Shown here: positions 1-64,000 of the stretch, piece after piece
Layout: every line of letters starts with the position of its first letter
How positions within the stretch are numbered: position 1 is the stretch's first letter
Assembly: GCF_901538265.1 (NCBI RefSeq)
Contig: NZ_LR593886.1
Coordinates: 2,480,001-2,544,000, forward strand
Direction: 5' to 3'
Source of the DNA: Gemmata massiliana
GTDB lineage: Bacteria; Planctomycetota; Planctomycetia; Gemmatales; Gemmataceae
DNA: 64,000 nucleotides
The notes under the pieces: generated by a model
Database searches by the model: none
What the model saw: only the letters and a program-made list of their open reading frames with translations
What the model was told of the DNA's origin: nothing
Translations under genes and position numbers: made by a program

Positions 1-1
1 C

Positions 2-832
2 CCGCACTTCCCCCAGGACTTCCACCGGTGGGGACTGTTGCGCCAGGCCACGGCCGCGCTCCGGGACGACGAACACGAGTTCAAGACGTTCGTCGTGGAC
101 ACGGCCAACGGCGCGGCCCGGCTCTGCGCCGAGAGCGTGTGCGCGGAGCACTTCCAGAACTCGTGGGTGCAGTTCGACGCCTACGGGAAGGGATACGAGG
201 TGTGCCTCGAGCAGTGGATCGAGTGGCTCGCGGACCTAGACCGGCTCCGCTCGGAGCGCCTCATGTCGATCATCCTGCTCGCGCACACCGAGGTGAAGGG
301 TTTCAAGAACCCGACCGGTGCGGACTACGATCGGTACGCCCCGGACATGCCCAAGAAGCTCTGGAGTGTAACTCACAAGTGGAGTGACGCGATCCTGTTC
401 GGGACGTTCAAGGTTCACGAGGCCGTGACCGGCACGGGCAAGGACAAGAAGGTCAAGGGCCAGGGTGGGAGCCAGCGCGTGCTGTACGCGGGGGAGTCGG
501 CCGCGTACCTGGCGGGGAACCGGCTCGGGCTCCCGGCCGAGATCGGGTGCGGCGCCTCGGCCGGTGAAGCGTGGGCCAACTTCCGTAACGCGGCGGCCAA
601 AGCACGGGCCGAGGCGCTCGCGAAGGAAAAGGAAGCAAAGGCCGCGAAGGAAAAGGGCGAGGGCAAACCCACATCGGACGGCGCCACGCCCTCGGCTGAG
701 ACGCCCAAGCCCGAGCGCATCCGGGGCGTCGAGTACGACGAGTTCGATTCCCCCATCTTCCCCAACGGCGTGCCCCCGGACGCGGGCCAAACCGACCTGT
801 TCGAGAACTCGAACGCCGGCCCGCCGCACTGA
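2..832 (+). CDS. Phage AAA_24/Sak4-like ATP-binding protein, 5'-truncated by window edge
   Basis: The reading frame is open to the left edge, so the start and the Walker A region lie outside the window. What remains begins just before a Walker B-like strand (FKTFVVDT). It continues with the pattern of phage AAA_24/Sak4-type RecA-fold ATPases: a GKGY segment, a strand ending in LLAH, then a segment with YDRYAPDMP and a WSDAILFG strand. The last 80 residues are an Ala/Lys/Glu-rich charged tail. Such proteins are linked to phage recombination or single-strand annealing, which fits its place ahead of a replication-type gene in the early region. The family is recognised from motifs only; the recombination role is inferred. 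Confidence 0.72.
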   Translation, partial: PHFPQDFHRWGLLRQATAALRDDEHEFKTFVVDTANGAARLCAESVCAEHFQNSWVQFDAYGKGYEVCLEQWIEWLADLDRLRSERLMSIILLAHTEVKGFKNPTGADYDRYAPDMPKKLWSVTHKWSDAILFGTFKVHEAVTGTGKDKKVKGQGGSQRVLYAGESAAYLAGNRLGLPAEIGCGASAGEAWANFRNAAAKARAEALAKEKEAKAAKEKGEGKPTSDGATPSAETPKPERIRGVEYDEFDSPIFPNGVPPDAGQTDLFENSNAGPPH

Positions 833-885
833 GCGCGGGCGCGGGCGGATCGGGGCACGTTCCGGACTTCACTCACGAGCGACCA

Positions 886-1824
886 GTGGCGACCAAGTAC
901 CGCAAGATCGACCCGCGCGTGTGGCGCGACGAACGGTTCGTGGACCTCACGTCCGAGGAGAAGCTCGTGGCGCTGTACTGCCTGACCGCGCAGGCGAATC
1001 GGTGCGGGATCTTCGTGTTCTCCCCGGCGATGGCGGCCGAGGAGCTGGGAACGTCCCCCCAAACGTTCCGGGAACGTTTCCGGAACGTCGTTTCGGCCCT
1101 CCGTTGGAGCTGGGACGAGACCCGGCGCGTGCTCTACTTCCCGACCTGGTGGAAGTACAACCCGCCCGAGAACGGGAACGTGCTCGCGGGCAACTTGAAG
1201 GACATGGACGACCTGCCCGAAACCCCTTTGCTGGGCGAGTTTTACGCGAACACGCGGTACCTCCCGCCGGCCCTCGCGGGAACGTTCCGGGAACGTCTGG
1301 GGGAACGTTACCCCCAACGTCCGCCAATTCAGGAACAGGAACAGGAACAGGAACAAGAGCAGGAATTACCTCCTTCGGAGGTTTGCCCGGAGCCGTCGCG
1401 AGCGACCGCCTCCGAGCCCCCGGTCCTGACCGCCCCGACGACCGGAACGGGTGCGAAGGAGTGGCACCTGACGGCGAGCAAGTTGGCCGAGTACGAGGCC
1501 GCGTTCCCCACGCTCGACGTGCTCGCGGCGCTCCGGGCCGCGGTCCAGTGGTGCCGGGACAACGCCTCGAACCGCAAGACCGCCAAGGGCATGCCCGCGT
1601 TCTGCTCGCGGTGGCTGAACACGTGCGTCGGGCGCGGCCAGCACCGGCGCGCGCCTCCGACGGCGTCGGCCCCGGTGCCCGCGCCGGCACCGCGAAAAGA
1701 GTCGCCTGAGGAAATGGTCGCCCGGTTGCGCCGCGAGAACGCCCCCAAAACCCCGCCGAGCCCCCAGGAGCCGACGTGTACGACACCATCGAATGCCCCG
1801 ACTGGTTCGCTCAGTGGGTCGTGA
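886..1824 (+). CDS. Phage replication-initiation-like protein with repeat-rich coding region
   Basis: A 312-aa protein with a GTG start 53 bases after the previous gene. The N-terminal 100 residues (YRKIDPRVW, LTSEEKLVALYCL, YFPTWWKYN) look like the winged-helix N domain of phage replisome organizer or replication-initiator proteins. A Gln-Glu repeat (residues about 149-161) separates it from a helical C-terminal domain holding CRDN and CSRWLNTC. The coding DNA carries at least seven copies of GGAACGT in two clusters, listed separately as possible origin repeats. The end overlaps the next gene by 49 bases, as in a tight phage early operon. A replication role is inferred from domain shape, position and repeats; no catalytic motif was seen. 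Confidence 0.55.
   Translation: MATKYRKIDPRVWRDERFVDLTSEEKLVALYCLTAQANRCGIFVFSPAMAAEELGTSPQTFRERFRNVVSALRWSWDETRRVLYFPTWWKYNPPENGNVLAGNLKDMDDLPETPLLGEFYANTRYLPPALAGTFRERLGERYPQRPPIQEQEQEQEQEQELPPSEVCPEPSRATASEPPVLTAPTTGTGAKEWHLTASKLAEYEAAFPTLDVLAALRAAVQWCRDNASNRKTAKGMPAFCSRWLNTCVGRGQHRRAPPTASAPVPAPAPRKESPEEMVARLRRENAPKTPPSPQEPTCTTPSNAPTGSLSGS
1048..1320 (+). repeat. Iteron-like GGAACGT repeats inside the replication gene (candidate phage origin)
   Basis: Two clusters of the 7-mer GGAACGT or its complement lie in this coding stretch. The first has copies at 1048, 1062 (reverse), 1071 and 1082. The second has the palindrome GGAACGTTCC at 1279-1288 and copies at 1290 and 1302, with a partial copy near 1316. 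One more lies at 1175. Both clusters also encode a TFRER peptide, so protein constraint could explain part of it. Origins inside initiator genes are well known (lambda O). A (GGAACA)n tract follows at about 1331-1355. Confidence 0.4.
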
Positions 1825-2423
1825 GCTACGGGCGCGCGTTCGGCATCAGCGCCGAGCTGACCGACACGATGCTCCGGATCTGGTGGCCCGCGTTCCACAT
1901 GGCCCGGTTCGTCGAGGCGGACTTTACGCGGGCGCTGCCCGCGCTGGTGGGGGCCGAGAACCCACCGAACTGGCCCCGCGAGCACCTCGGGGCGGTCAAC
2001 CGGGCGCTGCGGGCGGCCAAGGACCAGCGCACCCGGCGCGCGCCCGAGCCGAGCGGTTCGGGGCGCCCGGAGGCACGGTGCGCGTGGTGCGGGGGCGACG
2101 GCTGGGTTTCGGTCCCGCACCCGAAGTACCTCGCGAACGGGGAGTGGGTCGCCCCGCACCCGACCGTGACGCCCGCGTGTACCCGATGCGATCGGGGCGA
2201 GCGGAGCTACCAGGCCCACTGCGAAACCGCGGCCGCGGAGCGGCGCCCCGGGCCGATGACGATCGACCAGTACGAGAAGCTCGTGGGCACGGCGTGGGCC
2301 GAGATCGTGGCCCGGCACGAGCAGGCGCAGCGGCTCATGGCCCGGGCCGTGTCCGCGACGGACGGTATCGATCGGACCCCGAACCTCACGCGACTGGCGA
2401 ACGCCTTCGCGATGCCCAAGTGA
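1776..2423 (+). CDS. Phage protein with a central zinc-ribbon-like motif
   Basis: A 215-aa protein with a GTG start inside the previous gene, suggesting translational coupling. The first half is helical and Trp-rich (WFAQWVVSYGRAF, WWPAFHMARF). The centre has CAWCGGDGW and, about 35 residues later, CTRCDRG, a two-knuckle CxxC...CxxC arrangement like a DnaJ-type or zinc-ribbon site. The C-terminal third is helical. I do not recognise the family. Its place between the replication-like gene and a winged-helix gene suggests DNA transactions, such as helicase loading or replication support. That role is inference only. Confidence 0.6.
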   Translation: MYDTIECPDWFAQWVVSYGRAFGISAELTDTMLRIWWPAFHMARFVEADFTRALPALVGAENPPNWPREHLGAVNRALRAAKDQRTRRAPEPSGSGRPEARCAWCGGDGWVSVPHPKYLANGEWVAPHPTVTPACTRCDRGERSYQAHCETAAAERRPGPMTIDQYEKLVGTAWAEIVARHEQAQRLMARAVSATDGIDRTPNLTRLANAFAMPK

Positions 2424-2439
2424 CCCACGAGGACGCACC

Positions 2440-2763
2440 ATGCACGACAACCGACCGAGCCACGACGGCGCGACGTTCGACCGCAAGTTCGATCTCCGGC
2501 GCCTCAACGACCAGTTGCGCCGCGTGTTCGCGGTGATGAAGGACGGGCAGTGGCGCACGCTCTCGGAGATCTGCGCCGCGACCGGGGACATGTCGCAGTC
2601 CGTCAGCGCCCGGGTCCGGGACTTCCGCAAGGCGAAGTTCGGCGGGTTCGTGGTCGAGCGCCGGCGCCGCGGGCAAGCGTCGCGCGGGCTCTGGGAGTAC
2701 CGCGTGATCGTCCCGCCCGAACTCGTGATCGTGAACAGTTCCGTTCCCAACCTGGAGGCTTAG
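2440..2763 (+). CDS. Winged-helix phage protein
   Basis: A 107-aa protein starting at ATG 16 bases after the previous stop. Residues about 22-85 form a winged-helix pattern. LRRVFAVMKDGQWRTLSEI is a first helix with the initial strand, ATGDMSQSVSARVRDFRK gives the recognition helix, and GGFVVERRR...GLWEYRVI gives the wing. This layout is usual in small phage proteins with a helix-turn-helix that senses or binds DNA. It may be a regulator of the early region or a replication accessory protein. No specific family name can be given. Confidence 0.6.
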   Translation: MHDNRPSHDGATFDRKFDLRRLNDQLRRVFAVMKDGQWRTLSEICAATGDMSQSVSARVRDFRKAKFGGFVVERRRRGQASRGLWEYRVIVPPELVIVNSSVPNLEA

Positions 2764-2765
2764 CC

Positions 2766-2996
2766 GTGCTCACGTTCCTGATCGCGTCCAACGTGCTGTC
2801 CCTGCTCATCTCGGCCGCGGCGCTCGTGTACGCCCAACGCACCGTGCGCGCGGCCCGGGGTGCGATGGCCTATGTCCGCAGCGCCCGGCACGACGTGAAG
2901 ACCATGCACGATCGGCTCACGTCCGAGCCCGTGCTCCTGCCGTTCCCCGGCTCGCGCCAGAAGCTTCGTCTCGTGGAGGCCGGAGACGGCGCGTGA
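2766..2996 (+). CDS. Small single-pass membrane protein
   Basis: A 76-aa product with a GTG start two bases after the previous stop. The first 20 or so residues are a continuous hydrophobic helix (LTFLIASNVLSLLISAAALV), followed by a basic and polar tail. The orientation would place the tail in the cytoplasm. Small one-helix proteins in phage early operons are often superinfection-exclusion or lysis-timing proteins, but nothing here shows which. Third positions are GC-rich and spacing to neighbours is tight, which supports it as a real gene. Confidence 0.5.
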   Translation: MLTFLIASNVLSLLISAAALVYAQRTVRAARGAMAYVRSARHDVKTMHDRLTSEPVLLPFPGSRQKLRLVEAGDGA

Positions 2997-3043
2997 CGTT
3001 CCCCGTGTTCCGTTCCCAACCCCGACCGTGAAGGAGTTCCGCA

Positions 3044-3385
3044 ATGCCGAACGCGCTCATCAGCACCCAGACCCTCAACGCCCTGGCGGACGGGTACGCG
3101 GGCAAGGCGATCGAGAAGTGCCTCGAGGCGATCAACCGCGACCTGATCGACCGCGGGCACGACGGCCAGGTTCGCAAGCTGGTCGTGACGTACACGTTCA
3201 CCCCGGACGCGCAGGGCCGGCTCAAGATCGCCATGAAAGCGAAGCACACGAGCCCGGACCTGGTGCCCCCGGAGACGATGGCCAAGTACGACCAGCGGGC
3301 CGGCGGGTACGTGTTCAACACGGAATGCGCCGGGAACCCGAACCAGATGACGCTCGAGGATCTGGAAGAGACGAACGACGAGTGA
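3044..3385 (+). CDS. Conserved-looking phage protein of unknown function
   Basis: A 113-aa protein. A clear ribosome-binding site (AAGGAG at about 3028-3034) precedes the ATG. The sequence has an N-terminal helix (NALADGYAGKAIEKCLEAINRDLIDRG), a beta strand (KLVVTYTFTP) and a second strand (RLKIAMKAK), ending in an acidic tail. The alternation suggests a small alpha/beta fold. It sits in the early operon directly before a DUF2303-like gene, a pairing seen in phage early regions. I cannot assign a function. Confidence 0.55.
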   Translation: MPNALISTQTLNALADGYAGKAIEKCLEAINRDLIDRGHDGQVRKLVVTYTFTPDAQGRLKIAMKAKHTSPDLVPPETMAKYDQRAGGYVFNTECAGNPNQMTLEDLEETNDE

Positions 3386-3464
3386 CAATCCCGTGTCACC
3401 GGGGGCGCCCCGGTGACTTCTCCAACCCTTAACCCGTTCCCCTCAACCCCACTGGATGACCGCA

Positions 3465-4247
3465 ATGGAAGCGAAAGCCCTTGAGTTCCTGAAGACGACG
3501 ATTGAAGCCGCGACCCCGGGCGAGCGCATCGTGACCACGGACCGCGAGCCGCGGCACGTGTACTACGTGCTCCAACCGGACGGCAAGCTCGAGCGGGTCG
3601 AATCGACCGGTGCGCCCGACGCGCACCAGGCCGCAGATCTGGACACGCTCGTGCGGGCCGCGCTCGAAACCCACGATAAGGGCCGCCGGGCGCCGGTGAT
3701 CTGGTACGGGCGTACCCAGGTGGTCGCGGTGATGCAGCCGGGCGAAGTGGCGCCCGACGTGTGCCGGGTGGCGCTCACCCCGTCCCCGCAGCTCGCGCGC
3801 CTGGCCGATTGGGACCGGGCGGGCAAGGCGAGCCCGAGCCAGGCCGAGCTGGTGGTCCTGCTCCGGACCCTGTTCACCGGGTGCGTTCCGGACGACTTCC
3901 TGCCCGCGGTCCGGGGCGTCAAGTCCACGAAGAAGACGGACGCCGATTCGCAGATCGGTCACGGGCGCGTGTCGCTCGGCAAGTCGATGATCGCGGAAAT
4001 GTCCGGTGTGGCCGCGATCCCGGAGCGCGTCACGTTCATGGTCCCGGTGTTCGCACAGGCCGCGGTCGAGATCCACGCGACGGTCCGGGTGGAGGTCGAG
4101 CCGGACGCGCAGAACGAGCGGTTCAACCTGTACGTGATTCCCGGCGACATTGAGCATGCGTTCGCCCACGCCGAGGAGGTGATCGCCGAGCGCCTGACGC
4201 GGCTCCTCGGCGAGAGCCCGATCCCGGTGTATCGGGGTACGCCCTGA
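3465..4247 (+). CDS. DUF2303-like phage protein
   Basis: About 260 residues. The ATG at 3465 is preferred because a weak GGA lies about 8 bases upstream, but the ATG at 3456 is equally in frame. The layout (MEAKALEFLKTT, a VIWYG strand, LADWDRAGKASPSQAELVVLLR, then a long central helix region and the strand pair ERVTFMVPVF/VEIHATVRVEVE) resembles the DUF2303/YfdQ family of phage proteins. Its function is not known to me. Members lie in phage early regions near recombination and replication genes, which fits. Confidence 0.5.
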   Translation: MEAKALEFLKTTIEAATPGERIVTTDREPRHVYYVLQPDGKLERVESTGAPDAHQAADLDTLVRAALETHDKGRRAPVIWYGRTQVVAVMQPGEVAPDVCRVALTPSPQLARLADWDRAGKASPSQAELVVLLRTLFTGCVPDDFLPAVRGVKSTKKTDADSQIGHGRVSLGKSMIAEMSGVAAIPERVTFMVPVFAQAAVEIHATVRVEVEPDAQNERFNLYVIPGDIEHAFAHAEEVIAERLTRLLGESPIPVYRGTP

Positions 4248-4418
4248 GTGATCTCCTGAGACAACCCGGGCGGTGGATGCAGTGCGGGGGAACCGGCGCG
4301 ATAAGCGACTCGCCGGGGCACGGGCGGGGTGGCAACCCGCCGCAAGATCGGTCCAGCACTCGGCCCGTGCTCCCCTCACCGGCCGCCCGGGTTTTGCATG
4401 CGCGGAAGGCGGTGCGTG

Positions 4419-4772
4419 ATGGGGATGAAGGTACCGCGCAACGTGGCCGACGACTGTCTCCGGCTCTCCGGCATTGACCCGCTCGAGGGTGCGAGTGAGT
4501 CGGAGTTTCAGGCGAAGTTGGTTCGCGAAGCGAAGCGGCTCGGGTGGGAGTGCTACCACACGCACGATTCGCGCCGGAGTGAGGCCGGGTTCCCAGACCT
4601 GGTGATGATCCGCGGGGCCGCGTTGATCGTGGCCGAGCTGAAGGTGAAGCGCAACAAGCCGACCGCCGCACAACTGAAGTGGCTCGAGCTGTTCGCGGGC
4701 ACGGGTGCGCGGGCGTTTCACTGGCGCCCGGAAAATTGGGCCGAGATCGTCGAGCAGTTGAGGACCGCATGA
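4419..4772 (+). CDS. VRR-NUC family endonuclease (Holliday-junction/flap nuclease type)
   Basis: A 117-aa protein. The ATG at 4419 is chosen because GGAAGG at 4404-4409 stands at good spacing; an upstream extension is Arg/Pro-rich and not family-like. The core motifs of the VRR-NUC branch of PD-(D/E)xK nucleases are visible. E at SESEFQAKLVREAKRLGW is followed by SRRSEAGFPDLVMIR (the catalytic Asp) and AALIVAELKVKRNKPTAAQLKWL (the ExK pair with the typical Q..WL helix). Single-domain phage members are thought to cut branched or flap DNA during replication, recombination or packaging. The stop overlaps the next start as ATGA. Confidence 0.85.
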   Translation: MGMKVPRNVADDCLRLSGIDPLEGASESEFQAKLVREAKRLGWECYHTHDSRRSEAGFPDLVMIRGAALIVAELKVKRNKPTAAQLKWLELFAGTGARAFHWRPENWAEIVEQLRTA

Positions 4773-5299
4773 ACGAACGCAAGGCACTGCTCGACGCGAT
4801 CGCGATCCACGCGGCCGAGGACACCCCGCGCCTGGTGTACGCGGACTGGCTCGACGAGCACGGTAAGGGCGACCTCGATAAGGCGACGGCCGAGTTCATT
4901 CGCGCGTCGTGCCTCGGGCGCAATCACCCGACCGGGTACATGCCCCGGAAGGCGTACCAGTGGCTTCACGATCACTGGCACCGGCTCCTTCCGCTGACGC
5001 TCGACTTGCACGTGCGCCGGTGGTTTGTGCGCGATCCGATCGCGGAGGAAGTCACGACGGACCTTCTGTGGTACCGGTCCGGGCGCACGCTCAATGTGGG
5101 GCTCTGGATGCCGGTCAAGTCGTGGGGCGGGGTGCTCGGGTGGCACTGGCTCGATGTCGAGTTCAACCGCGGATTCGCGCAGTGGTACGAGTTCCGCGAC
5201 GTGGACGTGTTCGACCAGGTGCGCGACAAGCTCAAGGCGGATCAACCGTTCGCGCGTGCGAAGCGGATTCCGGTTCGAGATGGTTACCGGGGGTGGTGA
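4769..5299 (+). CDS. TIGR02996 domain protein (planctomycete type)
   Basis: A 176-aa protein overlapping the previous stop by ATGA. Residues about 3-48 match the TIGR02996 repeat-companion domain: ALLDAIAIHAAEDTPRLVYADWLDEHG with AEFIRASCL. That domain is abundant in Gemmata-type genomes, where it usually opens proteins of unknown function. The rest is Trp-rich (YQWLHDHWHRLLP, WYRSG, GWHWLDVEFNRGF) and resembles the leucine-rich-like tails often found behind it. Its presence inside a phage early operon suggests capture from a planctomycete host. Function unknown. Confidence 0.75.
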   Translation: MNERKALLDAIAIHAAEDTPRLVYADWLDEHGKGDLDKATAEFIRASCLGRNHPTGYMPRKAYQWLHDHWHRLLPLTLDLHVRRWFVRDPIAEEVTTDLLWYRSGRTLNVGLWMPVKSWGGVLGWHWLDVEFNRGFAQWYEFRDVDVFDQVRDKLKADQPFARAKRIPVRDGYRGW

Positions 5300-5301
5300 G
5301 T

Positions 5302-6555
5302 ATGGGCACGGTACGGGTCGGGTGGGGGTTGAACGAAGTGGCCCGGAGCATCGGACGCGACCCGTTCGAGCCCGAGAAGCTCCACACGCGCGGGTTCGAT
5401 TGGCAAATGGTGCGCGTGGGGCACTGGATCGCGTTGGGGCCGTCCGTCCCCGGGAAGGGCGGGCGGGGGCTGTACCGGTGTGTGAGCCGGTGCGGTGTCG
5501 CGAGCGTGTTCCGCCGGGACGCGCTCGCGGCGGGTGCGACGTTGACGTGTGAGGGGTGTCGGGCGGGGGCGAAGGCTCCCGCCGCGGCCCGAGTTGTTCC
5601 TGAGAAATACATGCTCGTGTGGCACACGAGCTGGGAGGACATCGCGGTGGAAGAACGAACGAACCTCAAGGGCCGCAAGGCTCCGGCGGATTGGGACCAG
5701 TACGGGCGCGCGGCGCTGCTGGCCGTGATCGACCGCACCGGGCTCGGCCGGGACTTCGGGTGGAAGGCGTTCATCCGGGATTGCCACGAACTGGCCGGGG
5801 CGCGCACCGGTGCCGTGGTTCGGGTCCGGGCGGTGAACGATTCCCAGCGCCGAATCGAGCTGTCGATTCGGCCGACGAACGGGACGCACACGTTCGAGGT
5901 GGATCTGGCCGTCGGGCGGTCGGACCGGCCGTTCCCGGAGATCCGCAAGTGTGTCGAGCTGGCTCTCGCGGCGGACCTGCCAGCGCCGGCCGTCGCACCG
6001 GCGCCTGTTCAGGAGACGGTTGCGGTTCTCCCGCTCCCGGTTTCGGTCCCGGTACCCGTCCCCGCGCCGCCGATCCTGGCCGGGCTCGACCTGGCGCGGC
6101 TCCTCAAGATGCGCGACGGGTTCGACACGCTCATCAACGTTGGGAAGGATCTCCAGACCGCGAACGAGTTGAAGGGCGAACTTGAGGTCACGCTCGCTGC
6201 GGCCGAGGCCCACGCCGAACCGCTCCGGGCGAAGTTCGAGGCGGCCCAAGCGGTGGCGCGGGAGTGCGTGGTTCAGGCCGAGGAAGCTCAGAATGCGGCC
6301 CACGAACTGAACCGGAAGCTCGCCGAGGCGATGAAGGAACGGGACCGGTGCTCGGGAGAGCGTGCGGCGGCCCAGCGTGCGCTCGAGGAAGCGGAGCGCG
6401 GGTACACCCCGGCGCGTGAACAGGTGGAATCGGCGCGCCGACAGCTCGCTGAGGCGCAACAGCTCGAGAACGAGCGCCTTCGCACGTTGGGGAAGGCCGA
6501 CGAGCTGCTCCCGCTCCTGGCCGCGTTGCAGAAGCTGAGCAGCCCGGCCGCGTGA
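5302..6555 (+). CDS. Phage protein with zinc-like N-terminus and C-terminal coiled coil
   Basis: A 417-aa protein whose ATG lies two bases after the previous stop. Residues about 55-92 hold CVSRCG and CEGC, a possible zinc site. A middle alpha/beta region follows. A Pro/Val-rich linker (repeated VPVP near residue 250) leads to about 130 residues of Ala/Glu/Arg heptad-like helix (KLAEAMKERDRCSGERAAAQ and on), a confident coiled coil. It is the last + strand gene of the early operon before the opposite-strand AT-rich insert. I do not recognise a family; a structural or scaffold-like role is only a guess. Confidence 0.5.
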   Translation: MGTVRVGWGLNEVARSIGRDPFEPEKLHTRGFDWQMVRVGHWIALGPSVPGKGGRGLYRCVSRCGVASVFRRDALAAGATLTCEGCRAGAKAPAAARVVPEKYMLVWHTSWEDIAVEERTNLKGRKAPADWDQYGRAALLAVIDRTGLGRDFGWKAFIRDCHELAGARTGAVVRVRAVNDSQRRIELSIRPTNGTHTFEVDLAVGRSDRPFPEIRKCVELALAADLPAPAVAPAPVQETVAVLPLPVSVPVPVPAPPILAGLDLARLLKMRDGFDTLINVGKDLQTANELKGELEVTLAAAEAHAEPLRAKFEAAQAVARECVVQAEEAQNAAHELNRKLAEAMKERDRCSGERAAAQRALEEAERGYTPAREQVESARRQLAEAQQLENERLRTLGKADELLPLLAALQKLSSPAA

Positions 6556-6708
6556 CACTTTCAGGCCACCCGCCGCTCCCCAATGCGATCCTGTCGCCTT
6601 TGGGGGGCGAGTCGGCTGTTGTCTGGCGCTACCAATTCACCCACGGCGTAACACTGGAGCCGTTTACTGTTCAACATCGGCCGGGCCGCGGCTTGTGATT
6701 GGAACCCG

Positions 6709-9700
6709 CTATGCACCGGTTAGAATCGCTTTGACGCGGCGCAGAAAGTATGTCAATTCGGCCACCATCCCATTGGTCGTGTCGGATATTCTACCTTTTT
6801 CACGTTTTTCATTTAAAGATTGAAGATACTTGGTTTCTTTTTCATTTTCGCCTCGCACTCTCCATAGAAAAGATGAGTGTCTAAATAATCGAAGGAGTTG
6901 TGTCGAATCGTTTTGCATTTCAAACGCCCACCACAGCAAATCGTGACACCGATCGAATAAAGAATTAAATCTCTGAGTGTGTAGGTAGGAATATGTTGCG
7001 GAAAGTTCACGAAGTTCTTGAGCACTTAGAGGGACATTTCGAGATCGTTGCACCTCTCCCTTAATGACAATCGCGCGCGAGCGATTGTATATTTTTGATT
7101 TCGGAGAGAGAATTTTGTCAAGATGCTTGATTTTATCCTCGGGTCGAGTTGATTCTTGAGCTAAGGTGATTGCTATATTCTCGGCTAAGATGGAATGGCC
7201 GCGTGCCTTGGCCTTGCTTTCTAAATCAAGAAGCGTTTTGATTTTTTGTTTCTTTGCTGGCGCTTGTGACAGCGATATGAACTGAGCCTGAAGGGCAACT
7301 ATGCTATCATCCTTACTATGCTTTAGGGCCTCTGAAACGGCTATTTTCGATGCTTCTTCGTTTTTTATTGCTTGCTCGCATCGTGCGATATCTATCCATG
7401 CGTCGCCCAATTGATCGTCCGATAGGGTTCCACTATCTACCGCGGCTCGTAGATATCCTATTGCATCCGCATGGGCGCCAGTCATTCGTAGTGATTCGCC
7501 AAGGATTTTAGCTATCGTAGCCCAATCGCTGAGGTGTGAATCTTGACCCACTAGCTGGACAAAAGCTCGCGCTACTATTGCAGCGTCGCGATAGCGGTGG
7601 GCGGAATATAAATGCCTGAGATAATGAATGGCTAGAGTGATTCCTCGCGATACGGCCAAGTCGTCGCATCTTGTCTTAGACATTGAGATGAAATAGTGAA
7701 CCAGCGCAAACTCATTTCCAGGACCGTGGTCAAGATACTCTCGATATTCATGTGGAATTACACGCGGCTTAATTCGCCCCTCTCGCCATGTGCGGCCAAA
7801 ATAGCGTTCAATACCAGCTTGGACAATATCTTCACGCGATTCTTCGACGAGTAGTGTTTGAACGTAATCCCGCACTTGCCGTGGAGCTTTGAGAATTTTG
7901 AGGGCCGACTTAGTGACGCCGCGGTTACTACCAACTTGGGGCTGAAGAGTGTGAAGCGAAATTGCGTCGAGTAAGGCGAAATCTCGTAGTTTATTTGCGT
8001 GATCTATAAAGAATGGTTCCGTGGGTAAAAAGTGCGATAATGTGTCAAGAGTCTCGCCATAGGGTAGTACAGAAAGTACTTGCAAGAGTCGATAACTTCT
8101 TTTAGTTTGTGCATCTTCAGATCGCATCAGGTGGGCGACTGCGTGAATTAGCCCGTTGGGAACGCCAGCTTGCTTAGTATGGGTGTTCGACGAGGTTTCC
8201 ATGTCAGACTCGAGCGCCGCAGCTAGCGATGAAACCTTAAGAGACTTTAGTAACTTGTCGAGGTGGGCAGGTAGCCCTTCAGAACGTTCGTGTAGCTGTT
8301 CCACTACATCGGCTTCTTGCATCCAGGGTTCAGCATCAGGATGGTGAGTTAAGTAAACTCGAACATCAGGAACATCCAGGCCGCGTATTTTGATTGTTGG
8401 GAAATGGCTGTCAATTGGGTCAATGCCTGATATGCAGATGATTCGGAGATCCTGACAGTAATCGAGAATTGCGCCGATAACGTGATAGAGGCGATGGTGG
8501 GATTCGCCAGTGCATAACTCAGGATGGAGCCCATCTAAAACTAGAAATGCCTTCTTGCTACTGGCTATTAAGGCGCAGGCTTGCAGGAGCGGAAGGCCAC
8601 ATTGCTGATGAAATAAATTCTCAAAATCATCGACGCTTAGTGCTTCGCTACACCGAATGTGGAACGCTTCTGATGGGTGGGCGGGATCTCGAAATCTTTC
8701 AATACAAGAATCAATAAAGCCTATTTCTGCGGTCCAATCAGCAACTAGCCACACGACTCTTGATCGTCGCAAATGGTTTTCACATTCGACCTGCTCGTCG
8801 AGACGAACATAGCGATGCTGAGACTGAGGCTTTAGATGTAAACGGGGTAGCGAGCTAAGCTGCTCTCTTGCAGCTTGCTCTTCTAATGGCCCATCTAATA
8901 GGGGCAAGGTCGCGCGGCTCTCATGTGAGATGGGTGAAGATGCTGTTGGGAGTTCTGTTGGCAACGCGCTATTGTCTTCAAGTGTTTCTATATTGTATGA
9001 AAATCGCGAGACGACGCTGTTGTCATCTTGTAGTGCAAAGCTGTGATCTGGAGAAAAGCTAATTCCTCCGGACCGGTTGGCGATCATAGTGCGGGGCCAG
9101 TATTTTTCGATGCCATCAACCCCTTCAAACCAATATTGCCCGATGGTGTAGCCGTGAATGCGTTCGGTTGCATCGGGGCCTTCCCATGTCTCAAGACCAA
9201 AAAGCGAAGCCCCTTGCCGCAATCGCCTAGGATCAGAACCAGCTTCGCTCGTTTCAACAGCTTCTGGAATGTGCTGATGGCCGCAAAAATGTGCTAAAAA
9301 TCTGCCGGGGGGATATATCTCTTTTCGGAAGTGCGAGAGTGCGCGTGAGCTTAGCCAGTTGGGCGGTTGATGGGTGAGTAAGACAGATGCAGTTTTTTGA
9401 CTCAGCCATGTGCTTGGGGCGCCATTGCATACTGCGTTAAGTTGCGCCACATGTAGGTCCAGTTTTTTCGTGTAGTCGCCTTTGCTAATCTGAAGGAATG
9501 TTGTATTTAGTCCAACTATTCCGAATTTGATTTTTGCTTTTTCAAATGTGGAGCTGAAGTCGCCCGGTAGTAATCCTTTTATGCTCTTCAATACAGGGAT
9601 TCGTATATTGGATATCCATTTGGTATAATTAGAAAAGCAGTTATCTATTGCGACTCTGTACTCCGATGATGGATCGGTCCAGAAGATTTCTCGAATTTGT

Positions 9701-10047
9701 GAATCGTGCTCCCATAGTTTCGTAAGCGTTTTTGCGACCGATGACGTTTCCTCGGGGCGGATGAGGTCGTGATTGCCAGGTATGAGACAAAGCTGTGGGT
9801 GTCGTCCATGTTTCTCAAGTACCTTCCACAGGTCGTCAAGTTCTTTATTTAGCAGATCAAACTCGTTGACTTTACCGGCCTGGACAAAATCCCCTGTAAA
9901 AAAGACGAGGTCGCAGCCACCGATTTTAGGCAGTTGTTTATCGAGATCTTTCAGGAAATCGTACTTGATTTTTGGCCAAAGCCAGTTTCGGGCATCAAGG
10001 CCAAAGTGAAGATCAGTTAAGTGGATCCAGTTAATTGAATTTGTCAT
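6709..10047 (-). CDS. Calcineurin-like phosphoesterase fused to a P-loop-less STAND-like region and helical repeats (candidate defence protein)
   Basis: A 1112-aa protein on the strand opposite to the phage genes. Residues 1-330 are a calcineurin-type metallophosphoesterase with every metal motif: D12 and H14 (TDLHFG), D53 (TGDF), N92-H93-D94 (GNHD), H226 (THQPP), and H257/H259 (CGHQH). Residues about 410-650 resemble a STAND NTPase: a Walker B-like strand (FLVLDG, D505), a sensor-like strand (RIICIS) and a GLP motif (591-593). The expected P-loop position (about 431-443) has no GxxxxGK. The last 400 residues are helical, TPR-like. Such effector-NTPase-repeat layouts are typical of antiviral STAND (Avs-like) proteins. 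The gene is visibly AT-richer than its neighbours, pointing to recent transfer. The defence role is inferred. Confidence 0.7.
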   Translation of the reverse strand: MTNSINWIHLTDLHFGLDARNWLWPKIKYDFLKDLDKQLPKIGGCDLVFFTGDFVQAGKVNEFDLLNKELDDLWKVLEKHGRHPQLCLIPGNHDLIRPEETSSVAKTLTKLWEHDSQIREIFWTDPSSEYRVAIDNCFSNYTKWISNIRIPVLKSIKGLLPGDFSSTFEKAKIKFGIVGLNTTFLQISKGDYTKKLDLHVAQLNAVCNGAPSTWLSQKTASVLLTHQPPNWLSSRALSHFRKEIYPPGRFLAHFCGHQHIPEAVETSEAGSDPRRLRQGASLFGLETWEGPDATERIHGYTIGQYWFEGVDGIEKYWPRTMIANRSGGISFSPDHSFALQDDNSVVSRFSYNIETLEDNSALPTELPTASSPISHESRATLPLLDGPLEEQAAREQLSSLPRLHLKPQSQHRYVRLDEQVECENHLRRSRVVWLVADWTAEIGFIDSCIERFRDPAHPSEAFHIRCSEALSVDDFENLFHQQCGLPLLQACALIASSKKAFLVLDGLHPELCTGESHHRLYHVIGAILDYCQDLRIICISGIDPIDSHFPTIKIRGLDVPDVRVYLTHHPDAEPWMQEADVVEQLHERSEGLPAHLDKLLKSLKVSSLAAALESDMETSSNTHTKQAGVPNGLIHAVAHLMRSEDAQTKRSYRLLQVLSVLPYGETLDTLSHFLPTEPFFIDHANKLRDFALLDAISLHTLQPQVGSNRGVTKSALKILKAPRQVRDYVQTLLVEESREDIVQAGIERYFGRTWREGRIKPRVIPHEYREYLDHGPGNEFALVHYFISMSKTRCDDLAVSRGITLAIHYLRHLYSAHRYRDAAIVARAFVQLVGQDSHLSDWATIAKILGESLRMTGAHADAIGYLRAAVDSGTLSDDQLGDAWIDIARCEQAIKNEEASKIAVSEALKHSKDDSIVALQAQFISLSQAPAKKQKIKTLLDLESKAKARGHSILAENIAITLAQESTRPEDKIKHLDKILSPKSKIYNRSRAIVIKGEVQRSRNVPLSAQELRELSATYSYLHTQRFNSLFDRCHDLLWWAFEMQNDSTQLLRLFRHSSFLWRVRGENEKETKYLQSLNEKREKGRISDTTNGMVAELTYFLRRVKAILTGA

Positions 10048-10331
10048 AAATATATTGTATTTGTTTGAATTGTTTAGTCGCGGCTACTTTGGCTAGGTTG
10101 CCGATTGTACTGGATTGGTGGCTGTCGTGCTATTCGATTTGGTCGCTTGTTGGCTCTCGCCAACCTGGTGGCAGTGGCACTGGACCGAGGCATGTACGGG
10201 GCGTGACTTCCTGCGCGGTCCTTGATGTACACGGTGGCCGTGGGCGGATGCAGCTTTCACTGTCTCCGAGCTGGCATCGCCGGTATTCGCCTGTGGCCCA
10301 ATGGGTGGAGCATCTATTACCGCTCTTTTGA

Positions 10332-10571
10332 TCCACTGCGAGTCAACTAGAGCTGCTGGCTCGCCTCGCCGAAAGGGATGGCCCCGAAGCGATTCGGTTA
10401 CTGCAACAGGCCGACAGCCTGGTCGAGTCGCTCGGCGTCTCCGGGAACGATCTCGCGGTTCAGGAAGCCGCCGACCGGTGCGCCCAGACTCACCACCGCA
10501 ACGACGTGACCGGCGTGCGAGCGGCGTGTGCCGTGCTCGAGGATCACGCGCGAAAGCTGGCAAAGGCGTAA
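10332..10571 (+). pseudogene. Remnant of an unknown gene (C-terminal piece)
   Basis: An open stretch without a plausible start, reading a well-behaved helical peptide (LELLARLAERDGPEAIRLL, then LVESLGVSGNDLAVQEAA, CAVLEDHARKLAKA) to a TAA. Codon use is GC-rich at third positions like the phage genes, unlike the AT-rich DNA before it. It looks like the C-terminal end of a gene whose front was lost, perhaps when the large opposite-strand gene inserted. I do not recognise the family. The flanks (10048-10331 and 10572-10840) show no gene I can support. Confidence 0.4.
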
Positions 10572-10840
10572 CGCGGCCTGACCCGGTCGCCCAACCACGA
10601 CGCGGCGAGAGCCAACAGTCGCCGTTACAACCGGACCGGTGTGAGTGGAACCAAATACCCGGCGTCAGAAATTCCTTCACGGAACCCTCTGGCGCCGGTT
10701 CACGGGTCCTTCCCCGGCCCGATCCGCGGGGCACCCCACGGGGAACAGCCGGGCTTATACACACAGTAGCGGATGGAGGGCACCGGGCTTGCGTCAGTCG
10801 CCGGATCGGTCATGCTGGAAGCAGTTCCAGGGGACGAGCG

Positions 10841-11434
10841 ATGACCGAAGCGGAATGGCTGGCGTGGGGAACCCCCGAGGAGATGGTGAAGTTTCTTCGG
10901 CACAAGGGTAGGGAGCGGAAATTGCGTCTGCTCGGCTGTGTCGCGGTCGAGTTAAATCATCCCAATTCGGAGCCGGCAGCGATCGCGGCACGGTTTGCGG
11001 ATGGCCTGGTGACACTCGACGAACTCCGAGCGGTCTGGGTGACAACCGAAAATATGCCTTCGAGTTGGCCAGAGAGGGGTCATGACTGGGCATCGGCCTT
11101 GTTGCCTTCGCCTCCGAACCCCGACTTACGGCAATTCGATCCAAAAGGCTTCGACGAGCTGGTTGAATGGCGGTCCTCCTTCCTCTGTGCGCTGCGTGAC
11201 ATCTTCGGCAACCCGTTCCGCCCCGTGACCTTCTCCCCTTCGTGGCGCAGCTCCACGGCGGTCGCGCTGGCTTCGCAGATGTACGAGTCCCGGGATTTCG
11301 GCGCGATGCCGATCCTGGGTGACGCGCATCCAAGATGCGGGATGCGACAACGCGATGTGCTCGACCACTGCCGCGGTCCAGGGCCGCACGTGCGTGGATG
11401 CTGGGTTATGGATGGCGTGTTGGGCAAAAAATAG
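10841..11434 (+). CDS. Gemmata-lineage paralogue family protein (GNPFRP/GPHVRGCW type), copy 1
   Basis: A 197-aa protein starting with TEAEWLAWGTPEEMVKFL, preceded by GGGGACGAG, a fair ribosome-binding site. The C-terminal block (DIFGNPFRPV, SPSWR, MYESRDFGAMPIL, DHCRG, GPHVRGCW) matches a large paralogous family I associate with Gemmata genomes; its function is unknown. Compared with the next gene, residues about 163-171 read HPRCGMRQR where copy 2 reads LQDAGCNSA. This is what two compensating indels would give at about 11325-11352. It may therefore be a partly decayed copy. Confidence 0.6.
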   Translation: MTEAEWLAWGTPEEMVKFLRHKGRERKLRLLGCVAVELNHPNSEPAAIAARFADGLVTLDELRAVWVTTENMPSSWPERGHDWASALLPSPPNPDLRQFDPKGFDELVEWRSSFLCALRDIFGNPFRPVTFSPSWRSSTAVALASQMYESRDFGAMPILGDAHPRCGMRQRDVLDHCRGPGPHVRGCWVMDGVLGKK

Positions 11435-11491
11435 TATCGGGTGGCGTGGTACGCGGTGCCGCTTCTCGTGTCCGTTTACAAGGGGTACACA

Positions 11492-12226
11492 GTGACTGCG
11501 GACGAATGGCGGCACCACGAGCGGCTCGTCGGTAGTAATAACACCGAGGAGGCTTGGCTCGCTTGTACAGCGGCCGACGACCTCCTTTCCCGGGCCGCGG
11601 ATCTCCACTACCGTCGCGGCAACCATGAATTGAGTGAACGCAAGCTCCGGCTCTTCGGGTGCGCATGCTGTCGGCTCCTCTGGTTGCAGATACCCGCGGC
11701 CGCGAGCCGAGCTGCGGTCGTGGCCGCAGAGAGGTACGCCGACGGGTCCGTGGGTGAGGGTGAATTGGCCGCCGCGTGCGAGGCAGCGGCGGAATTCCGG
11801 TTGTCCACTGAGTATTCCAAAAACGCGCCGACCTGGGCCGCTGCCTCGATCGCGCGCGGGGTCGATGACGAGTGGCTGTACCGCACGCATATCAGTGACA
11901 TCATCGAAGCCGTGCTAAAGGCGATCGAATATCGGCCGTTCGGTTTCGACACGGAAATGATGGAAGCGACCCTCTGTCAACTATTCCGCGACATCTTCGG
12001 GAACCCGTTCCGCCCCGTCGCCTTCTCCCCTTCGTGGCGCACTGCTACTGCCATCACGCTGGCGGCGCAGATGTACGAGTCTCGGGACTTCGGCGCGATG
12101 CCGATCCTGGCGGACGCGCTCCAGGACGCGGGCTGTAACAGCGCCGAGGTGCTCGACCACTGCCGTGGTGACGGCCCACACGTGCGCGGGTGCTGGATTG
12201 TGGACCTGGTGCTCGGCAAGGAATAG
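11492..12226 (+). CDS. Gemmata-lineage paralogue family protein (GNPFRP/GPHVRGCW type), copy 2
   Basis: About 244 residues from a GTG at 11492 (AAGGGG upstream); an earlier in-frame GTG exists at 11441. It has the fuller family layout: an N-terminal EEAWLACTAADDLL segment, then SERKLRLFGCACCRLLW, then AAERYADGSVGEGELAAA, then the shared block DIFGNPFRPVAFSPSWR, MPILADALQDAGC, HCRGDGPHVRGCW and DLVLGKE. It is a tandem relative of the preceding gene. A strong hairpin follows (12263-12286). Function unknown; it is a host-lineage family riding in or beside the prophage. Confidence 0.7.
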   Translation: MTADEWRHHERLVGSNNTEEAWLACTAADDLLSRAADLHYRRGNHELSERKLRLFGCACCRLLWLQIPAAASRAAVVAAERYADGSVGEGELAAACEAAAEFRLSTEYSKNAPTWAAASIARGVDDEWLYRTHISDIIEAVLKAIEYRPFGFDTEMMEATLCQLFRDIFGNPFRPVAFSPSWRTATAITLAAQMYESRDFGAMPILADALQDAGCNSAEVLDHCRGDGPHVRGCWIVDLVLGKE

Positions 12227-12262
12227 CGGCGGTACCGATCGCTCGAAATCGTGAAACGACAC

Positions 12263-12286
12263 GGGCCAGGGATTGCTCCCTGGCCC
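12263..12286 (+). terminator. Hairpin terminator after the paralogue pair
   Basis: GGGCCAGGG (12263-12271), loop ATTGCT, and CCCTGGCCC (12278-12286) form a perfect 9-bp stem 36 bases after the stop at 12226. No T-run follows, so it may be a weak or factor-assisted terminator. Confidence 0.5.
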
Positions 12287-12344
12287 GCTGTGTTCCCGTG
12301 TTGTCTACTTCCCGACCTGGGGCAAGGAACGCTCACGGCAACGC

Positions 12345-12429
12345 CAAAGCCCTTTACAGTTGCAAAGAGGCGGAACCGCGGTCCGCGAGGTTGCTCCAGA
12401 CCGCCTCTTTGCAACTGTAAAGGGCTTTG
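12345..12429. repeat. Perfect 29-bp inverted repeat upstream of terminase
   Basis: The arms at 12345-12373 and 12401-12429 are exact reverse complements over 29 bases (left arm begins CAAAGCCCTTTACAG), separated by 27 bases. The 12227-12678 gap contains this, the hairpin terminator and an AT-rich stretch (12580-12645) directly before terminase, but no gene I can support. It could be a strong terminator, a recombination or inverted-duplication scar, or part of a packaging (cos/pac) region. Confidence 0.6.
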
Positions 12430-12678
12430 ATAGCGGTGCTGGAACAGCGGTCCCCGCGCGGGGTGTGGTGGAGTGTGCTCGGCTGACGCAACATCAGCCT
12501 GTCGCAGAGCGACGAGCTAAACCAACCACGAGAACACGCACATCCTACCCGCCGGAACCGGCCCGAGCACGCCCGTTCTCGATCAATTGGTGTTGACGAT
12601 TGATTTCTGATATCGAATTGGAAATTACTATTGATTAGAATGGTGCCTGCGCGCAGTCCGTGAGGAGCCGGGGAGCCA

Positions 12679-14970
12679 ATGGCCAAGAAGAAGCGACCGG
12701 CGAAGAAACCCGCCCGGAAGAAGGCGCCGAAGCACCCGGCCGCGAAAAAGCCGGCGCCCCCGGTGGTACCGCCCCCTCGCGTTCCGCGCGTCGCGGCGCC
12801 CGCTCCGGGGGACGGGGAGCGCGACCGCAAGGCGGCCGTGAGCCGGAAGCGGCACGACACCTCGCGCGAAGCCGGGTTCCCGCCCAACATCGCGGACCCG
12901 GACCGGCGCGAGGCGTGTTCCCGGTCCCTGAAACTGTTCTGTGAGACGTACTCGCCCCAGGCGTTCGCGATGGGGTGGAGCGAGTCGCACCTGCGCGCGA
13001 TCGCGCGCATGGAGGAGGCCGCGACCCGGGGCGCCCTGTTCGCGTTCGCGATGCCGCGCGGTTCGGGCAAAACCACGATTAGCCGGATGGCCGCGCTATG
13101 GGCCACGCTCAACGCGGTGTGCCGGTATGCGTTCGTGATCGGGGCCACGTCGGACAAGGCGGGCCAGTCCCTCGACGCGATGAAAACCCTGATCCGGTTT
13201 AGTGATACGCTCGCGGACGATTACCCCGAGGTGTCGCACTACGCGCGCGCCCTCAACGGGATCGCGAACCGGGCCACGGGTCAGACGTGCGACGGGGTGT
13301 CCACGATGATCGAGTGGTCCGCGGACGGGATCGTGTTCCCGACGGTTCCGCCCCCGGAGAACTGGCCCGAGCACTGGCCCCGGCGCGGGGACGGGATGGT
13401 ACCCACGTCGGGGATCGTGATCGCCACGAGCGGGCTCACCGGGGACGGGTTGCGCGGGAGCGTGAAGCAACTCACCAACGGGGAGAACGTGCGCCCGGAC
13501 TTCGTTCTGCTCGACGACCCGCAGACCCCGGAGAGCGCGCGGTCCAAAACGCAGAACGTGGTGCGGGAGCAGCTCGTGAGCGCGGACGTGCTCGGGATGG
13601 CGGGTCCGGGGAAGAAGATCGCGGCCGTGATGCCGTGTACCGTGATCGAGCCGGGGGACATGGCGGACCAGCTCCTGAACCGCAAGAAACACCCGCTCTG
13701 GCGCGGGGAGCGCTCGGGCATCCTCAAGAGCCTGCCCAAGAACCTGGACAAGTGGGACGAGTACCTGGAGGAGTACGCGCGGTGCGCGCAGCTCGAGCCC
13801 CCGGACTTCACCGACTCGAACGCGCTGTACCGGCGCATGCAAACCGTTCTGGAAGAAGGGGCGGTAGCGAGCTGGGAGGCGCGGAAAGACCCCGGGGACG
13901 TGAGCGCGATTCAGCACGCGATGCACATCCGGTTCCGCGACCCGTTCGCGTTCGCGGCCGAGTACATGAACGACCCGAAGCCGTTGCACGCGGTCGCGGC
14001 GTCGGTGCTCAACGGGGACGCGCTGGCGAAGAAGGTCACGAACCTGGCGCGCCTCGTCGTCCCGCGGCCCTGCACGCGGGTAACGGCGTTCATCGACGTG
14101 GGCGCGCACCTGCTGTGGTACGCGGTTGTGGCGTGGGACGAGCGATTCGGCGGGTCCGTGATCGACTACGGCGCGTACCCGGACCAGAACCGCATCTACT
14201 TCGCGGCGGGGGACGCGCGGCACACGCTGGGCACGGTTCCGGGGATGGAACGGGTGCCCCAGGAGGCCGCGATTTACGCCGGGCTCGCGGCGCTCACGGC
14301 GCGCATTCTCGATCGGAAGTACGTGCAGGAGGAGACGGGTACCGAGCTGCACGCGCGCCAGTGCCTCATTGACGCGAACTGGGGGCCGTTCACGGACCTG
14401 GTGTACGACTTCTGCCGGCGCGACGGGCACGCGGGGGTGCTGCTCCCGTCGCACGGGAAGTACATCGGCCCGAAGGCCACGCCGATCAACGGTTGGGCCA
14501 AGCGGAGCCCGGACGAGGTGAAGGGGCCGGGGTGGAGGATCTCGACCGCGGAGACCGGGAAGCGGGGCCGCAAGGTGGTGTTCGATACGAACCACTTCAA
14601 GACGTTCCTGGCGGAGCGGTTCCGCACCCCGCTCGGGGCGCCCGGGTGCCTCACCCTGTTCAACGCGCCGGAGGGCGGGCACCAGATGTTCGCGGACCAC
14701 TGCACGGCCGAGTACCCGAAGCCCCGCGAGGAGGGCGCGGCCGGGTACGCGGTGGACGAGTGGGTGAGCCGGATGAACCGGGACAATCACTTGTGGGACT
14801 GTGTGGTGGGGAACGCGCTCGCGGCGAGCCTGACCGGGTTGCGCTGGGACGCGGGCGCGGCGAGCGGCGTGAAGCGGTCCGATCTGGTGTCCTCGGCGCC
14901 GGCGCTGAGTTTCAGCGAGGAGCAGCGACTGGCCCGCGCGGCGCGGGGTTACAACGGGGGGCGACGATGA
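12679..14970 (+). CDS. terL: Terminase large subunit (GpA-type)
   Basis: A 763-aa ATPase-nuclease that drives DNA into proheads. After a Lys/Pro-rich leader (residues 1-45) comes the ATPase: Walker A PRGSGKTT with K131, Walker B FVLLDD with D279/D280, and an ATSGLTG coupling-type motif at 249-255. The C-terminal nuclease half has an RNase H-like strand (VTAFIDVGAHLLWYAVV), ANWG, and a late DNHLWDC segment. Length and motifs fit the GpA branch of large terminases. No small-subunit gene was recognised next to it. The start ATG follows GAGGAGCCGGGGAGCC. The stop overlaps the next gene as ATGA. Confidence 0.9.
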   Translation: MAKKKRPAKKPARKKAPKHPAAKKPAPPVVPPPRVPRVAAPAPGDGERDRKAAVSRKRHDTSREAGFPPNIADPDRREACSRSLKLFCETYSPQAFAMGWSESHLRAIARMEEAATRGALFAFAMPRGSGKTTISRMAALWATLNAVCRYAFVIGATSDKAGQSLDAMKTLIRFSDTLADDYPEVSHYARALNGIANRATGQTCDGVSTMIEWSADGIVFPTVPPPENWPEHWPRRGDGMVPTSGIVIATSGLTGDGLRGSVKQLTNGENVRPDFVLLDDPQTPESARSKTQNVVREQLVSADVLGMAGPGKKIAAVMPCTVIEPGDMADQLLNRKKHPLWRGERSGILKSLPKNLDKWDEYLEEYARCAQLEPPDFTDSNALYRRMQTVLEEGAVASWEARKDPGDVSAIQHAMHIRFRDPFAFAAEYMNDPKPLHAVAASVLNGDALAKKVTNLARLVVPRPCTRVTAFIDVGAHLLWYAVVAWDERFGGSVIDYGAYPDQNRIYFAAGDARHTLGTVPGMERVPQEAAIYAGLAALTARILDRKYVQEETGTELHARQCLIDANWGPFTDLVYDFCRRDGHAGVLLPSHGKYIGPKATPINGWAKRSPDEVKGPGWRISTAETGKRGRKVVFDTNHFKTFLAERFRTPLGAPGCLTLFNAPEGGHQMFADHCTAEYPKPREEGAAGYAVDEWVSRMNRDNHLWDCVVGNALAASLTGLRWDAGAASGVKRSDLVSSAPALSFSEEQRLARAARGYNGGRR

Positions 14971-15161
14971 GCGAGCCGGTGAAACGCGGGCGTTCGGGGA
15001 TCGGGTGTCCGCGGTGCGGGGGCGTGGTGTGGAAGGTGACCAAGACCCGCTCGATCCCGGGGCGCCTGGTGCGCCTGCGCACGTGCAAGGGGTGCTTCCT
15101 GCGGGTGCGGACCCGGGAGGTCATGGAGGCCACGATCGGGCAGGATAAATGTCGGCAGTAG
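14967..15161 (+). CDS. Small zinc-ribbon protein
   Basis: A 64-aa protein coupled to terminase by an ATGA overlap. CPRCGG near residue 14 and CKGC near residue 41 make a four-cysteine zinc ribbon, with a basic middle (KVTKTRSIPGRLVRLRT). It resembles NrdR- or Ogr-like zinc ribbons in size, but the exact family is not clear. Given its position, it could regulate late genes or assist packaging; neither is shown by the sequence. Confidence 0.6.
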   Translation: MSEPVKRGRSGIGCPRCGGVVWKVTKTRSIPGRLVRLRTCKGCFLRVRTREVMEATIGQDKCRQ

Positions 15162-15239
15162 CGTGAGTCGGGCCAATTCGCTTCGCAAATTTCAAGTGTA
15201 ATAAGGCAGCCGGGTATTCTAACCAGATCGCTTAATTTG

Positions 15240-15267
15240 TTGACAGGCTTTGCCATATGGGTAAACT
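15240..15267 (+). promoter_or_regulatory. Sigma70-like promoter of the two-gene AT-rich cassette
   Basis: TTGACA at 15240-15245, a 16-base spacer, and TAAACT at 15262-15267, in an AT-rich gap 77 bases before the ATG at 15344. It gives the cassette its own transcription start, separate from the phage late operon. Confidence 0.45.
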
Positions 15268-15343
15268 TAATTGAGTCGTTTGCATTGCGACATCGGTCTG
15301 TCTAATAATAAAATGTTGGCCTTTTGTCGCCTACGACACCATC

Positions 15344-16108
15344 ATGACAAACCCAACGGATATTCCCGCGAACCCCTCATCAGAGGCTCCAGCTGCCGCG
15401 CCTGATGCCGCAGGTGTCTTCAAAGAAGATCACCGCAAACGCAACATCCCAGTTGCAACGGACCGACGGCGTGCCGAAGCCGCTGCCAAACGCAGAGTCA
15501 GCGAGCGCCGTCGTCTCATAGACCCAACAACTTGCGAGCGCGACTACACGGATGATGAAACCATTTTCATGAAGGCTATGGACCGGTACAAGCGCGAGAA
15601 TCGGCGACCGTTCCCAACGTGGAGCGAGGTGCTGGAAATACTCCGCTCGCTTGGGTACCGGCGCGTCGCTGAGCCAACAGCTTTGCCAGGCGCCAGTGAA
15701 AGCAATGCTGCGGTCACAAAAATTCCGGAGGGGGTGACCGCTGACGCAATAGTAAAAATGCTCTTTGAAAAGCTTGAGCGCCAATATCCTCAATTAGCTC
15801 AGGCTTGGAATGCGTTGATGGAGTGGTTCGCCAAATACGGCAAGCGCGGGTTCATTGAAGAAAAGCGATTCGTTCGTCAAATTGAGGGGGTAGATGCGCT
15901 CACACTTGCAACCGCGCTCGAAGTCATGGTTCGGGAGAAGTACCTAACCCGAACTTACCGTCTACAAATCTCCAATGGAGAGTTCGTTGGTACTGAATAC
16001 GAGAGCTGGCAAGCGATCCCCGACGAACTGACAGAGAGTCTTGACGACGCAAGCGAAGTGCATTTGGTTACTGCCTACAGGTGGGGGAATGTAAATGCCC
16101 TCACATAA
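15344..16108 (+). CDS. Accessory cassette protein A (planctomycete motif plus winged-helix-like C-terminus)
   Basis: A 254-aa protein of lower GC than the phage genes around it. After a Pro/Ala-rich lead come [18 protein letters not shown] and the motif [16 protein letters not shown]...[19 protein letters not shown], which I associate with many small Gemmata-lineage proteins. Residues about 120-160 are helical. Residues about 168-215 ([34 protein letters not shown]) look like a winged helix. It overlaps the next gene by 14 bases, so the two are very likely co-translated. No catalytic motif was found. Function unknown; an accessory (moron) role is inferred from composition, promoter and position. 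Confidence 0.55.
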
Positions 16109-16766
16109 ACAGGCAACTGCGACTAAGCGAGCTCAGAAAGCAGAGGCGGGAGATGTCGCTCGAATGTTGAACGAGATCGTTGCACGGTTACATGAAGAGC
16201 CCGACCCCACCTACCTCGTTAAGATTAAATGGGTTCGCAAGGTCAGTGAACAACTTGGCGATACCTGGGGAGATTTGTTTTTATCGCTGATAAATATCTT
16301 CGTTGCCAATAATCGTCCAAGAACGGTGACCAACTTTACTGCTGAAAGTGTGGTAGCAGCCATGAATCAAGCACCTCAGACGACAAGTGTAACCCAAACA
16401 GCGGGGGGCAACCAAAATGGGAACACGGCCGGAGTCGGGAACATGGTGGAGATTGGCGCGATCATCAGTTTCAGTGAGTGGGTTGATCAGAAATCGGCGT
16501 CGATCAACTCTGATTTGAGTCAGGCTCTCAAGGCGGCTCGCGCAGAATTGGAATCCGTTATTACCGATCGAGAGGAGCAGGAAGCGGTACTAAAGGAGTA
16601 CCAGAAGCTCGCAGAAGAGGCGGTTAAGAAGGACAGGAAACCGATGGTTTTAAAGATGGCATGGGGAGCCATTACAGCCATTGTTTCGGCAGCCGAATGC
16701 TTGCCGTCATTAACTAAATTAGGGCAGCTTCTCCATATTATTCCCAAGGAGAGTGTTGCTTCGTGA
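16095..16766 (+). CDS. Accessory cassette protein B with hydrophobic C-terminal helix
   Basis: A 223-aa protein translationally coupled to the gene before it. The first 90 residues are helical ([35 protein letters not shown]). A Gln/Asn/Thr-rich low-complexity stretch ([14 protein letters not shown]) follows. Then comes a helical domain ([37 protein letters not shown]) ending in a hydrophobic helix ([19 protein letters not shown]). This kind of charged helix followed by a terminal hydrophobic helix recurs in small proteins of bacterial conflict systems, but I cannot name the family. It might be a membrane-acting effector with protein A as sensor or regulator; that is speculation. Confidence 0.5.
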
Positions 16767-16836
16767 GTTTTTAGATTGCTTGCTTGGTCATTTCCTGGCG
16801 AATCACGCGGTGCGATCGAGCCCGACCTCAGCAAAA

Positions 16837-16900
16837 TGATCTTTGACGGGTCACAGCCAATTGCGCCCTCGTTGAACGACGACTAATCCGTCAAAGATCA
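16837..16900. terminator. Inverted repeat after the accessory cassette
   Basis: TGATCTTTGACGG (16837-16849) is an exact reverse complement of CCGTCAAAGATCA (16888-16900), with a 38-base loop. It lies 70 bases after the stop at 16766 and could close transcription of the cassette or mark its right boundary. The rest of 16767-17143 shows no supported gene. Confidence 0.35.
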
Positions 16901-17143
16901 ATCTTTTCCCAATTTGATCGAAGCGAATAAGCACGATAAGGTGCCGGTTACATTGCCGGTACCAAGTCTCGGAAAGGCTAGGCGCGCCCGATCTCGAGGC
17001 ATTAGAACCGGACCGTGGCCGCATATGACACTTTCCCGAACAAACTGATCCGCCGTCCACCTTCTGCTCTTCAAGCCACCCCCCGTCGTCCGTCAAATTG
17101 AGAGCGCGCACGCTCTTGATCGCGATGCACACGAGGGCACCCC

Positions 17144-17380
17144 GTGGCCGATCCCGTTACCCCGGACACGATCGCCGAGGCCGCCAACGCGCCCGCCAGC
17201 GCGAGCGCGGACGGGCGCTCGGCCGCGTCCCACTCCATCTCCGACATGCTCGCGGCCCTGGCCGCGAAGGGCGCCGCGGACGCGGCCGAGGGGACCAATC
17301 CGCTCGGCGGGTCCAAGAGCGCGTGGAACATGACGCGGCCCGCGAAGGCCGTTCTCCCGGGCACCACGGGGCGTATCTGA
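17144..17380 (+). CDS. Small putative head-connector protein before portal
   Basis: A 78-aa protein from a GTG, overlapping the portal start by one base (TGATG). It is Ala-rich and contains EAANAPASASADGRSAASHS, a pattern I associate with a small protein between terminase and portal in planctomycete prophages. The position matches that of gpW-type connector proteins in lambda-like phages, though no sequence match is claimed. It is tightly coupled to the portal gene. Confidence 0.55.
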   Translation: MADPVTPDTIAEAANAPASASADGRSAASHSISDMLAALAAKGAADAAEGTNPLGGSKSAWNMTRPAKAVLPGTTGRI

Positions 17381-18975
17381 TGGCCACGCTCCCGCGCTTC
17401 GTGCGCCGCATTCTCGACCGGGTCACCGGTCACCGGCCCGTCACACTCCGCGACGAGCGGGGCGTAACCGGGAGGCCCGCGCCGGTGCGCGGGCGGTACG
17501 ACGCGGCGGGCACGTCCGACGAGAACCGGAACCACTGGGGCGCGGCCGACGGGCTCAGCGCCAATGCCGCGCACTCCCCGGCCGTGCGCCAGATCCTGCG
17601 CAACCGGTCCCGGTACGAGGCCCAGAACAACGGGTACTGCAAGGGGCTGCTCCGGACCCGGCGGAACGACGTGGTCGGGACCGGGCCGCGCCTGCAGGCC
17701 ACGCTCCCGGGCGAGTTCACGTACTACGACACCGACTTCGGCACCCTGAACGCGGTCGTGCCCGAGGGCACCGCGTCCGCGGTCGAGCGCAAGTGGGTCG
17801 AGTGGTGCGACCGGATCGGGCTCGCGGACAAGCTCCGCGTCCTGGTGGAAACCGGGGACCGGGACGGCGAGACGTTCGCGGTCATGGTGAACAACCCGGG
17901 GCTCCCGGCGGACGGCCCGCAGCTCGACGTGCGGTTGTACGAAGCGGACCAGGTGACCACGCCGGACCTGTGGTGGAACGACCCGCTCGCGGTGGACGGG
18001 ATCCGGTTCGACGCGCACGGGAACCCGGTCGAGTACCACTTCCTGCGCGCGCACCCGGGCGACCTGATCGGGAAGGCGCTCGCCTACGACCGGGTGCCCG
18101 CCTCGGCCGTGTTCCACTGGTACGATCCGGACCGCCCGAACCAGGCCCGGGGTATCCCCGCGACCACGCCCGCGCTCCCGCTGTACGCACAGGTGCGCCG
18201 GTACACGCTCGCGGCGCTCACCTCGGCCGAGGTCGGGGCCACGATCTCGGGGGTCATGTCCACGAAGAACATCCTGCCCGAGTACCAGGCGCCCGCGGAC
18301 CCGACCGGTGCCGCGCCCCAGCGCCCGCGGTTCGACCGGGTGGAGGTCGAGCGCGGCGGGCTGCTGACGCTCCCCGAGGGCTGGGAGGCGACGGCGTTCG
18401 ACGCGAAGCAACCGGTGGCCGGGTACGGGGAGTTCAAGCGCGAGATCCTGACCGAGAGCGGGGCCGCACTGAACGCGCCGCGGAACATCTCGACCAAGAG
18501 CAGCTCCGAGTACAACTACTCGTCGGCGCGGCTCGACCACATCCCGTACCGGGCCGAGGTCGCGATCATCCGCGACCGCCTGCGCCGCGTCATCCTCGAT
18601 CGCCTGTTCCGCGCGTGGCTCAAGGAGGCGGTGCTGATCCCGGGATACCTCCCAGCGAAGGTGCCCCCGGCCGCGTTGTGGTCCCTGTCGTGGCAGTGGG
18701 ACGGGGTGCCCTCGATCGACCCGGTGAAGGACGCCACGGCCGACGACATCGGGCTCAAGAACGGCACCAAGACACTGTCCGACGTGCTCGCGGAGCGCGG
18801 CAAGAGCTGGGAAGAGCACCTGCGCCAGAAGGCGCGGGAAATCGCGCTGGCGCGCCGGCTCGAGAAGGAGAACGGGCTCACCCCGGGCACGTTGTACCCG
18901 CTCACCCCGAGCACCGGGACCGCCCCCCAACCCGTCGAGGAGCCGGCCGATGCCGAACCGACAGCAGCGGCGTAA
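17380..18975 (+). CDS. Phage portal protein, lambda family
   Basis: A 531-aa protein forming the dodecameric vertex ring for DNA entry. Family features of lambda-type portals are clear: SRYEAQNNGYCKGLLRTRRNDVVGTGPRL near the N-terminus, EADQVTTPD, a GIPATTPALPLYAQVRRYTLAAL stem helix segment, KSSSEYNYSSARL, and a C-terminal stretch LDRLFRAWLKEAVL. The last 100 residues are variable and end in a Pro/Ala-rich tail. The end overlaps the next gene by 26 bases. Order terminase, connector, portal, protease/capsid is standard. Confidence 0.9.
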   Translation: MATLPRFVRRILDRVTGHRPVTLRDERGVTGRPAPVRGRYDAAGTSDENRNHWGAADGLSANAAHSPAVRQILRNRSRYEAQNNGYCKGLLRTRRNDVVGTGPRLQATLPGEFTYYDTDFGTLNAVVPEGTASAVERKWVEWCDRIGLADKLRVLVETGDRDGETFAVMVNNPGLPADGPQLDVRLYEADQVTTPDLWWNDPLAVDGIRFDAHGNPVEYHFLRAHPGDLIGKALAYDRVPASAVFHWYDPDRPNQARGIPATTPALPLYAQVRRYTLAALTSAEVGATISGVMSTKNILPEYQAPADPTGAAPQRPRFDRVEVERGGLLTLPEGWEATAFDAKQPVAGYGEFKREILTESGAALNAPRNISTKSSSEYNYSSARLDHIPYRAEVAIIRDRLRRVILDRLFRAWLKEAVLIPGYLPAKVPPAALWSLSWQWDGVPSIDPVKDATADDIGLKNGTKTLSDVLAERGKSWEEHLRQKAREIALARRLEKENGLTPGTLYPLTPSTGTAPQPVEEPADAEPTAAA

Positions 18976-21280
18976 GGCCGCGAGCGTGGCCCGTCGCGAG
19001 ACCCGCCAGGTCAAGGCCGCGGTTACGGCCGCGCGTGCGGTCGCGGGCTCGATCCCGAAGACGGTTCCGCCCCAGCGCATCAGCGGGCGGGCCGCACCGG
19101 TCGCGATCACCGGGGCCGAGGCGCCGACCGCGGACCAACCGGCCCGGTTCGAGATGGTGGCGTACACCGGTGAGGCCATGCGCATCGGGTGCTACGGCGA
19201 GCCGGTGATCGTGGACCTGGAGACCGCGGACCTGAGCGAGCCGCTCATTCCCGCGCTCTACGACCACTGGGCGCACCTGTCGGACATCGTGGGCCAGGTC
19301 GAGACGCTCGCGATCGAGAACAAGCAGCTCGTCGCGCGCGGGCGGTTCACCCCGATCGAACCGGACGCGACCGGGCGCGGGGGCAACCGGGCCGGTGAGG
19401 TGCTCAAACTGGCGCGCCAGGGGTACCGGTGGCAGGCCAGTGTGGGCGCGGACCCCGCGCAGGTCATCCAGATCGAGGCCGGGGCCGTGGGCGTGGCCAA
19501 TTGGGGCCGCGAGTACCCGGGGCCGTGCGTGATCGGCCGCGGGTGCAAGTTCCGAGAAATGTCTTTCGTGGTGCTCGGCGGCGACCGGAAAACGTCCGTG
19601 CTCGCCGCCCGGCACCGCTCAACCCCCATCCAGGGAGCAGCAATGAACCCGACTTTTGACGAATGGCTCGCCGCGATGGGGTTCGCCGACCCCGCCGCGC
19701 TGGACCCGACCCAGAGCGCGAATCTGAAGCTCCTCTATCAGTCGGAGTACCCCGAGGGGGAAACCGAAGAAGAGGAACCCGCGACGGAGCCGCCCCCGGT
19801 GGAACCCGTTACGGCCGCCGCGCAGCGCCCCGCGATCCGCGCGACCGGTCGGGGCGGGCGCGCGAACACGATCGCGAACGCGAACCGGATTCACGCGGCG
19901 AACCTCGAGCGCATCGACCGCATTAACGCGATCCACGCCGAGCACGGGTGCCCGCAGATCGACGCCGGGGGCGGGCGCATGGTGTCGTTGGCGGCCCACG
20001 CGATCCGCTCGAACTGGGACGTGTCCCGGACCGAACTGGCCGCGATCCGCGCGAGCCGCCCGAACCCGGAGCCGAACCGGACCCGGGACACCGACGCGAA
20101 CCGGTTGCAGGCCGCGACCGTCGAGGCCGCGATCCTCATCACGGCCGGGTTCAGCGCGGACCGGGTGGGGTTGTGGGTGGCGTCGTCGGACCGCGAACGG
20201 GTGATGAACGAGGCGGTGGGCTCGCGGTTCCGCGGGTACTCGCTCCACGCGGTCATGGACGAGACCATTCGCGCGGCCGGGCACCACTTCCACGGGTCGC
20301 GCAAGTCGGACGACTTCATCCGCGCCGCGCTCGACGCGGACCGGATGATCCGCGCGAGCCAGGGGTTCACCACGGTGAGCCTCTCGAACGTGCTGGGGAA
20401 CACCGCGAACAAGGCCATGAACGCGGCTTACGAGGCCCAGGCGGTCGCGTGGAAGCTGATCGCGGCCGTGCGCAGTCACAGCGACTTCAAGGCCGTGACC
20501 CGGGTGCGCCTGGACAGCACCGGGGCGTTCAAGAAGGTCGGTCAGGACGGGGAGCTGAAACACGTCGGGCTGTCCGAGGGCGCGTACACGAACCAGCTCG
20601 CGACGTTCGGGGCCATCATCGCGCTGACCCGGCAGATGATGATTAACGACGACCTGCAGGCGTTCCTGGAAATCCCCCGGCTGCTCGGGCGCATGAGCGC
20701 GCTGCGGATCGAGGAGCTGGTGTTCGTGACGCTGCTCTCGAACCCGGGGAGCTTCTTCAGCGGGGGTAACGGGAACCTGTTGACCGGGGCCGGGTCCGCG
20801 TTCGGGGTGGCCGCGCTGACCGCGTCGGAAGCGGCGTTCGACAACCAGGTGGACAGCAACGGGAAGCCGATCCTCACGGTCCCGGACCGGGTGCTCGTGC
20901 CGACCACGCTGAAGACCCCGGCCGCGATCATGTACAAGGACACGACGCTCGTCACCACGACGGACACCCAACTGTACAGCGCGGACAACCCGCACGCGGG
21001 CAAGTACCAGCCCGTGGTGAGCCCGTACCTGAACAACACCGCGATCAAGGACCAGGACGGGGCCGCGATCACCGGGCAAAGCTCCACGGCGTGGTACCAG
21101 TTCGCGAACCCGGCGGTCCGGGCCGCGATCGCGGTGGCGTTCCTCAACGGCCAGGAGACCCCGACGATCCAGGACGCGGAGACCGACTTCTCGACCCTCG
21201 GGCGCCAGTGGCGCGCGTTCCACGATTTCGGGGTGGGGATGGAAGACACGACCGCGGTCGTGAAGAACGCCGGCGCCTAA
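18950..21280 (+). CDS. Prohead protease/major capsid fusion protein
   Basis: A 776-aa protein. Residues about 60-225 look like a phage prohead protease: LIPALYDHWAHLSDIVGQVE, GRFTP, and GYRWQASVGA with the likely catalytic Ser. The remaining 540 residues match a Mu-type or fused major capsid: an acidic scaffold-like linker (EGETEEEEPATEPPP), then QMMINDDLQAFLEIPRLLGR, PDRVLVPTTL and WYQFANPAVRAAIAVAFLNG. Fusions of this type are known in phages. An internal ATG at 19643 with a good ribosome-binding site could give the capsid part alone. Confidence 0.85.
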   Translation: MPNRQQRRKAASVARRETRQVKAAVTAARAVAGSIPKTVPPQRISGRAAPVAITGAEAPTADQPARFEMVAYTGEAMRIGCYGEPVIVDLETADLSEPLIPALYDHWAHLSDIVGQVETLAIENKQLVARGRFTPIEPDATGRGGNRAGEVLKLARQGYRWQASVGADPAQVIQIEAGAVGVANWGREYPGPCVIGRGCKFREMSFVVLGGDRKTSVLAARHRSTPIQGAAMNPTFDEWLAAMGFADPAALDPTQSANLKLLYQSEYPEGETEEEEPATEPPPVEPVTAAAQRPAIRATGRGGRANTIANANRIHAANLERIDRINAIHAEHGCPQIDAGGGRMVSLAAHAIRSNWDVSRTELAAIRASRPNPEPNRTRDTDANRLQAATVEAAILITAGFSADRVGLWVASSDRERVMNEAVGSRFRGYSLHAVMDETIRAAGHHFHGSRKSDDFIRAALDADRMIRASQGFTTVSLSNVLGNTANKAMNAAYEAQAVAWKLIAAVRSHSDFKAVTRVRLDSTGAFKKVGQDGELKHVGLSEGAYTNQLATFGAIIALTRQMMINDDLQAFLEIPRLLGRMSALRIEELVFVTLLSNPGSFFSGGNGNLLTGAGSAFGVAALTASEAAFDNQVDSNGKPILTVPDRVLVPTTLKTPAAIMYKDTTLVTTTDTQLYSADNPHAGKYQPVVSPYLNNTAIKDQDGAAITGQSSTAWYQFANPAVRAAIAVAFLNGQETPTIQDAETDFSTLGRQWRAFHDFGVGMEDTTAVVKNAGA
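19633..19645 (+). promoter_or_regulatory. Internal ribosome-binding site and start inside the protease/capsid gene
   Basis: AGGGAG directly precedes the in-frame ATG at 19643 (peptide MNPTFDEWLAAMGF). It lies at the boundary between protease and scaffold/capsid parts, so a separate capsid precursor of about 545 residues may be made. Confidence 0.5.
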
Positions 21281-21315
21281 CCGACCGTAGCCGCGGCGGA
21301 TAGTCCGCGGCTGTT

Positions 21316-21387
21316 TGCAGGGTGGAGAAGAAGCATCTCACCTGGCTCATAACCAGGAGGCCGTCGGTGCAAGTCCGGCCCCTGCGA
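21316..21387 (+). tRNA. tRNA-like gene with CAT anticodon inside the structural operon
   Basis: A full cloverleaf can be drawn. The acceptor is TGCAGGG (21316-21322) with CCCTGCG (21380-21386), first pair T-G. The D stem is GAGA/TCTC with a 7-base loop lacking GG. The anticodon stem is CCTGG/CCAGG with loop CTCATAA. The T arm is GTCGG, TGCAAGT, CCGGC. The discriminator is A, followed by CC. CAT would be Met (elongator) or, after lysidine modification, Ile. The anticodon stem lacks the GGG/CCC of initiators. CCA is not encoded. It lies in the gap between capsid and the next gene, an odd place for a tRNA. Confidence 0.65.
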
Positions 21388-21421
21388 CCTCTGCTTTTTC
21401 AGCCCCTTTGGAGCGAGACCG

Positions 21422-21808
21422 ATGAACCCGACACACAAGCGGATTGCGGAAATGGCGGCCGGCTGGGAGGGCTCCAAAGCGGAGATCACCCTCTCGCCGA
21501 GGGACGCGCAGCTCCTCACGGAGCGGGGCGCTAAGGTGAAGCCCGGGCGCCGCGAGTTCGACCCGGCCACGATCGCGGCCCCGGACCTGTGCGCCGCGGT
21601 CGAGGAGATGCTGCTCGACAGCATCCGGGACGAGCTGGGGATCGAGAAGGAGGCGCCCAAGGCCGAGCCGGTCGGGGACGACGGGCTCGACAAGAAGACC
21701 GTGGCCGAGTTGCGCGCGCTGGCGGCAGCCGAGTCCGTCGCGGTGAGCGCGGACGTGAAGAAGGCGGACGTGATCGAGGCCATCCGCAAGGCCCGCGCCC
21801 CGAAGTAA
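21422..21808 (+). CDS. Phage head-region protein with SAP/Rho-N-like C-terminus
   Basis: A 128-aa protein right after the tRNA-like gene. The N-terminal half is mixed (WEGSKAEITLSPRDAQLLTERG). The last 40 residues (LDKKTVAELRALAAAESVAVSADVKKADVIEAIRKA) form the helix-extended-helix pattern of SAP or Rho N-terminal domains, common at the ends of small head-tail proteins. It is likely part of the head completion module, but the exact role is unknown. Confidence 0.55.
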   Translation: MNPTHKRIAEMAAGWEGSKAEITLSPRDAQLLTERGAKVKPGRREFDPATIAAPDLCAAVEEMLLDSIRDELGIEKEAPKAEPVGDDGLDKKTVAELRALAAAESVAVSADVKKADVIEAIRKARAPK

Positions 21809-21867
21809 CCGGCCCCGCGTCCGCGTGACGCTGGCCCCTCACCCACACTCTCAACCGGAGAACGGTC

Positions 21868-22206
21868 ATGCCCTTTGAAGCTCGTTACTTGCACGGTTCG
21901 CCGGTGATGGTGGACCACACGCCCGGTACGGCCGTGGCCGCCGGAACCGTCGTCGTGACCGCGGACACCCCGCGTATCGCGCACCTGGACATCCCCGCGA
22001 ACGCGCTCGGCGCGTTGGCGGCCGGGGGCGGGGTGTACGAGATGGTGGGCAACGCGGCGATTGCCGCGGACAAGAAGGTGTGGTGGGACGACGCGGCCAA
22101 CAAGGTCACCGAAACCGCGAGCACGAACAAGGTGTTCGGGGTGACGGTGACCGCGTGCGCCGCGAACAACGGGTTGTGCCAGGTGCGCCACGATCCGGCG
22201 CAGTAG
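21868..22206 (+). CDS. DUF2190-like capsid decoration/cement protein
   Basis: A 112-aa beta-rich protein with a clear GGAG site before ATG. The opening (HGSPVMVDHTPGTAVAAGTVV) and the closing pattern (KVFGVTVTACAANNGLCQVRHDP) are typical of DUF2190 proteins, which decorate or stabilise phage capsids. It follows the capsid gene, as expected for such proteins. About 110 residues is the usual family length. Confidence 0.7.
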   Translation: MPFEARYLHGSPVMVDHTPGTAVAAGTVVVTADTPRIAHLDIPANALGALAAGGGVYEMVGNAAIAADKKVWWDDAANKVTETASTNKVFGVTVTACAANNGLCQVRHDPAQ

Positions 22207-22284
22207 CTCACGGCCCCGAGTGACTGAATCCCGCGGCCGAGTGCCCCGGCCGCTTTCCCGTTCGCCCACCTTGAGGTTCGACCA

Positions 22285-22641
22285 ATGGCCGACACCAGCC
22301 CCGCGAAGAAGCCCGCCCCGAAGGGCATCCCGTCCACCGACACCCCGGGGGCCACGTTCCCGGGCAACGCCTCGGCGCTCGTGATCCCGGACCCCGAGGT
22401 GAGCCCGCGCGACCGGGTGACCGAGGCCGTGCGCGGGAAGCCGGCCCGTTCGCTCGTGGAGGTGTTCGCGGCCGACGTGGTCGCGCTCGCGGCGCTGGTC
22501 CCGGAACCGGCCCACACCCCGGTTATCGGGGCGCTCCGGGACGGGGCCGCGAGCGCCGTGCGCGACAGCCAGACCCCGAGCGCGCAGACCGTGTACCAGG
22601 TGGCCGGGCAGCTCGCGCACCTGCTGGGGTCCGCGTCGTGA
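22285..22641 (+). CDS. Phage head-tail region protein, unknown
   Basis: A 118-aa protein with a Pro/Ala-rich leader (about 45 residues) and a helical, Ala/Val-rich remainder (RSLVEVFAADVVALAALV, TVYQVAGQLAHLL). It is coupled to the next gene by a TGA overlap. No family recognised. Position between capsid decoration and neck genes suggests a virion assembly role. Confidence 0.45.
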   Translation: MADTSPAKKPAPKGIPSTDTPGATFPGNASALVIPDPEVSPRDRVTEAVRGKPARSLVEVFAADVVALAALVPEPAHTPVIGALRDGAASAVRDSQTPSAQTVYQVAGQLAHLLGSAS

Positions 22642-23009
22642 GCCTGCTCAACAAGGCGCGTGACTGGCTCACGGAAAAGGTCGAGCAGGCGGCCGGGGAG
22701 TCGGTCACGTACTCGCGCTCCGGCGAGTCCCGCACGGTCACCGCGGTTGTCGGGCAGACGCTCGCCAGCGAGGTCGAGCAGGGCGCGGCCCGGATCGCGT
22801 ACAGCGACCGCGATTACCTGATTTCGGTGGCCGCGCTCAAGGATCTGGGGTTCGGGCGCCCGCGCATCGGGGACACGATCGCCCACGTGATCGACGGTGA
22901 GGAGATCGTGTTCGTGATCGGGAACCTGGACGGCGCGGAACCCGCGGTCCGGTTCAGCGACCAGACCCGGAGCGTGTGGCGCATCCACGTGAAGCGGAAA
23001 GAGGACTAG
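22638..23009 (+). CDS. Phage neck or head-completion-like protein
   Basis: A 123-aa protein from a GTG that overlaps the previous stop. An amphipathic N-terminal helix (LLNKARDWLTEKVEQAAGE) is followed by beta-rich sequence (SRTVTAVVGQTL, IAYSDRDYLISVAAL, GDTIAHVIDGEEIVFVIG). The pattern is like small head-tail joining proteins in phages with this gene order. The family cannot be named with certainty. Confidence 0.5.
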   Translation: MSLLNKARDWLTEKVEQAAGESVTYSRSGESRTVTAVVGQTLASEVEQGAARIAYSDRDYLISVAALKDLGFGRPRIGDTIAHVIDGEEIVFVIGNLDGAEPAVRFSDQTRSVWRIHVKRKED

Positions 23010-23013
23010 GGCC

Positions 23014-23490
23014 GTGCCCACGACACCGACGCTGATTCTGTGCGAGCAGCTCGCCGCGGCCCTCCGGGGCGCGTGGCGCCCGGTCGCGCCGTCGGCCGTG
23101 GAATGGCACTACTTCCGGCGCCTCGGGGACGCGGACGAGGGCGAGCACCGGGTGCGCGGGCGCCAGGTCATCATTTACCCGACCGGGTACGAGTCCGCGG
23201 CCGAGACCCGGGGTGAGGACCGGTACACGCACAACATCACGGTTCACGTTGCCGAGCGGTACCCGGACGCGGGCGATCCGCCCCGGGACTGGGTCACCGC
23301 GCGCGTGGACTTCGTTTACGACCGCATCGTTCAGGGGTTCGACTTCGGCCGCGAACCGCCCGAATGGAACCGCAAGCTCATCACCGAATCCGCGGTGGTG
23401 ACCGTGTGCGAGGTGGACCGGCTCCTCGGCTCGGGCAACCTGTTCCTGTCCGTGGTCGAGCTGATCTTTGCTGAACTTCGAGACGCCTAA
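23014..23490 (+). CDS. Putative tail completion/terminator protein
   Basis: A 158-aa protein with a GTG start four bases after the previous stop. It has mixed alpha/beta sequence with an N-terminal helix (LILCEQLAAALRG), several strands (RQVIIYPTG, HNITVHVAERYP), and a closing segment (FLSVVELIFAEL). Size and location directly before the tail tube gene match tail terminator or completion proteins, which cap the tail and join it to the neck. Inferred mainly from order. Confidence 0.5.
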   Translation: MPTTPTLILCEQLAAALRGAWRPVAPSAVEWHYFRRLGDADEGEHRVRGRQVIIYPTGYESAAETRGEDRYTHNITVHVAERYPDAGDPPRDWVTARVDFVYDRIVQGFDFGREPPEWNRKLITESAVVTVCEVDRLLGSGNLFLSVVELIFAELRDA

Positions 23491-23504
23491 CGAGGTGCCC
23501 AGAT

Positions 23505-23996
23505 ATGCCCGCACAGACGCAGATCCTCACCGGCATCGGCGCGGTTCTGTACAAGAATTCCGGCAGTTACGCGAGCCCCACGTGGGGCGCCCAGAACATC
23601 GTGCGGTCCGTGACCCCCGCGTTCCCGTGGGACTTCGCGGACGCGCCCTCGCGGGCCACGCCGATCAAGATCTACGGCAAGGTGGCCGTGGACCTGGCGA
23701 TTCAGGTGATGATGCGCGCGGACCCGGCGGACGCGAACTTCGGCCAGTGGGTCGATGCGCACTGGTCCCGGACCGCCACGTTGGACCTGCTCATCCTCAA
23801 CGCGAAACTCGCGACCGAGGGCGCCCGCGGGCTCCGGGGCGAGTTCCTGGTGAGCCTCTCGAGCGAGCCCCAGGAGATCGAGGGCACGATCTTCGCGACG
23901 TTCGACATCAAGCCCACGATCACCACCAACGGGTTGCCGAAGTCGGCCGTGATGGGCGCCTCGAGCACCCCGACCTTCACCGATATCACGGTTTGA
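23505..23996 (+). CDS. Putative major tail tube protein
   Basis: A 163-aa protein. It has the features of siphophage tail tube proteins: a short hydrophobic start (TQILTGIGAVLYKN), beta-rich body (IKIYGKVAVDLAIQVMM, GTIFATFDIKPTITT), and about 160 residues. It lies where the tube gene should be, before the chaperone pair and tape measure. The ATG follows a weak site within GAGGTGCCC. Confidence 0.6.
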   Translation: MPAQTQILTGIGAVLYKNSGSYASPTWGAQNIVRSVTPAFPWDFADAPSRATPIKIYGKVAVDLAIQVMMRADPADANFGQWVDAHWSRTATLDLLILNAKLATEGARGLRGEFLVSLSSEPQEIEGTIFATFDIKPTITTNGLPKSAVMGASSTPTFTDITV

Positions 23997-23999
23997 GTC

Positions 24000-24497
24000 A
24001 TGGCGTTCGACTTCTCCTTTGATGCGCTGAAGAACTCGTTCTTCGACACGAAGGCGGTCATGGCCGCGGCGAAGAACGAGTACCGCAAAACGGCGTCCCG
24101 GTTCGGGGCGTACACGCGCACGCGGATGAAGTCGAGCCTGCGCTACAAGCCGGGCAAGAGCAAGCCGGGGCACCCGCCCCACGTTCACCGGTCGCGGTCC
24201 AAGTACACGCGCCCGAAGAAGGCGACGGACGGAACCACGGTCCGGCGCCAGGTGAGCCCGCTCAAGGAACTGATCTTCTTCGCGTTCGACCACGAGACGC
24301 AATCGGTGGTGATCGGGCCGGTGAAGTTCGGGACCGCGGCGGACGTGAAGGTGCCCGGGTTGCTGGAAAAGGGCGGCGCGGGCACGTTCAAGGCGGGTCG
24401 GTCCGGCGAGCGCAAGCGCGGGGTGTGGTCCGCGCGCCCGTTCGTGAAGCCCGCGGGCGATGCCGAGGCACAGAGCGGGAAGTTCCTCAAGGGGTGA
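24000..24497 (+). CDS. Basic phage protein, tail-morphogenesis-like
   Basis: A 165-aa, strongly basic protein (TRTRMKSSLRYKPGKSKPGHPPHVH, SRSKYTRPKK). It starts with an aromatic helix (FDFSFDALKNSFFDTKAV) and ends with ARPFVKPAGDAEAQ. The RPF(V/I)xPA ending and the PGxPPxxH motif are typical of HK97 gp10-like and phage virion morphogenesis proteins. Those act at the head-tail junction or in tail completion. Start lies three bases after the previous stop. Confidence 0.6.
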   Translation: MAFDFSFDALKNSFFDTKAVMAAAKNEYRKTASRFGAYTRTRMKSSLRYKPGKSKPGHPPHVHRSRSKYTRPKKATDGTTVRRQVSPLKELIFFAFDHETQSVVIGPVKFGTAADVKVPGLLEKGGAGTFKAGRSGERKRGVWSARPFVKPAGDAEAQSGKFLKG

Positions 24498-24501
24498 CGT
24501 G

Positions 24502-24924
24502 ATGAACCGGTTCAAGGATCTCGAGGGGCGCGAGTGGGGGGTGGCGCTCCACGTGCGCGCGGTCGAACGGGTCGAGGAGCGCACCGGGGTCGAGATCGGG
24601 GCCCTGCTCCGGGACAAGTTCGCCGGGCTGTTCGAGCTGTTCGGCTCCCCGGCCCGGTTCGTGCGCGTGCTCTGGGTGCTGGTCGAGGGCCAGGCCGAGA
24701 AACTCAAGGTGACCCCGGAGCAGTTCGGGGAATCACTTGGCGGGGACGCGCTCGAGGCCGCGTACACCGCGTTCGTGGGCGCGCTGTCGGATTTTTTCCC
24801 GAGCCGTCTGCGGACCGCGATCCGCGCGCTGACGGTGGCCCCGTTCCTGGTAGCGGATCGTTCGACGTGCTCCGCGTGTGCTACGAACTCGCCGGAATCG
24901 TCGGCGTCGATCCCGCCCGGTTGA
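24502..24924 (+). CDS. Tail assembly chaperone, first frame (gpG-like)
   Basis: A 140-aa protein with ATG after AGGGGTGACGTG. Residues 1-110 are a compact helical region (GVALHVRAVERVEERTG, LFELFGSPARFVRVLWVLVEGQA, FGESLGGDALEAAYTAFVGALSDFFP). The position between tail tube and tape measure is that of gpG-type chaperones, which coat the tape measure during tail assembly. A canonical slippery heptamer (T TTT TTC at 24792-24798) lies in the frame required for -1 shifting into the following open frame, which reaches 25169. The overlap with the next gene is 58 bases. Confidence 0.6.
   Translation: MNRFKDLEGREWGVALHVRAVERVEERTGVEIGALLRDKFAGLFELFGSPARFVRVLWVLVEGQAEKLKVTPEQFGESLGGDALEAAYTAFVGALSDFFPSRLRTAIRALTVAPFLVADRSTCSACATNSPESSASIPPG
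24792..24798 (+). other. Candidate -1 ribosomal frameshift site (T TTT TTC)
   Basis: The heptamer TTTTTTC is phased as X XXY YYZ in the frame of the gene starting at 24502. A -1 slip enters an open frame running to 25169, giving a G-GT-type fusion as in many siphophages. Against it: the zero-frame sequence after the site still looks like real protein for about 15 codons. Confidence 0.4.
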
Positions 24925-25169
24925 CGCTCCGGAAGCTCGCGTGGATGGCCGCGGGGCGCAAGCGCGTGGACGGGCAGTTGTTCGCGTGGCACCTGGCCGG
25001 GGTGGTCGGGTTCATGCCCCTCACGGGGAAGGTGCTCGACCCGGAGCGGATCAACCCGTTCGGGACCGGGGCCGGGGGCACGGCCGAGGGGCGGCGGGAA
25101 ATCGATCGGGTACGGGACTTCATCTCGGCGCGCGGGATCGCCGCGCTCGGGGGCATCGGGGGGAACTGA
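24867..25169 (+). CDS. Tail assembly chaperone, second frame (gpT-like)
   Basis: About 100 residues from a possible GTG at 24867, or reached by frameshift from the gene before. The sequence (CYELAGIVGVDPARLTLRKLAWMAAGRKR, then a hydrophobic GVVGFMPLTG, then PERINPF) is typical of the second tail chaperone reading frame in siphophages, including the LRxLxxMAxGR-type helix. It ends three bases before the tape measure. No strong ribosome-binding site precedes the GTG, which favours production by frameshift. Confidence 0.55.
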   Translation: MLRVCYELAGIVGVDPARLTLRKLAWMAAGRKRVDGQLFAWHLAGVVGFMPLTGKVLDPERINPFGTGAGGTAEGRREIDRVRDFISARGIAALGGIGGN

Positions 25170-25172
25170 GTC

Positions 25173-26471
25173 ATGGCCAGCACCGCGGGCGACGTTCGGG
25201 CCGGGGGCGCGTGGTACGAACTGTGGGGCAAGGACAAGCTCACGCCGGTGCTCGACAAGGCCAAGAAAGCGGCCGAGTCGTTCGGCGGGGTCATGGCCAA
25301 GATCGGGAAGCGCGCGGGCAAGGGCGCGGAAGAGGGGCTCGACGGGGTGCGCGGGTCCATTTCCGAGATGGCCAAGGGCGCGCTGGTCGAGCTGGCGAAG
25401 GGAATCGTGAACGCGATCGGGGGGCTGGAACACCTCCAGAAGGAGTACGAGCGCACGGCGCTGGCGATCACCCGCGCGAGTCTGATGAGCGAGATGAATA
25501 TGGCCCGACGCGGGGAAATGCTCGAGGCCGAGATCGACCCGGCCCAGAAGCGCCTGGCGATCGAGAAGGAGCTGGCCAAACTCGAGCAGGAGCGGCTGGA
25601 CGCGGTGAGCCGGCGGGACTCGTTCCAGGAGCGCAAGGACCGGCTCGGGGTGTTCAAGTTGAACGCCACGAAACAGGACCGGGCCGACGCTTTCGCGGCG
25701 CAGGTGTCCGGGCTGTTCGGGGGCGCGAGCCTGGAGAAGTCCGAGAACGACCTGAACCAGCACCTCGACCACGCGAACGAGGACATCACGAAGCTGTTCC
25801 AGCGCATGCAGGAGCTGAGCACCCAGCGCGGGCGCCTGATGCGCCCGGACCGCGACCCGGAGCGCATCCGGGAAATCGCCGAGTTGACGCGGGAGCTGAA
25901 AAAGCAAGCGGACACGTTCGGGCAGACCGCCGAGCGGGTGCAGATTTACGAGCAGATGCTCAAGGGCGCGACCATATGGCAGCTCGCGCTCATCGGGGTC
26001 GCACAGAACCGGAAGAAGCTCAACGAGACACTCGGCGGGGCCGCGGCCGAACTGTTTTCGAGCACACTGACCACGGCCGAGGATCTCAAGAAGGAGATCG
26101 AGGAGACCACGAAGGCGCTGAAGGAGCAGGCGGACACGTGGAACATGACGGCCGAGCAAGCGACCCTGTACAAGCTCAAGGCCAAGGGCGCGACGGACGC
26201 GGCGCTCGAGAAGGCCCGAACCGAGGTCGGGCGCATCCGGCTCGAGAACTTCCTCGGCGGGGCCGCGGACGCGATCACCAACGGGATCGGTACGGCCGAG
26301 AAGCTGACGCTCGCGAGCCCGGGGAGCTTCAGCGCGGGCAACGCGGCGCAGCGGTTCGGGGCCGACACGATCCCGTTAAAGCAGCTCAAGGCGGCCGATC
26401 AGACCGCGAAGAACACCGAGGCCACGGTCCGGGCCGTAACCGAACTCGCGAAGGGGCTCCGGTTCAAATGA
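25173..26471 (+). CDS. Short tape measure protein
   Basis: A 432-aa, almost wholly helical protein with long coiled-coil heptads (KKAAESFGGVMAKIGKRAGKG, KRLAIEKELAKLEQERLDAV, EDLKKEIEETTKALKEQADTW). Its place directly after the chaperone frames identifies it as the tail-length ruler. At about 1.5 angstrom per residue it would set a short tail of roughly 65 nm. A hydrophobic stretch (MAKGALVELAKGIVNAIGGL) may be the membrane-active part. The end overlaps the next gene by four bases. Confidence 0.65.
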   Translation: MASTAGDVRAGGAWYELWGKDKLTPVLDKAKKAAESFGGVMAKIGKRAGKGAEEGLDGVRGSISEMAKGALVELAKGIVNAIGGLEHLQKEYERTALAITRASLMSEMNMARRGEMLEAEIDPAQKRLAIEKELAKLEQERLDAVSRRDSFQERKDRLGVFKLNATKQDRADAFAAQVSGLFGGASLEKSENDLNQHLDHANEDITKLFQRMQELSTQRGRLMRPDRDPERIREIAELTRELKKQADTFGQTAERVQIYEQMLKGATIWQLALIGVAQNRKKLNETLGGAAAELFSSTLTTAEDLKKEIEETTKALKEQADTWNMTAEQATLYKLKAKGATDAALEKARTEVGRIRLENFLGGAADAITNGIGTAEKLTLASPGSFSAGNAAQRFGADTIPLKQLKAADQTAKNTEATVRAVTELAKGLRFK

Positions 26472-27370
26472 TTTACGCCTACGAGGAGCCGAATTCCCGG
26501 GATCTGAACTACGGGGCCAACGGCGGGGGCCAGACGCTCCGGTTCAGTGTCATCACCACGGCCCACGAGACCGAGGCGGTGATTTTCGCCTACGTGCTCG
26601 CGGGCACGTTCCCGTACTTCAACGGGTTCATCCGCAACGAGATCAAGCTCGCGCCCAACGGGGCGGACCACATGTGGAAGGCCGAGGTGGTGTACGCGAC
26701 CACGGGCGTCGGGGGCGGGGACCAGCCCCTCGGCGGGGAGGCCAGCGACGGCGGCCCGCCCGAGCCGCCCGAGGCGCCCGCGAGCGACACGACCCCGCTC
26801 GCGAGCGGGTACTCGTTCTCGATCCGGGCGCCGAAGAAGACGCTCCTGTACTCGCTCCAAACGATGGGCTCGTGGAAGCGCGGGGGCGGGGTGGCCCCGG
26901 ACTTCAAGCGCGCGATCGGCCAGGACAGTGACGGGAAGATCACGGGCGTGGAGTGGCCCCCGGAGCCGTCCGCGGTGATTAAGCGCACGGTCGCGCGGGC
27001 CACGGTCACTCAAGGGTACCTGGCCACGCTGTTCAACCTGGCGGGGCGCACCAATATCGCGCCGTTCTACGGGTGGGATCACGAGGACGTGCTGTTTCTG
27101 GGGGCCGAGGGCACGTACACACAGGGCGACGGGTGGAGCATCACCTACGAATTCGGCGTCCAGGAGCACGAGGAGCTGATCGAGATCGTGCCCGGGGAGC
27201 TGCCGTACCCGCCCGAGACGATCTCGAAGCGCGGGTGGAACTACCTGTGGGTGCTGTTTAAAGAGGTGCGCGACACGGCGACGGACAGCGCGGTCGCGGT
27301 GCCCTCGGCGGCCTACGTCGAGAAGGTCATTCGGCCCGTGGATTTCTCACTCCTCGGGATCGGAGCGTAA
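26468..27370 (+). CDS. Putative distal-tail/tail-tip protein
   Basis: A 300-aa protein overlapping the tape measure stop (ATGA). It is beta-rich (TLRFSVITTAHETEAVIFAYVL, WSITYEFGVQ), with a Gly/Pro-rich acidic insert (residues about 85-110). Tail-tip proteins follow the tape measure in siphophage gene order, so this is likely a baseplate or distal-tail component. No specific fold motif recognised. Confidence 0.5.
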   Translation: MIYAYEEPNSRDLNYGANGGGQTLRFSVITTAHETEAVIFAYVLAGTFPYFNGFIRNEIKLAPNGADHMWKAEVVYATTGVGGGDQPLGGEASDGGPPEPPEAPASDTTPLASGYSFSIRAPKKTLLYSLQTMGSWKRGGGVAPDFKRAIGQDSDGKITGVEWPPEPSAVIKRTVARATVTQGYLATLFNLAGRTNIAPFYGWDHEDVLFLGAEGTYTQGDGWSITYEFGVQEHEELIEIVPGELPYPPETISKRGWNYLWVLFKEVRDTATDSAVAVPSAAYVEKVIRPVDFSLLGIGA

Positions 27371-27371
27371 C

Positions 27372-28802
27372 GTGGACCCGCTCAAGTACGTGGCCCCGAA
27401 CGAGCCCCTGGTCATCACGGCGAGCACGTGGAACCGGTTCGTTGACGCGGCCCGCCGGTCCGAAACCGAGACCCGTCAAACGGCCGGTGCGCGCCCGCTT
27501 GACGGCGACCCGTGGCGCCCGGCGCTCACCGTGTTGGTCGAGAACACGGGTGAGAGCGCGCTCCCGGCCCGCACGATCCTGACCCCGGCCGCGGCGGTGC
27601 TCGATCCCGAAGGCGATCCGCTGCTCGCGCGCCGGCGCCCGCTCATTCGGGGCGCGACTCCGGCCGCGGCCACGGACCCGGTGCTCGTGGTGCTCGACGG
27701 GATCGCGCCGGGTGAGATCGGGCGCGCGGTGGTGTCCGGTGCCACGGTCGCGCAGGTGAGCATCACGAGCACGAGTCACCGGTTCGCGCGCCCGCTCGCG
27801 GGGTACTCGTCGCACCTGATTTCGGCCGCGACCGGGCCGGTGCGCCTGCTCGTGCCCCCGACCGAAACCGGGACGAAGAACGTGTACGTGCTCCTCGGGG
27901 GCGGGGGCGCCAACTCGCGTGCGGGCACGGACTGTGACGGGGACGGGTGGCTCGTCGCGGCCAAGCCCGAGGACTATTGGGTCATTCAGGAGGTCGGGAG
28001 CGGGAACGCGCCGATCGCGATCACGCAGAAGATCACCATTAACGAGGTCGAGTACACGGTCGCGTTCGACCCGTCCACTCCTTCGTTGTCGCTCACACCG
28101 GACTTGCCCTCGGCGGTCGCGAAGGTCGGGCGCAAGGACTGTTCGGTGTGCCCGTGCGTCACGTTCGCGTTCAAGCGCAAGGACTTCTACCCGGACTTCG
28201 TGGAAGACCCGGACGACGTGTGTTCGCGGGTGCTGTACGTGAAGGTGTGCGCGAGCTGCCCGGCCGGGTGGTACTGCACGCGCCCGAAGAACTCGGACCC
28301 GGGGACGCCGTACACCCCGTTGGAACTGGAAGCGGGGGAAGCGTGTTCGGGCGACCTGGACGTGCAATCGGGCGGCCCGTGGGAGAGCGAGGAAGAGGCC
28401 GAGGAGCACTGTAGCGCGTGCCCCCCGAACATGGGGCTCCCGTGCTGCACGAGCTGGGCGCTCCCGTGGGACATGAAGGCCGGGGACGTGGCCTGGCACG
28501 TGTACGATCGGATCGCGAGCAGCTCCCCGCCGAGCGTGACGAACTGCCTGACCATCATCGGAACGGGGACGGTCAATGTCTGGTACGGCCCGTCCAAGGG
28601 CTGCACGGGGATGACGCAGTTCGTGTTCAACAGCCCGCGCACGTGTATCTCGATCCCGCATTTTGACTTCCTGGTGAACCGGATCATCTACATCGAGTTC
28701 ACGGCGACGGTGGACGGCCCGCTCACGGGTGAGGGGACGTGGTCCACCGGGATTTGCAACTGCTTTAACGAAGAACAAGTGTGCGCGGACGACCTGCCAT
28801 GA
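27372..28802 (+). CDS. Cysteine-rich tail-tip protein
   Basis: A 476-aa protein with a GTG start one base after the previous stop. The first 200 residues are beta-rich. The second half carries more than 20 cysteines, many paired (CSVCPC, CASCPAGWYC, CSACPP, CCTSW, CNCF), which is rare in a phage virion protein. Clusters could form disulphides outside the cell or bind metal. A tail-tip or receptor-binding role is inferred from position. The stop overlaps the next start (ATGA). Confidence 0.5.
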   Translation: MDPLKYVAPNEPLVITASTWNRFVDAARRSETETRQTAGARPLDGDPWRPALTVLVENTGESALPARTILTPAAAVLDPEGDPLLARRRPLIRGATPAAATDPVLVVLDGIAPGEIGRAVVSGATVAQVSITSTSHRFARPLAGYSSHLISAATGPVRLLVPPTETGTKNVYVLLGGGGANSRAGTDCDGDGWLVAAKPEDYWVIQEVGSGNAPIAITQKITINEVEYTVAFDPSTPSLSLTPDLPSAVAKVGRKDCSVCPCVTFAFKRKDFYPDFVEDPDDVCSRVLYVKVCASCPAGWYCTRPKNSDPGTPYTPLELEAGEACSGDLDVQSGGPWESEEEAEEHCSACPPNMGLPCCTSWALPWDMKAGDVAWHVYDRIASSSPPSVTNCLTIIGTGTVNVWYGPSKGCTGMTQFVFNSPRTCISIPHFDFLVNRIIYIEFTATVDGPLTGEGTWSTGICNCFNEEQVCADDLP

Positions 28803-29884
28803 CCAAGTTCGAGGAGATCCGGGCGCGCACCGCGGACCGCAAGGCCCGGGGCGCGAACCAGCGGTACCCGGAGCACGCGGGGCGGGTCCGGGCCGGTGCG
28901 GTCCGGGTCACGTTGCCCGTGCTCCGGTCCGAGTGCCCGATGCAAGGCGACCTGGTGGCCGAGTGCAGCACGTGCGCCGGCCCCAACGAAGCGCGGCGCA
29001 CGTACTTCTGCGACCACGAGAGCAATGCCGACGGGCGCTGCACGCGCGGGAACCCGCTGTCCGGGCTGTGGACGTGCGCCACGTGCGACTACCACCCGGA
29101 CGCACCCCGGGCAAAAGAGGCCGCAATTATTCCAACGAATATTCCTCGCGCGGGCGATCCCGGGTGCGGAATCGTGGTCGGGGTGTACAAGTGGGCCGCG
29201 CTCGCCGAGGTGCAGATCCGGGCCGTGCGCGAGTCGTGCGGCCCGGTCCCGGTGCTGATCTCCAACGACGATCCGCGGATTCACGCGGACCTCGAGCGCA
29301 TCTGTGCCCGGTACCCGAGTGTGGAGCTGAGCACGAACCCGGAGCGCATCGGGCACGGCGGGGGCGACATTGCCGCGTTCCACAAGGGCGCCAAATGGGG
29401 GCGGGAGCGCGGGCTCGAGTACGTGTGCAAGCTGTCCCAGCGGTTCATCCCGACCGCCCCGTTCTGGCTCCAAGACGCGGCCAAGGCGCTCGCCCTGGCG
29501 GACCTGGCGACGGCGGCCCGGAAGTGCGATCACCCGCGCTGGCCGATCCGGACGGAAATCGTGCTCATGCGCGTGAAGGAGTGGACCGCACCGGCCGCGC
29601 TGGAGTTCTACCGGCCGCGCCCGTTCTACTTCGAGCGGGCCGCCGGGTACGACGCGGAGACGCTCGTTGCGGAGCTGATTCGCGAGCACCTCGGCGGGGC
29701 GTACTGGCCGTGGGAGCTGGTGCCCGTGGCGCGCGAGCAGTCCGGCGCGTTCCTGTGGCACCACTCGAGCACGCCGGACCAGTACCGCCAGTTCGCCCAG
29801 CGCTTCGGGGTGACGCTCCCGGACGATTTCACGTGCGCGGGATGGGAAGCGGATTTTGCAGCGGGGTTGTACAAGCATGGCTGA
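28799..29884 (+). CDS. Glycosyltransferase-like protein with N-terminal cysteine motifs
   Basis: A 361-aa protein. Residues 40-100 hold cysteine pairs (CPMQGDLVAECSTC, CDHES, CATCDYHP) resembling a small zinc module. From residue about 115 it reads like a GT-A fold transferase: GIVVGVYKWAALAEVQIRAV, then VPVLISNDDP (DDP as the possible DxD-type site), GGGDIAAFHKGAKWG, and YVCKLSQRFIP. It overlaps the next gene by eight bases. It may add sugar to a virion protein or modify the host surface. Substrate unknown. Confidence 0.55.
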   Translation: MTKFEEIRARTADRKARGANQRYPEHAGRVRAGAVRVTLPVLRSECPMQGDLVAECSTCAGPNEARRTYFCDHESNADGRCTRGNPLSGLWTCATCDYHPDAPRAKEAAIIPTNIPRAGDPGCGIVVGVYKWAALAEVQIRAVRESCGPVPVLISNDDPRIHADLERICARYPSVELSTNPERIGHGGGDIAAFHKGAKWGRERGLEYVCKLSQRFIPTAPFWLQDAAKALALADLATAARKCDHPRWPIRTEIVLMRVKEWTAPAALEFYRPRPFYFERAAGYDAETLVAELIREHLGGAYWPWELVPVAREQSGAFLWHHSSTPDQYRQFAQRFGVTLPDDFTCAGWEADFAAGLYKHG

Positions 29885-30869
29885 GATTCGGCTCTCACTG
29901 GTGATCGCGACCGTGGCGCGCCCGACGCTCGCGCGGACACTCCGTTCGCTCCGGGGCCAGACGTGGGAGCCGGGCGACGAGGTGCTCGTGGTCGGGGACG
30001 GCCCGCACCCGGTCGCGGCCGAGTTGCTCGCGCAAATGGGGTTGCCCGGGAAGTACCTGGAGAACCCGGGTGAGCGGGGCATGTGGGGGCACCACGCGCG
30101 GAACTGGGTGCTCGACACTCGCCGGGCATCCGGTACCCACGTGATGGCGCTGGACGACGACGACGAGTACACCCCGGGCGCGATCGCGCGCGTGCGGGCG
30201 CGGCTCCGGATGAACCCGGACCGGCCCCACATCTTCCGCATGAGCGGGCACCCGACGGCCCCGCTCATCTGGAAGCCCGAGCAACCGGTGCTGACGAGCG
30301 GGAACCTCGGCACCCCGTGCCTGGTCTTCCCGAACGATCCCGAGCGGCTCGGGCGGTACGGGATGCGGTACACCGGGGACTGTGACTTCGCGGCGACCAC
30401 GTGCGCGCAGTACGCGGACGGCCCGGTGTGGTGCGAGGACGTGATTTGTCGGGTCCGCCCCACGCGGGCGCGGCGTAACAGGAGAGAACCCGTGATCGAC
30501 AACCCGGTCCTATTGAAGTTCACGAACGAGACGATGCGCATCACCGCGGACCTGCTCGCGGGGCTCCTCACGCTCCCCACGGCGGCGCTCGACGCGGTGG
30601 CGGGCCAGGGGCTCGCGGCGGCCCTCGGGACCACGGACGCGGCGCTCACGCGGGCCGAGCCGTGGGAGGCCAGCGACTACGCCACGGTGGGCGCCGCCCA
30701 GGGCATCACCGGGAGCGACACCGAGGCGCGGGCGCAGTTGACGAACCACGATGTGATCGCCCTGTTGCGGGTGCTCGTGGTGGTGAAGGGGATGATTGCC
30801 GCGAACGACCAGCTCGGCCCCCTGGTCCGCAAGATCGCGGTGAACCCTCGCGCGCACCTGGTGGGGTAA
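29877..30869 (+). CDS. Family-2-type glycosyltransferase, fused in frame to a phage protein
   Basis: The frame encodes 330 residues. Residues 1-200 are a GT2-type domain: RLSLVIATVARPTLARTLRSL, EVLVVGDGP, HHARNWVLDTRRA, and HVMALDDDDEY with the DxD metal site. From residue about 206 the sequence changes to an unrelated phage protein that has its own start at 30492. In another frame the GT part would end with TAA at 30476-30478, just before that start's ribosome-binding site. A one-base deletion may therefore have fused two neighbouring genes. Confidence 0.6.
   Translation: MAEIRLSLVIATVARPTLARTLRSLRGQTWEPGDEVLVVGDGPHPVAAELLAQMGLPGKYLENPGERGMWGHHARNWVLDTRRASGTHVMALDDDDEYTPGAIARVRARLRMNPDRPHIFRMSGHPTAPLIWKPEQPVLTSGNLGTPCLVFPNDPERLGRYGMRYTGDCDFAATTCAQYADGPVWCEDVICRVRPTRARRNRREPVIDNPVLLKFTNETMRITADLLAGLLTLPTAALDAVAGQGLAAALGTTDAALTRAEPWEASDYATVGAAQGITGSDTEARAQLTNHDVIALLRVLVVVKGMIAANDQLGPLVRKIAVNPRAHLVG
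30492..30869 (+). CDS. Phage protein of the 'FTNETMRITADLL' type, probable separate start
   Basis: About 125 residues from a GTG preceded by AGGAGAG at ideal spacing. It opens with IDNPVLLKFTNETMRITADLL, a pattern (Phe/Asn-Glu...Arg...Ala-Asp) that I associate with small phage tail-region proteins of unknown function. The rest is helical with a central Gly/Ala region and ends in VRKIAVNPRAHLVG. It is in frame with the glycosyltransferase upstream, but the strong internal ribosome-binding site argues it is made alone. Confidence 0.55.
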   Translation: MIDNPVLLKFTNETMRITADLLAGLLTLPTAALDAVAGQGLAAALGTTDAALTRAEPWEASDYATVGAAQGITGSDTEARAQLTNHDVIALLRVLVVVKGMIAANDQLGPLVRKIAVNPRAHLVG

Positions 30870-30871
30870 CC

Positions 30872-31996
30872 ATGTCGAACTGGTACGTTTCGCCCGCCGG
30901 CAGTGACGCCAACGGGGGCACGAGTGAGGCCGACGCGAAGGCGACGGTGCAAGCCGGAATCGACCTGATGAGCCCGGCCGATCGGTTGCTCATCAAGTAC
31001 GGCGTGTACACGCTCACAACGGGGCTCACGTTCCCGGCGAGCCGGGGCGGGACGAGCCGCCTGGCGCGGAGCGTGATCGAGGGGTACGTCACCACCCCGG
31101 GCGACGCGCCCGACGGCTCGGCGGCCCCGACGATCACGACCACGACGAGCAGCATCAACCTGTTCACGTTCCAGTCCGGGGCCGCGGGCGCGTTCCTGCT
31201 GTTCCGGTCCCTGCGGTTCCTTCACGCCGGCGCAGTCCGGGGCGCCGGGATCATTGGCGCGACCGGGGCCGGGTCGATCCAGGGTGGCTCGCACCTGGAC
31301 CGGTGCGAGTTCTCCGGGTGCTCGAACGGGTACTCGTCCGGGTCGCGGTTCGCGATCGACTACGCGCGCCGGTGTACGTTCCGCAACTGCACCGCAACGG
31401 GGGTGGCGTCGGCATCGCTCTTTACGGGCACGTGGGTGGACGAGTGCCGGTTCCTCGACAACACGTCCCACGGGTGCGACATCGGGACCGGGTTGCAGAT
31501 CAGCCCCCGGTTCCGCCGGTGCGTGTTCAGTGGCAACGGCGGGAACGGGATTAACATGCCCGTGACGACGCGGACCGTCGAGCTGATCGTGCAGGCGAGC
31601 ACGTTCGAGGGCAACGGCGGGGACGGAATCCTGTTCAGCTACACGACCGGCACCCCGAGCGGGCTCATTACCGATTCGGTGTTCTGGGGGAACACCGGGT
31701 ACGGGGTGAACGGGGGCGGTTCGGGCGGGGGCGCGTTCACGTCGCTCATCGGGACGAACAACGCCTACGGGTCGAACTCGAGCGGCCCGCCGCAGGGGTT
31801 CACGACGGAGCTGTACCCGGTGTCCCTGTCGGCCGATCCGTTCACCAACGCGGCCGGAGAGGACTGGGCGCCCAACGCGGCGAGCGGGGGCGGGCTCCTG
31901 GTCCGGTACGCGGGCGCGGGAGCCGCGGACATCGGGGCCGTTCAGCACCCGGCTTCCGGGGGCGGATCAACGGGCGGGTACATCATAGGAGCCTAA
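30872..31996 (+). CDS. Right-handed beta-helix tail spike-like protein
   Basis: A 374-aa protein with ATG two bases after the previous stop. The opening (WYVSPAGSDANGGTSEADAK) is the classic start of parallel beta-helix proteins. The body repeats short strand-turn coils with Cys/Phe/Gly ladders (DRCEFSGCSNGYSS, RRCTFRNCTATG, RRCVFSGNGGNGIN, STFEGNGGDGILF). The end (GAADIGAVQH) is also typical. In phages such proteins are tail spikes or fibres that bind or cut surface polysaccharide. No specific lyase motif seen. Confidence 0.75.
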   Translation: MSNWYVSPAGSDANGGTSEADAKATVQAGIDLMSPADRLLIKYGVYTLTTGLTFPASRGGTSRLARSVIEGYVTTPGDAPDGSAAPTITTTTSSINLFTFQSGAAGAFLLFRSLRFLHAGAVRGAGIIGATGAGSIQGGSHLDRCEFSGCSNGYSSGSRFAIDYARRCTFRNCTATGVASASLFTGTWVDECRFLDNTSHGCDIGTGLQISPRFRRCVFSGNGGNGINMPVTTRTVELIVQASTFEGNGGDGILFSYTTGTPSGLITDSVFWGNTGYGVNGGGSGGGAFTSLIGTNNAYGSNSSGPPQGFTTELYPVSLSADPFTNAAGEDWAPNAASGGGLLVRYAGAGAADIGAVQHPASGGGSTGGYIIGA

Positions 31997-31999
31997 GTC

Positions 32000-33142
32000 A
32001 TGGCGTTCGACGGCTTGACTCTGAACCCGGGTGCGGGCGGCGCGGTGCTCGCGACCGACTCGTTCACGGACACCGATTCGCAAAACCGGATCATGCCGTT
32101 CGGGGCGGTCGCGTTCGGCGAGTCGGGCGGCCCGTACACCCCGGTTGACGAGGAGCACGGGTTGCCCGTGCATCAGCAGCTTGGCGCGACGTGGGCCGTG
32201 TCGCTCGCCGCGATCCCGCTCGCGGCGGGAGCGGCCACGGCCGCGAACCAGGCCACGGCCATCACCGCTCTCGCCTCGATCGACGCACGGCTCGCGGGCA
32301 CGCTGGCGGTGGTCGGGGCGGTCACGATCGGCGACGGGGGCGGGTCCGTCACGGTGGACGGCACCATCGCGGCCACGCAATCGGGCGTCTGGACCGTGGG
32401 CGTGTCCGGGACCGTGCCCGTGTCCGGCCCGCTCACCGACGCGCAGTTGCGCGCGACGGCCGTGCCCGTGTCGCTGGCCGCAGTCCCGACGCACGCGGTC
32501 ACGCAGTCGGGCGCGTGGGCGTTCTCGCTGTCCGCGGCCCTGCCCGCGGGCACCAACAACATCGGCGACGTGGACGTGCTGACGCTCCCCGCGGTCACCA
32601 TTGCCGCGGCTCAGACGCTCGCGACCGTCACGACCGTGGGCACGGTCACCACGCTGACCACGTGCGCCACGGTCACGAACCTGGCGCAGCTCGGGGGCCA
32701 GGCGGTGGCGATGGGGACGGGCACCCGGTCCGCGGGCACCCAGCGCGTCACGATCGCGACCGACGACACGGTGCAGGCCGCGGCGGTCGCGGCCACGGCC
32801 GGGGGAACCACCCCGTACTCGTTCCTCTCGACCGCGGCGGTTCAGGCCGCGGCGATCAAGGCGAGCGCGGGCCAGGTGTACGGGTTGCGGTTCTTCAACA
32901 AGGGCGCCACGCCGGTGTACGTGCGGCTGTACAACCAGACGACCACGCCGGGCACGAGCGACACGCCGGTGTATCGGTGCATGGTGCCCGGGAACACGGC
33001 CGTGGGCGGGTTCGTGGACACGGTTCCCCCGGGCATCACGTTCGGAACCGGAATCGGCATCCGGGTGACCGCGGGCGTGGCCGACAACGACGCGACCGCA
33101 CTACCGGCAAGCGACGTGATGGGAAACGTGCTGTACAAGTGA
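32000..33142 (+). CDS. Repetitive tail fibre-like protein
   Basis: A 380-aa protein dominated by Ala/Thr/Val/Gly repeats with beta character (VVGAVTIGDGGGSVTVDGTI, SGVWTVGVSGTVPVSG, ATVTTVGTVTTLTTCATVT). The C-terminal 110 residues form a distinct globular beta domain (YGLRFFNKGATPVYVRLYNQTT, PPGITFGTGIGIRVTAGVADND), often seen in structural phage proteins. Its place after the beta-helix gene supports a fibre or decoration role. Confidence 0.6.
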   Translation: MAFDGLTLNPGAGGAVLATDSFTDTDSQNRIMPFGAVAFGESGGPYTPVDEEHGLPVHQQLGATWAVSLAAIPLAAGAATAANQATAITALASIDARLAGTLAVVGAVTIGDGGGSVTVDGTIAATQSGVWTVGVSGTVPVSGPLTDAQLRATAVPVSLAAVPTHAVTQSGAWAFSLSAALPAGTNNIGDVDVLTLPAVTIAAAQTLATVTTVGTVTTLTTCATVTNLAQLGGQAVAMGTGTRSAGTQRVTIATDDTVQAAAVAATAGGTTPYSFLSTAAVQAAAIKASAGQVYGLRFFNKGATPVYVRLYNQTTTPGTSDTPVYRCMVPGNTAVGGFVDTVPPGITFGTGIGIRVTAGVADNDATALPASDVMGNVLYK

Positions 33143-33149
33143 GGGCGCT

Positions 33150-33650
33150 ATGGTCGGCGGGTGGATCAACGCGCTATTAAACCTGCTCGGGCTCGGCGGC
33201 GGGGGCTCCGCGCCGGGCACCCCGGGCACCCCGGGCGGCGCGTTCCGGCGCGCGCTCCCGACGTGGGACCGGTCGTTCGAGCGGGCGCTTGCCACGTGGG
33301 GCCGGACCTGGAGGTATCCAATGGGGCTGGCAACCGAGGGCGTGGCCGTGGTCGCGGCCGAGGGCGACGACCGGGACTATGCGTTCGACCTGTCGAAGTG
33401 CCCGGAGATCCGGGCCGGGGCGACGATCACCGGGGGCGCGATCGTGGGCGGGTCCGGGCTCACGATCGGGGCCGTGTCGGTGCTCGCCGCGGACTTCGAC
33501 GAGATCCCCGCGGGCCAGGGGCTCACGGTGCGCATCAGCGGGGGCACCGGGGGCACGACGTACAAGCTCGCGTGCCGGGCCACGCTCTCGAACGGGCGCA
33601 AGGTCACGGTTCCCGGGCGCCTGGTCAAAGTTCGCGATTACGATTCCTAA
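33150..33650 (+). CDS. Small tail-region protein with Ig-like beta domain
   Basis: A 166-aa protein. A hydrophobic Gly-rich start (GGWINALLNLLGLGGGGSAPG) is followed by a Trp/Arg-rich segment (RALPTWDRSFERALATWGRTWRYP). A beta domain follows (DYAFDLSKCPEIRAGATITGG, GLTVRISGGTGGTTYKLACRATLSNG), like the short Ig-like or DUF-type domains added to phage fibres. Likely a virion protein. Confidence 0.5.
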   Translation: MVGGWINALLNLLGLGGGGSAPGTPGTPGGAFRRALPTWDRSFERALATWGRTWRYPMGLATEGVAVVAAEGDDRDYAFDLSKCPEIRAGATITGGAIVGGSGLTIGAVSVLAADFDEIPAGQGLTVRISGGTGGTTYKLACRATLSNGRKVTVPGRLVKVRDYDS

Positions 33651-33670
33651 CCCACCGAGGGCGTTCACCC

Positions 33671-33895
33671 ATGACGGCACCCGTCCCGATCAAGAGCGGC
33701 GCGGATCTGCTCGAGGAATACGACCGGCTCACGGCCGAGCTGCGCCGGGCGCTCCGGACCACGCGCGAACTTCAGGTGAAGTGGCAGGCGTGCCGGGATC
33801 TGCTGAAGCGCCGGGCGGACAGCGCCGCGAGCGGTTGGGACGTGTCGGTGAACGTCCACGACACCGGCCCGAGTGCCCCACTGGGCACCGCATAA
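33671..33895 (+). CDS. Small helical phage protein
   Basis: A 74-aa protein after a short gap containing GAGGGCG. It is mostly a charged helix (SGADLLEEYDRLTAELRRALRTTRELQ) with a polar tail (VNVHDTGPS). It is the last gene before an AT-rich gap (33896-34020). Function unknown; it may be a small assembly or lysis accessory protein. Confidence 0.45.
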   Translation: MTAPVPIKSGADLLEEYDRLTAELRRALRTTRELQVKWQACRDLLKRRADSAASGWDVSVNVHDTGPSAPLGTA

Positions 33896-34020
33896 ATTAC
33901 ACATTGCGCGGGCAAAATTTTTTGCGATAATCGATAGGTAAAACCAATTGAAATCCGAGATACCGATCGAATATTTCGATTGCGGTTGACAGTATCCCAA
34001 ACTCCCAAGGGCCAGATCTC

Positions 34021-35103
34021 ATGTTCCGTGCTCGCCTGCTCGTGCTTCTGGCGCTGCTCCTCACGGTGCCCGTCGTGTCGGCCGCCCCGGACCGAATGCT
34101 CGTTCCCGAACCGCTCCCGCAAAAGCTCGCGCTCGAGGGCGCGGTCAAGTACAAGACATACCAGCTCGTGCGCGTGAAGGCGTCTGGGATCGACCCGAAA
34201 GCCGGGATCATCTGGCGCGTGTACCCATCGCAGGACGTGCAGCGCGCGACGACCCCGCGCGGCATCCTCGAGTTCGTGGCCCCGCCCGGTACGTACCAGG
34301 TCGAGGCGCTGGTCATCACGACCGGTGCCGACGGCGCGATTTCGGTGGATGAGCAAGCGATGTCGGTGGAGATCGAATCGTGTTGCGACAAGGCGCCACC
34401 GATCGTTCCGCCCACACCGCAACCGCCGGTGAAACCGAAAGCGAACCCGGTGGCCGCGCTGGGCAAGATCCAATTCGGTAACGCGGGCTGCACGGCCACG
34501 GTGATCGGGCCGCGGCGCGCGGACGGGAAGTGGGACGTGCTCACCGCGGCGCACTGCGTCACCCACGTGGGCGTCGGGGCGAAAGGTTCCATGACGCTCC
34601 CGGACGGCCGAAAACTCGCAATCAAGGTGGGGAACATCTACGAAACGCCGGACTGCGCGTGGCTCACGACCGAGGACGCCACGCTTGCGGACCTGCCGTT
34701 CGCGGAGATCGCGGCCACGAACCCCGCGGTCGGAACCAAGATTTGGCACAAGGGGTACGGGGTGGACAACCCCGGGAATCGCGAAGACGGGGAAATCACC
34801 TTCGCGCAGGACGGAAACGGTCAGCTCCAAATGTCGTTGTCCGTCTCGAGCGGGGACAGCGGGGGCGGCATCTTTCGGGACGACACGGGGGAGCTGATTA
34901 GCTGTGTCTGTTGCACCACCGCGAAGGGGCAAAAGGCCCGCGTGTGGGGTTGCGCGGCCGACGTTGCCCGCAAGTACCGCCCGGCCCAAACGAGCGAACT
35001 GTGGACCCCGGTTGAGATTCCCGAGGCCGGCATTGGCCCGATCAACGCTTGGGAGCCGGTGGAGATGCCGACGCGCGGCCCGGTGGTGACCGTTCTCAAG
35101 TGA
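34021..35103 (+). CDS. Secreted trypsin-like serine protease in the phage late operon
   Basis: A 360-aa protein. Residues 1-21 are a classic signal peptide (ARLLVLLALLLTVPVVSA) with cleavage near VSA-A. Residues 30-130 resemble an Ig-like domain ending in a Cys pair and a Pro-rich linker. The protease core has LTAAHC (H178), DCAWL (D211) and SGDSGGG (S280), the full catalytic triad of chymotrypsin-fold proteases. It is followed by three tiny genes, two with membrane segments, and a strong terminator, which is where a lysis cassette would be. Cleavage of envelope or virion proteins is inferred. Confidence 0.8.
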   Translation: MFRARLLVLLALLLTVPVVSAAPDRMLVPEPLPQKLALEGAVKYKTYQLVRVKASGIDPKAGIIWRVYPSQDVQRATTPRGILEFVAPPGTYQVEALVITTGADGAISVDEQAMSVEIESCCDKAPPIVPPTPQPPVKPKANPVAALGKIQFGNAGCTATVIGPRRADGKWDVLTAAHCVTHVGVGAKGSMTLPDGRKLAIKVGNIYETPDCAWLTTEDATLADLPFAEIAATNPAVGTKIWHKGYGVDNPGNREDGEITFAQDGNGQLQMSLSVSSGDSGGGIFRDDTGELISCVCCTTAKGQKARVWGCAADVARKYRPAQTSELWTPVEIPEAGIGPINAWEPVEMPTRGPVVTVLK

Positions 35104-35114
35104 GGTGACCGCGT

Positions 35115-35369
35115 GTGATCGGGTGCCAGTGCCACCGGTGCGACAAGTACAACGTGCGCTCCGACTGGCCGCCCCCGTTGTGGCCGTGTGCCGGGTGCGG
35201 GCACCCGCTCCCGGTGATCGTGGCAACCGGTGCCGAAGCCGGTTGCCTGCCCTCGGCCGTGGTGAGGCGCGAGCGCCCACGCGGGCCGGACGTGTGGTTC
35301 GTGGTCGGTGTGTGCGCCGGGGTGCTCTCGACCGTGGGGTTACTCGAGCTGTTCAAACTCATGAGGTAA
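35115..35369 (+). CDS. Small zinc-ribbon membrane protein
   Basis: An 84-aa product from a GTG 11 bases after the protease. CQCHRC and CAGCGHPLP near the N-terminus form a zinc ribbon. The C-terminal part is one membrane helix (VWFVVGVCAGVLSTVGLLELF). It may be part of a lysis cassette with the two following genes. Function unknown. Confidence 0.5.
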   Translation: MIGCQCHRCDKYNVRSDWPPPLWPCAGCGHPLPVIVATGAEAGCLPSAVVRRERPRGPDVWFVVGVCAGVLSTVGLLELFKLMR

Positions 35370-35373
35370 TGCC

Positions 35374-35598
35374 GTGGCCGAAAGCACCAAGAGTTACGCC
35401 GAGCGACTGAAGGATTGGGCTCTGTATGCGTCCGCGATCCTCGCGCTGTCGATCGCCTCCGCGCTCGCGCAGCGCTGGCTCGGGAAGGACGTTCAACTTC
35501 CGCCCCCGCCCGTGATCCTGGTGACCTCGGGAGTTGATGGGATCACTCCCGTGGTTCAGGTTTTCCCCTCACCTGATCCCAACGTAAAGGACAAGTAA
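35374..35598 (+). CDS. Small membrane protein, possible holin or spanin-like
   Basis: A 74-aa protein. After a short charged start (SYAERLKDW) comes one hydrophobic helix (ALYASAILALSIASALAQRWL), then a Pro/Val-rich tail. One-helix proteins at the end of phage late operons often act in lysis. The stop overlaps the next start by one base. Confidence 0.45.
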   Translation: MAESTKSYAERLKDWALYASAILALSIASALAQRWLGKDVQLPPPPVILVTSGVDGITPVVQVFPSPDPNVKDK

Positions 35599-35798
35599 TG
35601 CTCAACTTCCATTTCAACGTGGTGAACGTGGCCGGTGGCGACGGTCGTCAGTTCACCGCGCTCGGGGACGGGAAGATCCTCAAACTGCTCGCGACGTGGG
35701 GGCCGGTCATTGCTGGGCTGTTCGGGCTGAAGCTCCCGCCCCTGCCGGATCTGACAAGCGATGTGAAGGAACTGGCAGTTGATACGGCCAAGTCATAA
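35598..35798 (+). CDS. Small late-operon protein, unknown
   Basis: A 66-aa product coupled to the previous gene (TAATG). It has a weakly hydrophobic middle (LLATWGPVIAGLFGLKLPP) and an acidic end (LTSDVKELAVDTAKS). It closes the phage late operon, with a terminator 13 bases downstream. Role unknown, perhaps in lysis. Confidence 0.45.
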   Translation: MLNFHFNVVNVAGGDGRQFTALGDGKILKLLATWGPVIAGLFGLKLPPLPDLTSDVKELAVDTAKS

Positions 35799-35810
35799 GG
35801 ATTGGCCGCG

Positions 35811-35857
35811 TAAAACGCCACGGCCCGCGGATTTGTTCCGCGGGCCGTGGCGTTTTA
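35811..35857 (+). terminator. Strong intrinsic terminator of the phage late operon
   Basis: TAAAACGCCACGGCCCGCGGA (35811-35831) pairs perfectly with 35837-35857 around a 5-base TTTGT loop. The 3' arm ends in TTTTA. It is the strongest hairpin in the region and marks the end of the phage late transcript. Confidence 0.85.
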
Positions 35858-36084
35858 TGTGATAGTTATTGAGCCGTTCAACCGTAGCCATCTCAGATGG
35901 CTACTTCACATCGCCTGGTTCATAACCGTATCTTGCGGGAAGGATTACTATGCGCGTGTGGACACAGGACGCTGGAGGGAAGGGCAAGGTTTCGGTGCGG
36001 GTCGATGGGCCTCGCGTACATCCGCCAGTATTTCTTGTCATCTCCGACCAGTACGTGGGTTACGGCAAAGGGATTGAGGTGAAG

Positions 36085-36576
36085 ATGAGTTATCGCTTCG
36101 CATCTAAACAAGCGAAGTTCGAGGCTCCCCCGCCGGCATTGCTGTGGACCCAAGGAGTTTCGTCGTGCCGCGTAACGGGAGCGGTCGTTCTTTCTGGCGG
36201 CCGAGTTCGAGGAGTTGGTCTTGCGCACATAAATGCCGATATTCCTGTGGACACCGACATCAACTTCTTGGCCGATGGGTGCAAAAAATTGAGCGCGGAT
36301 CCTGAAGACGTGTATCTCGTTTTCTATTTCCACGCCAAGCACACACCCAACCGCGCTGCGAATAAAGAGGACGCAAGAGAGTCCAGTCGAAAATTTGGCG
36401 ACCGATTTGGTGGACAAGTGCCCAATACCCACCATTTACTGATCGAGGGCAGGGTGGGAAACTTCGGGATCGCCTCGGACGGTTCGGCGGGGGAGGTAAC
36501 CAATGAACAAATCGAGCGTATGAAAGAGTCAAACGCGCCGGTCGCTCACGGGAACGGGTGTTGCGTTCTCTTCTAG
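36085..36576 (+). CDS. CheD-like (chemoreceptor glutamine deamidase fold) protein
   Basis: About 163 residues from ATG 36085, with GAGGTG upstream. The stretch TQGVSSC (T22...C28), then GVGLAHI with H48, lines up with the CheD active site, where Thr, Cys and His stand in the motif T-x-G-x-G-S-C and G-A-H. Overall length also fits CheD (about 160). A later GDRFGGQVP...GRVGNFGI resembles the FGG...IG segment. CheD deamidates Gln to Glu in receptors; related folds appear in bacterial toxins. Divergence is high, so target and function are open. It is AT-richer than the phage genes and followed by a hairpin. Confidence 0.45.
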   Translation: MSYRFASKQAKFEAPPPALLWTQGVSSCRVTGAVVLSGGRVRGVGLAHINADIPVDTDINFLADGCKKLSADPEDVYLVFYFHAKHTPNRAANKEDARESSRKFGDRFGGQVPNTHHLLIEGRVGNFGIASDGSAGEVTNEQIERMKESNAPVAHGNGCCVLF

Positions 36577-36609
36577 CGGGGACTGACAAAATCTCGAAAT
36601 TGCCTTGGT

Positions 36610-36640
36610 AACGACTCGCGGGTGAAATCCGCGGGTCGTT
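36610..36640 (+). terminator. Hairpin after the CheD-like gene
   Basis: AACGACTCGCGG (36610-36621) pairs with CCGCGGGTCGTT (36629-36640), 12 pairs including one T-G, loop 7 bases. No T-run follows. Confidence 0.45.
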
Positions 36641-36731
36641 GGCGCTTGCAGCTTGCACTGGTGCGGCATCGCGAATACATTCACGCCGTCATTAGCTCGA
36701 AATTGGCTAAGGTGGATTCTCCGGAGTTGTC

Positions 36732-37502
36732 ATGGCGCGGTATCGATTCACGGCGACGGACACAGAAGGGCGAGAGAAGGGCGGTACGATTGAGGCCGCC
36801 AGTGCTACCGAGGCACGGGAGCGAATCAGCTCTCGCGGGTTCCATGTGAAGCGGGTGGCGATCGACTCGCCCGATCCAGAGCCGTTGCCACTTGAATCGT
36901 TGCCATTGGAGCCGATCGCCCGTAAACCGCGCGCGTCAAAAGGCGCCAGTGGCATCACTCATTGGCTACTGCATTTGGTTGCAGTCTCGACAGCGCTCGC
37001 GGCGCTGGGGATATCCCTGAGTCGTAGTGAGCCGGCGCCGATCATCGTGAAGGCGGACCCGCCAGCGCCGCCCCCTTCGGTCCCCAAAGATCCCACACCG
37101 CCCGCGCCGGTTAAAGCCGATCCGCCGGTGCCAAAGAAGTCTGAGCTTGATAAGTACGACTTCTCCAGCCCGCGGGCCGCGGTCGAGTCCGATATGAAGA
37201 TGCTCGACAACAACGACTATCCCGCCGCAGTCGAGTTGAATTCTCGGGTGAACCTCAAGTACAGCAAAGAAAGGATATCCACCCTGAAGGTTCAGAAAGA
37301 GGTTGATTTTCACGGGAAGAAAGTTCTGTTCATTTCCTACAAGCGGGACGACGTTACCCGTTACGACACGCGAGCTGTGGAGAAGGATGCAGGCACGGGC
37401 TTTTGGGTGGTCGTTCCGCTGTCATACTACACCGTCTTAATGGAAGACAAGAAACTGGCCGCGATGATGAAGATGTGGGATGCGGTCGGCAGCTTTGAAT
37501 GA
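36732..37502 (+). CDS. Membrane-anchored protein with GspF-N-like domain
   Basis: A 256-aa protein. Residues 1-43 (ARYRFTATDTEGREKGGTIE, then SATEARERISSRGFHVKRV) match the small N-terminal module of type II secretion GspF proteins, which planctomycetes reuse in many unrelated proteins. One membrane helix follows (LLHLVAVSTALAALGISL). A Pro/Ala/Lys spacer then leads to an extracytoplasmic domain with repeated Lys/Asp/Tyr (SPRAAVESDMKMLDNNDY, FISYKRDD, WVVVPLSYYTVL). Function unknown; GGAG lies ahead of the ATG. Confidence 0.6.
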   Translation: MARYRFTATDTEGREKGGTIEAASATEARERISSRGFHVKRVAIDSPDPEPLPLESLPLEPIARKPRASKGASGITHWLLHLVAVSTALAALGISLSRSEPAPIIVKADPPAPPPSVPKDPTPPAPVKADPPVPKKSELDKYDFSSPRAAVESDMKMLDNNDYPAAVELNSRVNLKYSKERISTLKVQKEVDFHGKKVLFISYKRDDVTRYDTRAVEKDAGTGFWVVVPLSYYTVLMEDKKLAAMMKMWDAVGSFE

Positions 37503-37510
37503 CGAAACAA

Positions 37511-37566
37511 CCCGCCCCAAGCATCCTTGCGTGAGGCGGGCAGCGCCCCCACCCGGAAGGGTGGGG
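37511..37566. terminator. Convergent-gene terminator hairpins
   Basis: CCCCACCC (37547-37554), loop GGAA, GGGTGGGG (37559-37566), with CCCGCC/GGCGGG (37511-37540) beside it. They lie between two genes that converge, so may serve both strands. Confidence 0.5.
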
Positions 37567-37587
37567 CAACCGGGGACGCATCTTGCG

Positions 37588-37881
37588 TCAGCCGGCAGTC
37601 TGCGGGGTTCTCGCTCGCTCGTATTCGCCGTACTCCGCGGCGTGTTTCCCCTTCTCGGTCAGCGTGTACTTCGCCCGGAATTGCTCCGGTTCGCTGCCCG
37701 CAACGGGCTTCCTTTCAGCGCGCTCAATCAATCCCTCGGAAACTAGCTCGTCGAGGAACTCGCCCGTTTTCGTGAAGCGCGTCGGCGAGTACCGGATCAC
37801 GCTGCCGAGTACGGGCTTGCCCTTCGCGCGGGACAAGACGCGGAGCTGTTGCCAAGTGGCGTGTGAGATCGGTAAAAGCAT
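37588..37881 (-). CDS. Small winged-helix protein
   Basis: A 97-aa protein on the minus strand. Its layout is a winged helix: ISHATWQQLRVLSRAKGKPVLGSVI, FTKTGEFLDELVSEGLIERAE, then a beta wing with KYTLTEKGKHAAEY. The TGEFLDELVSEGLI and LTEKGK pattern is like PadR/MarR-type or archaeal-type small regulators. It is a probable DNA-binding regulator of unknown target. It stands alone, convergent with the gene to its left. Confidence 0.6.
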   Translation of the reverse strand: MLLPISHATWQQLRVLSRAKGKPVLGSVIRYSPTRFTKTGEFLDELVSEGLIERAERKPVAGSEPEQFRAKYTLTEKGKHAAEYGEYERARTPQTAG

Positions 37882-38069
37882 GTCAGATACTCGTGAGGGA
37901 AGTGGTTTATAGGGGGCGCCGGGCAGTGACGGCCTTGGGTGCAGCCGCCGAACTGGAGGGCTCGTCTAGGGGCCTTGAGGGAATAACCAACCCCGTCCCA
38001 CTTGCCGTGTTCGGGTTAAATGAAAATACAACTTTCGACAGATCGTATCAATCTTGCAGACCCGAGGCG

Positions 38070-38075
38070 TATAAT
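38070..38075 (+). promoter_or_regulatory. Candidate -10 element before the desaturase
   Basis: A perfect TATAAT at 38070-38075, 118 bases before the desaturase ATG. No good -35 at standard spacing. The remaining gap (37882-38192) shows nothing else I can support. Confidence 0.3.
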
Positions 38076-38192
38076 AGCTAACTCGCACGAACCCCCTCAC
38101 TCACAACGAAGCGGTTCGCAGTGCTGCATCGTGCAGCGCGGCTCCGATTCGCCCGCCCAAGAATTCGCCTCAACCAGCGGATAACTGACTTC

Positions 38193-39338
38193 ATGTCTAT
38201 ACGAACAGAACACGTCTCTCGTACCTCTCCCGCGCAACGGGATCATTCGGACTCGAAGCCGAAGTTTCCAAAGGACGAGGCCGGGTTCCTGAACGAACTG
38301 AAGCGCCGGACCGATGCGTACTTCGCGGAGTCCGGGCGCAGCGAGCGCGACTGCTGGCGCATGTACCTGAAGACCGCGGTCATCCTCGCGTGGCTCGCGA
38401 CGTCTTACGCACTGCTCGTGTTCGCCGCGCCGACCGTGTGGCTCGCGGCCCCGCTCTCGATCTCCCTCGCGCTGGCCATTTCCGCGGTCGGGTTCAGCAT
38501 CCAGCACGACGGCGGGCACCACGCGTATTCGCGGTTCGCCTGGGTGAACCGACTCGCGGCCCTCACGCTCGATCTGATCGGGGCCAGCTCGTATCTGTGG
38601 AAGTGGAAGCACGTCGTGTACCACCACACGTACCCGAACGTGGCGGGCCAGGACACCGACATCGACGTGGGGCGCGTCGCGCGCCTCGCGCCCCAGCAGC
38701 CGCGCCTCTGGTTCCACCGGTGGCAGCACCTGTACCTGTGGCCCTTGTACGCGGTGACCGCGTCCGTGTGGCACTTGTACGGCGACTTCCGGGACGTGAT
38801 CGCCGGGACCATCGGGACGCACCGTATCCCGCGGCCCAGGGGCTGGGATCTGGTCGTGTTCCTTACGGGCAAAGCGGTGTCGATCGGACTTTTGCTAGGA
38901 ATCCCGATGCTGGTTCACTCGTGGTGGGTGGTGCTGGCGTTCTACGCGGTGGTGACGGCGGTGGTGGGCGTGGTACTCACGGTCGTGTTCCAGTTGGCGC
39001 ACTGCGTCGAGGAGGCCGAGTTCCCGCAACCGATTGGGGATGGGGGCCGGATGGAAATGGAAGGCGCGTGGGCGGTCCACCAGGTCCACACGACCGTGGA
39101 TTTCGCGCGTAAGAGCCGGGTGCTGTGCTGGCTCCTGGGCGGGCTGAACTTCCAAGTGGTTCACCACCTGTTCCCGCGCGTGTGCCACATCCATTACCCG
39201 GCGCTGTCGCGGATCATAGAAACCACGTGCCACGAGTTCGGGGTGCGGTACTCGGCGCACCGCACGTTCCTGGCCGGTGTCGTCTCGCACTTCCGCTGGC
39301 TGCGCCAGCTCGGGCGCCCGCAAGTAATTCCCGGCTAA
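38193..39338 (+). CDS. Membrane fatty acid desaturase (front-end/linoleoyl-CoA type)
   Basis: A 381-aa integral membrane di-iron enzyme that puts a double bond into an acyl chain. The three histidine boxes are HDGGHH (105-110), HVVYHH (140-145) and QVVHH near residue 320, the last with Gln in place of the first His as in front-end (delta-5/6-type) desaturases. Four or more membrane helices are visible (AVILAWLATSYALLVFAA, VWLAAPLSISLALAISAVG, and others). ATG 38193 is chosen because the upstream frame is Arg-rich and not family-like. No cytochrome b5 domain is fused. It is likely an ordinary chromosomal lipid gene. Confidence 0.85.
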   Translation: MSIRTEHVSRTSPAQRDHSDSKPKFPKDEAGFLNELKRRTDAYFAESGRSERDCWRMYLKTAVILAWLATSYALLVFAAPTVWLAAPLSISLALAISAVGFSIQHDGGHHAYSRFAWVNRLAALTLDLIGASSYLWKWKHVVYHHTYPNVAGQDTDIDVGRVARLAPQQPRLWFHRWQHLYLWPLYAVTASVWHLYGDFRDVIAGTIGTHRIPRPRGWDLVVFLTGKAVSIGLLLGIPMLVHSWWVVLAFYAVVTAVVGVVLTVVFQLAHCVEEAEFPQPIGDGGRMEMEGAWAVHQVHTTVDFARKSRVLCWLLGGLNFQVVHHLFPRVCHIHYPALSRIIETTCHEFGVRYSAHRTFLAGVVSHFRWLRQLGRPQVIPG

Positions 39339-39651
39339 TGCGATCAACGATCGAGCTCACATTCGGCGGAAGAACGTAGATACGCAAGATTTCGGTCGAG
39401 GACCGGCAGCGTCCGTTCTGGTACCTCATCAGCCTGCTACAGAATGAGGCGAAAAAAGAAGAACGGAGAGGCGTTCACAGTGCCCTGGGAAGCCGAAGAA
39501 GTGATCGCCCGTTAACTAGTGTTTGGCTTACGGGTTAGATTTCAAAAGCTACGGATTATAAGGTGTTCGGCGGACTGAACCGTCCGAGTGGGTGCTGTTG
39601 ACTGTGACATAAAGTGTATCGTGGAAGTTGTTTACGCCGAAAATCGATGCG

Positions 39652-41308
39652 TCAAAAAACCGTTCGGGACCAAGAGGTCGTAGGTTCAAATCCTATCAGC
39701 CCGACTCGATGACCCTCGGTGACACTAGTTGTCACCGAGGGTTTTCCATTGACAGCATCAACACTTACGTCGATTCCGTCCGCTTTATTCTGGTGTTCGT
39801 TATTCGGATGTTCGGTGCCAGGAGTGGCCCCGGAATGCCCCCCGCGGAATAGAGTCGGTGCAACCGGATTCGTGACCGAGGCGGAATCGTCACTGGTTCG
39901 AGATTCTGTGATCGTGCCTTTAGTGGTCCCGGGGCCGTCGGTCAGGGGCAGGGTCGGAAGTTTTTCCACGGTCCCGCGGACGTCGAGCAGGCGGGTATCG
40001 GTGTACACGCCCATCGTGAGCTTAATGTCGCTGTGCCGCATCGCCGCTTGTGCCGTTCGCGGTGCCGTGCCCGTTTTGCTCAACACCGTGCCGAAGGTCG
40101 TTCGCATCGCGTGAACGTCGACCGTGCGCCCGCGGTCGTCGCGCTTCGGGATGCCGGCGGCAACCAGATCGCGATCCAGGATGCGAACCAAGCCCGGCGG
40201 CACATCGAATAGCAGCGTTTCACCGGGCAATCGCGTCGGTGTTGGTTCACCGACCTCGCGAGCGACGGCTTGAACGGTCGCTAACTTATCGGCCAACCAG
40301 TTCCGCAGGTCGTCCGCGAGATCGTCGCGGATCGCAATCGCGTTCCCCTCTCGGCTCTTCTCGTCGGCGGCATCCAGTTGCAAGAACGCGCTCCCGGCCG
40401 TCAAATCGAGTTGCCCGATCGTGAGTGTTGCCAGCTCGTTCTTCCGTAACCCGGTCAGGACCAGTGCCTTGTAAATCAGTGCCCGCTCGCGCCCGAGGGC
40501 TTGCAGCCGGGCTACCGTTTCGGGTTTCAGATCGGCCGCGGTTTGTCCTTTACGATTTCCGCGGCGGATCGTCTGGGTGTCGGTCAGCGGGCAGACCGTG
40601 GCGACCGCGAGCAGGCGCTTCAGTTCGTCCTCGGTGAGGGATCGGCGCTGGCGGCGCGGGTCCGACTTCTGGTCCGCTTTGGGCACCCGGTTGAGGTCGT
40701 GGCCGACCAGGCGCTCGGTCCCGACGCACCAGTTCGCGAACGCGACGAGGGACTCGCGGTAATAGTTGCGGCTCCGGGCGCTCATGCCGTCCTCGATTCG
40801 GGCGGCCATCCAGTTCTCCACCGCTTCCCGGTCGAAATCGGTGGGCGTGGCGAACCCGCAATCTTTCGACACGCACCGCACGGCGCGCAGCACGTTGGCC
40901 CGGTACGTGTCTGAAACTTCCGCGGCGATCGGCGAGCGCGTGTACGCGGTGAGGTACTCCTCGAGCGGAACCACGGCTTGTCGCGCGCGTCGATGGCCTT
41001 GCGATCGAGGGGCCGGACTTGATCTGCTCGCCCTCGCGCTCCCACTTCTTGAGCATCTGTTCGGCGGCCTGCTTGTCCCGGCACTCGGTCGGGCGGACAA
41101 CGATCTTCCCGGTCGCGCCCCGGTACTTCGCGAAGTACGTGGCGGACTCGGTGATGATCCTGCCTGTGCTTCCCGTACCCTTCGTGAGGGGCGCGGTCCA
41201 GAGCTTGCCGCGCACGCGCCACCGGGCGATCCGCTCGGCGCCCTTGACCACGATCTCGGCCCCGACCGGGACCGCGCGCGTCGATTGCTTCTTGAACACG
41301 GCACCCAT
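39652..41308 (-). pseudogene. int: Tyrosine-type integrase, broken by two frameshifts
   Basis: Three frames must be joined to read the gene. The N-terminal part (GAVFKKQSTRAVPVG, ERIARWRVRGKLWTAPL) runs to about 41012. A short middle (PLDRKAIDARDK) lies in a second frame. From about 40990 the rest is in a third. Each break is explained by one missing base, near 41008-41012 and 40981-40990. The catalytic domain itself is complete: Arg in TGLRKNELATL, HAMR box, MRHSDIKLTMGVYTDT with the nucleophile Tyr. The C-terminus runs into the tRNA-Pro core, the usual sign of tRNA-targeting integrases. It is probably inactive unless the breaks are sequencing errors. Confidence 0.8.
39663..39704 (+). other. 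Attachment-site core: 3' half of tRNA-Pro(CGG)
   Basis: From the anticodon loop TTCGGGA through stem CCAAG, variable AGGTC, T arm GTAGG-TTCAAAT-CCTAT and acceptor CAGCCCG plus discriminator A, this is an exact 3' half of a proline tRNA. The matching 5' half (acceptor CGGGCTG, stem CTTGG) is missing to the left. The integrase gene ends inside it. The 39339-39651 gap before it has no supported gene. Confidence 0.75.
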
Positions 41309-41329
41309 AGTAACCGCGTTCCCTTGCGA

Positions 41330-42966
41330 GGGTCCAATCGGTTCGGTACCAGGTTCCAATCTCGTACCCGAACCGTGTGACCGAAGGTGAGTGAATCGCA
41401 CCCGATCGACGCTCGTGTGCCACGTCCGTGCCGCGCGGTTGTGGCAACGAGCCACACCAGGTTGGGCGCGGAGCGGATCCGCCCGGGGCATCGATGAAGA
41501 ATTATCGAAGAGCCGGTCCCGGTACGGTTCGCCGTCCGGATCACCGCCACTATCGCCATCGGGCTCGTGTGGTGGTGGTGGTGATGGTGACGATGAATCG
41601 CGTGGGGTGCGGAACTCGGTCATCGGGTACACGGCCCACCGGACCCCGTGTCTCGTGTGCGCGGCCCGGTCCACGAACGGGTTCTCGAAGTTGCGCCGGG
41701 CCAACGAGCGGAACGTGTACGCCAACGACCGCGTATCCAACCGTCCGGCCAAGTCCTCGACCGCGGCGCACAACTCGGGATCGGCCTTCGCAGCCTCCAC
41801 GATCTCCGCGGTCGTCAGTCCTCGACGTTGTGGGTCGCGCCGGAGCAGGCACCGCAACAGCGCGCCCATCGCCAGCGCGTTCCGGTCCGCGGCCGTCTGG
41901 AGCGCGATCCGCGTCAGGGCCGGGTCCGGGAGCCCGGCCCACACGACCGCACCGCGCACCACCTCGGACCACAACTCGTAACTGCCCCACGGTGGTAAGC
42001 CGTCCGCCGGGCGCCCCGCGACGACCCACCCGCGCAGAATTGTCAGCGCCGCGGATAAGAGCGCGTCCCGGTTCCGGCGCAGGTGCTCACGCAGGCGTGG
42101 GTACCGGAGCCCGCCCCGGTCCTCGGGGCGCTCGTCGGTCGACTCCATGCGGGCGTGGCACGTGCGCCGGCTCGTGTCGGCGCGCAACTCGCAGTTGTTC
42201 CCGGTCCCATACCGGACCACGTTGGGCGGCCCGTCGTACACCCGGTTCCGCCCAACAGCCGGTCCTTTCACCGGTCCGCGGTGAGCGCCGCATCGAGCTG
42301 GTTGTTCCCGATCGGCCCGGCCCGGTTGTCGAGGAGCACCATGTGCTCGCCCTCGGCCGCGACGCTCGTGATGCGCTTGCGTAGTTCTTCCCGGTCCGGA
42401 GTGTACGTCATCGCCGAGAACCGGCGCCCCAGGACCGGGAGCGCGATCGCGTCCGCGAGAAGCCCCTTACCCACCCCGCGCACGTTTCCATCAATGAGGA
42501 AGAACGCGAACCACGCGAGCGGGGTGGGTAGGCCCGCGAGCCACGCCCCGCGGTGCTCGGGGCGCTCGAACGGGAAGTCGCACACCGCGTCGGCGAGTCG
42601 CGCGACCGCGGCCTCCGCGTCGGTGCGAGTCGGCACGTCGGGTACCGTCAACGTCACGCGGTCGGGTACCAGCACGCCGATCGAGCGGTGGTACCCGTTC
42701 GTGGCCAGGAGCGTTCCGTCGGGGAGCAGGACCGGGTGCGCGACCACCGCATCGAGGCGCGGCACCCCGGGCCACGACCCGCCGCGTGAACCGCCTGGAC
42801 CGACCACGCGGGCGGGTGCGTCGGGGCGCATTCCGTGCCCCCTCTCCTTGTCCGGCACCACCCTGACCCCGTTCGCGACCCGGGTGAACTGCTCGCGCAG
42901 TAGGGCCGGTCCCAGTTCGCGGATCACGGTCGCGTCCGCCGGAACCCGGACCGCGGCCCCGGACGG
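41330..42966 (-). pseudogene. Helicase-like part of a mobile-element primase/helicase, decayed
   Basis: Downstream of the primase and in a different frame comes AAVRVPADATVIRELGPALLREQ, then DREELRKRITSVAAEGEHMVLLDNRAG and NNQLDAALTADR. A TGA at 42268-42270 stands where Trp is expected (DR-W-KDRLL). One more shift leads into a third frame: NRVYDGPPNVV, GTGNNCELRADTSRRT, SAALTILRGWVVAGRP, WGSYELWSEVVRGAVVWAG. These are hallmarks of the C-terminal part of bifunctional primase-helicases on phage satellites and islands. One nonsense change and two frameshifts make it non-functional. The tail merges with the integrase frame. Confidence 0.7.
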
Positions 42967-44027
42967 GGCGGTTCGTCGAGGCGCACCACGCGCACCAACT
43001 GACCGCCGCGCTGGTAGATCCCGTCGGCACCCATCAGTGCGTCCGCGGCTGCGTCGTTGACCACGTGCTCTTCGGTCGTGACGACGATTTCCGGGCGCCC
43101 GCGCCGCGGGGGCGGTTCCGCGGTCCGACTGAGTTCCGCAACCAGTTCCTGCCCGGCGACGTCCCACGCAGCATCGCGCGTGCGGGCCGCGAGCCACTGG
43201 CGCACGTCCTTGGCACCCGCCGGGGTCATCGCAACCGGCACCGGGCGCCCGAGTGCGGACCCGAGCGCCGTGGCCGTGCGCTCGGCCCCTTCGCGCCCGG
43301 GCCACGGGCCGCCCTCCTTCTGATCGTTCTCGCCGACCACGTACACCGGGCGCCCGAGTGGCAGGTCGCCGAGGAGAGCGACCAGATCAGTGCCCCCACC
43401 TGTATTCGAGGGGCGCCCGAGCGCCGGTAACCCGGCCGCGGTCAGCGCCAATGTATCGGATACCCCTTCGACCAGGAGCACCGGACCGGGGCGCTCGCGC
43501 CACCCATCGGGGATCGCCAGCCCGCGCTTCCCACCCGCGATCATCTTCTTGGTGTCGGGGCCGTCCGGGTTCGGCTCGCGCGTGGACAACCCGATCACGC
43601 GCCTGTCGCCCGAGCACTCTGGGAACGTGAACGTGCGCCCGCTCACCGACCGGCCGCACACCCCGAGCAGCGGGAGCGCGCTGAACACCTCGGGCGGCAG
43701 TTCGAGGCGCCCGCTCAGTTCCGTGCGTGCGTCGGCGTCGAACCGCGCGGCGTATTCGCGGGCGATCACGCCCCAATCACGGGGTGTATTGGGCTTGTTG
43801 GGTTTGTTCGGCCGGTCCGGGGTTGGCGCATCGGCGCGGCGGTAGATGTGGAATTGCCCGTCGCCCCGGGACGGCCCTCGGTGATCGAACCCCAGTACCG
43901 GGCCGTCGCGCCGCCCGCACAGGATCAGCCCTCCGTCGCCCACGGAGCACTTGTGGTCGCCCGCGCACACCGGGCACGGGCTCTCGGGTGTGACCGCGGT
44001 CAGCTTCTCTCGTCGCGTGTGGTTCAT
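42924..44027 (-). CDS. Primase part (zinc-binding and Toprim) of the decayed element
   Basis: About 367 residues. The N-terminus has a zinc motif CPVCAGDHKCSVGDGGLILC. After a Pro/Asn-rich spacer (PDRPNKPNKPNTP) the middle holds a Toprim-like domain: PGPVLLVEGVSD with the conserved Glu, and VYVVGENDQKEGG. It ends at TEEHVVNDAAADALMGADG and DEPPRP, then goes out of frame with the helicase region by one base. In relatives the two halves form a single primase-helicase. It may still make a truncated primase. ATG 44027 is used; an earlier start is possible. Confidence 0.65.
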   Translation of the reverse strand: MNHTRREKLTAVTPESPCPVCAGDHKCSVGDGGLILCGRRDGPVLGFDHRGPSRGDGQFHIYRRADAPTPDRPNKPNKPNTPRDWGVIAREYAARFDADARTELSGRLELPPEVFSALPLLGVCGRSVSGRTFTFPECSGDRRVIGLSTREPNPDGPDTKKMIAGGKRGLAIPDGWRERPGPVLLVEGVSDTLALTAAGLPALGRPSNTGGGTDLVALLGDLPLGRPVYVVGENDQKEGGPWPGREGAERTATALGSALGRPVPVAMTPAGAKDVRQWLAARTRDAAWDVAGQELVAELSRTAEPPPRRGRPEIVVTTEEHVVNDAAADALMGADGIYQRGGQLVRVVRLDEPPRPGPRSGFRRTRP

Positions 44028-44165
44028 CGTCCCTGAATCCGTAATGAACGGCGCGTCGCCGCGCCGGTGCGTCAAGCACCAGGTCCTGGTAGTTGCGGCG
44101 ACCCGGTGGATCGATTGTGATTGGTTGGGCGTAGTCGCCCGAGCAGATCAGCGATGTGCCCGCGC

Positions 44166-44387
44166 TCAGCACCCGTCGCGGGCGAGGCGCTGGACCTCGG
44201 CGTCAGGGATCAGTCGGCGGCGCCCCAAACGCACGGAACGAACTTTGTTGGCGTCGAGCAGGCGGTGCAAGTGGCGCGCGGAAATGGACAGGTACGTTGC
44301 GGCTTCCGCGATGGGCCACGGGGAACCGGGCGCACGGGCAGAAGTCATGGACGGAGTGGGTGAACGATCCGGGGTGGTTGGTGGCAC
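44166..44387 (-). CDS. Excisionase/AlpA-like DNA-binding protein
   Basis: A 73-aa protein. Residues 25-70 (PWPIAEAATYLSISARHLHRLLDANKVRSVRLGRRRLIPDAEVQRL) are the MerR-like helix-turn-helix of excisionase-family proteins. It lies at the upstream end of the primase-helicase-integrase block, as in phage satellites and integrative islands. It probably controlled excision or early transcription of that element. Confidence 0.7.
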   Translation of the reverse strand: MPPTTPDRSPTPSMTSARAPGSPWPIAEAATYLSISARHLHRLLDANKVRSVRLGRRRLIPDAEVQRLARDGC

Positions 44388-44511
44388 AGGGGCTCCGTGG
44401 TTGGTGTCATCGCCGGTGTCCTACCGACCCCTGTATTCTCGACCGGACACCCACGGAAAAAAGTGCCTGAACGGTGCGCACCGTTTCACAACGGGGAGGG
44501 CAACTGTGCGC

Positions 44512-45546
44512 TCAGTTGGTGTGTCGCGTTTGGGCCAGGAGGCGCCCGTCACGTGTCAGCCAGACACCTCCGCCTTGGCCCTCGGCGGTGCCCACCAGTT
44601 CGTATTCGGCCAGCTCCGCGATTGGCGTTTTGAACGAGTTGGGATTCGCGTTTGCTCCCCCTACACCAACTGCAAGCGCCGCGGTCTTCACGCGCGATTT
44701 GTGGTTGAATGCTTCGCGCCGTAAAAGCTCGTCGAGGAGCGCCCAGTGCCGAAGGGTCATGTCCTTCAACCGGAACGATGAGGCGCCCGCGTCGAGTTCG
44801 GGGCGACGGAAAAATGCCGGATCGTCCGGCTGGTGCAGTGAGGTAGCTAAAGGTTTTAGATCCGGAACTGGGTTTGGACCTGCGGCCCCGGTAATGAACC
44901 GATCGAACCGGACGCGGTCGAAGAGCCGAGCAATGGCGTCGACCTTGGCGTACAGGGATCGCAGGTCCGCCCCGTGCTCCCCGCGCTGCCAAGCCGCAAG
45001 TGTCGCCTCATCGTCGAGCAGGTCGGGAATCGCGCCCAGGTTCCGGCGCGCGGTGTGCCAAAGACGCGGGTGCGGGGCGAAGTCGTCCCCGAATCGCTGA
45101 GCCAAGTGATGCGCCAGGTCGAACCGACGCTCGGGCACAATGTTGTGGTACTGCTGGCGGTGGAATTTCGCCCGTTGGTTTAGAGGATCAAACCCGAAGA
45201 ACGCTTCCTTCAACCCCCAATGGACCCAAACGGCCTCGGGATGTGTTGCCGTGTATTCGGCGAAATCTCGGAGCATCTCCCGCTCGAACTGGGGAAATCG
45301 CTCCAGGAACTGTCCGGGTGGTACGCCCGAGGCCTCGGCCTCGGTGAATGCGGCGAACGCCAGGGGCGTGCCACTGAGCACACTTTGTACCACGATCGCG
45401 GACACCGGTGGTGTCTGATTTTGGCGCGCGACTACTGGGTCGGATGAGTAATGGACAACGAACAGATCCTTGGTTACTGCCGGTAGGGGCAGGTACGTGA
45501 GTAGGGGAACGTCCGTGATCCCCGGGTTCGCAACTTGGGCGGACAC
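44512..45546 (-). CDS. Possible RNase H-fold nuclease-like protein with winged-helix tail (island cargo)
   Basis: A 344-aa protein I do not recognise by name. Residues about 55-190 have the look of a DEDD or RNase H-like fold: SAIVVQSVLSGTPLAFAAFTEAEA, MLRDFAEYTATHPEAVWVHWGLKEAFFGFDPL, and RFDLAHHLAQRFGDDFAPHPRL. The C-terminal 90 residues form a winged helix (LKDMTLRHWALLDELL, IAELAEYELVGTAEGQGGGVWLTRDGRLL). It lies next to the excisionase-like gene, so may be cargo of the decayed element, perhaps with a defence role. Both ideas are inference. Confidence 0.5.
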   Translation of the reverse strand: MSAQVANPGITDVPLLTYLPLPAVTKDLFVVHYSSDPVVARQNQTPPVSAIVVQSVLSGTPLAFAAFTEAEASGVPPGQFLERFPQFEREMLRDFAEYTATHPEAVWVHWGLKEAFFGFDPLNQRAKFHRQQYHNIVPERRFDLAHHLAQRFGDDFAPHPRLWHTARRNLGAIPDLLDDEATLAAWQRGEHGADLRSLYAKVDAIARLFDRVRFDRFITGAAGPNPVPDLKPLATSLHQPDDPAFFRRPELDAGASSFRLKDMTLRHWALLDELLRREAFNHKSRVKTAALAVGVGGANANPNSFKTPIAELAEYELVGTAEGQGGGVWLTRDGRLLAQTRHTN

Positions 45547-45711
45547 GGGGGAACCTCAGTGGTTGCGCCGGGCACACTTCCTCGCACCCGTTCGGTGCGC
45601 TCAAACCCGACAACTGAGGCTATCTGACATTATGTATATTGGCAAGCGCCTTCGTGACAAAAGCTGACACGGCCCGTACCTTCGTGTCTACGCAAGGGTA
45701 TTTGATGTGGT

Positions 45712-46005
45712 ATGCATCTCATTCATATTGTGCCAATCGTTGAGTGGGCGCGGAATGTCGGAAGCGCGAGGCACATCTACGAACCGAGTTTCCTCCGGGA
45801 TCTGATCCACGACGTGGTTCAAAGTTTGAAGAAGAATCTGAAGTTGGATTGGAACGAACCGCACCGCCAGCAGGTGTTCGCGGCGATTCGGGCAGCCGTG
45901 AAACGCACTCTCCGCCAGCGCGGGGTAAAGAAAGAGCACCACAAGCCGATCAGCATCCGTGTGATGGAGCAGGCGGCCGCGACGTTCGCGAACTGGCGAT
46001 CCTGG
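45712..46005 (+). pseudogene. Remnant of type I restriction enzyme HsdR (C-terminal DUF3387-type segment)
   Basis: The peptide from about 45790 to 45996 (PSFLRDLIHDVVQSLKKN, LKLDWNEPHRQQVFAAIRAA, VKRTLRQRGVKK, RVMEQAAATFANW) matches the end domain of HsdR subunits. No motor or nuclease domain precedes it. Translation in this frame continues on to 46245 only by overlapping a convergent gene, so the real coding signal stops near 46005. It is a scrap of a former restriction system. Confidence 0.6.
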
Positions 46006-46041
46006 CCGCGTGAGTTCCTGCATTCCAACGCACCTGCGCGC

Positions 46042-46599
46042 TCAACCTGCATGAACCGCAACCGGTGCGGCGACATTGACTTGCTTCTTGGCGATGTTGA
46101 CCTGGAGCACCGGTACCGCGAACTTGCGGACCAGCGCGAGCCCCTTAACCGCGGCCAGGAACCGCTTGTTCGTGGCGTCCATGCGGCGCTGGTGAAAGTC
46201 GGCCTGCTTGATGCTCGCGTCCTTCTGCCCCTGGGCCGCACGTAGCTCGGCGTCCTGGACCTGGAGCCAACACGCGACGACACGCTCGACCAGCACGCGC
46301 TCAATGGGCGTTGAGCTCTCACCCAACAGCTCGGCGCGCATCTGTTCCAGTTTCTTGAGCACGGCCTCGCGAAACCCGACGTTGTCTCCGCCCATCGCCT
46401 TGATGAACGACGACACGACCTGGTCGGCCAACTTGCCGCCGAACATGCGGAGTGAGGCCGGATTGCTCAGCATCTTGCGCACGACCGGAACCGTGGTCTC
46501 GTCCCCCGCCTGCGTTCGTTTCAGAAGCGCCCGAAGCTCCTCCATCGTCTTGGGTACCTCGACCTCAGCCGGTGGAAGTGCCGCTTTCGTGCTCGCCAC
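46042..46599 (-). CDS. Planctomycete cassette protein, helical
   Basis: A 185-aa, mostly helical protein (TMEELRALLKRTQAGDETTV, VVRKMLSNPASLRMFGGKLAD, VERVVACWLQVQDAELRAAQG, ADFHQRRMDATNKRFLAAVKGLALVRKF) ending in a Val/Ala-rich tail. I recall similar proteins in many planctomycetes, often next to the gene that overlaps its start. No catalytic motif. The start overlaps the upstream gene by 35 bases, so the two are coupled. It may belong to mobile DNA; function unknown. Confidence 0.6.
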   Translation of the reverse strand: MASTKAALPPAEVEVPKTMEELRALLKRTQAGDETTVPVVRKMLSNPASLRMFGGKLADQVVSSFIKAMGGDNVGFREAVLKKLEQMRAELLGESSTPIERVLVERVVACWLQVQDAELRAAQGQKDASIKQADFHQRRMDATNKRFLAAVKGLALVRKFAVPVLQVNIAKKQVNVAAPVAVHAG

Positions 46600-46891
46600 G
46601 TTTCTTCCTCCATTCGCCGCGCTTGTGCTGGCGGAGCCCGGCCGCTACGAGCGCCGCCTGAATTAAGAGATCGGCTTGTTCGTTCAGTTCCGCTAGTGGG
46701 GCGTCCAGTGCCTCAACCCGCTCCCGTGCAATTTTAGCGCACGCGCGCTCGGTTTCGCGCTTGTCGCGCGCGATCGCGTCCATCTGGGCTACGAGTTCGC
46801 CGGCGCGACCGCCCCCGATGTACTCGCGGACCACGCGCCCGTTGACCCGGCGCGAGCGCGTGTAGTAACGGCCGTTCTTGTCCCAACCCAT
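46565..46891 (-). CDS. Planctomycete cassette protein, basic N-terminus
   Basis: A 108-aa protein from ATG 46891. It starts with GWDKNGRYYTRSRRVNGRVVREYIG, an Arg/Tyr-rich beta pattern common to a small planctomycete family, then a charged helix (RDKRETERACAKIARERVEAL) and a basic end (QHKRGEWRKKRGEHE). It could bind nucleic acid. Upstream gene of the coupled pair with the one at 46042. The gap to its right (46892-47376) shows no gene I can support. Confidence 0.6.
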   Translation of the reverse strand: MGWDKNGRYYTRSRRVNGRVVREYIGGGRAGELVAQMDAIARDKRETERACAKIARERVEALDAPLAELNEQADLLIQAALVAAGLRQHKRGEWRKKRGEHESGTSTG

Positions 46892-47376
46892 TCTGTTACA
46901 CCTCTGCACGTGCCCCGGTTCGATCTGATCGAATCATAACACCGTTGACTTCACGGGTGCGGGTTCAACGGTTCCGGCGTAGCGTTTTATTGCGTTTCGT
47001 GGCATCCTGGGCTCCTTAAGACTTATTGTTGACTGCGCGCTGGGGCCTAGCCAAATGGCTGAAACAGCAAAGCGTTGCGAGGTGTCGTTTTGTGGCTTCA
47101 TCTACCAAGGCGGAGGCTGATTCCTGCCGAAATGGGGAGAAGTTAGAGGGCATAATTTTCTTCCGCGGGTTGGGCTGAGTTAGCTCCCGCAGGACTCAGT
47201 CGGGCTCATACACCAAGTGCGGGCCGGCTCGCAGAGGTTGCCGATATTCGTGCGCGGACGCAAATCTTGAGAAACGGATAGCACCACAAGCCTCGTGGTG
47301 ATGGTGGTGATAGTGGCGATGATCCAGGTGGGCGGATTTCTGTGCCACGGAGTTCGTACTCATACAGGGGGCACCG

Positions 47377-48581
47377 CAGGGCGTGCGCACTTTATTAGGC
47401 TGTAATTCCTTGGATAACTTGCAGTAGGTAGTTGTCATCCCACCCGGCCTTCATGCGCCGGGTTTTGATACTGCCTTTGACCTTGGTGCGCGTCAACAGG
47501 GACACGGCCACGCGCCGGAGCATCCCCAGATTCGCTGCCGCGTGTCCGGTGCGGGCGCGGCTATCGTCCTCACGGAACGCCACGTCCAACACCCAATGCA
47601 GCCCATTCTCGATGCCCCAATGGTTCCGGATGTACCCCGCCAACACCGCCGCGCGCACGCGCAAGCTGGTGATGTAGTAGTGCCCCGTGCCTTCGCTCTT
47701 CTGGCCTTTGGCCCGGCGCTCCCGACACACCAGTGCGACCGCGCCGACATCGGTCCACCCGCCCGGCAAGCCCTCGGGGTCTTGGACCACAGTCACGTAC
47801 CGCTCTTCCTCGCGCCCGTGCCCCACACCCGCCTCGCCCGCCATGTCGCACCCCGCGAGCTCCGCGCCCCCGGCGCGGTCGAACACGTCGGCCACGGCGT
47901 CGTGCAGCCCCTTCTGGTTCCCCTTCACGCACACCACATAGTCCCCACCCTGCTGGCGGATCTGCTCGACCGTGGCCTTCTGACACCCGGCCGCGTCCAG
48001 CGTCACCACCGCGCCGTTCAGGTTCAGCGCGGCCAACAGGTCGGGCACCGTGGAGATCTCGTGCCCGCCCTCGGGCACCGACCGCTGGCCCAGGATCAGG
48101 CGGCTCTCGGTGGCCCATGCGCTGACCAAGTGCAGGCACCCGGTGAACGTGCCTTGGGCCGAACGCCGTGCGCTCTTCCCGTCGACCGCGATGTGGACCA
48201 ACCCCGTCGATTCGCACAACGCGCGCATCCCGCGCCCGAACCGGTCGGCGAACGCATCGGGATCGAGTTTGGCGAACACGCGCTCGAATGTATCGTGGCT
48301 CGGCACCCCGTTGGGCAGTTCGAGGAACCGTCGAAAGAAGTCCTCCTTGCTCTGTCCGTACTCGGCGATCTCCTCCCACCCGTCGGCCCCAGCGATCACC
48401 GCGCACGTCGCGATCACCAGGATGTCCGTCAGCGGGTGCAACTTGTTGGCAGTCTCGATCCGTGGGTCGGGCAGGTCCGCAAACACCGTGGTCAGCGCGA
48501 GGGGCATTGGATATCCTCCAGATGCCCTCGGTGTAGACATAAAACCCTACACCGTCAGCCGTTCATAGTGCGCACGCCCTG
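47377..48581 (-). mobile_element. Complete ISAs1-family insertion sequence
   Basis: Terminal inverted repeats CAGGGCGTGCGCAC (47377-47390) and its complement (48568-48581) bound a 1205-bp element with one transposase gene. Both ends are flanked by the 10-bp direct repeat GGGGGCACCG (47367-47376 and 48582-48591), a target duplication of the length known for this family. The element looks intact and recent. Flanking DNA to the right (48582-49006) has no supported gene apart from a hairpin. Confidence 0.9.
47395..48507 (-). CDS. ISAs1-family transposase
   Basis: A 370-aa DDE transposase from ATG 48507, with GGAGG seven bases upstream. The family pattern is complete: the opening FADLPDPRIETANKLHPLTDILVIATCAVIAG, then GVPSHDTFERVF, VHIAVDGKSARRS with the first Asp, VVTLDAAGCQKA with the second Asp, YVVCVKGNQKGL, and the C-terminal HWGIENGLHWVLDVAFREDD with the Glu. 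Length matches family norms. No frameshift is visible, so the element may still be active. Confidence 0.92.
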   Translation of the reverse strand: MPLALTTVFADLPDPRIETANKLHPLTDILVIATCAVIAGADGWEEIAEYGQSKEDFFRRFLELPNGVPSHDTFERVFAKLDPDAFADRFGRGMRALCESTGLVHIAVDGKSARRSAQGTFTGCLHLVSAWATESRLILGQRSVPEGGHEISTVPDLLAALNLNGAVVTLDAAGCQKATVEQIRQQGGDYVVCVKGNQKGLHDAVADVFDRAGGAELAGCDMAGEAGVGHGREEERYVTVVQDPEGLPGGWTDVGAVALVCRERRAKGQKSEGTGHYYITSLRVRAAVLAGYIRNHWGIENGLHWVLDVAFREDDSRARTGHAAANLGMLRRVAVSLLTRTKVKGSIKTRRMKAGWDDNYLLQVIQGITA

Positions 48582-48953
48582 GGGGGCACCGAGAGTTTGC
48601 GTCACGAACTACGCCCCCAAATACCGCTCCACGGCGATTACGTCCTAGACCAATTGGGATTTCGCTAGGGACAAATCCATACGGTTGAATGGATTATTGG
48701 GGGCCATACTGAGCGCTGGAACCGTCTGATACGATGTTCACGTACTCGATCCACGATGGTATGAACCCAGATTGGCGCTGAAATGATCCTGGAAGTGAGG
48801 TGCTCGCTTCTCCCAGGCCAGTGCTCGGTTGGCTTGCAGTTCCGGGCTACGATTGCGACTAAGTGCCTCATGCTCGAACCGAATTTGAAGCGGCTGTTCG
48901 CTGGGGCCTTGGGGTGAATAAAGCAACGAGCCAAGAGCGCGTCTTCGACCGCA

Positions 48954-48979
48954 CGCGCGGCCCAAAAAAGGGCCGCGCG
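48954..48979 (-). terminator. Hairpin downstream of the LTXXQ gene
   Basis: CGCGCGGCCC (48954-48963), loop of six A, GGGCCGCGCG (48970-48979). A perfect 10-bp stem 28 bases past the stop of the minus-strand gene. Confidence 0.55.
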
Positions 48980-49006
48980 CCATAACGACCAAAAAGGGGC
49001 GCGTTA

Positions 49007-49669
49007 TTAACGCCGCGGAGTGAAGACCGGCTGGAACGTGTGCGCGTCACCGGTGAGTTCGTTCCATGCTTTCCGCTGGTCCGCGGCCAGGAACTTGTTG
49101 AACCGCTCCTGGCGCGCGGTCCAGTAGTCGCGGTACAGTTGCGCCCCCTTGGTCGTGTCGGTGGCCCCGACCCGGTTGATGTCCTGGAGCTGCTGGGCGC
49201 TCCAATCCGCCTGATCCCGGAGCCCCTTGACCTGATCGGCGGTCAGGTTCAGGCGCTTCTGCACATCCGGTTCGTAAAGGGTGTTGAACCCGTTGTACTG
49301 GTAGTTGACCTGCTGGTACCGCGCCCGCTGCGTGTCGTTGAAGATGTCCCGTGCGCCCTTGTTCCAGTCGGTGTAGTACTGCCGGTTCAGCTCTTGCGTG
49401 CGGGCGAACCGGTCGGCGTCGTTGAGGGTACCGAGTTTGGCGTAGTTGTCGCGGTACTGGGTCTGGGTTTGGTCGGTTAGCGCATTCAGCTTGGTAATTT
49501 GGTCCTGGGTTAGGTTCAGGGCCTTGCTGACGTCGTTCATGCGATACAGCGCGGTCGGGTACGGTGTGGCCGGAGGTGCCGGTACCGGCTGCGTCGGTTG
49601 AGCGAAAGCCGTGAGAGGTAAAGCGGTACAACCTAAACACGAAACGAACGTGGCGAACGTGAAGTGCAT
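49007..49669 (-). CDS. Periplasmic LTXXQ (Spy/CpxP-like) protein
   Basis: A 220-aa protein from ATG 49669, with AAGGAG in front. Residues 1-25 are a signal peptide (HFTFATFVSCLGCTALPLTAFAQ). The mature part has two LTxxQ motifs (ALNLTQDQITKLNALTDQ and RLNLTADQVKGLRDQ) in a helical frame, the mark of Spy/CpxP-type envelope stress chaperones. Planctomycetes have many members and their partners are mostly unknown. The 49670-50141 gap behind it has no supported gene. Confidence 0.7.
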   Translation of the reverse strand: MHFTFATFVSCLGCTALPLTAFAQPTQPVPAPPATPYPTALYRMNDVSKALNLTQDQITKLNALTDQTQTQYRDNYAKLGTLNDADRFARTQELNRQYYTDWNKGARDIFNDTQRARYQQVNYQYNGFNTLYEPDVQKRLNLTADQVKGLRDQADWSAQQLQDINRVGATDTTKGAQLYRDYWTARQERFNKFLAADQRKAWNELTGDAHTFQPVFTPRR

Positions 49670-50141
49670 GGAAAGCTCCTTCGCGGGCGAGAGAGGGATT
49701 GTGTGACCCGGACGGTGCGGCGCCCGGGCCATGACGAAGTCGGACTGCTTTCAGATTCGTGGACGCGATTGCGGGCGGCTCGTGATGGACCGCCGTTCGG
49801 AACGAGGCTCCTGTGGCGACGTGCAACATGTAAGCCTTCGGACTCTGATCGCACCAGAATGCCGATAACCCCGACACCCGAGCGCTCGGTGTGATCGAAT
49901 ACGCGGAATTCGTGCACGTGTTCTGTCACCGCAATTGAGCGGAGTGTTCGTGTCTCTCACTGTTGAGAAGTGGTGTGCCTGCCGATGACTGTGGACGTGG
50001 AACAGCGCGGGGTGCAAGTATTCAGTCGATTGGGGATCCAAAAGGAGAACCACCGGAGCGCTCGGTGGTCCAAGGCAGAGCAATCGCTGATTTCAGTCGC
50101 ACGTCGGATTGGAAGGCGAGTATCGAAAGCCGTTCGCTCAG

Positions 50142-50404
50142 CTACCGGTTCTGGTCGCCACCGCGCCGGTTCCCGCGTTGGTTTCCCGGTGGCCCGCTCC
50201 GACCACTTGTTCCACGAGTCCCTCCACCGGATGCTTGTTCGTCCTCGGACTCACTTTCGTCTTCGTGCTCGTCGCTGCGCCCGGGGCCGTTCTGCGAGGC
50301 TTGTCCCCCGTGGGATGCTTGCCCCCGCGCCGGGCTACCTCTCGGCGCTCGTCCTCGTCCATTGCCGCGAACCCGCGTTTGGTGTTCGTGTTCTTCCGAG
50401 GCAT
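50142..50404 (-). pseudogene. KGG-type stress protein gene with a one-base frameshift
   Basis: The start (PRKNTNTKRGFAAMDEDERREVARRGGK) is the KGG motif region of small stress-induced proteins. From about 50311 the family-like sequence (SHGGQASQNGPGRS, acidic EDESESEDE, then GNQRGNRRGGDQNR) continues in another frame. One missing G after the AAG codon would restore it. As given, the in-frame product has a different tail ending at 50138. It is either a recent break or a sequence error. Confidence 0.6.
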
Positions 50405-50622
50405 CGTTGACCCCTTTTACGTAAGAGGAACCGGACCGCATCAGAACGAATGGTGCGGGGGTGGCGTCGGGAAAACAAGAATGGAATATTGAGACAAAAA
50501 ACAGAAATTGCATTGGGTCAATTCGCGATCGAAAGCGGGATGATCCCGACACACGGCGGTGCGGGCCGGGCTAAGATTTGTAGGACGGACGGCTCTAAGT
50601 ACACGCAACGGCACGGATCGGG

Positions 50623-50850
50623 GTGAAGGTGGGCGAGGCGCCGAGTGAACTTTGGGGGCGTTTTTCCGCGTTAGGTCAATTGGGCACGCCTTGCCCCTTT
50701 GTGTTCCGGTGCGGTCCGTGCGCACGGACGATCGCGTGCTCGCCCAGTGACGCGCTACACTATTTGCGCGAGGGCTGGCCCGTCTGTTGTGACGCCATTA
50801 TGACCCGGTCCGAACGCCCGGTGTCGTCCCGGGCGGAACCGGAGCAATAG
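50623..50850 (+). CDS. Small zinc-binding-like protein
   Basis: About 75 residues from a GTG. The second half (FVFRCGPCARTIACSPSDALHYLREGWPVCCDAIM) is a four-cysteine module (CxxC...CC) that I recall from small planctomycete proteins. The first 30 residues look less convincing, so the true start may be later. No partner gene is evident. The 50405-50622 gap holds nothing I can support. Confidence 0.45.
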   Translation: MKVGEAPSELWGRFSALGQLGTPCPFVFRCGPCARTIACSPSDALHYLREGWPVCCDAIMTRSERPVSSRAEPEQ

Positions 50851-50900
50851 CAACACGCTCGCCACCAATTTCTCTCTAACAGGCACTTGGAGTGAGTCGA

Positions 50901-51232
50901 TCAATTCGCGGTTTTGATCAGGCAGCGGAGTACCTCGGCCACGCTCCACGCCTGAGCGACGCCCCAACGCGGTGTATGGGGCTGGGCGTCGAACACTTCG
51001 CTGATCGAGCTGACGCACGCCTCGCCCATGTGCCACCGGAACCCGTCCAAAAACGCGGTTGCTTCAGCACCGTCTCCTGGGCGCGCCTTCACTCACGCGT
51101 CCACGAACGGGCCGATGAGCCGGCCCCATACGGTCCCTTGGTGATATGCGGTGTCGCGCGGAGGTCGCCGAAGTACCGGGGCTTGTAATCGGGCTGGCTC
51201 GGCGCGAGTGAGCGTATACCCCAACAGGGGAC
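50901..51232 (-). pseudogene. C-terminal remnant of glycogen debranching enzyme (amylo-alpha-1,6-glucosidase)
   Basis: Two frames must be joined: [22 protein letters not shown] (from about 51232), then [21 protein letters not shown], a TGA in place of Trp, then VKARPGDGAEATAFLDGF, HMGEACVSSISEVFDAQPHTPRWGVAQAWSVAEVLR. This is the conserved end of bacterial glycogen debranching enzymes, with the HxxE...G.ISE.FD and AQAWSVAE motifs. A frameshift near 51145 and a stop codon show decay. The rest of the gene is absent. Confidence 0.7.
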
Positions 51233-51244
51233 ACTGGCACTATT

Positions 51245-51430
51245 GTGGCCAGCGGATACACACCTGTGGACACGACCGGTATGGTAAACGGAAGCACCAC
51301 TTACTACAGTCCGGCAGAGGGCACTTACTACCGGGCGCCCTACACACCCGCTTCGTACCCGTATGCGTATCCCGGAAACTACTCCAACGGGCGCTCGTCT
51401 CGCGGGCTGTTCGGCGGCTGGCGCCGATGA
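51245..51430 (+). pseudogene. Tyr/Gly-rich protein fragment (5' end missing)
   Basis: A 61-aa reading from a poor GTG: SGYTPVDTTGMVNGSTTYYS, EGTYYRAPYTPASYPYAYPG, RSSRGLFGGWRR. The C-terminal pattern is that of repetitive secreted planctomycete proteins. No signal peptide is present and the coding look begins abruptly at about 51230, exactly where the opposite-strand debranching-enzyme remnant ends. It is probably a truncated gene end. A hairpin terminator follows. Confidence 0.5.
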
Positions 51431-51453
51431 CGGCACTGTGGAGCGACAGACCA

Positions 51454-51475
51454 GGCCGCGGGACTTCCCGCGGCC
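51454..51475 (+). terminator. Intrinsic terminator after the Tyr/Gly-rich fragment
   Basis: GGCCGCGGG (51454-51462), loop ACTT, CCCGCGGCC (51467-51475), followed by CGTTCATTAT. Perfect 9-bp stem. Confidence 0.6.
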
Positions 51476-51612
51476 CGTTCATTATGAATCGATCACATCA
51501 CCGACTGTCACTTCGGGCGTCAGCTTCTCGGGATTAAACGGGTCAATGCCTTTGAGTGACGGCTATATGATCTGAGAGTTAGTCGGTTTGTCGTCGGAAG
51601 CGGTGAGTAAGG

Positions 51613-54159
51613 TCAACCTTTCTTGTGGTAGGCCGCCAGGTAGGGGGCGGTCCGGCTGTGCGGCGCCCGGGCCACCTCTTGCGGAGGGCCGGCCGTGACG
51701 ACCCGGCCGCCCTCGTCACCCGCCCCGGGGCCGACGTCGATCACCCAGTCGCTCGCCGCCACCACCCGCAGGTCGTGCTCGACCACGACCACCGTGTTCC
51801 CCGCCCCGACCAGCCCGTCGAGTTGGGCCAAGAGTCGCTCCACGTCCGCCGGGTGCAGGCCCGTCGTCGGCTCGTCCAAGACGTACAGCGTGGTCCCGCG
51901 CTCCGCCCGCTGGAGCTCGGTCGCCAATTTGATCCGCTGCGCCTCCCCGCCCGACAGCTCGGTCGCCGACTGGCCGAGCCGCAGGTACCCCAGTCCGACG
52001 TCCCGCAGCACCTCCAGCGCCCGGCGCGCGTGCGGCCCGTCGGCCAGGAACGCGCAGGCCGCGTCCACGGTCATCCCGAGCACGTCGGCGATGTTCTTCC
52101 CGCGGTACCGTACCTCCAACGTTTCGGGGTTGTACCGCGATCCGCCGCACGCCGGGCACGGGGTGTACACGCTCGGCAGGAACAGGAGTTCGACCATTAC
52201 GAACCCCTCGCCCACGCACGTCCCGCACCGCCCCTTGGCCACGTTAAACGAGAACCGCCCGGCGTCGTACTTCCGAGCCTTTGCCTGCCTGGTGGCGGCG
52301 AACAGCTTGCGGACGTGGTCGAACAGCCCGGTATAAGTGGCCAGGTTCGACCGCGGGGTGCGGCCGATCGGCTTCTGGTCCACCACGACGAGCCGTTTTA
52401 CCCCCTCCATCCCGCCGGCGATCCGGCCGGCGAGCGGGGCCGCCGGTGTCTGCTCGAACTCTTCACCCTCGTCGTCCGTGGCCGCGGTCTGGTGGCCGAG
52501 GTGGCCCGCCACCAGCTCCACCAGCGCCTGCCTCACCAGGCTCGACTTTCCCGACCCGGACACGCCGGTTACGGCCGTGAGCGCCCCGAGCGGGAAAGCG
52601 GCATCCAGGCCCCGCAAGTTGTTCCGCGTCACCCCTTCGAGCCGCAGCCACCCATTCGGTGCGCGGGGCTCCCGCCGCGGAATCGCGCGCGCGGGGAACA
52701 GGAACGGGCGGGTCTGTGATTCTTCGACCCGCTTTAGTCCCTCGGGCGGGCCGCTGTACAGAACCCGTCCGCCGTGCTCGCCCGCTGCCGGTCCGACGTC
52801 CACGATCCAGTCGGCGCGTCGGATCACGTCCAGTTCGTGTTCGACGACGAACAGCGAGTTCCCGGCCGCCTTCAGCCGGTCGAGCGCCCGCAACAGGGCC
52901 TCCGTGTCCGCCGGGTGCAGGCCCGCGGACGGTTCGTCCAACACGTATACGACCCCGAACAGGTTCGACCGCACCTGGGTGGCCAGTCGCAGTCGCTGGA
53001 GCTCGCCCGGCGACAGGGTCGGGGTGCTCCGCTCCGGGGTCAGGTACCCGAGCCCGAGGTCGAGCAGAATTGCCAACCGGGTGTGGACGTCCTGGGCGAT
53101 CCGCCGGGTCACTTCCGCCGTTTCGGGGCGGCCGGCGGCGCGCCTCGGTTTCTCCCCCTCCGCGAACGGGCGGAAGAGCGCGGCCAGGGCCTTGAGCGGC
53201 TCGCGGGACAGCTCCGCGATGTCCCGGCCGGCGAAGGTGACCGACAGGGCCTCGGGTCGGAGCCGCTTGCCCTGGCAGGCCGGGCAGTCGGTGCTCACCA
53301 GGAACGGCGCCACCCGGCGCTTCATGAGCGGGCTCTCGGACTTCGCGAACGTCTCCAGCACGTACCGCCGGGCGCTGGTGAACGTGCCCAGGTGGTCGTG
53401 TGGCTCCTTCCGCTTCTGCGCCCGTCGGACCTCCTCCAGGCTCCGGTGCGGGTAGACCGGCACCTGCGGCTGCTCGTCGGTGAACAGGAGCCAGTCCCGG
53501 TCCTTCTTCGGTAGGGTCCGCCACGGGACGTCGATGTCGATACCCAGCGCGGTGACGATGTCGCGAAGGTTCTGGCCCTGCCACGCCCCGGGCCAGGCGG
53601 CGATCGCCTTCTCCCGGATGGACCGCGCGTCGTCCGGTACCATCGACGCCTCGGTCGCGTCGTACACCCGGCCCAGCCCGTGGCAGCTCGGGCACGCCCC
53701 CTCCGGGGTGTTCGGGGAGAACGACTCGGCGTACAGGAGCGGTTGGCCGGGCGGGTAGTCGCCGGCCCGGGAGTAGAGCATCCGCAGGAGGTTCGAGAGC
53801 GTGGTGACGCTGCCGACGGACGAGCGGGTGGTCGGGGAGCCCCGCTGCTGCTGGAGGGCGACGGCCGGGGGGAGCCCGTCGATCGCGTCCACCACGGGCT
53901 GCTTGAGCTGGTGGAACAGGCGGCGGGCGTATGGGGCGACGGACTCCAGGTACCGGCGCTGGGCCTCGGCGTAGAGGGTACCGAACGCCAGGGACGACTT
54001 GCCCGACCCGCTCACCCCGGTGAACACGACCAGGGCGCCCCGCGGCACGTCGACGTCGACGCCCTTCAGATTGTGGGTGCGTGCCCCGCGGACCCGGACG
54101 CAGTCGTTTCGGTGTGGGGCACTCGTTCCGGAGAGCAGTTGCGATTCCGTCTTTCCCAT
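51613..54159 (-). CDS. UvrA-type ABC excinuclease subunit (short, class II-like)
   Basis: A 848-aa protein from ATG 54159. It has two ABC modules: Walker A FTGVSGSGKSSLAF and VTGVSGSGKSSLVR, signature LSPGELQR and LSGGEAQR, Walker B VYVLDEPSAGLHP and LYVLDEPTTGLHP. Zinc pairs include CPSCHG, CPACQG, CGTCVG and CPACGG. It is about 100 residues shorter than standard UvrA, as in UvrA2-type proteins that lack the UvrB-binding part and are linked to drug or DNA-adduct tolerance. A role in nucleotide excision repair proper is therefore less sure. Confidence 0.85.
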   Translation of the reverse strand: MGKTESQLLSGTSAPHRNDCVRVRGARTHNLKGVDVDVPRGALVVFTGVSGSGKSSLAFGTLYAEAQRRYLESVAPYARRLFHQLKQPVVDAIDGLPPAVALQQQRGSPTTRSSVGSVTTLSNLLRMLYSRAGDYPPGQPLLYAESFSPNTPEGACPSCHGLGRVYDATEASMVPDDARSIREKAIAAWPGAWQGQNLRDIVTALGIDIDVPWRTLPKKDRDWLLFTDEQPQVPVYPHRSLEEVRRAQKRKEPHDHLGTFTSARRYVLETFAKSESPLMKRRVAPFLVSTDCPACQGKRLRPEALSVTFAGRDIAELSREPLKALAALFRPFAEGEKPRRAAGRPETAEVTRRIAQDVHTRLAILLDLGLGYLTPERSTPTLSPGELQRLRLATQVRSNLFGVVYVLDEPSAGLHPADTEALLRALDRLKAAGNSLFVVEHELDVIRRADWIVDVGPAAGEHGGRVLYSGPPEGLKRVEESQTRPFLFPARAIPRREPRAPNGWLRLEGVTRNNLRGLDAAFPLGALTAVTGVSGSGKSSLVRQALVELVAGHLGHQTAATDDEGEEFEQTPAAPLAGRIAGGMEGVKRLVVVDQKPIGRTPRSNLATYTGLFDHVRKLFAATRQAKARKYDAGRFSFNVAKGRCGTCVGEGFVMVELLFLPSVYTPCPACGGSRYNPETLEVRYRGKNIADVLGMTVDAACAFLADGPHARRALEVLRDVGLGYLRLGQSATELSGGEAQRIKLATELQRAERGTTLYVLDEPTTGLHPADVERLLAQLDGLVGAGNTVVVVEHDLRVVAASDWVIDVGPGAGDEGGRVVTAGPPQEVARAPHSRTAPYLAAYHKKG

Positions 54160-55024
54160 GAGCCTATCGTCGGAGAAACCGATGCCTTCCGGGAGCGTGC
54201 CACGCTGTTGGCATTGGAAATTGTCAAAACTACGCAGAATTCGTGCCGGTGAAAACGACGTGGTCTCAACGGCCCCGTTTCCCGTCAGTGGATCGAACTT
54301 GGTGGTTCGCAAAACCCCGAAGCACTTCACTTAGGAATTTCGGCCCGAATAGTACCACGAGAACTTCGTTGGTCACCTATGGGAAATGTCTTCTCCGTGG
54401 TATGGCCGACCCAGCGCCTCGTGCAAGTAGCACCGGCGTTGGAAACAGGCAAATCCTGACGTTTGCTCTCTCCCGTTCACAATGGCTCCCGTGTGGTACC
54501 CACGTAGCTTCTGATAAAAGAGCAGTTATCGTTCGGAACGCATGGACAGGCACTCTGGTTCCTGCCGTGCATCGTTCGGTCCAATGAAGCTTGGCTGCAA
54601 TTCATCAAAGACGCGCCGACGCACGGAATCCTGATGCGTCTCGAACTCGTGCGTCCGAATTAACCGCCATCTGCCTGGAACCAGCATTGCCGGCTCGAGA
54701 CTTGCAGATCTGCGACCCGGACCGGTGCATTGATAAGGTCGGGCTCGAGGCACACGGGCTGGGAAGCACGCTCACGGTGTTCGACCGGTTAAAAAGCTGC
54801 GGTGGGCCTAGGAGCCGCGCTGCGGTTGTCCGGGCCGTCAAGGTTCAATGCAATCGTGATGAAACCCGCCGAACGGGACATACCGTCGCGATGCTACGAC
54901 GAATTCAGCGCATGTCGGCGTAGGTGAGGAGCGGCACACTGAGTGTTCGATAATGGATCGGGAGATCGGGTTTTTCCTGACAGCGATTCTTGGGATTTGT
55001 GGTATCGGGTTCGTCTTCTGAATT

Positions 55025-55079
55025 CGCCCGTTTTTATCCGGGACGGGCGTTTGGCCGTCGGGAAACGTTTCCCGACGGC
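55025..55079. repeat. Adjacent hairpin and perfect 26-bp palindrome
   Basis: CGCCCGT/ACGGGCG (55025-55031 and 55043-55049) is followed by a perfect palindrome at 55054-55079 (GCCGTCGGGAAA and its complement). They lie in a 1.1-kb gap (54160-55318) with no gene I can support. They could be a bidirectional terminator or a protein-binding site. Confidence 0.5.
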
Positions 55080-55318
55080 TCTTCGCGTTGATATGGACAC
55101 CACATTCCACCAAGGTAGCTCGCCCACGGGTTACAATTCGGCATCCGAAGACGAGGCGGGGGAAACGAATACCGGCAGTCACGAGCGGGTGCCTTTCACT
55201 GTGCGACTATGCCACGCTCGCCGGAGGGCAGTATAGCTTGGCATTTAGCTTGCACGTTTGGGCGAATCCAGTCGCTGGAATATGCCAATCTGATCCTGGT
55301 CGTGTGAGCGAAATCATT

Positions 55319-55528
55319 ATGAGTGGGGCCGAAAAGCCACAATTCCGAGCGGGCGAGTATGTCATCCGGGCCGGGAACCCGGCGATCATCGAGCGAGACG
55401 TTGTGCGCGACCCGGTTCCCATTTCTACGGGGCTCTTGAATCATTGGTGGGTGTACTGGGAGGTGAGCGAGCTAAAAATGGAACACGAGGATGATCTCGT
55501 ACCTGACCCCGACCCACGGGGCGATTGA
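55319..55528 (+). CDS. Small SH3-like beta protein, unknown
   Basis: A 69-aa protein (FRAGEYVIRAGNPAIIERDVV, LNHWWVYWEVSELKMEHEDDLV). The alternating strand pattern resembles small SH3-like barrels found in planctomycete genomes. The ATG lies in GCGAAATCATTATG without a strong ribosome-binding site. No neighbours suggest a role. The following gap (55529-55840) shows nothing convincing. Confidence 0.4.
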   Translation: MSGAEKPQFRAGEYVIRAGNPAIIERDVVRDPVPISTGLLNHWWVYWEVSELKMEHEDDLVPDPDPRGD

Positions 55529-55840
55529 GCGGGGAAGCGGCATTGCGCGTACACACGCTTGGCGAGGGCAGACTTCAAGCCTGACTATGTTGGGTTGGCG
55601 AGGGATGACCGAGGCAAAATGGCGCGCGACCTAAAACCTGTGGCTTATATGCGCGCCTCGGCAATAGAAGCGGTACTCGATGAAATTGCGCCTACACTCG
55701 TGTACGTGCTGTCGATGGGTGTAGGACGTCCTGGCACTCGCGAACAGTCACGAAGCGTTACTGACCACGGAACGGTACATCGCAGCAAGAGCAGCGTGTG
55801 CCCACCACACACAGGTTGTCTTCGTGTGGCCGGTGAGTAA

Positions 55841-56509
55841 TTACGGGTGAGTTGCGGTTTCCTCGTTCGGCTCGGTGAGCCACCCGCGCCGGAGTGCGTA
55901 CCGCACGATCCCCACACGGCTCTCGATCTGCAGTTTCTCCATCGAGCGAGCCTTGTACGTTTCGACCGTCTTGACCGAGAGCTTCAGTTGCGCCGCGATC
56001 TCTTTGTTGCTGTAGCCGAGCGCGATCAACCGCACGACCTCCTCTTCACGTTGACTGAGGTCCGCGGGGATCGGTTCGGGTGCGGGCCGAATGAAGTTAT
56101 CCACGACGCTCCCTGCGAGCGACGGATCCAGGTACGTCCCCCCTTCGGCAACGGCACGAATCGCACTAACAAGGTCGGCTGACGCCGCGCGCTTCAGAAT
56201 GTACCCGACCGCTCCGGCTTCAAGTAGACGCCGCAGGTACTCCTTGTCCTCGTGAACCGTCAGTACGAGCACCTTCTGACCCGGACGGGCGGCGCGCAGG
56301 TGTTCGGTCACTTGGGCGCCGTTCAACCCGAGCATTGATACGTCCGTTACGACGACATCGGGCGCAAGTTCGACCGCCCGGCTCACAGCTTCCGCGCCGT
56401 CGGCGGCTTCACCGATGACTTCCATATCGAGCTGTGAGTTGATGAGCGATCTGAGGCCCTCGCGAACAACGGCGTGGTCGTCGGCCAGGAACACGCGGAT
56501 TCGATTCAT
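55841..56509 (-). CDS. NarL/FixJ-family response regulator
   Basis: A 222-aa transcription regulator. The receiver domain has the acidic pair D10/D11, phospho-acceptor D56 (VVVTDVSM), Thr in LVLTVHED, and Lys in YILKRAAS. A LuxR-type helix-turn-helix follows (LSQREEEVVRLIALGYSNKEIAAQLKLSVKTVETYKARSMEKL). It probably pairs with the HisKA_3-type kinase at 57274-58428, since kinases of that type normally serve NarL-family regulators. Target genes are unknown. Confidence 0.9.
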   Translation of the reverse strand: MNRIRVFLADDHAVVREGLRSLINSQLDMEVIGEAADGAEAVSRAVELAPDVVVTDVSMLGLNGAQVTEHLRAARPGQKVLVLTVHEDKEYLRRLLEAGAVGYILKRAASADLVSAIRAVAEGGTYLDPSLAGSVVDNFIRPAPEPIPADLSQREEEVVRLIALGYSNKEIAAQLKLSVKTVETYKARSMEKLQIESRVGIVRYALRRGWLTEPNEETATHP

Positions 56510-56641
56510 GTCGGCACCCGGAATGTTTGCGGTATCGAAGGGTCAGCGGCCCGGTTCAAAGTGGGCATTCCGATCACACGGGTGCTGAAGGGCATTTTTG
56601 TCGATGCGCTGTTGGTAGAACGAGCAAAAAAAGTGGCGGAA

Positions 56642-57121
56642 CTAAACGCAGCAGTGGCGCCCCTGCCAACCGTCCGGAGGGTCTTCGGACGAGTGATCGA
56701 GCTCTGCCGCGGGGATCGGCGGCGTGAGGAGGCGCCGGATTCGTTCGAGCACACCAACGAGTATCGCCGGTTCGACCGGCTTCACCAGATGCAAATCGAA
56801 CCCCGCGCCCTCCGACCGGCGCAGATCGTCCTCGCTGCTACACCCGGTCACGGCGATAATAATCGGCTGCCGCTTGCCCGCACAGTTCTTACGAATGGCG
56901 CGCGCCACGTCGCACCCGCTCTGGCCCGGCATCCGGATATCAAGGAGCACAACGTCCGGGCGCTCGGTCTCGGCACAGGTTAGTGCATCTTCGCCGTTCC
57001 GGGCCGTGCGCACTGTGTGTCCCTGAAGGCTGAGGAGATCGGCTTGGCTCTCGACCGTATCTATGTCGTCGTCGACGACTAGTACCAGGAGCGGGTACTG
57101 CGTGAATGGGTGACTTGACAT
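56642..57121 (-). CDS. Single-domain receiver protein (CheY-like)
   Basis: A 159-aa protein from ATG 57121. The receiver fold is complete: VLVVDDDIDT, phospho-acceptor D61 (VVLLDIRMPG), AVTG, and HLVKPVEP with the conserved Lys. No output domain follows; the last 30 residues are polar. It likely relays phosphate or tunes the histidine kinase encoded upstream on the same strand. Confidence 0.85.
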   Translation of the reverse strand: MSSHPFTQYPLLVLVVDDDIDTVESQADLLSLQGHTVRTARNGEDALTCAETERPDVVLLDIRMPGQSGCDVARAIRKNCAGKRQPIIIAVTGCSSEDDLRRSEGAGFDLHLVKPVEPAILVGVLERIRRLLTPPIPAAELDHSSEDPPDGWQGRHCCV

Positions 57122-57273
57122 GTGTGATCCAAGTTGCCGTGCGAGAGGGGGCAATTTGAGAACTCAAGTCATATTGGCCTGCTTGCAATCACTTGTCTGT
57201 CGGGAAGGGACTAAAGTGCGTCGGGAAAATCCTGACAAGCCTCCAACCTGAGCCGTGGTCGGAGTTTCGAGCG

Positions 57274-58428
57274 CTAGGGCTGTAGAGGAAGGCGGGCAAT
57301 GACAGTCGTACCGCGACCGGGAGTCGTTTCGATTTCTAATGTTCCTCCAACGAGCGCGACGCGCTCGCGCATCCCGAGTATTCCGAGCCGGGCGTGACCC
57401 GTAGGCGCTTCCCCCGGGAGTAACGTTTTGGTTACGCCTTCCATGTCAAAACCGGTACCGTCGTCTTCAACAACCGCGACCGCGCTCTCGGCGGTTGAAC
57501 CGATCATCACGGCGGCGCGGCTCGCGCCGGCGTGCTTGGCGACGTTCGTGAGCCCCTCCTGTACGACCCTAAAGAGGACGGTTTCGATCTCAGGGGGAAA
57601 GCGCCGACCGTGCGGCCCGATGATCTGAAAATCGGTCGGCACCTTGGCCCGCTTGGACCAGTTCGCGACGAACTGACGGGTAGCTGCTTCGAGCCCCAAA
57701 TCGTCCAGAGCGGCCGGCCGGAGAGCCGTGGCCAAATCGTGGACCTGTCGCGCCAGTTCGTCGATCAGGCGCTGCACGTGGTCCAAACGAGCGTGGGCTT
57801 CCTGGGTGAGTGGCCCGGCGTCCCGGACCGCGCGCACACTCAGCGACAGGGCAGTGAGCATTTGGCCGGTGCCATCGTGGAGATCCCGGGCCACGCGCTG
57901 GCGCTCGTCCTCTTGGGCCGTGGTCAGCCGGCGTTGGAGTTCGGTCCGGGTCGCTTCGGCCCGGCGCCACTCGGTCACGTCCCGAATGATCCAGTGAATC
58001 GTCACCGGGGCTCTGGAATCGGTCTGGCGCTCGCCCGCTCGCGCCACTGCGTGGATGTCGCGCGGGCCGTCACCGCGTCGGACCAGCTTCGACTCGAACG
58101 CATCGTTCGGGGCGCCCAAGTCAAGGCGCCAGATACATTCGTAAAAGCGCGATCGTGAGCCCTCGGCCGCGAACAGGGGGAGGGGCTTGCCGATCAGGAA
58201 CTCTTTACGGTGGTCAACGAGTGCGGCGGCCGCGTGGTTCGCTTCCAGAATGATTCCCACCGGGTTCGTGACCAGTTGACAGTCCGGAGCGAACTCAAAG
58301 GCTTCCTGGTAGCGGACGCGCCGGTCCAGCGAGCCCGGGGCCGGTTCGTCCGGTCCTGCTGTTTCGTGCACTGCTCGTGGTGTCGTGCCCCGGTTCATAC
58401 CCGCGCGGTCTCCAACTGCGGTATTCAT
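57274..58428 (-). CDS. PAS-domain sensor histidine kinase, NarX-like
   Basis: A 384-aa protein. A PAS domain (about 40-150: YQEAFEFAPDCQLVTNPVG, IHWIIRDVTEWRRAE) precedes a HisKA_3 dimerisation helix with phospho-acceptor H184 (RVARDLHDGTGQ), then an HATPase domain with EGLTNVAKHAGA, VEDDGTGFD and GILGMRERVALVGG. No membrane helix, so it senses in the cytoplasm. The start overlaps the stop of the CheB-like gene upstream (ATGA), giving an operon CheB-like, kinase, receiver, LuxR-type regulator. Confidence 0.88.
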   Translation of the reverse strand: MNTAVGDRAGMNRGTTPRAVHETAGPDEPAPGSLDRRVRYQEAFEFAPDCQLVTNPVGIILEANHAAAALVDHRKEFLIGKPLPLFAAEGSRSRFYECIWRLDLGAPNDAFESKLVRRGDGPRDIHAVARAGERQTDSRAPVTIHWIIRDVTEWRRAEATRTELQRRLTTAQEDERQRVARDLHDGTGQMLTALSLSVRAVRDAGPLTQEAHARLDHVQRLIDELARQVHDLATALRPAALDDLGLEAATRQFVANWSKRAKVPTDFQIIGPHGRRFPPEIETVLFRVVQEGLTNVAKHAGASRAAVMIGSTAESAVAVVEDDGTGFDMEGVTKTLLPGEAPTGHARLGILGMRERVALVGGTLEIETTPGRGTTVIARLPLQP

Positions 58429-59474
58429 GGCGCCCCGCGATCATCAATGTCGGGAGGAGAAACACCGCCGGTCCCACCGGCGTGGAGCACGTGTTCCACG
58501 ATCAGGTTCGCGTACCGGGCCGTCTGTGAAGCCTGTTCCTCGAACCGCTCAGCGCCTTGCTCGTTACCACGCTCGCGCTCGCGCGTCGCCAGTTGTTGGG
58601 TGAGTACGGTCTTCTCCCGGAACGTCCGCACCGCGGTCCAGAGCGCGGCTTCCAGGGCGTCCGTTTGCTCCGTGAGGAGCACCTCGGCGGTGTAAGCGTG
58701 CCCCACGTGGCAGCGGAACTGGATCAGAGCCGGTTCGTCCATTTGCCACAGTGCTCCACCGCACTCGGGGCACGTGAACATGGACACCTGCCCGCGGCGC
58801 TCGCCGTGGGCTTGAGATCGCATCGTTTGCTCGACCATCCGAGACGATCGTTCGCTCGGGTCATTCGATTGCGCACTCATGGTACCCGCTCCCGGTTGTG
58901 CCTGCATAGGTCCGCGCACGAGATCAATCAGCAACCTGGGCATATCTGCGAGAGGAACGACGTGATCCACGCCCGCGATTTGGCTGGCACTTTGCGGCAT
59001 GGCCGCGACGACAGCATCCCGCGGATCTTGTGCGACCGCAACTCCGCCCGCCGCGCGTACTGCAAGAGTACCCGCGGTTCCGTCGGACAGTGAACCCGTG
59101 AGGACGACGCTGATGACCCGCACGCCGTAGTGTCGGGCAGCCGAGCGGAACAGCGGATCGATTGCCGGTCGGTGACTGTTCTCACGCGGACCATGCGTTA
59201 ACCTCATCTGTGCTCCCGGTTCCAGGACGAGGTGGTGGCCCGGAGGCGCGACGAAGACGTGACCGGGGAAGAACTCGCCCGTAGCGGCGTGGGTAGCCAG
59301 GAGCGGCCCGGACCGGCTCAGGATCTCGGGCAGAAAACTTCGCCCGCCGGAAGGGACGTGGCACACGACGAAGAGGCTCGCGGGGAAGCTTGCGGGGAGC
59401 CCGCGCACGAGATGAACCAGCGCTTCGGTCCCACCGGCTGAAGCCCCAATAACGATAATGTCGCGAACCGCCAT
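58425..59474 (-). CDS. CheB-type methylesterase domain protein without receiver domain
   Basis: A 349-aa protein from ATG 59474. Residues 1-190 are a CheB effector domain with the full triad: S12 (GASAGG), H39 (VVCHVPSG) and D131 (TGSLSDGTAG). The usual N-terminal receiver is absent. The C-terminal half has a zinc-ribbon-like CPECGGALW and FRCHVGHAY, plus a helical region. CheB-like domains of this kind work on receptor-like proteins or with CheR hybrids such as the one at 60252. Overlaps the kinase gene downstream. Confidence 0.85.
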   Translation of the reverse strand: MAVRDIIVIGASAGGTEALVHLVRGLPASFPASLFVVCHVPSGGRSFLPEILSRSGPLLATHAATGEFFPGHVFVAPPGHHLVLEPGAQMRLTHGPRENSHRPAIDPLFRSAARHYGVRVISVVLTGSLSDGTAGTLAVRAAGGVAVAQDPRDAVVAAMPQSASQIAGVDHVVPLADMPRLLIDLVRGPMQAQPGAGTMSAQSNDPSERSSRMVEQTMRSQAHGERRGQVSMFTCPECGGALWQMDEPALIQFRCHVGHAYTAEVLLTEQTDALEAALWTAVRTFREKTVLTQQLATRERERGNEQGAERFEEQASQTARYANLIVEHVLHAGGTGGVSPPDIDDRGAP

Positions 59475-59675
59475 CGCATTCCCGCCCGTCAGCGCCGTAT
59501 TCGTGATCGAAACAGCGTCGATGGGAGTAGCAAAAAATCTGCCGGGATTGCATAACTTGAGATATCGGCGTGGCTTACAAATTTCGTAAGGCTTTTCCTG
59601 ACTTGATTCTTTCGTTCGAGTACCAATTCTAAAAGGGCTATTATTCACCCGAAATTCTTCCCGACATTTCTCTCG

Positions 59676-60239
59676 ATGGATCACGCCGCACTTACTCGCG
59701 AAGCGTGCGAGTTGCTCCGCACCGCGACGACACTGCGCCAGGAGGGGCACTGGTCCGAATCCGTGAACGCTCTCAAGCGAGCGACCGCGCTCATCCGGCA
59801 AATGACCGAAGCGATGGACGTGCGCCGGCGTGAGATCGCCGAGCGCGTCGAGAAGTGTAGCGTCCCGCGCCCGGTCATCCTGGTCGTGGACGACGAGAGA
59901 GGCGTGCTGCGCTTCCTCACTCGTGTACTCGTCCACGCCGGGTTCGATGTGCTATCTGCGAATTCCGGTCCCGAAGCGGTCACGCGGTATCGGGCTTGGC
60001 CCAACATCGACCTTGCTTTGATCGATGCCCAAATGCCGGCCCCGTGGGACGGTCCGCAAACGCTCGCGGAATTGAAGCGAATCGGCCCTCACGTGAGGGC
60101 CGTGTTCACGTCGGATTCCGGGGAGCGGTACTCAGCACGAGATTTACTCGAATTCGGTGCCCTCCGGGTGATCCCGAAACCGTTTCCGGAGCCCGGAGAA
60201 CTCGTGTCCGAGTTGCGAACTCTACTGAAATCATTTTGA
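59676..60239 (+). CDS. Receiver-domain protein with helical N-terminus
   Basis: A 187-aa protein, divergent from the CheB-like gene. Residues 1-60 are a charged helix (LTREACELLRTATTLRQEGHW, EAMDVRRREIAERVEK). The receiver domain (VILVVDDERG, D117 in ALIDAQMPAPWDG, VFTSDSG, RVIPKPFPEP) is complete. No output domain. It may link the kinase or CheB/CheR proteins to another partner. The 59475-59675 gap likely holds divergent promoters. Confidence 0.8.
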   Translation: MDHAALTREACELLRTATTLRQEGHWSESVNALKRATALIRQMTEAMDVRRREIAERVEKCSVPRPVILVVDDERGVLRFLTRVLVHAGFDVLSANSGPEAVTRYRAWPNIDLALIDAQMPAPWDGPQTLAELKRIGPHVRAVFTSDSGERYSARDLLEFGALRVIPKPFPEPGELVSELRTLLKSF

Positions 60240-60251
60240 GCGCGTGCCCCT

Positions 60252-62822
60252 TCAAGAACCGGACACCTCTTTGGGTGCGATTTGGCGGCGAATGGCGTCG
60301 ACATCGACGAGCACAATCGACGCGCCGTCGATCTTGCTGTCCAGTGTCACATACGGCCGGATGCGGAGCGAGAACCAGTGCCCGCTCCCGTCCTGAACTT
60401 CGCCCTCGAACGGGGTGAGGGAATCGATCACTCGCGCGATCATGCCCGGGAAGTCGTCGAGCCGCAGGTTCGGCTTCATGTCGCTGATCGGGCGCCCGAC
60501 ATCGGTTGCGATCAGGTTGAATGCTTTCTCCGCGAGTGGTGTGAACCGCCGGATGCGCAGGTCGCGCCCGACCATAACAATGGGTAGCCCGACGCCGCTA
60601 AGTAGATTCACGAGGTCGTTGTTCACCCGGGCCAATTCGGAATTGCGATGGCGCAACTCCTCGTTCACCGTCGAGAGTTCTTCGTTGGCCGATTGCGCTT
60701 CCTCTTTGGCGGTTTGAAGCTCCTCATTGGTGCTCTGTAATTCCTCGTTGGCCGACAGGATCTCCTCGTTGGCGCTCTTCAACTCCTCATTGGTGCTCTC
60801 CTGTTCCTCAATGACCGACTGGAGGTACTCGCGCAGGGCACCGATCTCCTGTTGGAGTTGGGCCACTTTGAGGTCGTTTGGGGTTGGTTGAGCTTCGGCG
60901 GGTGGAGCCGGCACTCGATCGGCTTGAGGCGCGTCCTGAAACAGGATCAGGAAGAACCGCACGCCGGACGGCGGAACTTTGAACGGCACAACTTCCACAC
61001 GGACCGTGCGCGCGGTCGTGCCCTCGGTCAGTTGAATGCCGTCGCGGGTGATTACTGAGTTCTCCGCTTTCGCCTGATTGGTTGCAGCCCGAACTTCGGC
61101 CAGAAGCCCTTCACGCAACATGCGGAACAGGTCCAGTGTCGCCATTCCCGGTGCCGGTTCCAGGTACGATGCGGTGCGTCCGCGGAACTGGAGCACCGTC
61201 ATCGTTTCGTCCACGACGACGCCGACCGGGGCGTACCGGGCCAGAAGCACCCGGTCGGCCTCTTTCTGCACGTCCAGCGCGGTCCACAACGGTTGCCCCT
61301 CCTCGCGCCCGACCGGGCGCGGGCGCCCCTCGGCGGACACGCTCGCGTTAAAGTCCAGCGGCATGCTCGCGGCCGAGCTGCGGGCGAACAATCGGTGCTT
61401 GGCGTCCACGACCTCGAACAGATCGGCCGCGCCGCCGACGTTTTCCGACGAACCCAGGAACAAGATCCCGTAGGGGTTCAGGGCGTAGTGCAGGAGCGGC
61501 ATCACCCGCTTCTGGAGGGCCGCGTCCATGTAGATCAGCACGTTCCGGCAGCTCACGAGGTCGATTCGGCTGAACGGCGGATCGGTCGCCATGTTGTGCC
61601 GGGAAAACACGCACAACTCGCGCACCGCCTTGCTGATCTGGTAGTGCCCCTCGGTACGGACGAAGAACCGCCGGAGGCGCTCGGGCGAGACGTCGATCTC
61701 AATGTTGTCCAGGTACAGCCCCGCGCGCGCCTTCTCCAGCGCCACTTCGTTCAAGTCCGTGGCCAGAATCTTCGCGCTAGCAACCTCTGCGCGGCCGTCG
61801 AGGAACTCCAGGAGGCACATGGCCAACGAGTACGCTTCTTCCCCCGTCGCGCACCCGGCGACCCAAATGCGCACCGGGCTGCCGGCCGGCCGGTTCTTCA
61901 GCAGCGCGGGGAACACCTTTTCCTTAATCGCCTCGAACGCCTCCGGGTCGCGGAAGAACTGCGTGACGCGGATCAGAAAGTCCTGGTACAGGTTCTGGAC
62001 CTCGGTCGCGTCGGTGCGGAGCAGCGCCAGGTACTCGGTCGGGGACTGGAAGTTGCGGAGCGCCATGCGGCGCATGATGCGCCGGCGGATGGTCGTCTGC
62101 TTGTAATGAGTGAAGTCCACCCCGGTCCTGTTGCGCAGCAGATCAATGATGTCGGCGACCGGATCACGTGTGGGAACCGCGGGGGCATCGGGCGGCGCCT
62201 CGTCGGTCTGAGCGTAGGGGTGTCGGGCAATGCGTTCCAATTCGCGTGCGATGTCGCGGGGGCGCAGGATGTGATCGACGTTCCCGTCCAGCGCGGCGGC
62301 CCGGGGCATGCTCGGGTGCTTGGCCGACTGCTCCTCCTGGGCGAACGTCACCCCACCCGCGGCCTTGATCGCCTGCAGCGCGATCACCCCGTCGCTCCCG
62401 TTCCCGGACAGAACGATCGCGGCCGAGCGACTTTTTTGAATGGATGCGAGCGACCGGAACAGGTGGTCGATGGGCATGTGCTGAACGTTGCGCGGCGGCC
62501 TCGCGGTGAGCATCAGGTGCCCATCGACGAGGGTCATCGTGGTTCCCGGCGGGATCACATAGACGCTATTGACCTTGACCTTCATTCCCTCGGCCGCTTC
62601 CTGCACCGGCATCTTGCAGACGCGCGACAGGATCTCGACGAGATGGCTCTTTTGCCCCGGGTCGAGGTGACTGACCAGCAATAGTGCGAAATTAGGGCTG
62701 GCCGGAAGCGCTTCGAGTAACTCGGTATACGCTTCTAACCCGCCGGCCGAAGCGCCGACACCAGCAACGAGAAACGGGATACCGGGCTGCTCGTCCGCTG
62801 TAGGAAGTTCGGCAACGGACAT
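60252..62822 (-). CDS. CheB/CheR hybrid with long coiled coil and PAS domain
   Basis: A 856-aa protein. Residues 20-200 are a CheB domain (S25 in GASAGG, H52, D144 in GNGSDGV). A CheR methyltransferase domain follows (VDFTHYKQTTIRRRIMRRMAL, RIWVAGCATGEEAYSLAM, ISKAVRELCVFSRHNMATDPPFSRIDLVSCRNVLIYMD). Next is a coiled coil of repeated E-E-L-x-S-A/T-N units (SANEELQSTNEELQTAKEE), then a PAS domain. There is no histidine kinase end. Such hybrids occur in planctomycetes and myxobacteria. It may methylate and demethylate a signalling partner. Confidence 0.9.
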   Translation of the reverse strand: MSVAELPTADEQPGIPFLVAGVGASAGGLEAYTELLEALPASPNFALLLVSHLDPGQKSHLVEILSRVCKMPVQEAAEGMKVKVNSVYVIPPGTTMTLVDGHLMLTARPPRNVQHMPIDHLFRSLASIQKSRSAAIVLSGNGSDGVIALQAIKAAGGVTFAQEEQSAKHPSMPRAAALDGNVDHILRPRDIARELERIARHPYAQTDEAPPDAPAVPTRDPVADIIDLLRNRTGVDFTHYKQTTIRRRIMRRMALRNFQSPTEYLALLRTDATEVQNLYQDFLIRVTQFFRDPEAFEAIKEKVFPALLKNRPAGSPVRIWVAGCATGEEAYSLAMCLLEFLDGRAEVASAKILATDLNEVALEKARAGLYLDNIEIDVSPERLRRFFVRTEGHYQISKAVRELCVFSRHNMATDPPFSRIDLVSCRNVLIYMDAALQKRVMPLLHYALNPYGILFLGSSENVGGAADLFEVVDAKHRLFARSSAASMPLDFNASVSAEGRPRPVGREEGQPLWTALDVQKEADRVLLARYAPVGVVVDETMTVLQFRGRTASYLEPAPGMATLDLFRMLREGLLAEVRAATNQAKAENSVITRDGIQLTEGTTARTVRVEVVPFKVPPSGVRFFLILFQDAPQADRVPAPPAEAQPTPNDLKVAQLQQEIGALREYLQSVIEEQESTNEELKSANEEILSANEELQSTNEELQTAKEEAQSANEELSTVNEELRHRNSELARVNNDLVNLLSGVGLPIVMVGRDLRIRRFTPLAEKAFNLIATDVGRPISDMKPNLRLDDFPGMIARVIDSLTPFEGEVQDGSGHWFSLRIRPYVTLDSKIDGASIVLVDVDAIRRQIAPKEVSGS

Positions 62823-63125
62823 AACGGGCTCCGAGGGGTACGTAGGGCGCTCACAGCACTTACCACTTTTTTTACGGCCCGGAACCCAGAATCAAGCCGT
62901 GACTCCCGGACCGCAATAGGGCATTCCGTCGAGGCGCGTGACTTCGTACCCGCGGGTGCGGATCTGCGGGCGTGCGATTTTGCTGCGCGGTGCTTGTGGC
63001 TGTCATCGCGCGGTCCCGGGCACCCCCTGCGACCACTTATGGAGAGCGAAATTCACCTTCGCAATGTGGCCGGGGCGCGGGAGTTGCACACGGACCAACG
63101 CCCGCCAACGTAAGGTCCGTTCGTT

Positions 63126-63413
63126 ATGGCCGCTTCCACCGATCACACGCGCCGCACTTTCATGGCCGCATCCACCGGACTGATGGGGACGAGGCTCCTC
63201 GCGGGCGCGGAGGGACCGCCCCTGGCCCCGCCGGACAAGCAACCGCCCGATCTGAAGTTGCCCGAACTGGTCGAGAAAACGGTCGGGTTCGCGATCGTGG
63301 GATTGGGGCAACTGGCGCTGGAAGAGATCATGCCCGCGTTCGCGCAGTGCAAACTCGCGCGCCCCAACACGCCGTACCAGGAATGGTACCAGGGGTTAAA
63401 GCTCGCCGTGTGA
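63126..63413 (+). pseudogene. Remnant of a Tat-exported Gfo/Idh/MocA oxidoreductase
   Basis: 95 residues. The N-terminus has a twin-arginine-type signal (HTRRTFMAASTGLMGTRLL), a spacer, then VGFAIVGLGQLALEEIMPAFAQCK, the nucleotide-binding start of Gfo/Idh/MocA enzymes. After CKLARP the family sequence stops. TPYQEWYQGLKLAV may be the C-terminal end joined by an internal deletion. The substrate domain is missing. The 62823-63125 gap before it shows nothing I can support. Confidence 0.6.
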
Positions 63414-63453
63414 ACGCGCCGCGCCCGCTTCACCTTTGGTTCCGTAGCCCGCG

Positions 63454-63999
63454 CTATTTTGCTCCCAGCACCTCGAAGTCGATCTCGTCGGCTCTTGGCG
63501 TTTCGGCTTTCAGCACCCGGCGCATCAGTGCGAGGACCGTGTCCCGGTCCGCGGACTCGTTCGAGGCCACACCGTCGCTCGGGATCACAATGCGCAGGTC
63601 GCGCATGTACGCATCGTTGGCCGTGAACAGGACGCAGATGTCCGCCGCGAACCCGCCCAGCACCACGGTCCGAACGCCCAGGTACCGCAGGAGCGTGTCC
63701 ATCGTGGTCGAGAAGAACGCCGAGTGCTTGGGTTTCAGCACGAAATAGTCGTCGCGCGCGGGCCGGAGGCGCTCAACAAGGGCGGCGCCCTTGCACCCCG
63801 GTTCCCGGCACCGCTCGACCACGGCCGAGAGGTCCGAGCGCCAGCGCCCGAAGTTGTCGTTCGCGTACACCACCGGCACCCCAGCCCGCTTCGCGCGATG
63901 CTTCAGTTCGGCCATCCGGTCCGCGGCGGGAATTGCGAACCGGAGCAGTTGATCAGCTTCTGGGAAATCAAGCGGGTTGATGACATCGACCAGAATCAG
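63454..63999 (-). CDS. Isochorismatase-like cysteine hydrolase, cut by the window edge
   Basis: The frame is open to the right edge; 181 residues are visible. The triad of the family is present: Asp in LILVDVINPLDF, Lys in VLKPKHSAF, Cys in VLGGFAADICV. A VVYANDNFG strand lies between. Members hydrolyse small amides or vinyl ethers (nicotinamidase- or isochorismatase-like); the substrate cannot be told. The start codon lies outside the window. Confidence 0.8.
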   Translation of the reverse strand: MILVDVINPLDFPEADQLLRFAIPAADRMAELKHRAKRAGVPVVYANDNFGRWRSDLSAVVERCREPGCKGAALVERLRPARDDYFVLKPKHSAFFSTTMDTLLRYLGVRTVVLGGFAADICVLFTANDAYMRDLRIVIPSDGVASNESADRDTVLALMRRVLKAETPRADEIDFEVLGAK

Positions 64000-64000
64000 G

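Follow-up and report, generated by a model that had tools for sequence, protein, structure and literature searches.

A putatively exported trypsin-like protease in a Gemmata massiliana prophage without a recognisable endolysin: a candidate egress enzyme

The prophage and its protease gene

The window, that is, the whole stretch of 64,000 nucleotides analysed here (G000:C1:2480001-2544000), lies in a 10.1 Mb genome assembled as a single contig and belonging to the same genus as genome G009. It contains the greater part of a 43.4 kb prophage bounded by exact 47-bp att repeats (G000:C1:2476278-2476324 and 2519662-2519708). This prophage, which looks complete, begins with attL, which lies 3.7 kb outside the window on the left, and ends with attR at window position 39708 (Table 1). 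By eye attR resembles the 3' end of a tRNA, and ARAGORN calls no tRNA there. Besides the repeat at window 39662-39708, full or partial att-like repeats are found at G000:C1 2435122, 2476278, 2561335, 2614389 and 2638837, over about 200 kb; they point to a string of elements inserted at a single type of site. The integrase gene at 39652-41559 was rejected as the prophage's own, because it lies outside attR, with its stop-codon end overlapping the att repeat, and a weak phage-integrase match is found directly inside the left prophage end instead; it may belong to the next element.

From terminase and portal the modules run through the protease-capsid fusion and the cement and joiner genes to the tail tube, then a conserved neighbour, the chaperone, a putative tape measure and fibre-like genes, followed by the exported protease and three small genes; the names of the tail genes are taken partly from position and clustering. 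Head maturation had been raised in the preliminary description as a competing role for the exported protease. This role was rejected, since the protease-capsid fusion serves it and the exported protease has a signal-peptide-like start and another location. Two further prophage-like regions of the same host (G000:C1 around 6346001-6383000 and 9981000-10018000) encode proteases 94-95% identical to that of the window. The second of them has no DNA similarity to the window prophage over the head genes and has the late end in common with it, so the late end seems to travel as a module. In addition, a gene inside the window prophage, on the strand opposite to the late genes at 6709-10047 (-), encodes a 1112-aa protein with a calcineurin-like phosphoesterase domain; this ORF was missed by the codon model and is perhaps a defence-type cargo gene. 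A tRNA-Met gene (21316-21389) sits in the head module directly 3' of the capsid fusion gene, and a fatty acid desaturase gene (38121-39338; PF00487, E 2.9e-31) lies as cargo just inside attR.

Table 1. Features of the prophage discussed in the text, in window coordinates.
Feature	Position	Strand	Description
Head maturation protease fused to major capsid protein	18950..21280	+	phrog_4523 E 5.5e-64; PF25209 E 6e-38
Tail tube protein	23505..23996	+	clusters with PF06199 tail tube protein
Tail-assembly-chaperone cluster protein	24460..24924	+	cluster 3; function by position
Spacer 5' of protease	33896..34020	+	conserved block in six copies; inverted-repeat arms in some
Exported trypsin-like serine protease (predicted)	34021..35103	+	360 aa; Pfam, alignment, predicted structure
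p84	35115..35369	+	84 aa; one clear C-terminal membrane segment
p74	35374..35598	+	74 aa; one moderate membrane segment near residues 15-33, N-terminal side
p66	35598..35798	+	66 aa; shorter hydrophobic stretch near residues 26-44
attR	39662..39708	+	47-bp exact copy of attL at G000:C1:2476278-2476324

The protease matches the Pfam families Trypsin_2 (E 1.8e-10) and Trypsin (E 1.5e-4), both above the cut-off. These trypsin families were its sole Pfam matches, with no muralytic catalytic domain among them, and no PDZ domain of the HtrA/Deg type was found (Pfam, E 0.01). NCBIfam gave no match for the window protein and a single one, to HtrA and far below the cut-off, for one homologue. When the protein was aligned with 13 homologues (53-95% identity to it), residues H178, D211 and S280 were unchanged in 14/14 sequences and, by eye, all 14 had a signal-peptide-like N-terminus, with a hydrophobic segment at residues 4-22 in the window protein. 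In the wider survey described below, the three triad patterns are present in 71 of the 81 entries; among the ten without a pattern match, inspection by eye shows the triad in L059 and L119, and several are truncated or divergent. The AlphaFold2 model (mean pLDDT 74) has a trypsin/HtrA fold, and its best Foldseek matches were HtrA/DegS and Deg proteases (E about 4e-8). It consists of an all-beta N-terminal domain (about residues 37-118), a Pro-rich linker of low confidence, a protease domain (about 145-310) that holds the three triad residues, and a C-terminus with a tandem W-x-P motif (by eye), the last 40 residues being of low confidence. By its fold and its His-Asp-Ser triad the protein classes as an S1 (trypsin-like) peptidase with predicted proteolytic activity, and its signal-peptide-like start suggests export by the Sec route. 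The preliminary description, which had read a signal-peptide protease with an intact triad here, was borne out by these data.

The three tiny genes that it had placed after the protease, two of them with membrane segments, were also recovered: the segment is clear in p84 and moderate in p74, and p66 has a short hydrophobic stretch. The N-terminus of p84 carries two CxxC motifs and is zinc-ribbon-like by eye, and the C-terminal part of p74 forms a short Pro-rich tail. No match was found for p84 in Pfam (E 0.01) or PHROGs, and p74, the other candidate for a holin, likewise had no match in these collections. All six Gemmata-clade copies have p84 (6/6), and in L002 (2854-3330), L043 and L044 a further gene, absent from the window, separates p84 from p74; its 158-aa product has four membrane segments and a weak HXXEE match (E 0.0024). 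Furthermore, a 73-aa protein of the p74 cluster comes after the protease in G006, in G018 the protease, 59% identical to that of the window, is followed by a p66 relative, and in G033 it adjoins a 67-aa protein with one segment that looks holin-like by eye. Pairwise dN/dS values across five or six copies (three of this genome, one of G009 and two proviruses of one IMG genome) were 0.08-0.15 for the protease, 0.07-0.30 for p74 and 0.13-0.50 for p66, that is, purifying selection, by which these three are more than chance ORFs; the range for p84 (0.15-0.93) is unclear because of few synonymous changes.

Upstream of the protease, the spacer holds a non-coding block with a T-tract that is conserved in six copies (the window, L002, L003, L012, L043 and L044), some of them with inverted-repeat arms, e.g. 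GCAATAGG and CCTATTGC. One promoter-like site lies within the spacer at 33948-33975, and the conserved block could be a promoter with an operator and have a regulatory role. The operon terminator of the preliminary description did not hold up: the one terminator-like site (35838-35850) is to be set against 2.3 such sites on average in shuffled sequence, and so is not above chance.

Muralytic genes and the host wall

The 126 ORFs of 40 aa or more in the prophage gaps and flanks matched six Pfam families (E <= 0.01), none of them muralytic, and the main plus-strand genes of the prophage, scanned individually, had no muralytic Pfam domain. The 3.7 kb between the window and attL, where the preliminary description had advised a search for a normal endolysin, contains a weak integrase match and no lysin in its ORFs. 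By these searches the prophage has no recognisable endolysin or peptidoglycan hydrolase, in agreement with the earlier claim that neither muramidase nor amidase is seen. It may carry a lysin of an uncharacterised type, or one encoded outside the set scanned, which comprised ORFs from 40 aa upwards and a minority of those lying antisense to strong genes. Among protease-bearing virus records, many of which are fragments, no match was found to Amidase_2 (0/34), Phage_lysozyme (0/24), SLT (0/20), M15_4 (0/20) or NLPC_P60 (0/20), and 53 proteins of other prophages and records matched 20 Pfam families, none of them muralytic, a set that covers the relatives in part. Two Pfam scans of the relatives' genes, one of 88 representatives of 1,114 called genes (first 25 of 77 families) and one of 98 of the 99 unscanned genes, with five that cross fragment borders dropped (first 25 of 64 families), are no proof that lysins are absent there. 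The window's genome itself gave no match to SLT or NLPC_P60 and one to M15_4, which lies outside the three prophages.

We also analysed wall genes in 17 genomes picked from the 119 related ones, 16 of them in the families that host protease phages (f1-f3) and one in a further family (f4). The PBP transpeptidase domain (PF00905) was found in none of the 16 f1-f3 genomes, the window's genome included, and is present in the f4 genome; likewise, MurG exceeded the cut-off in 0/16 and reached it in the f4 genome, with weak MurG-like matches below the cut-off in 6/16, the window's genome among them. The lack of PF00905 matches and of MurG matches above the cut-off in the 16 genomes agrees with a 2025 paper reporting that murA, murC, murD, murF, murG, murJ and ftsW were lost in Gemmatales, Isosphaerales and Pirellulales (PMC12283558). 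Against this, Gemmata obscuriglobus is reported to have sacculi sensitive to lysozyme, together with the sugars of peptidoglycan and diaminopimelic acid (PMC4432640), and according to a 2016 review every planctomycete examined by profile searches has peptidoglycan genes (PMC5147048). The papers are in conflict, and it is disputed whether the wall of Gemmata-type planctomycetes is of peptidoglycan or of protein. A host clade without key peptidoglycan synthesis genes gives a reason for a non-muralytic enzyme.

The protease in related phages and a second cassette at the same site

The protease family is present in 13 of 119 related genomes, the host among the 13, and in total at 60 IMG/VR loci and 15 genome loci; none of the 50,697 INPHARED records has a relative. 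Together with six further stretches these 75 loci make up the 81 survey entries, some of which come from the same genome or from near-identical phages. The protease lies in a tail slot, flanked immediately by the tail tube on its upstream side and by the tail assembly chaperone on its downstream side, in 58/81 entries. Of the remaining 23, six have the tube, four of them being truncated downstream and two lacking the chaperone; another is truncated upstream, and 16 have no tube. The window, whose tail tube is 28% identical to the tube of the tail-slot family, has no protease between tube and chaperone, and in a 148.8 kb record (G166) the protease comes after fibre-like genes, with tube and chaperone adjacent. 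Placement at the end of the structural genes together with small membrane genes is common to the Gemmata-clade copies, and the small membrane genes searched for beside the protease are missing from 57 of the 58 tail-slot entries and present in one. The preference for the tail slot weakens the argument from a lysis position made in the preliminary description: the Gemmata-clade copies do have small membrane genes there, and this arrangement is local, mainly that of a Gemmata sub-clade, and not a rule. A survey of planctomycete phages for the same gene set, which it had proposed, thus shows this arrangement mainly in the sub-clade.

The place by the tail tube could instead reflect a virion or injection role, and both the tail slot and the all-beta N-terminal domain speak for such a tail-associated or entry protease. 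We hold this to be quite unlikely, because the conserved signal-peptide-like start would send the protein out of the assembly compartment, the gene has another location in the Gemmata-clade copies and in G166, head maturation is already served by its own protease, and tube and chaperone are adjacent without a protease in 21 of 80 tube loci (the best 80 of 505).

In this tube-based sample, which comprises the best 80 of 505 tail tube matches in IMG/VR, the protease match begins 0-206 bp past the tube match (<=95 bp in 48/50), and so short a gap makes late co-transcription likely. It also bears on two further explanations. According to the first, the exported protease alters the surface of the infected or lysogenic cell without breaking it, through receptor removal, superinfection exclusion or the clearing of debris against re-adsorption of progeny. 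Surface-modifying genes usually have an export signal and vary in their location. In line with this, the protease is present in some relatives and absent from others at the same site, in the Gemmata clade it follows a promoter-like site and a conserved spacer, and one host carries it in triplicate, the two copies outside the window being 94-95% identical to the one within. We nevertheless regard surface modification as unlikely, since the tube gap in most tail-slot loci leaves little promoter room, so that expression in the lysogen is improbable there, and since it gives no account of the missing recognisable lysin. The second, a cargo gene for lysogen fitness (a moron) such as a secreted digestive protease, would fit with the three copies in one host genome and with the desaturase gene nearby in the prophage, but the late-operon placement in most surveyed relatives and the little room for an own promoter in the tail-slot form leave it only a slight chance.

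The same sample revealed what else can occupy the gap between tube and chaperone. Among these best 80 of 505 tube loci, 50 have the protease there, 21 have nothing (gap 0-43 bp), one has a 76-aa membrane protein (L151), five carry an insert close to 2.4 kb long and three (L137, L147 and L160) are truncated or have no chaperone, L160 showing the insert. The insert has four genes in L138, L139, L141, L162 and L160, with L194 as a variant. Besides a small exported membrane protein and a holin-like protein, they encode two further exported proteins, one with conserved Cys, His and Asn and one with a TIGR03000 domain match (E 1.6e-8, below cut-off, in the one protein tested), export being judged by eye throughout these cassettes. 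Homologues of the Cys protein occur in 22 loci and a second subfamily in 51 IMG/VR loci (L233-L283); the two subfamilies are 26-29% identical and have C49, H129 and N147 in common (16-sequence alignment). In the second, the neighbour of the Cys gene in 47/51 loci encodes an exported membrane protein whose CxxC motif is nearly invariant among 11 aligned sequences, and the other four loci end just past the Cys gene. The Cys cassettes occupy differing gaps between capsid and chaperone genes, the tube-chaperone site included. Many of the L233-L283 contigs carry the same head-tail genes, and the Cys-cassette members scanned had no family match.

The Cys-type protein gave no convincing match in Pfam, PHROGs, NCBIfam or PDB sequence searches, and its AlphaFold2 model, made with six close homologues, had a mean pLDDT of 37. 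We read it as papain-like from its invariant Cys, His and Asn, a set that we take to be typical of papain-like enzymes. Its CxxC partner is read by eye as thioredoxin-like from the CxxC and a YPT motif, with no thioredoxin match in Pfam (E 0.01), NCBIfam or the PDB search. The trypsin-like and Cys types were never found together (0/59 trypsin loci; 0/21 and 0/51 Cys loci). Among the best 80 of 505 tube loci, the trypsin type occurs in 50 and the Cys type in 9; of the 21 with neither, two (L193 and L189) have one type elsewhere in the record. Similarly, 51 loci spanning capsid to chaperone comprise 33 with the trypsin-like type, 5 with the Cys type, 13 with neither and 0 with both (one-sided Fisher p 0.0036); as the contigs are related, some being near-identical, this p is too small and the counts are not independent cases. 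Eight of the 13 neither-type loci were searched whole for the protease, and G166 alone has it, elsewhere in the record. In related phages the Cys cassette appears to fill the same role as the trypsin-like protease.

A possible role in egress and comparison with known systems

The explanation that we favour is that the exported protease takes the place of an endolysin and acts, when the phage leaves the cell, on an envelope made largely of protein; we see the chances of this reading as evenly balanced. The protease would be made late in infection, exported, presumably by the Sec route, and would cut an envelope protein on which the integrity of the cell depends, so doing the job of the muralytic endolysin of other phages; in the Gemmata clade p84, p74 and p66 may assist as small membrane proteins, holin-like or envelope-linking. 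The argument is stronger when made from export, the late operon, the lack of a recognisable muralysin and the exclusion with the other exported cassette. We count in its favour the fold and triad, the purifying selection, the signal-peptide-like start, the tail-slot placement, the small membrane neighbours in the Gemmata clade and G033, the lack of muralytic Pfam matches, the host-gene absences and an alternative cassette not seen together with the protease. Against it we count the 57 of 58 tail-slot entries without small membrane genes, the 13 of 51 loci with neither peptidase nearby, the weak MurG-like matches in 6/16 host genomes, the peptidoglycan reports (PMC4432640, PMC5147048) and the reported release of a planctomycete phage without lysis (PMC10945688). 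The protease unit of the window may also have its own promoter, as a moron would. The interpretation in the preliminary description, a protease-based lysis or egress system, is partly supported: for it speak the reality of its parts, the lack of a recognisable endolysin, a separate head protease and the host clade's lack of key peptidoglycan synthesis genes, and it loses the lysis position as stated.

A broader proposal, more tentative and in our view rather doubtful, is that this phage family gave up muralytic endolysins for interchangeable exported cassettes that degrade a protein wall, in hosts without peptidoglycan synthesis genes. One cassette would be trypsin-like, with small membrane proteins in the Gemmata clade, and the other would be papain-like (Cys-His-Asn) with a membrane-bound thioredoxin-like (CxxC) protein and sometimes a holin-like one, which could reduce disulphides and cleave a cystine-rich wall. 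If true, genes that replace muralysins would bear on phage exit and on the disputed planctomycete wall, and would provide enzymes acting on planctomycete walls that are usable for cell lysis and genetics. In this regard, no description of protease lysis in planctomycete phages was found in the titles and abstract openings of the open-licence literature, nor any description, in the literature searched, of phage exit from bacteria without peptidoglycan genes.

SAR or signal-peptide endolysins belong to the holin-endolysin-spanin system. The window enzyme is like these exported endolysins in being a phage hydrolase with an export signal, encoded in a late operon and sometimes with small membrane neighbours; it differs from them in being trypsin-like, with no recognisable holin or spanin family and a putative lysis role. 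Head maturation proteases are cytoplasmic and encoded with portal and capsid, whereas the window protease has a signal-peptide-like start and another location. With HtrA/Deg and trypsin-like (S1) peptidases it has the protease fold and the triad in common, but it has no PDZ family match, an N-terminal domain of its own and a place in a phage late operon. The pseudomurein endoisopeptidases of methanogen viruses, PeiW and PeiP, are lytic enzymes matched to a non-peptidoglycan wall, as our candidate would be; enzymes of this kind are mentioned in PMC4456609. They differ from the window protease in that they cut pseudomurein. To our knowledge, neither of them is trypsin-like. The closest parallel in concept may be egress by a protease plus a holin, hypothesised for viruses of S-layer archaea, in which a tailored protease would likewise degrade a protein wall; the passage concerned in PMC4456609 gives this idea without an example and states that no S-layer-degrading enzyme was known, whereas here there are candidate genes, and they are found in phages of bacteria.
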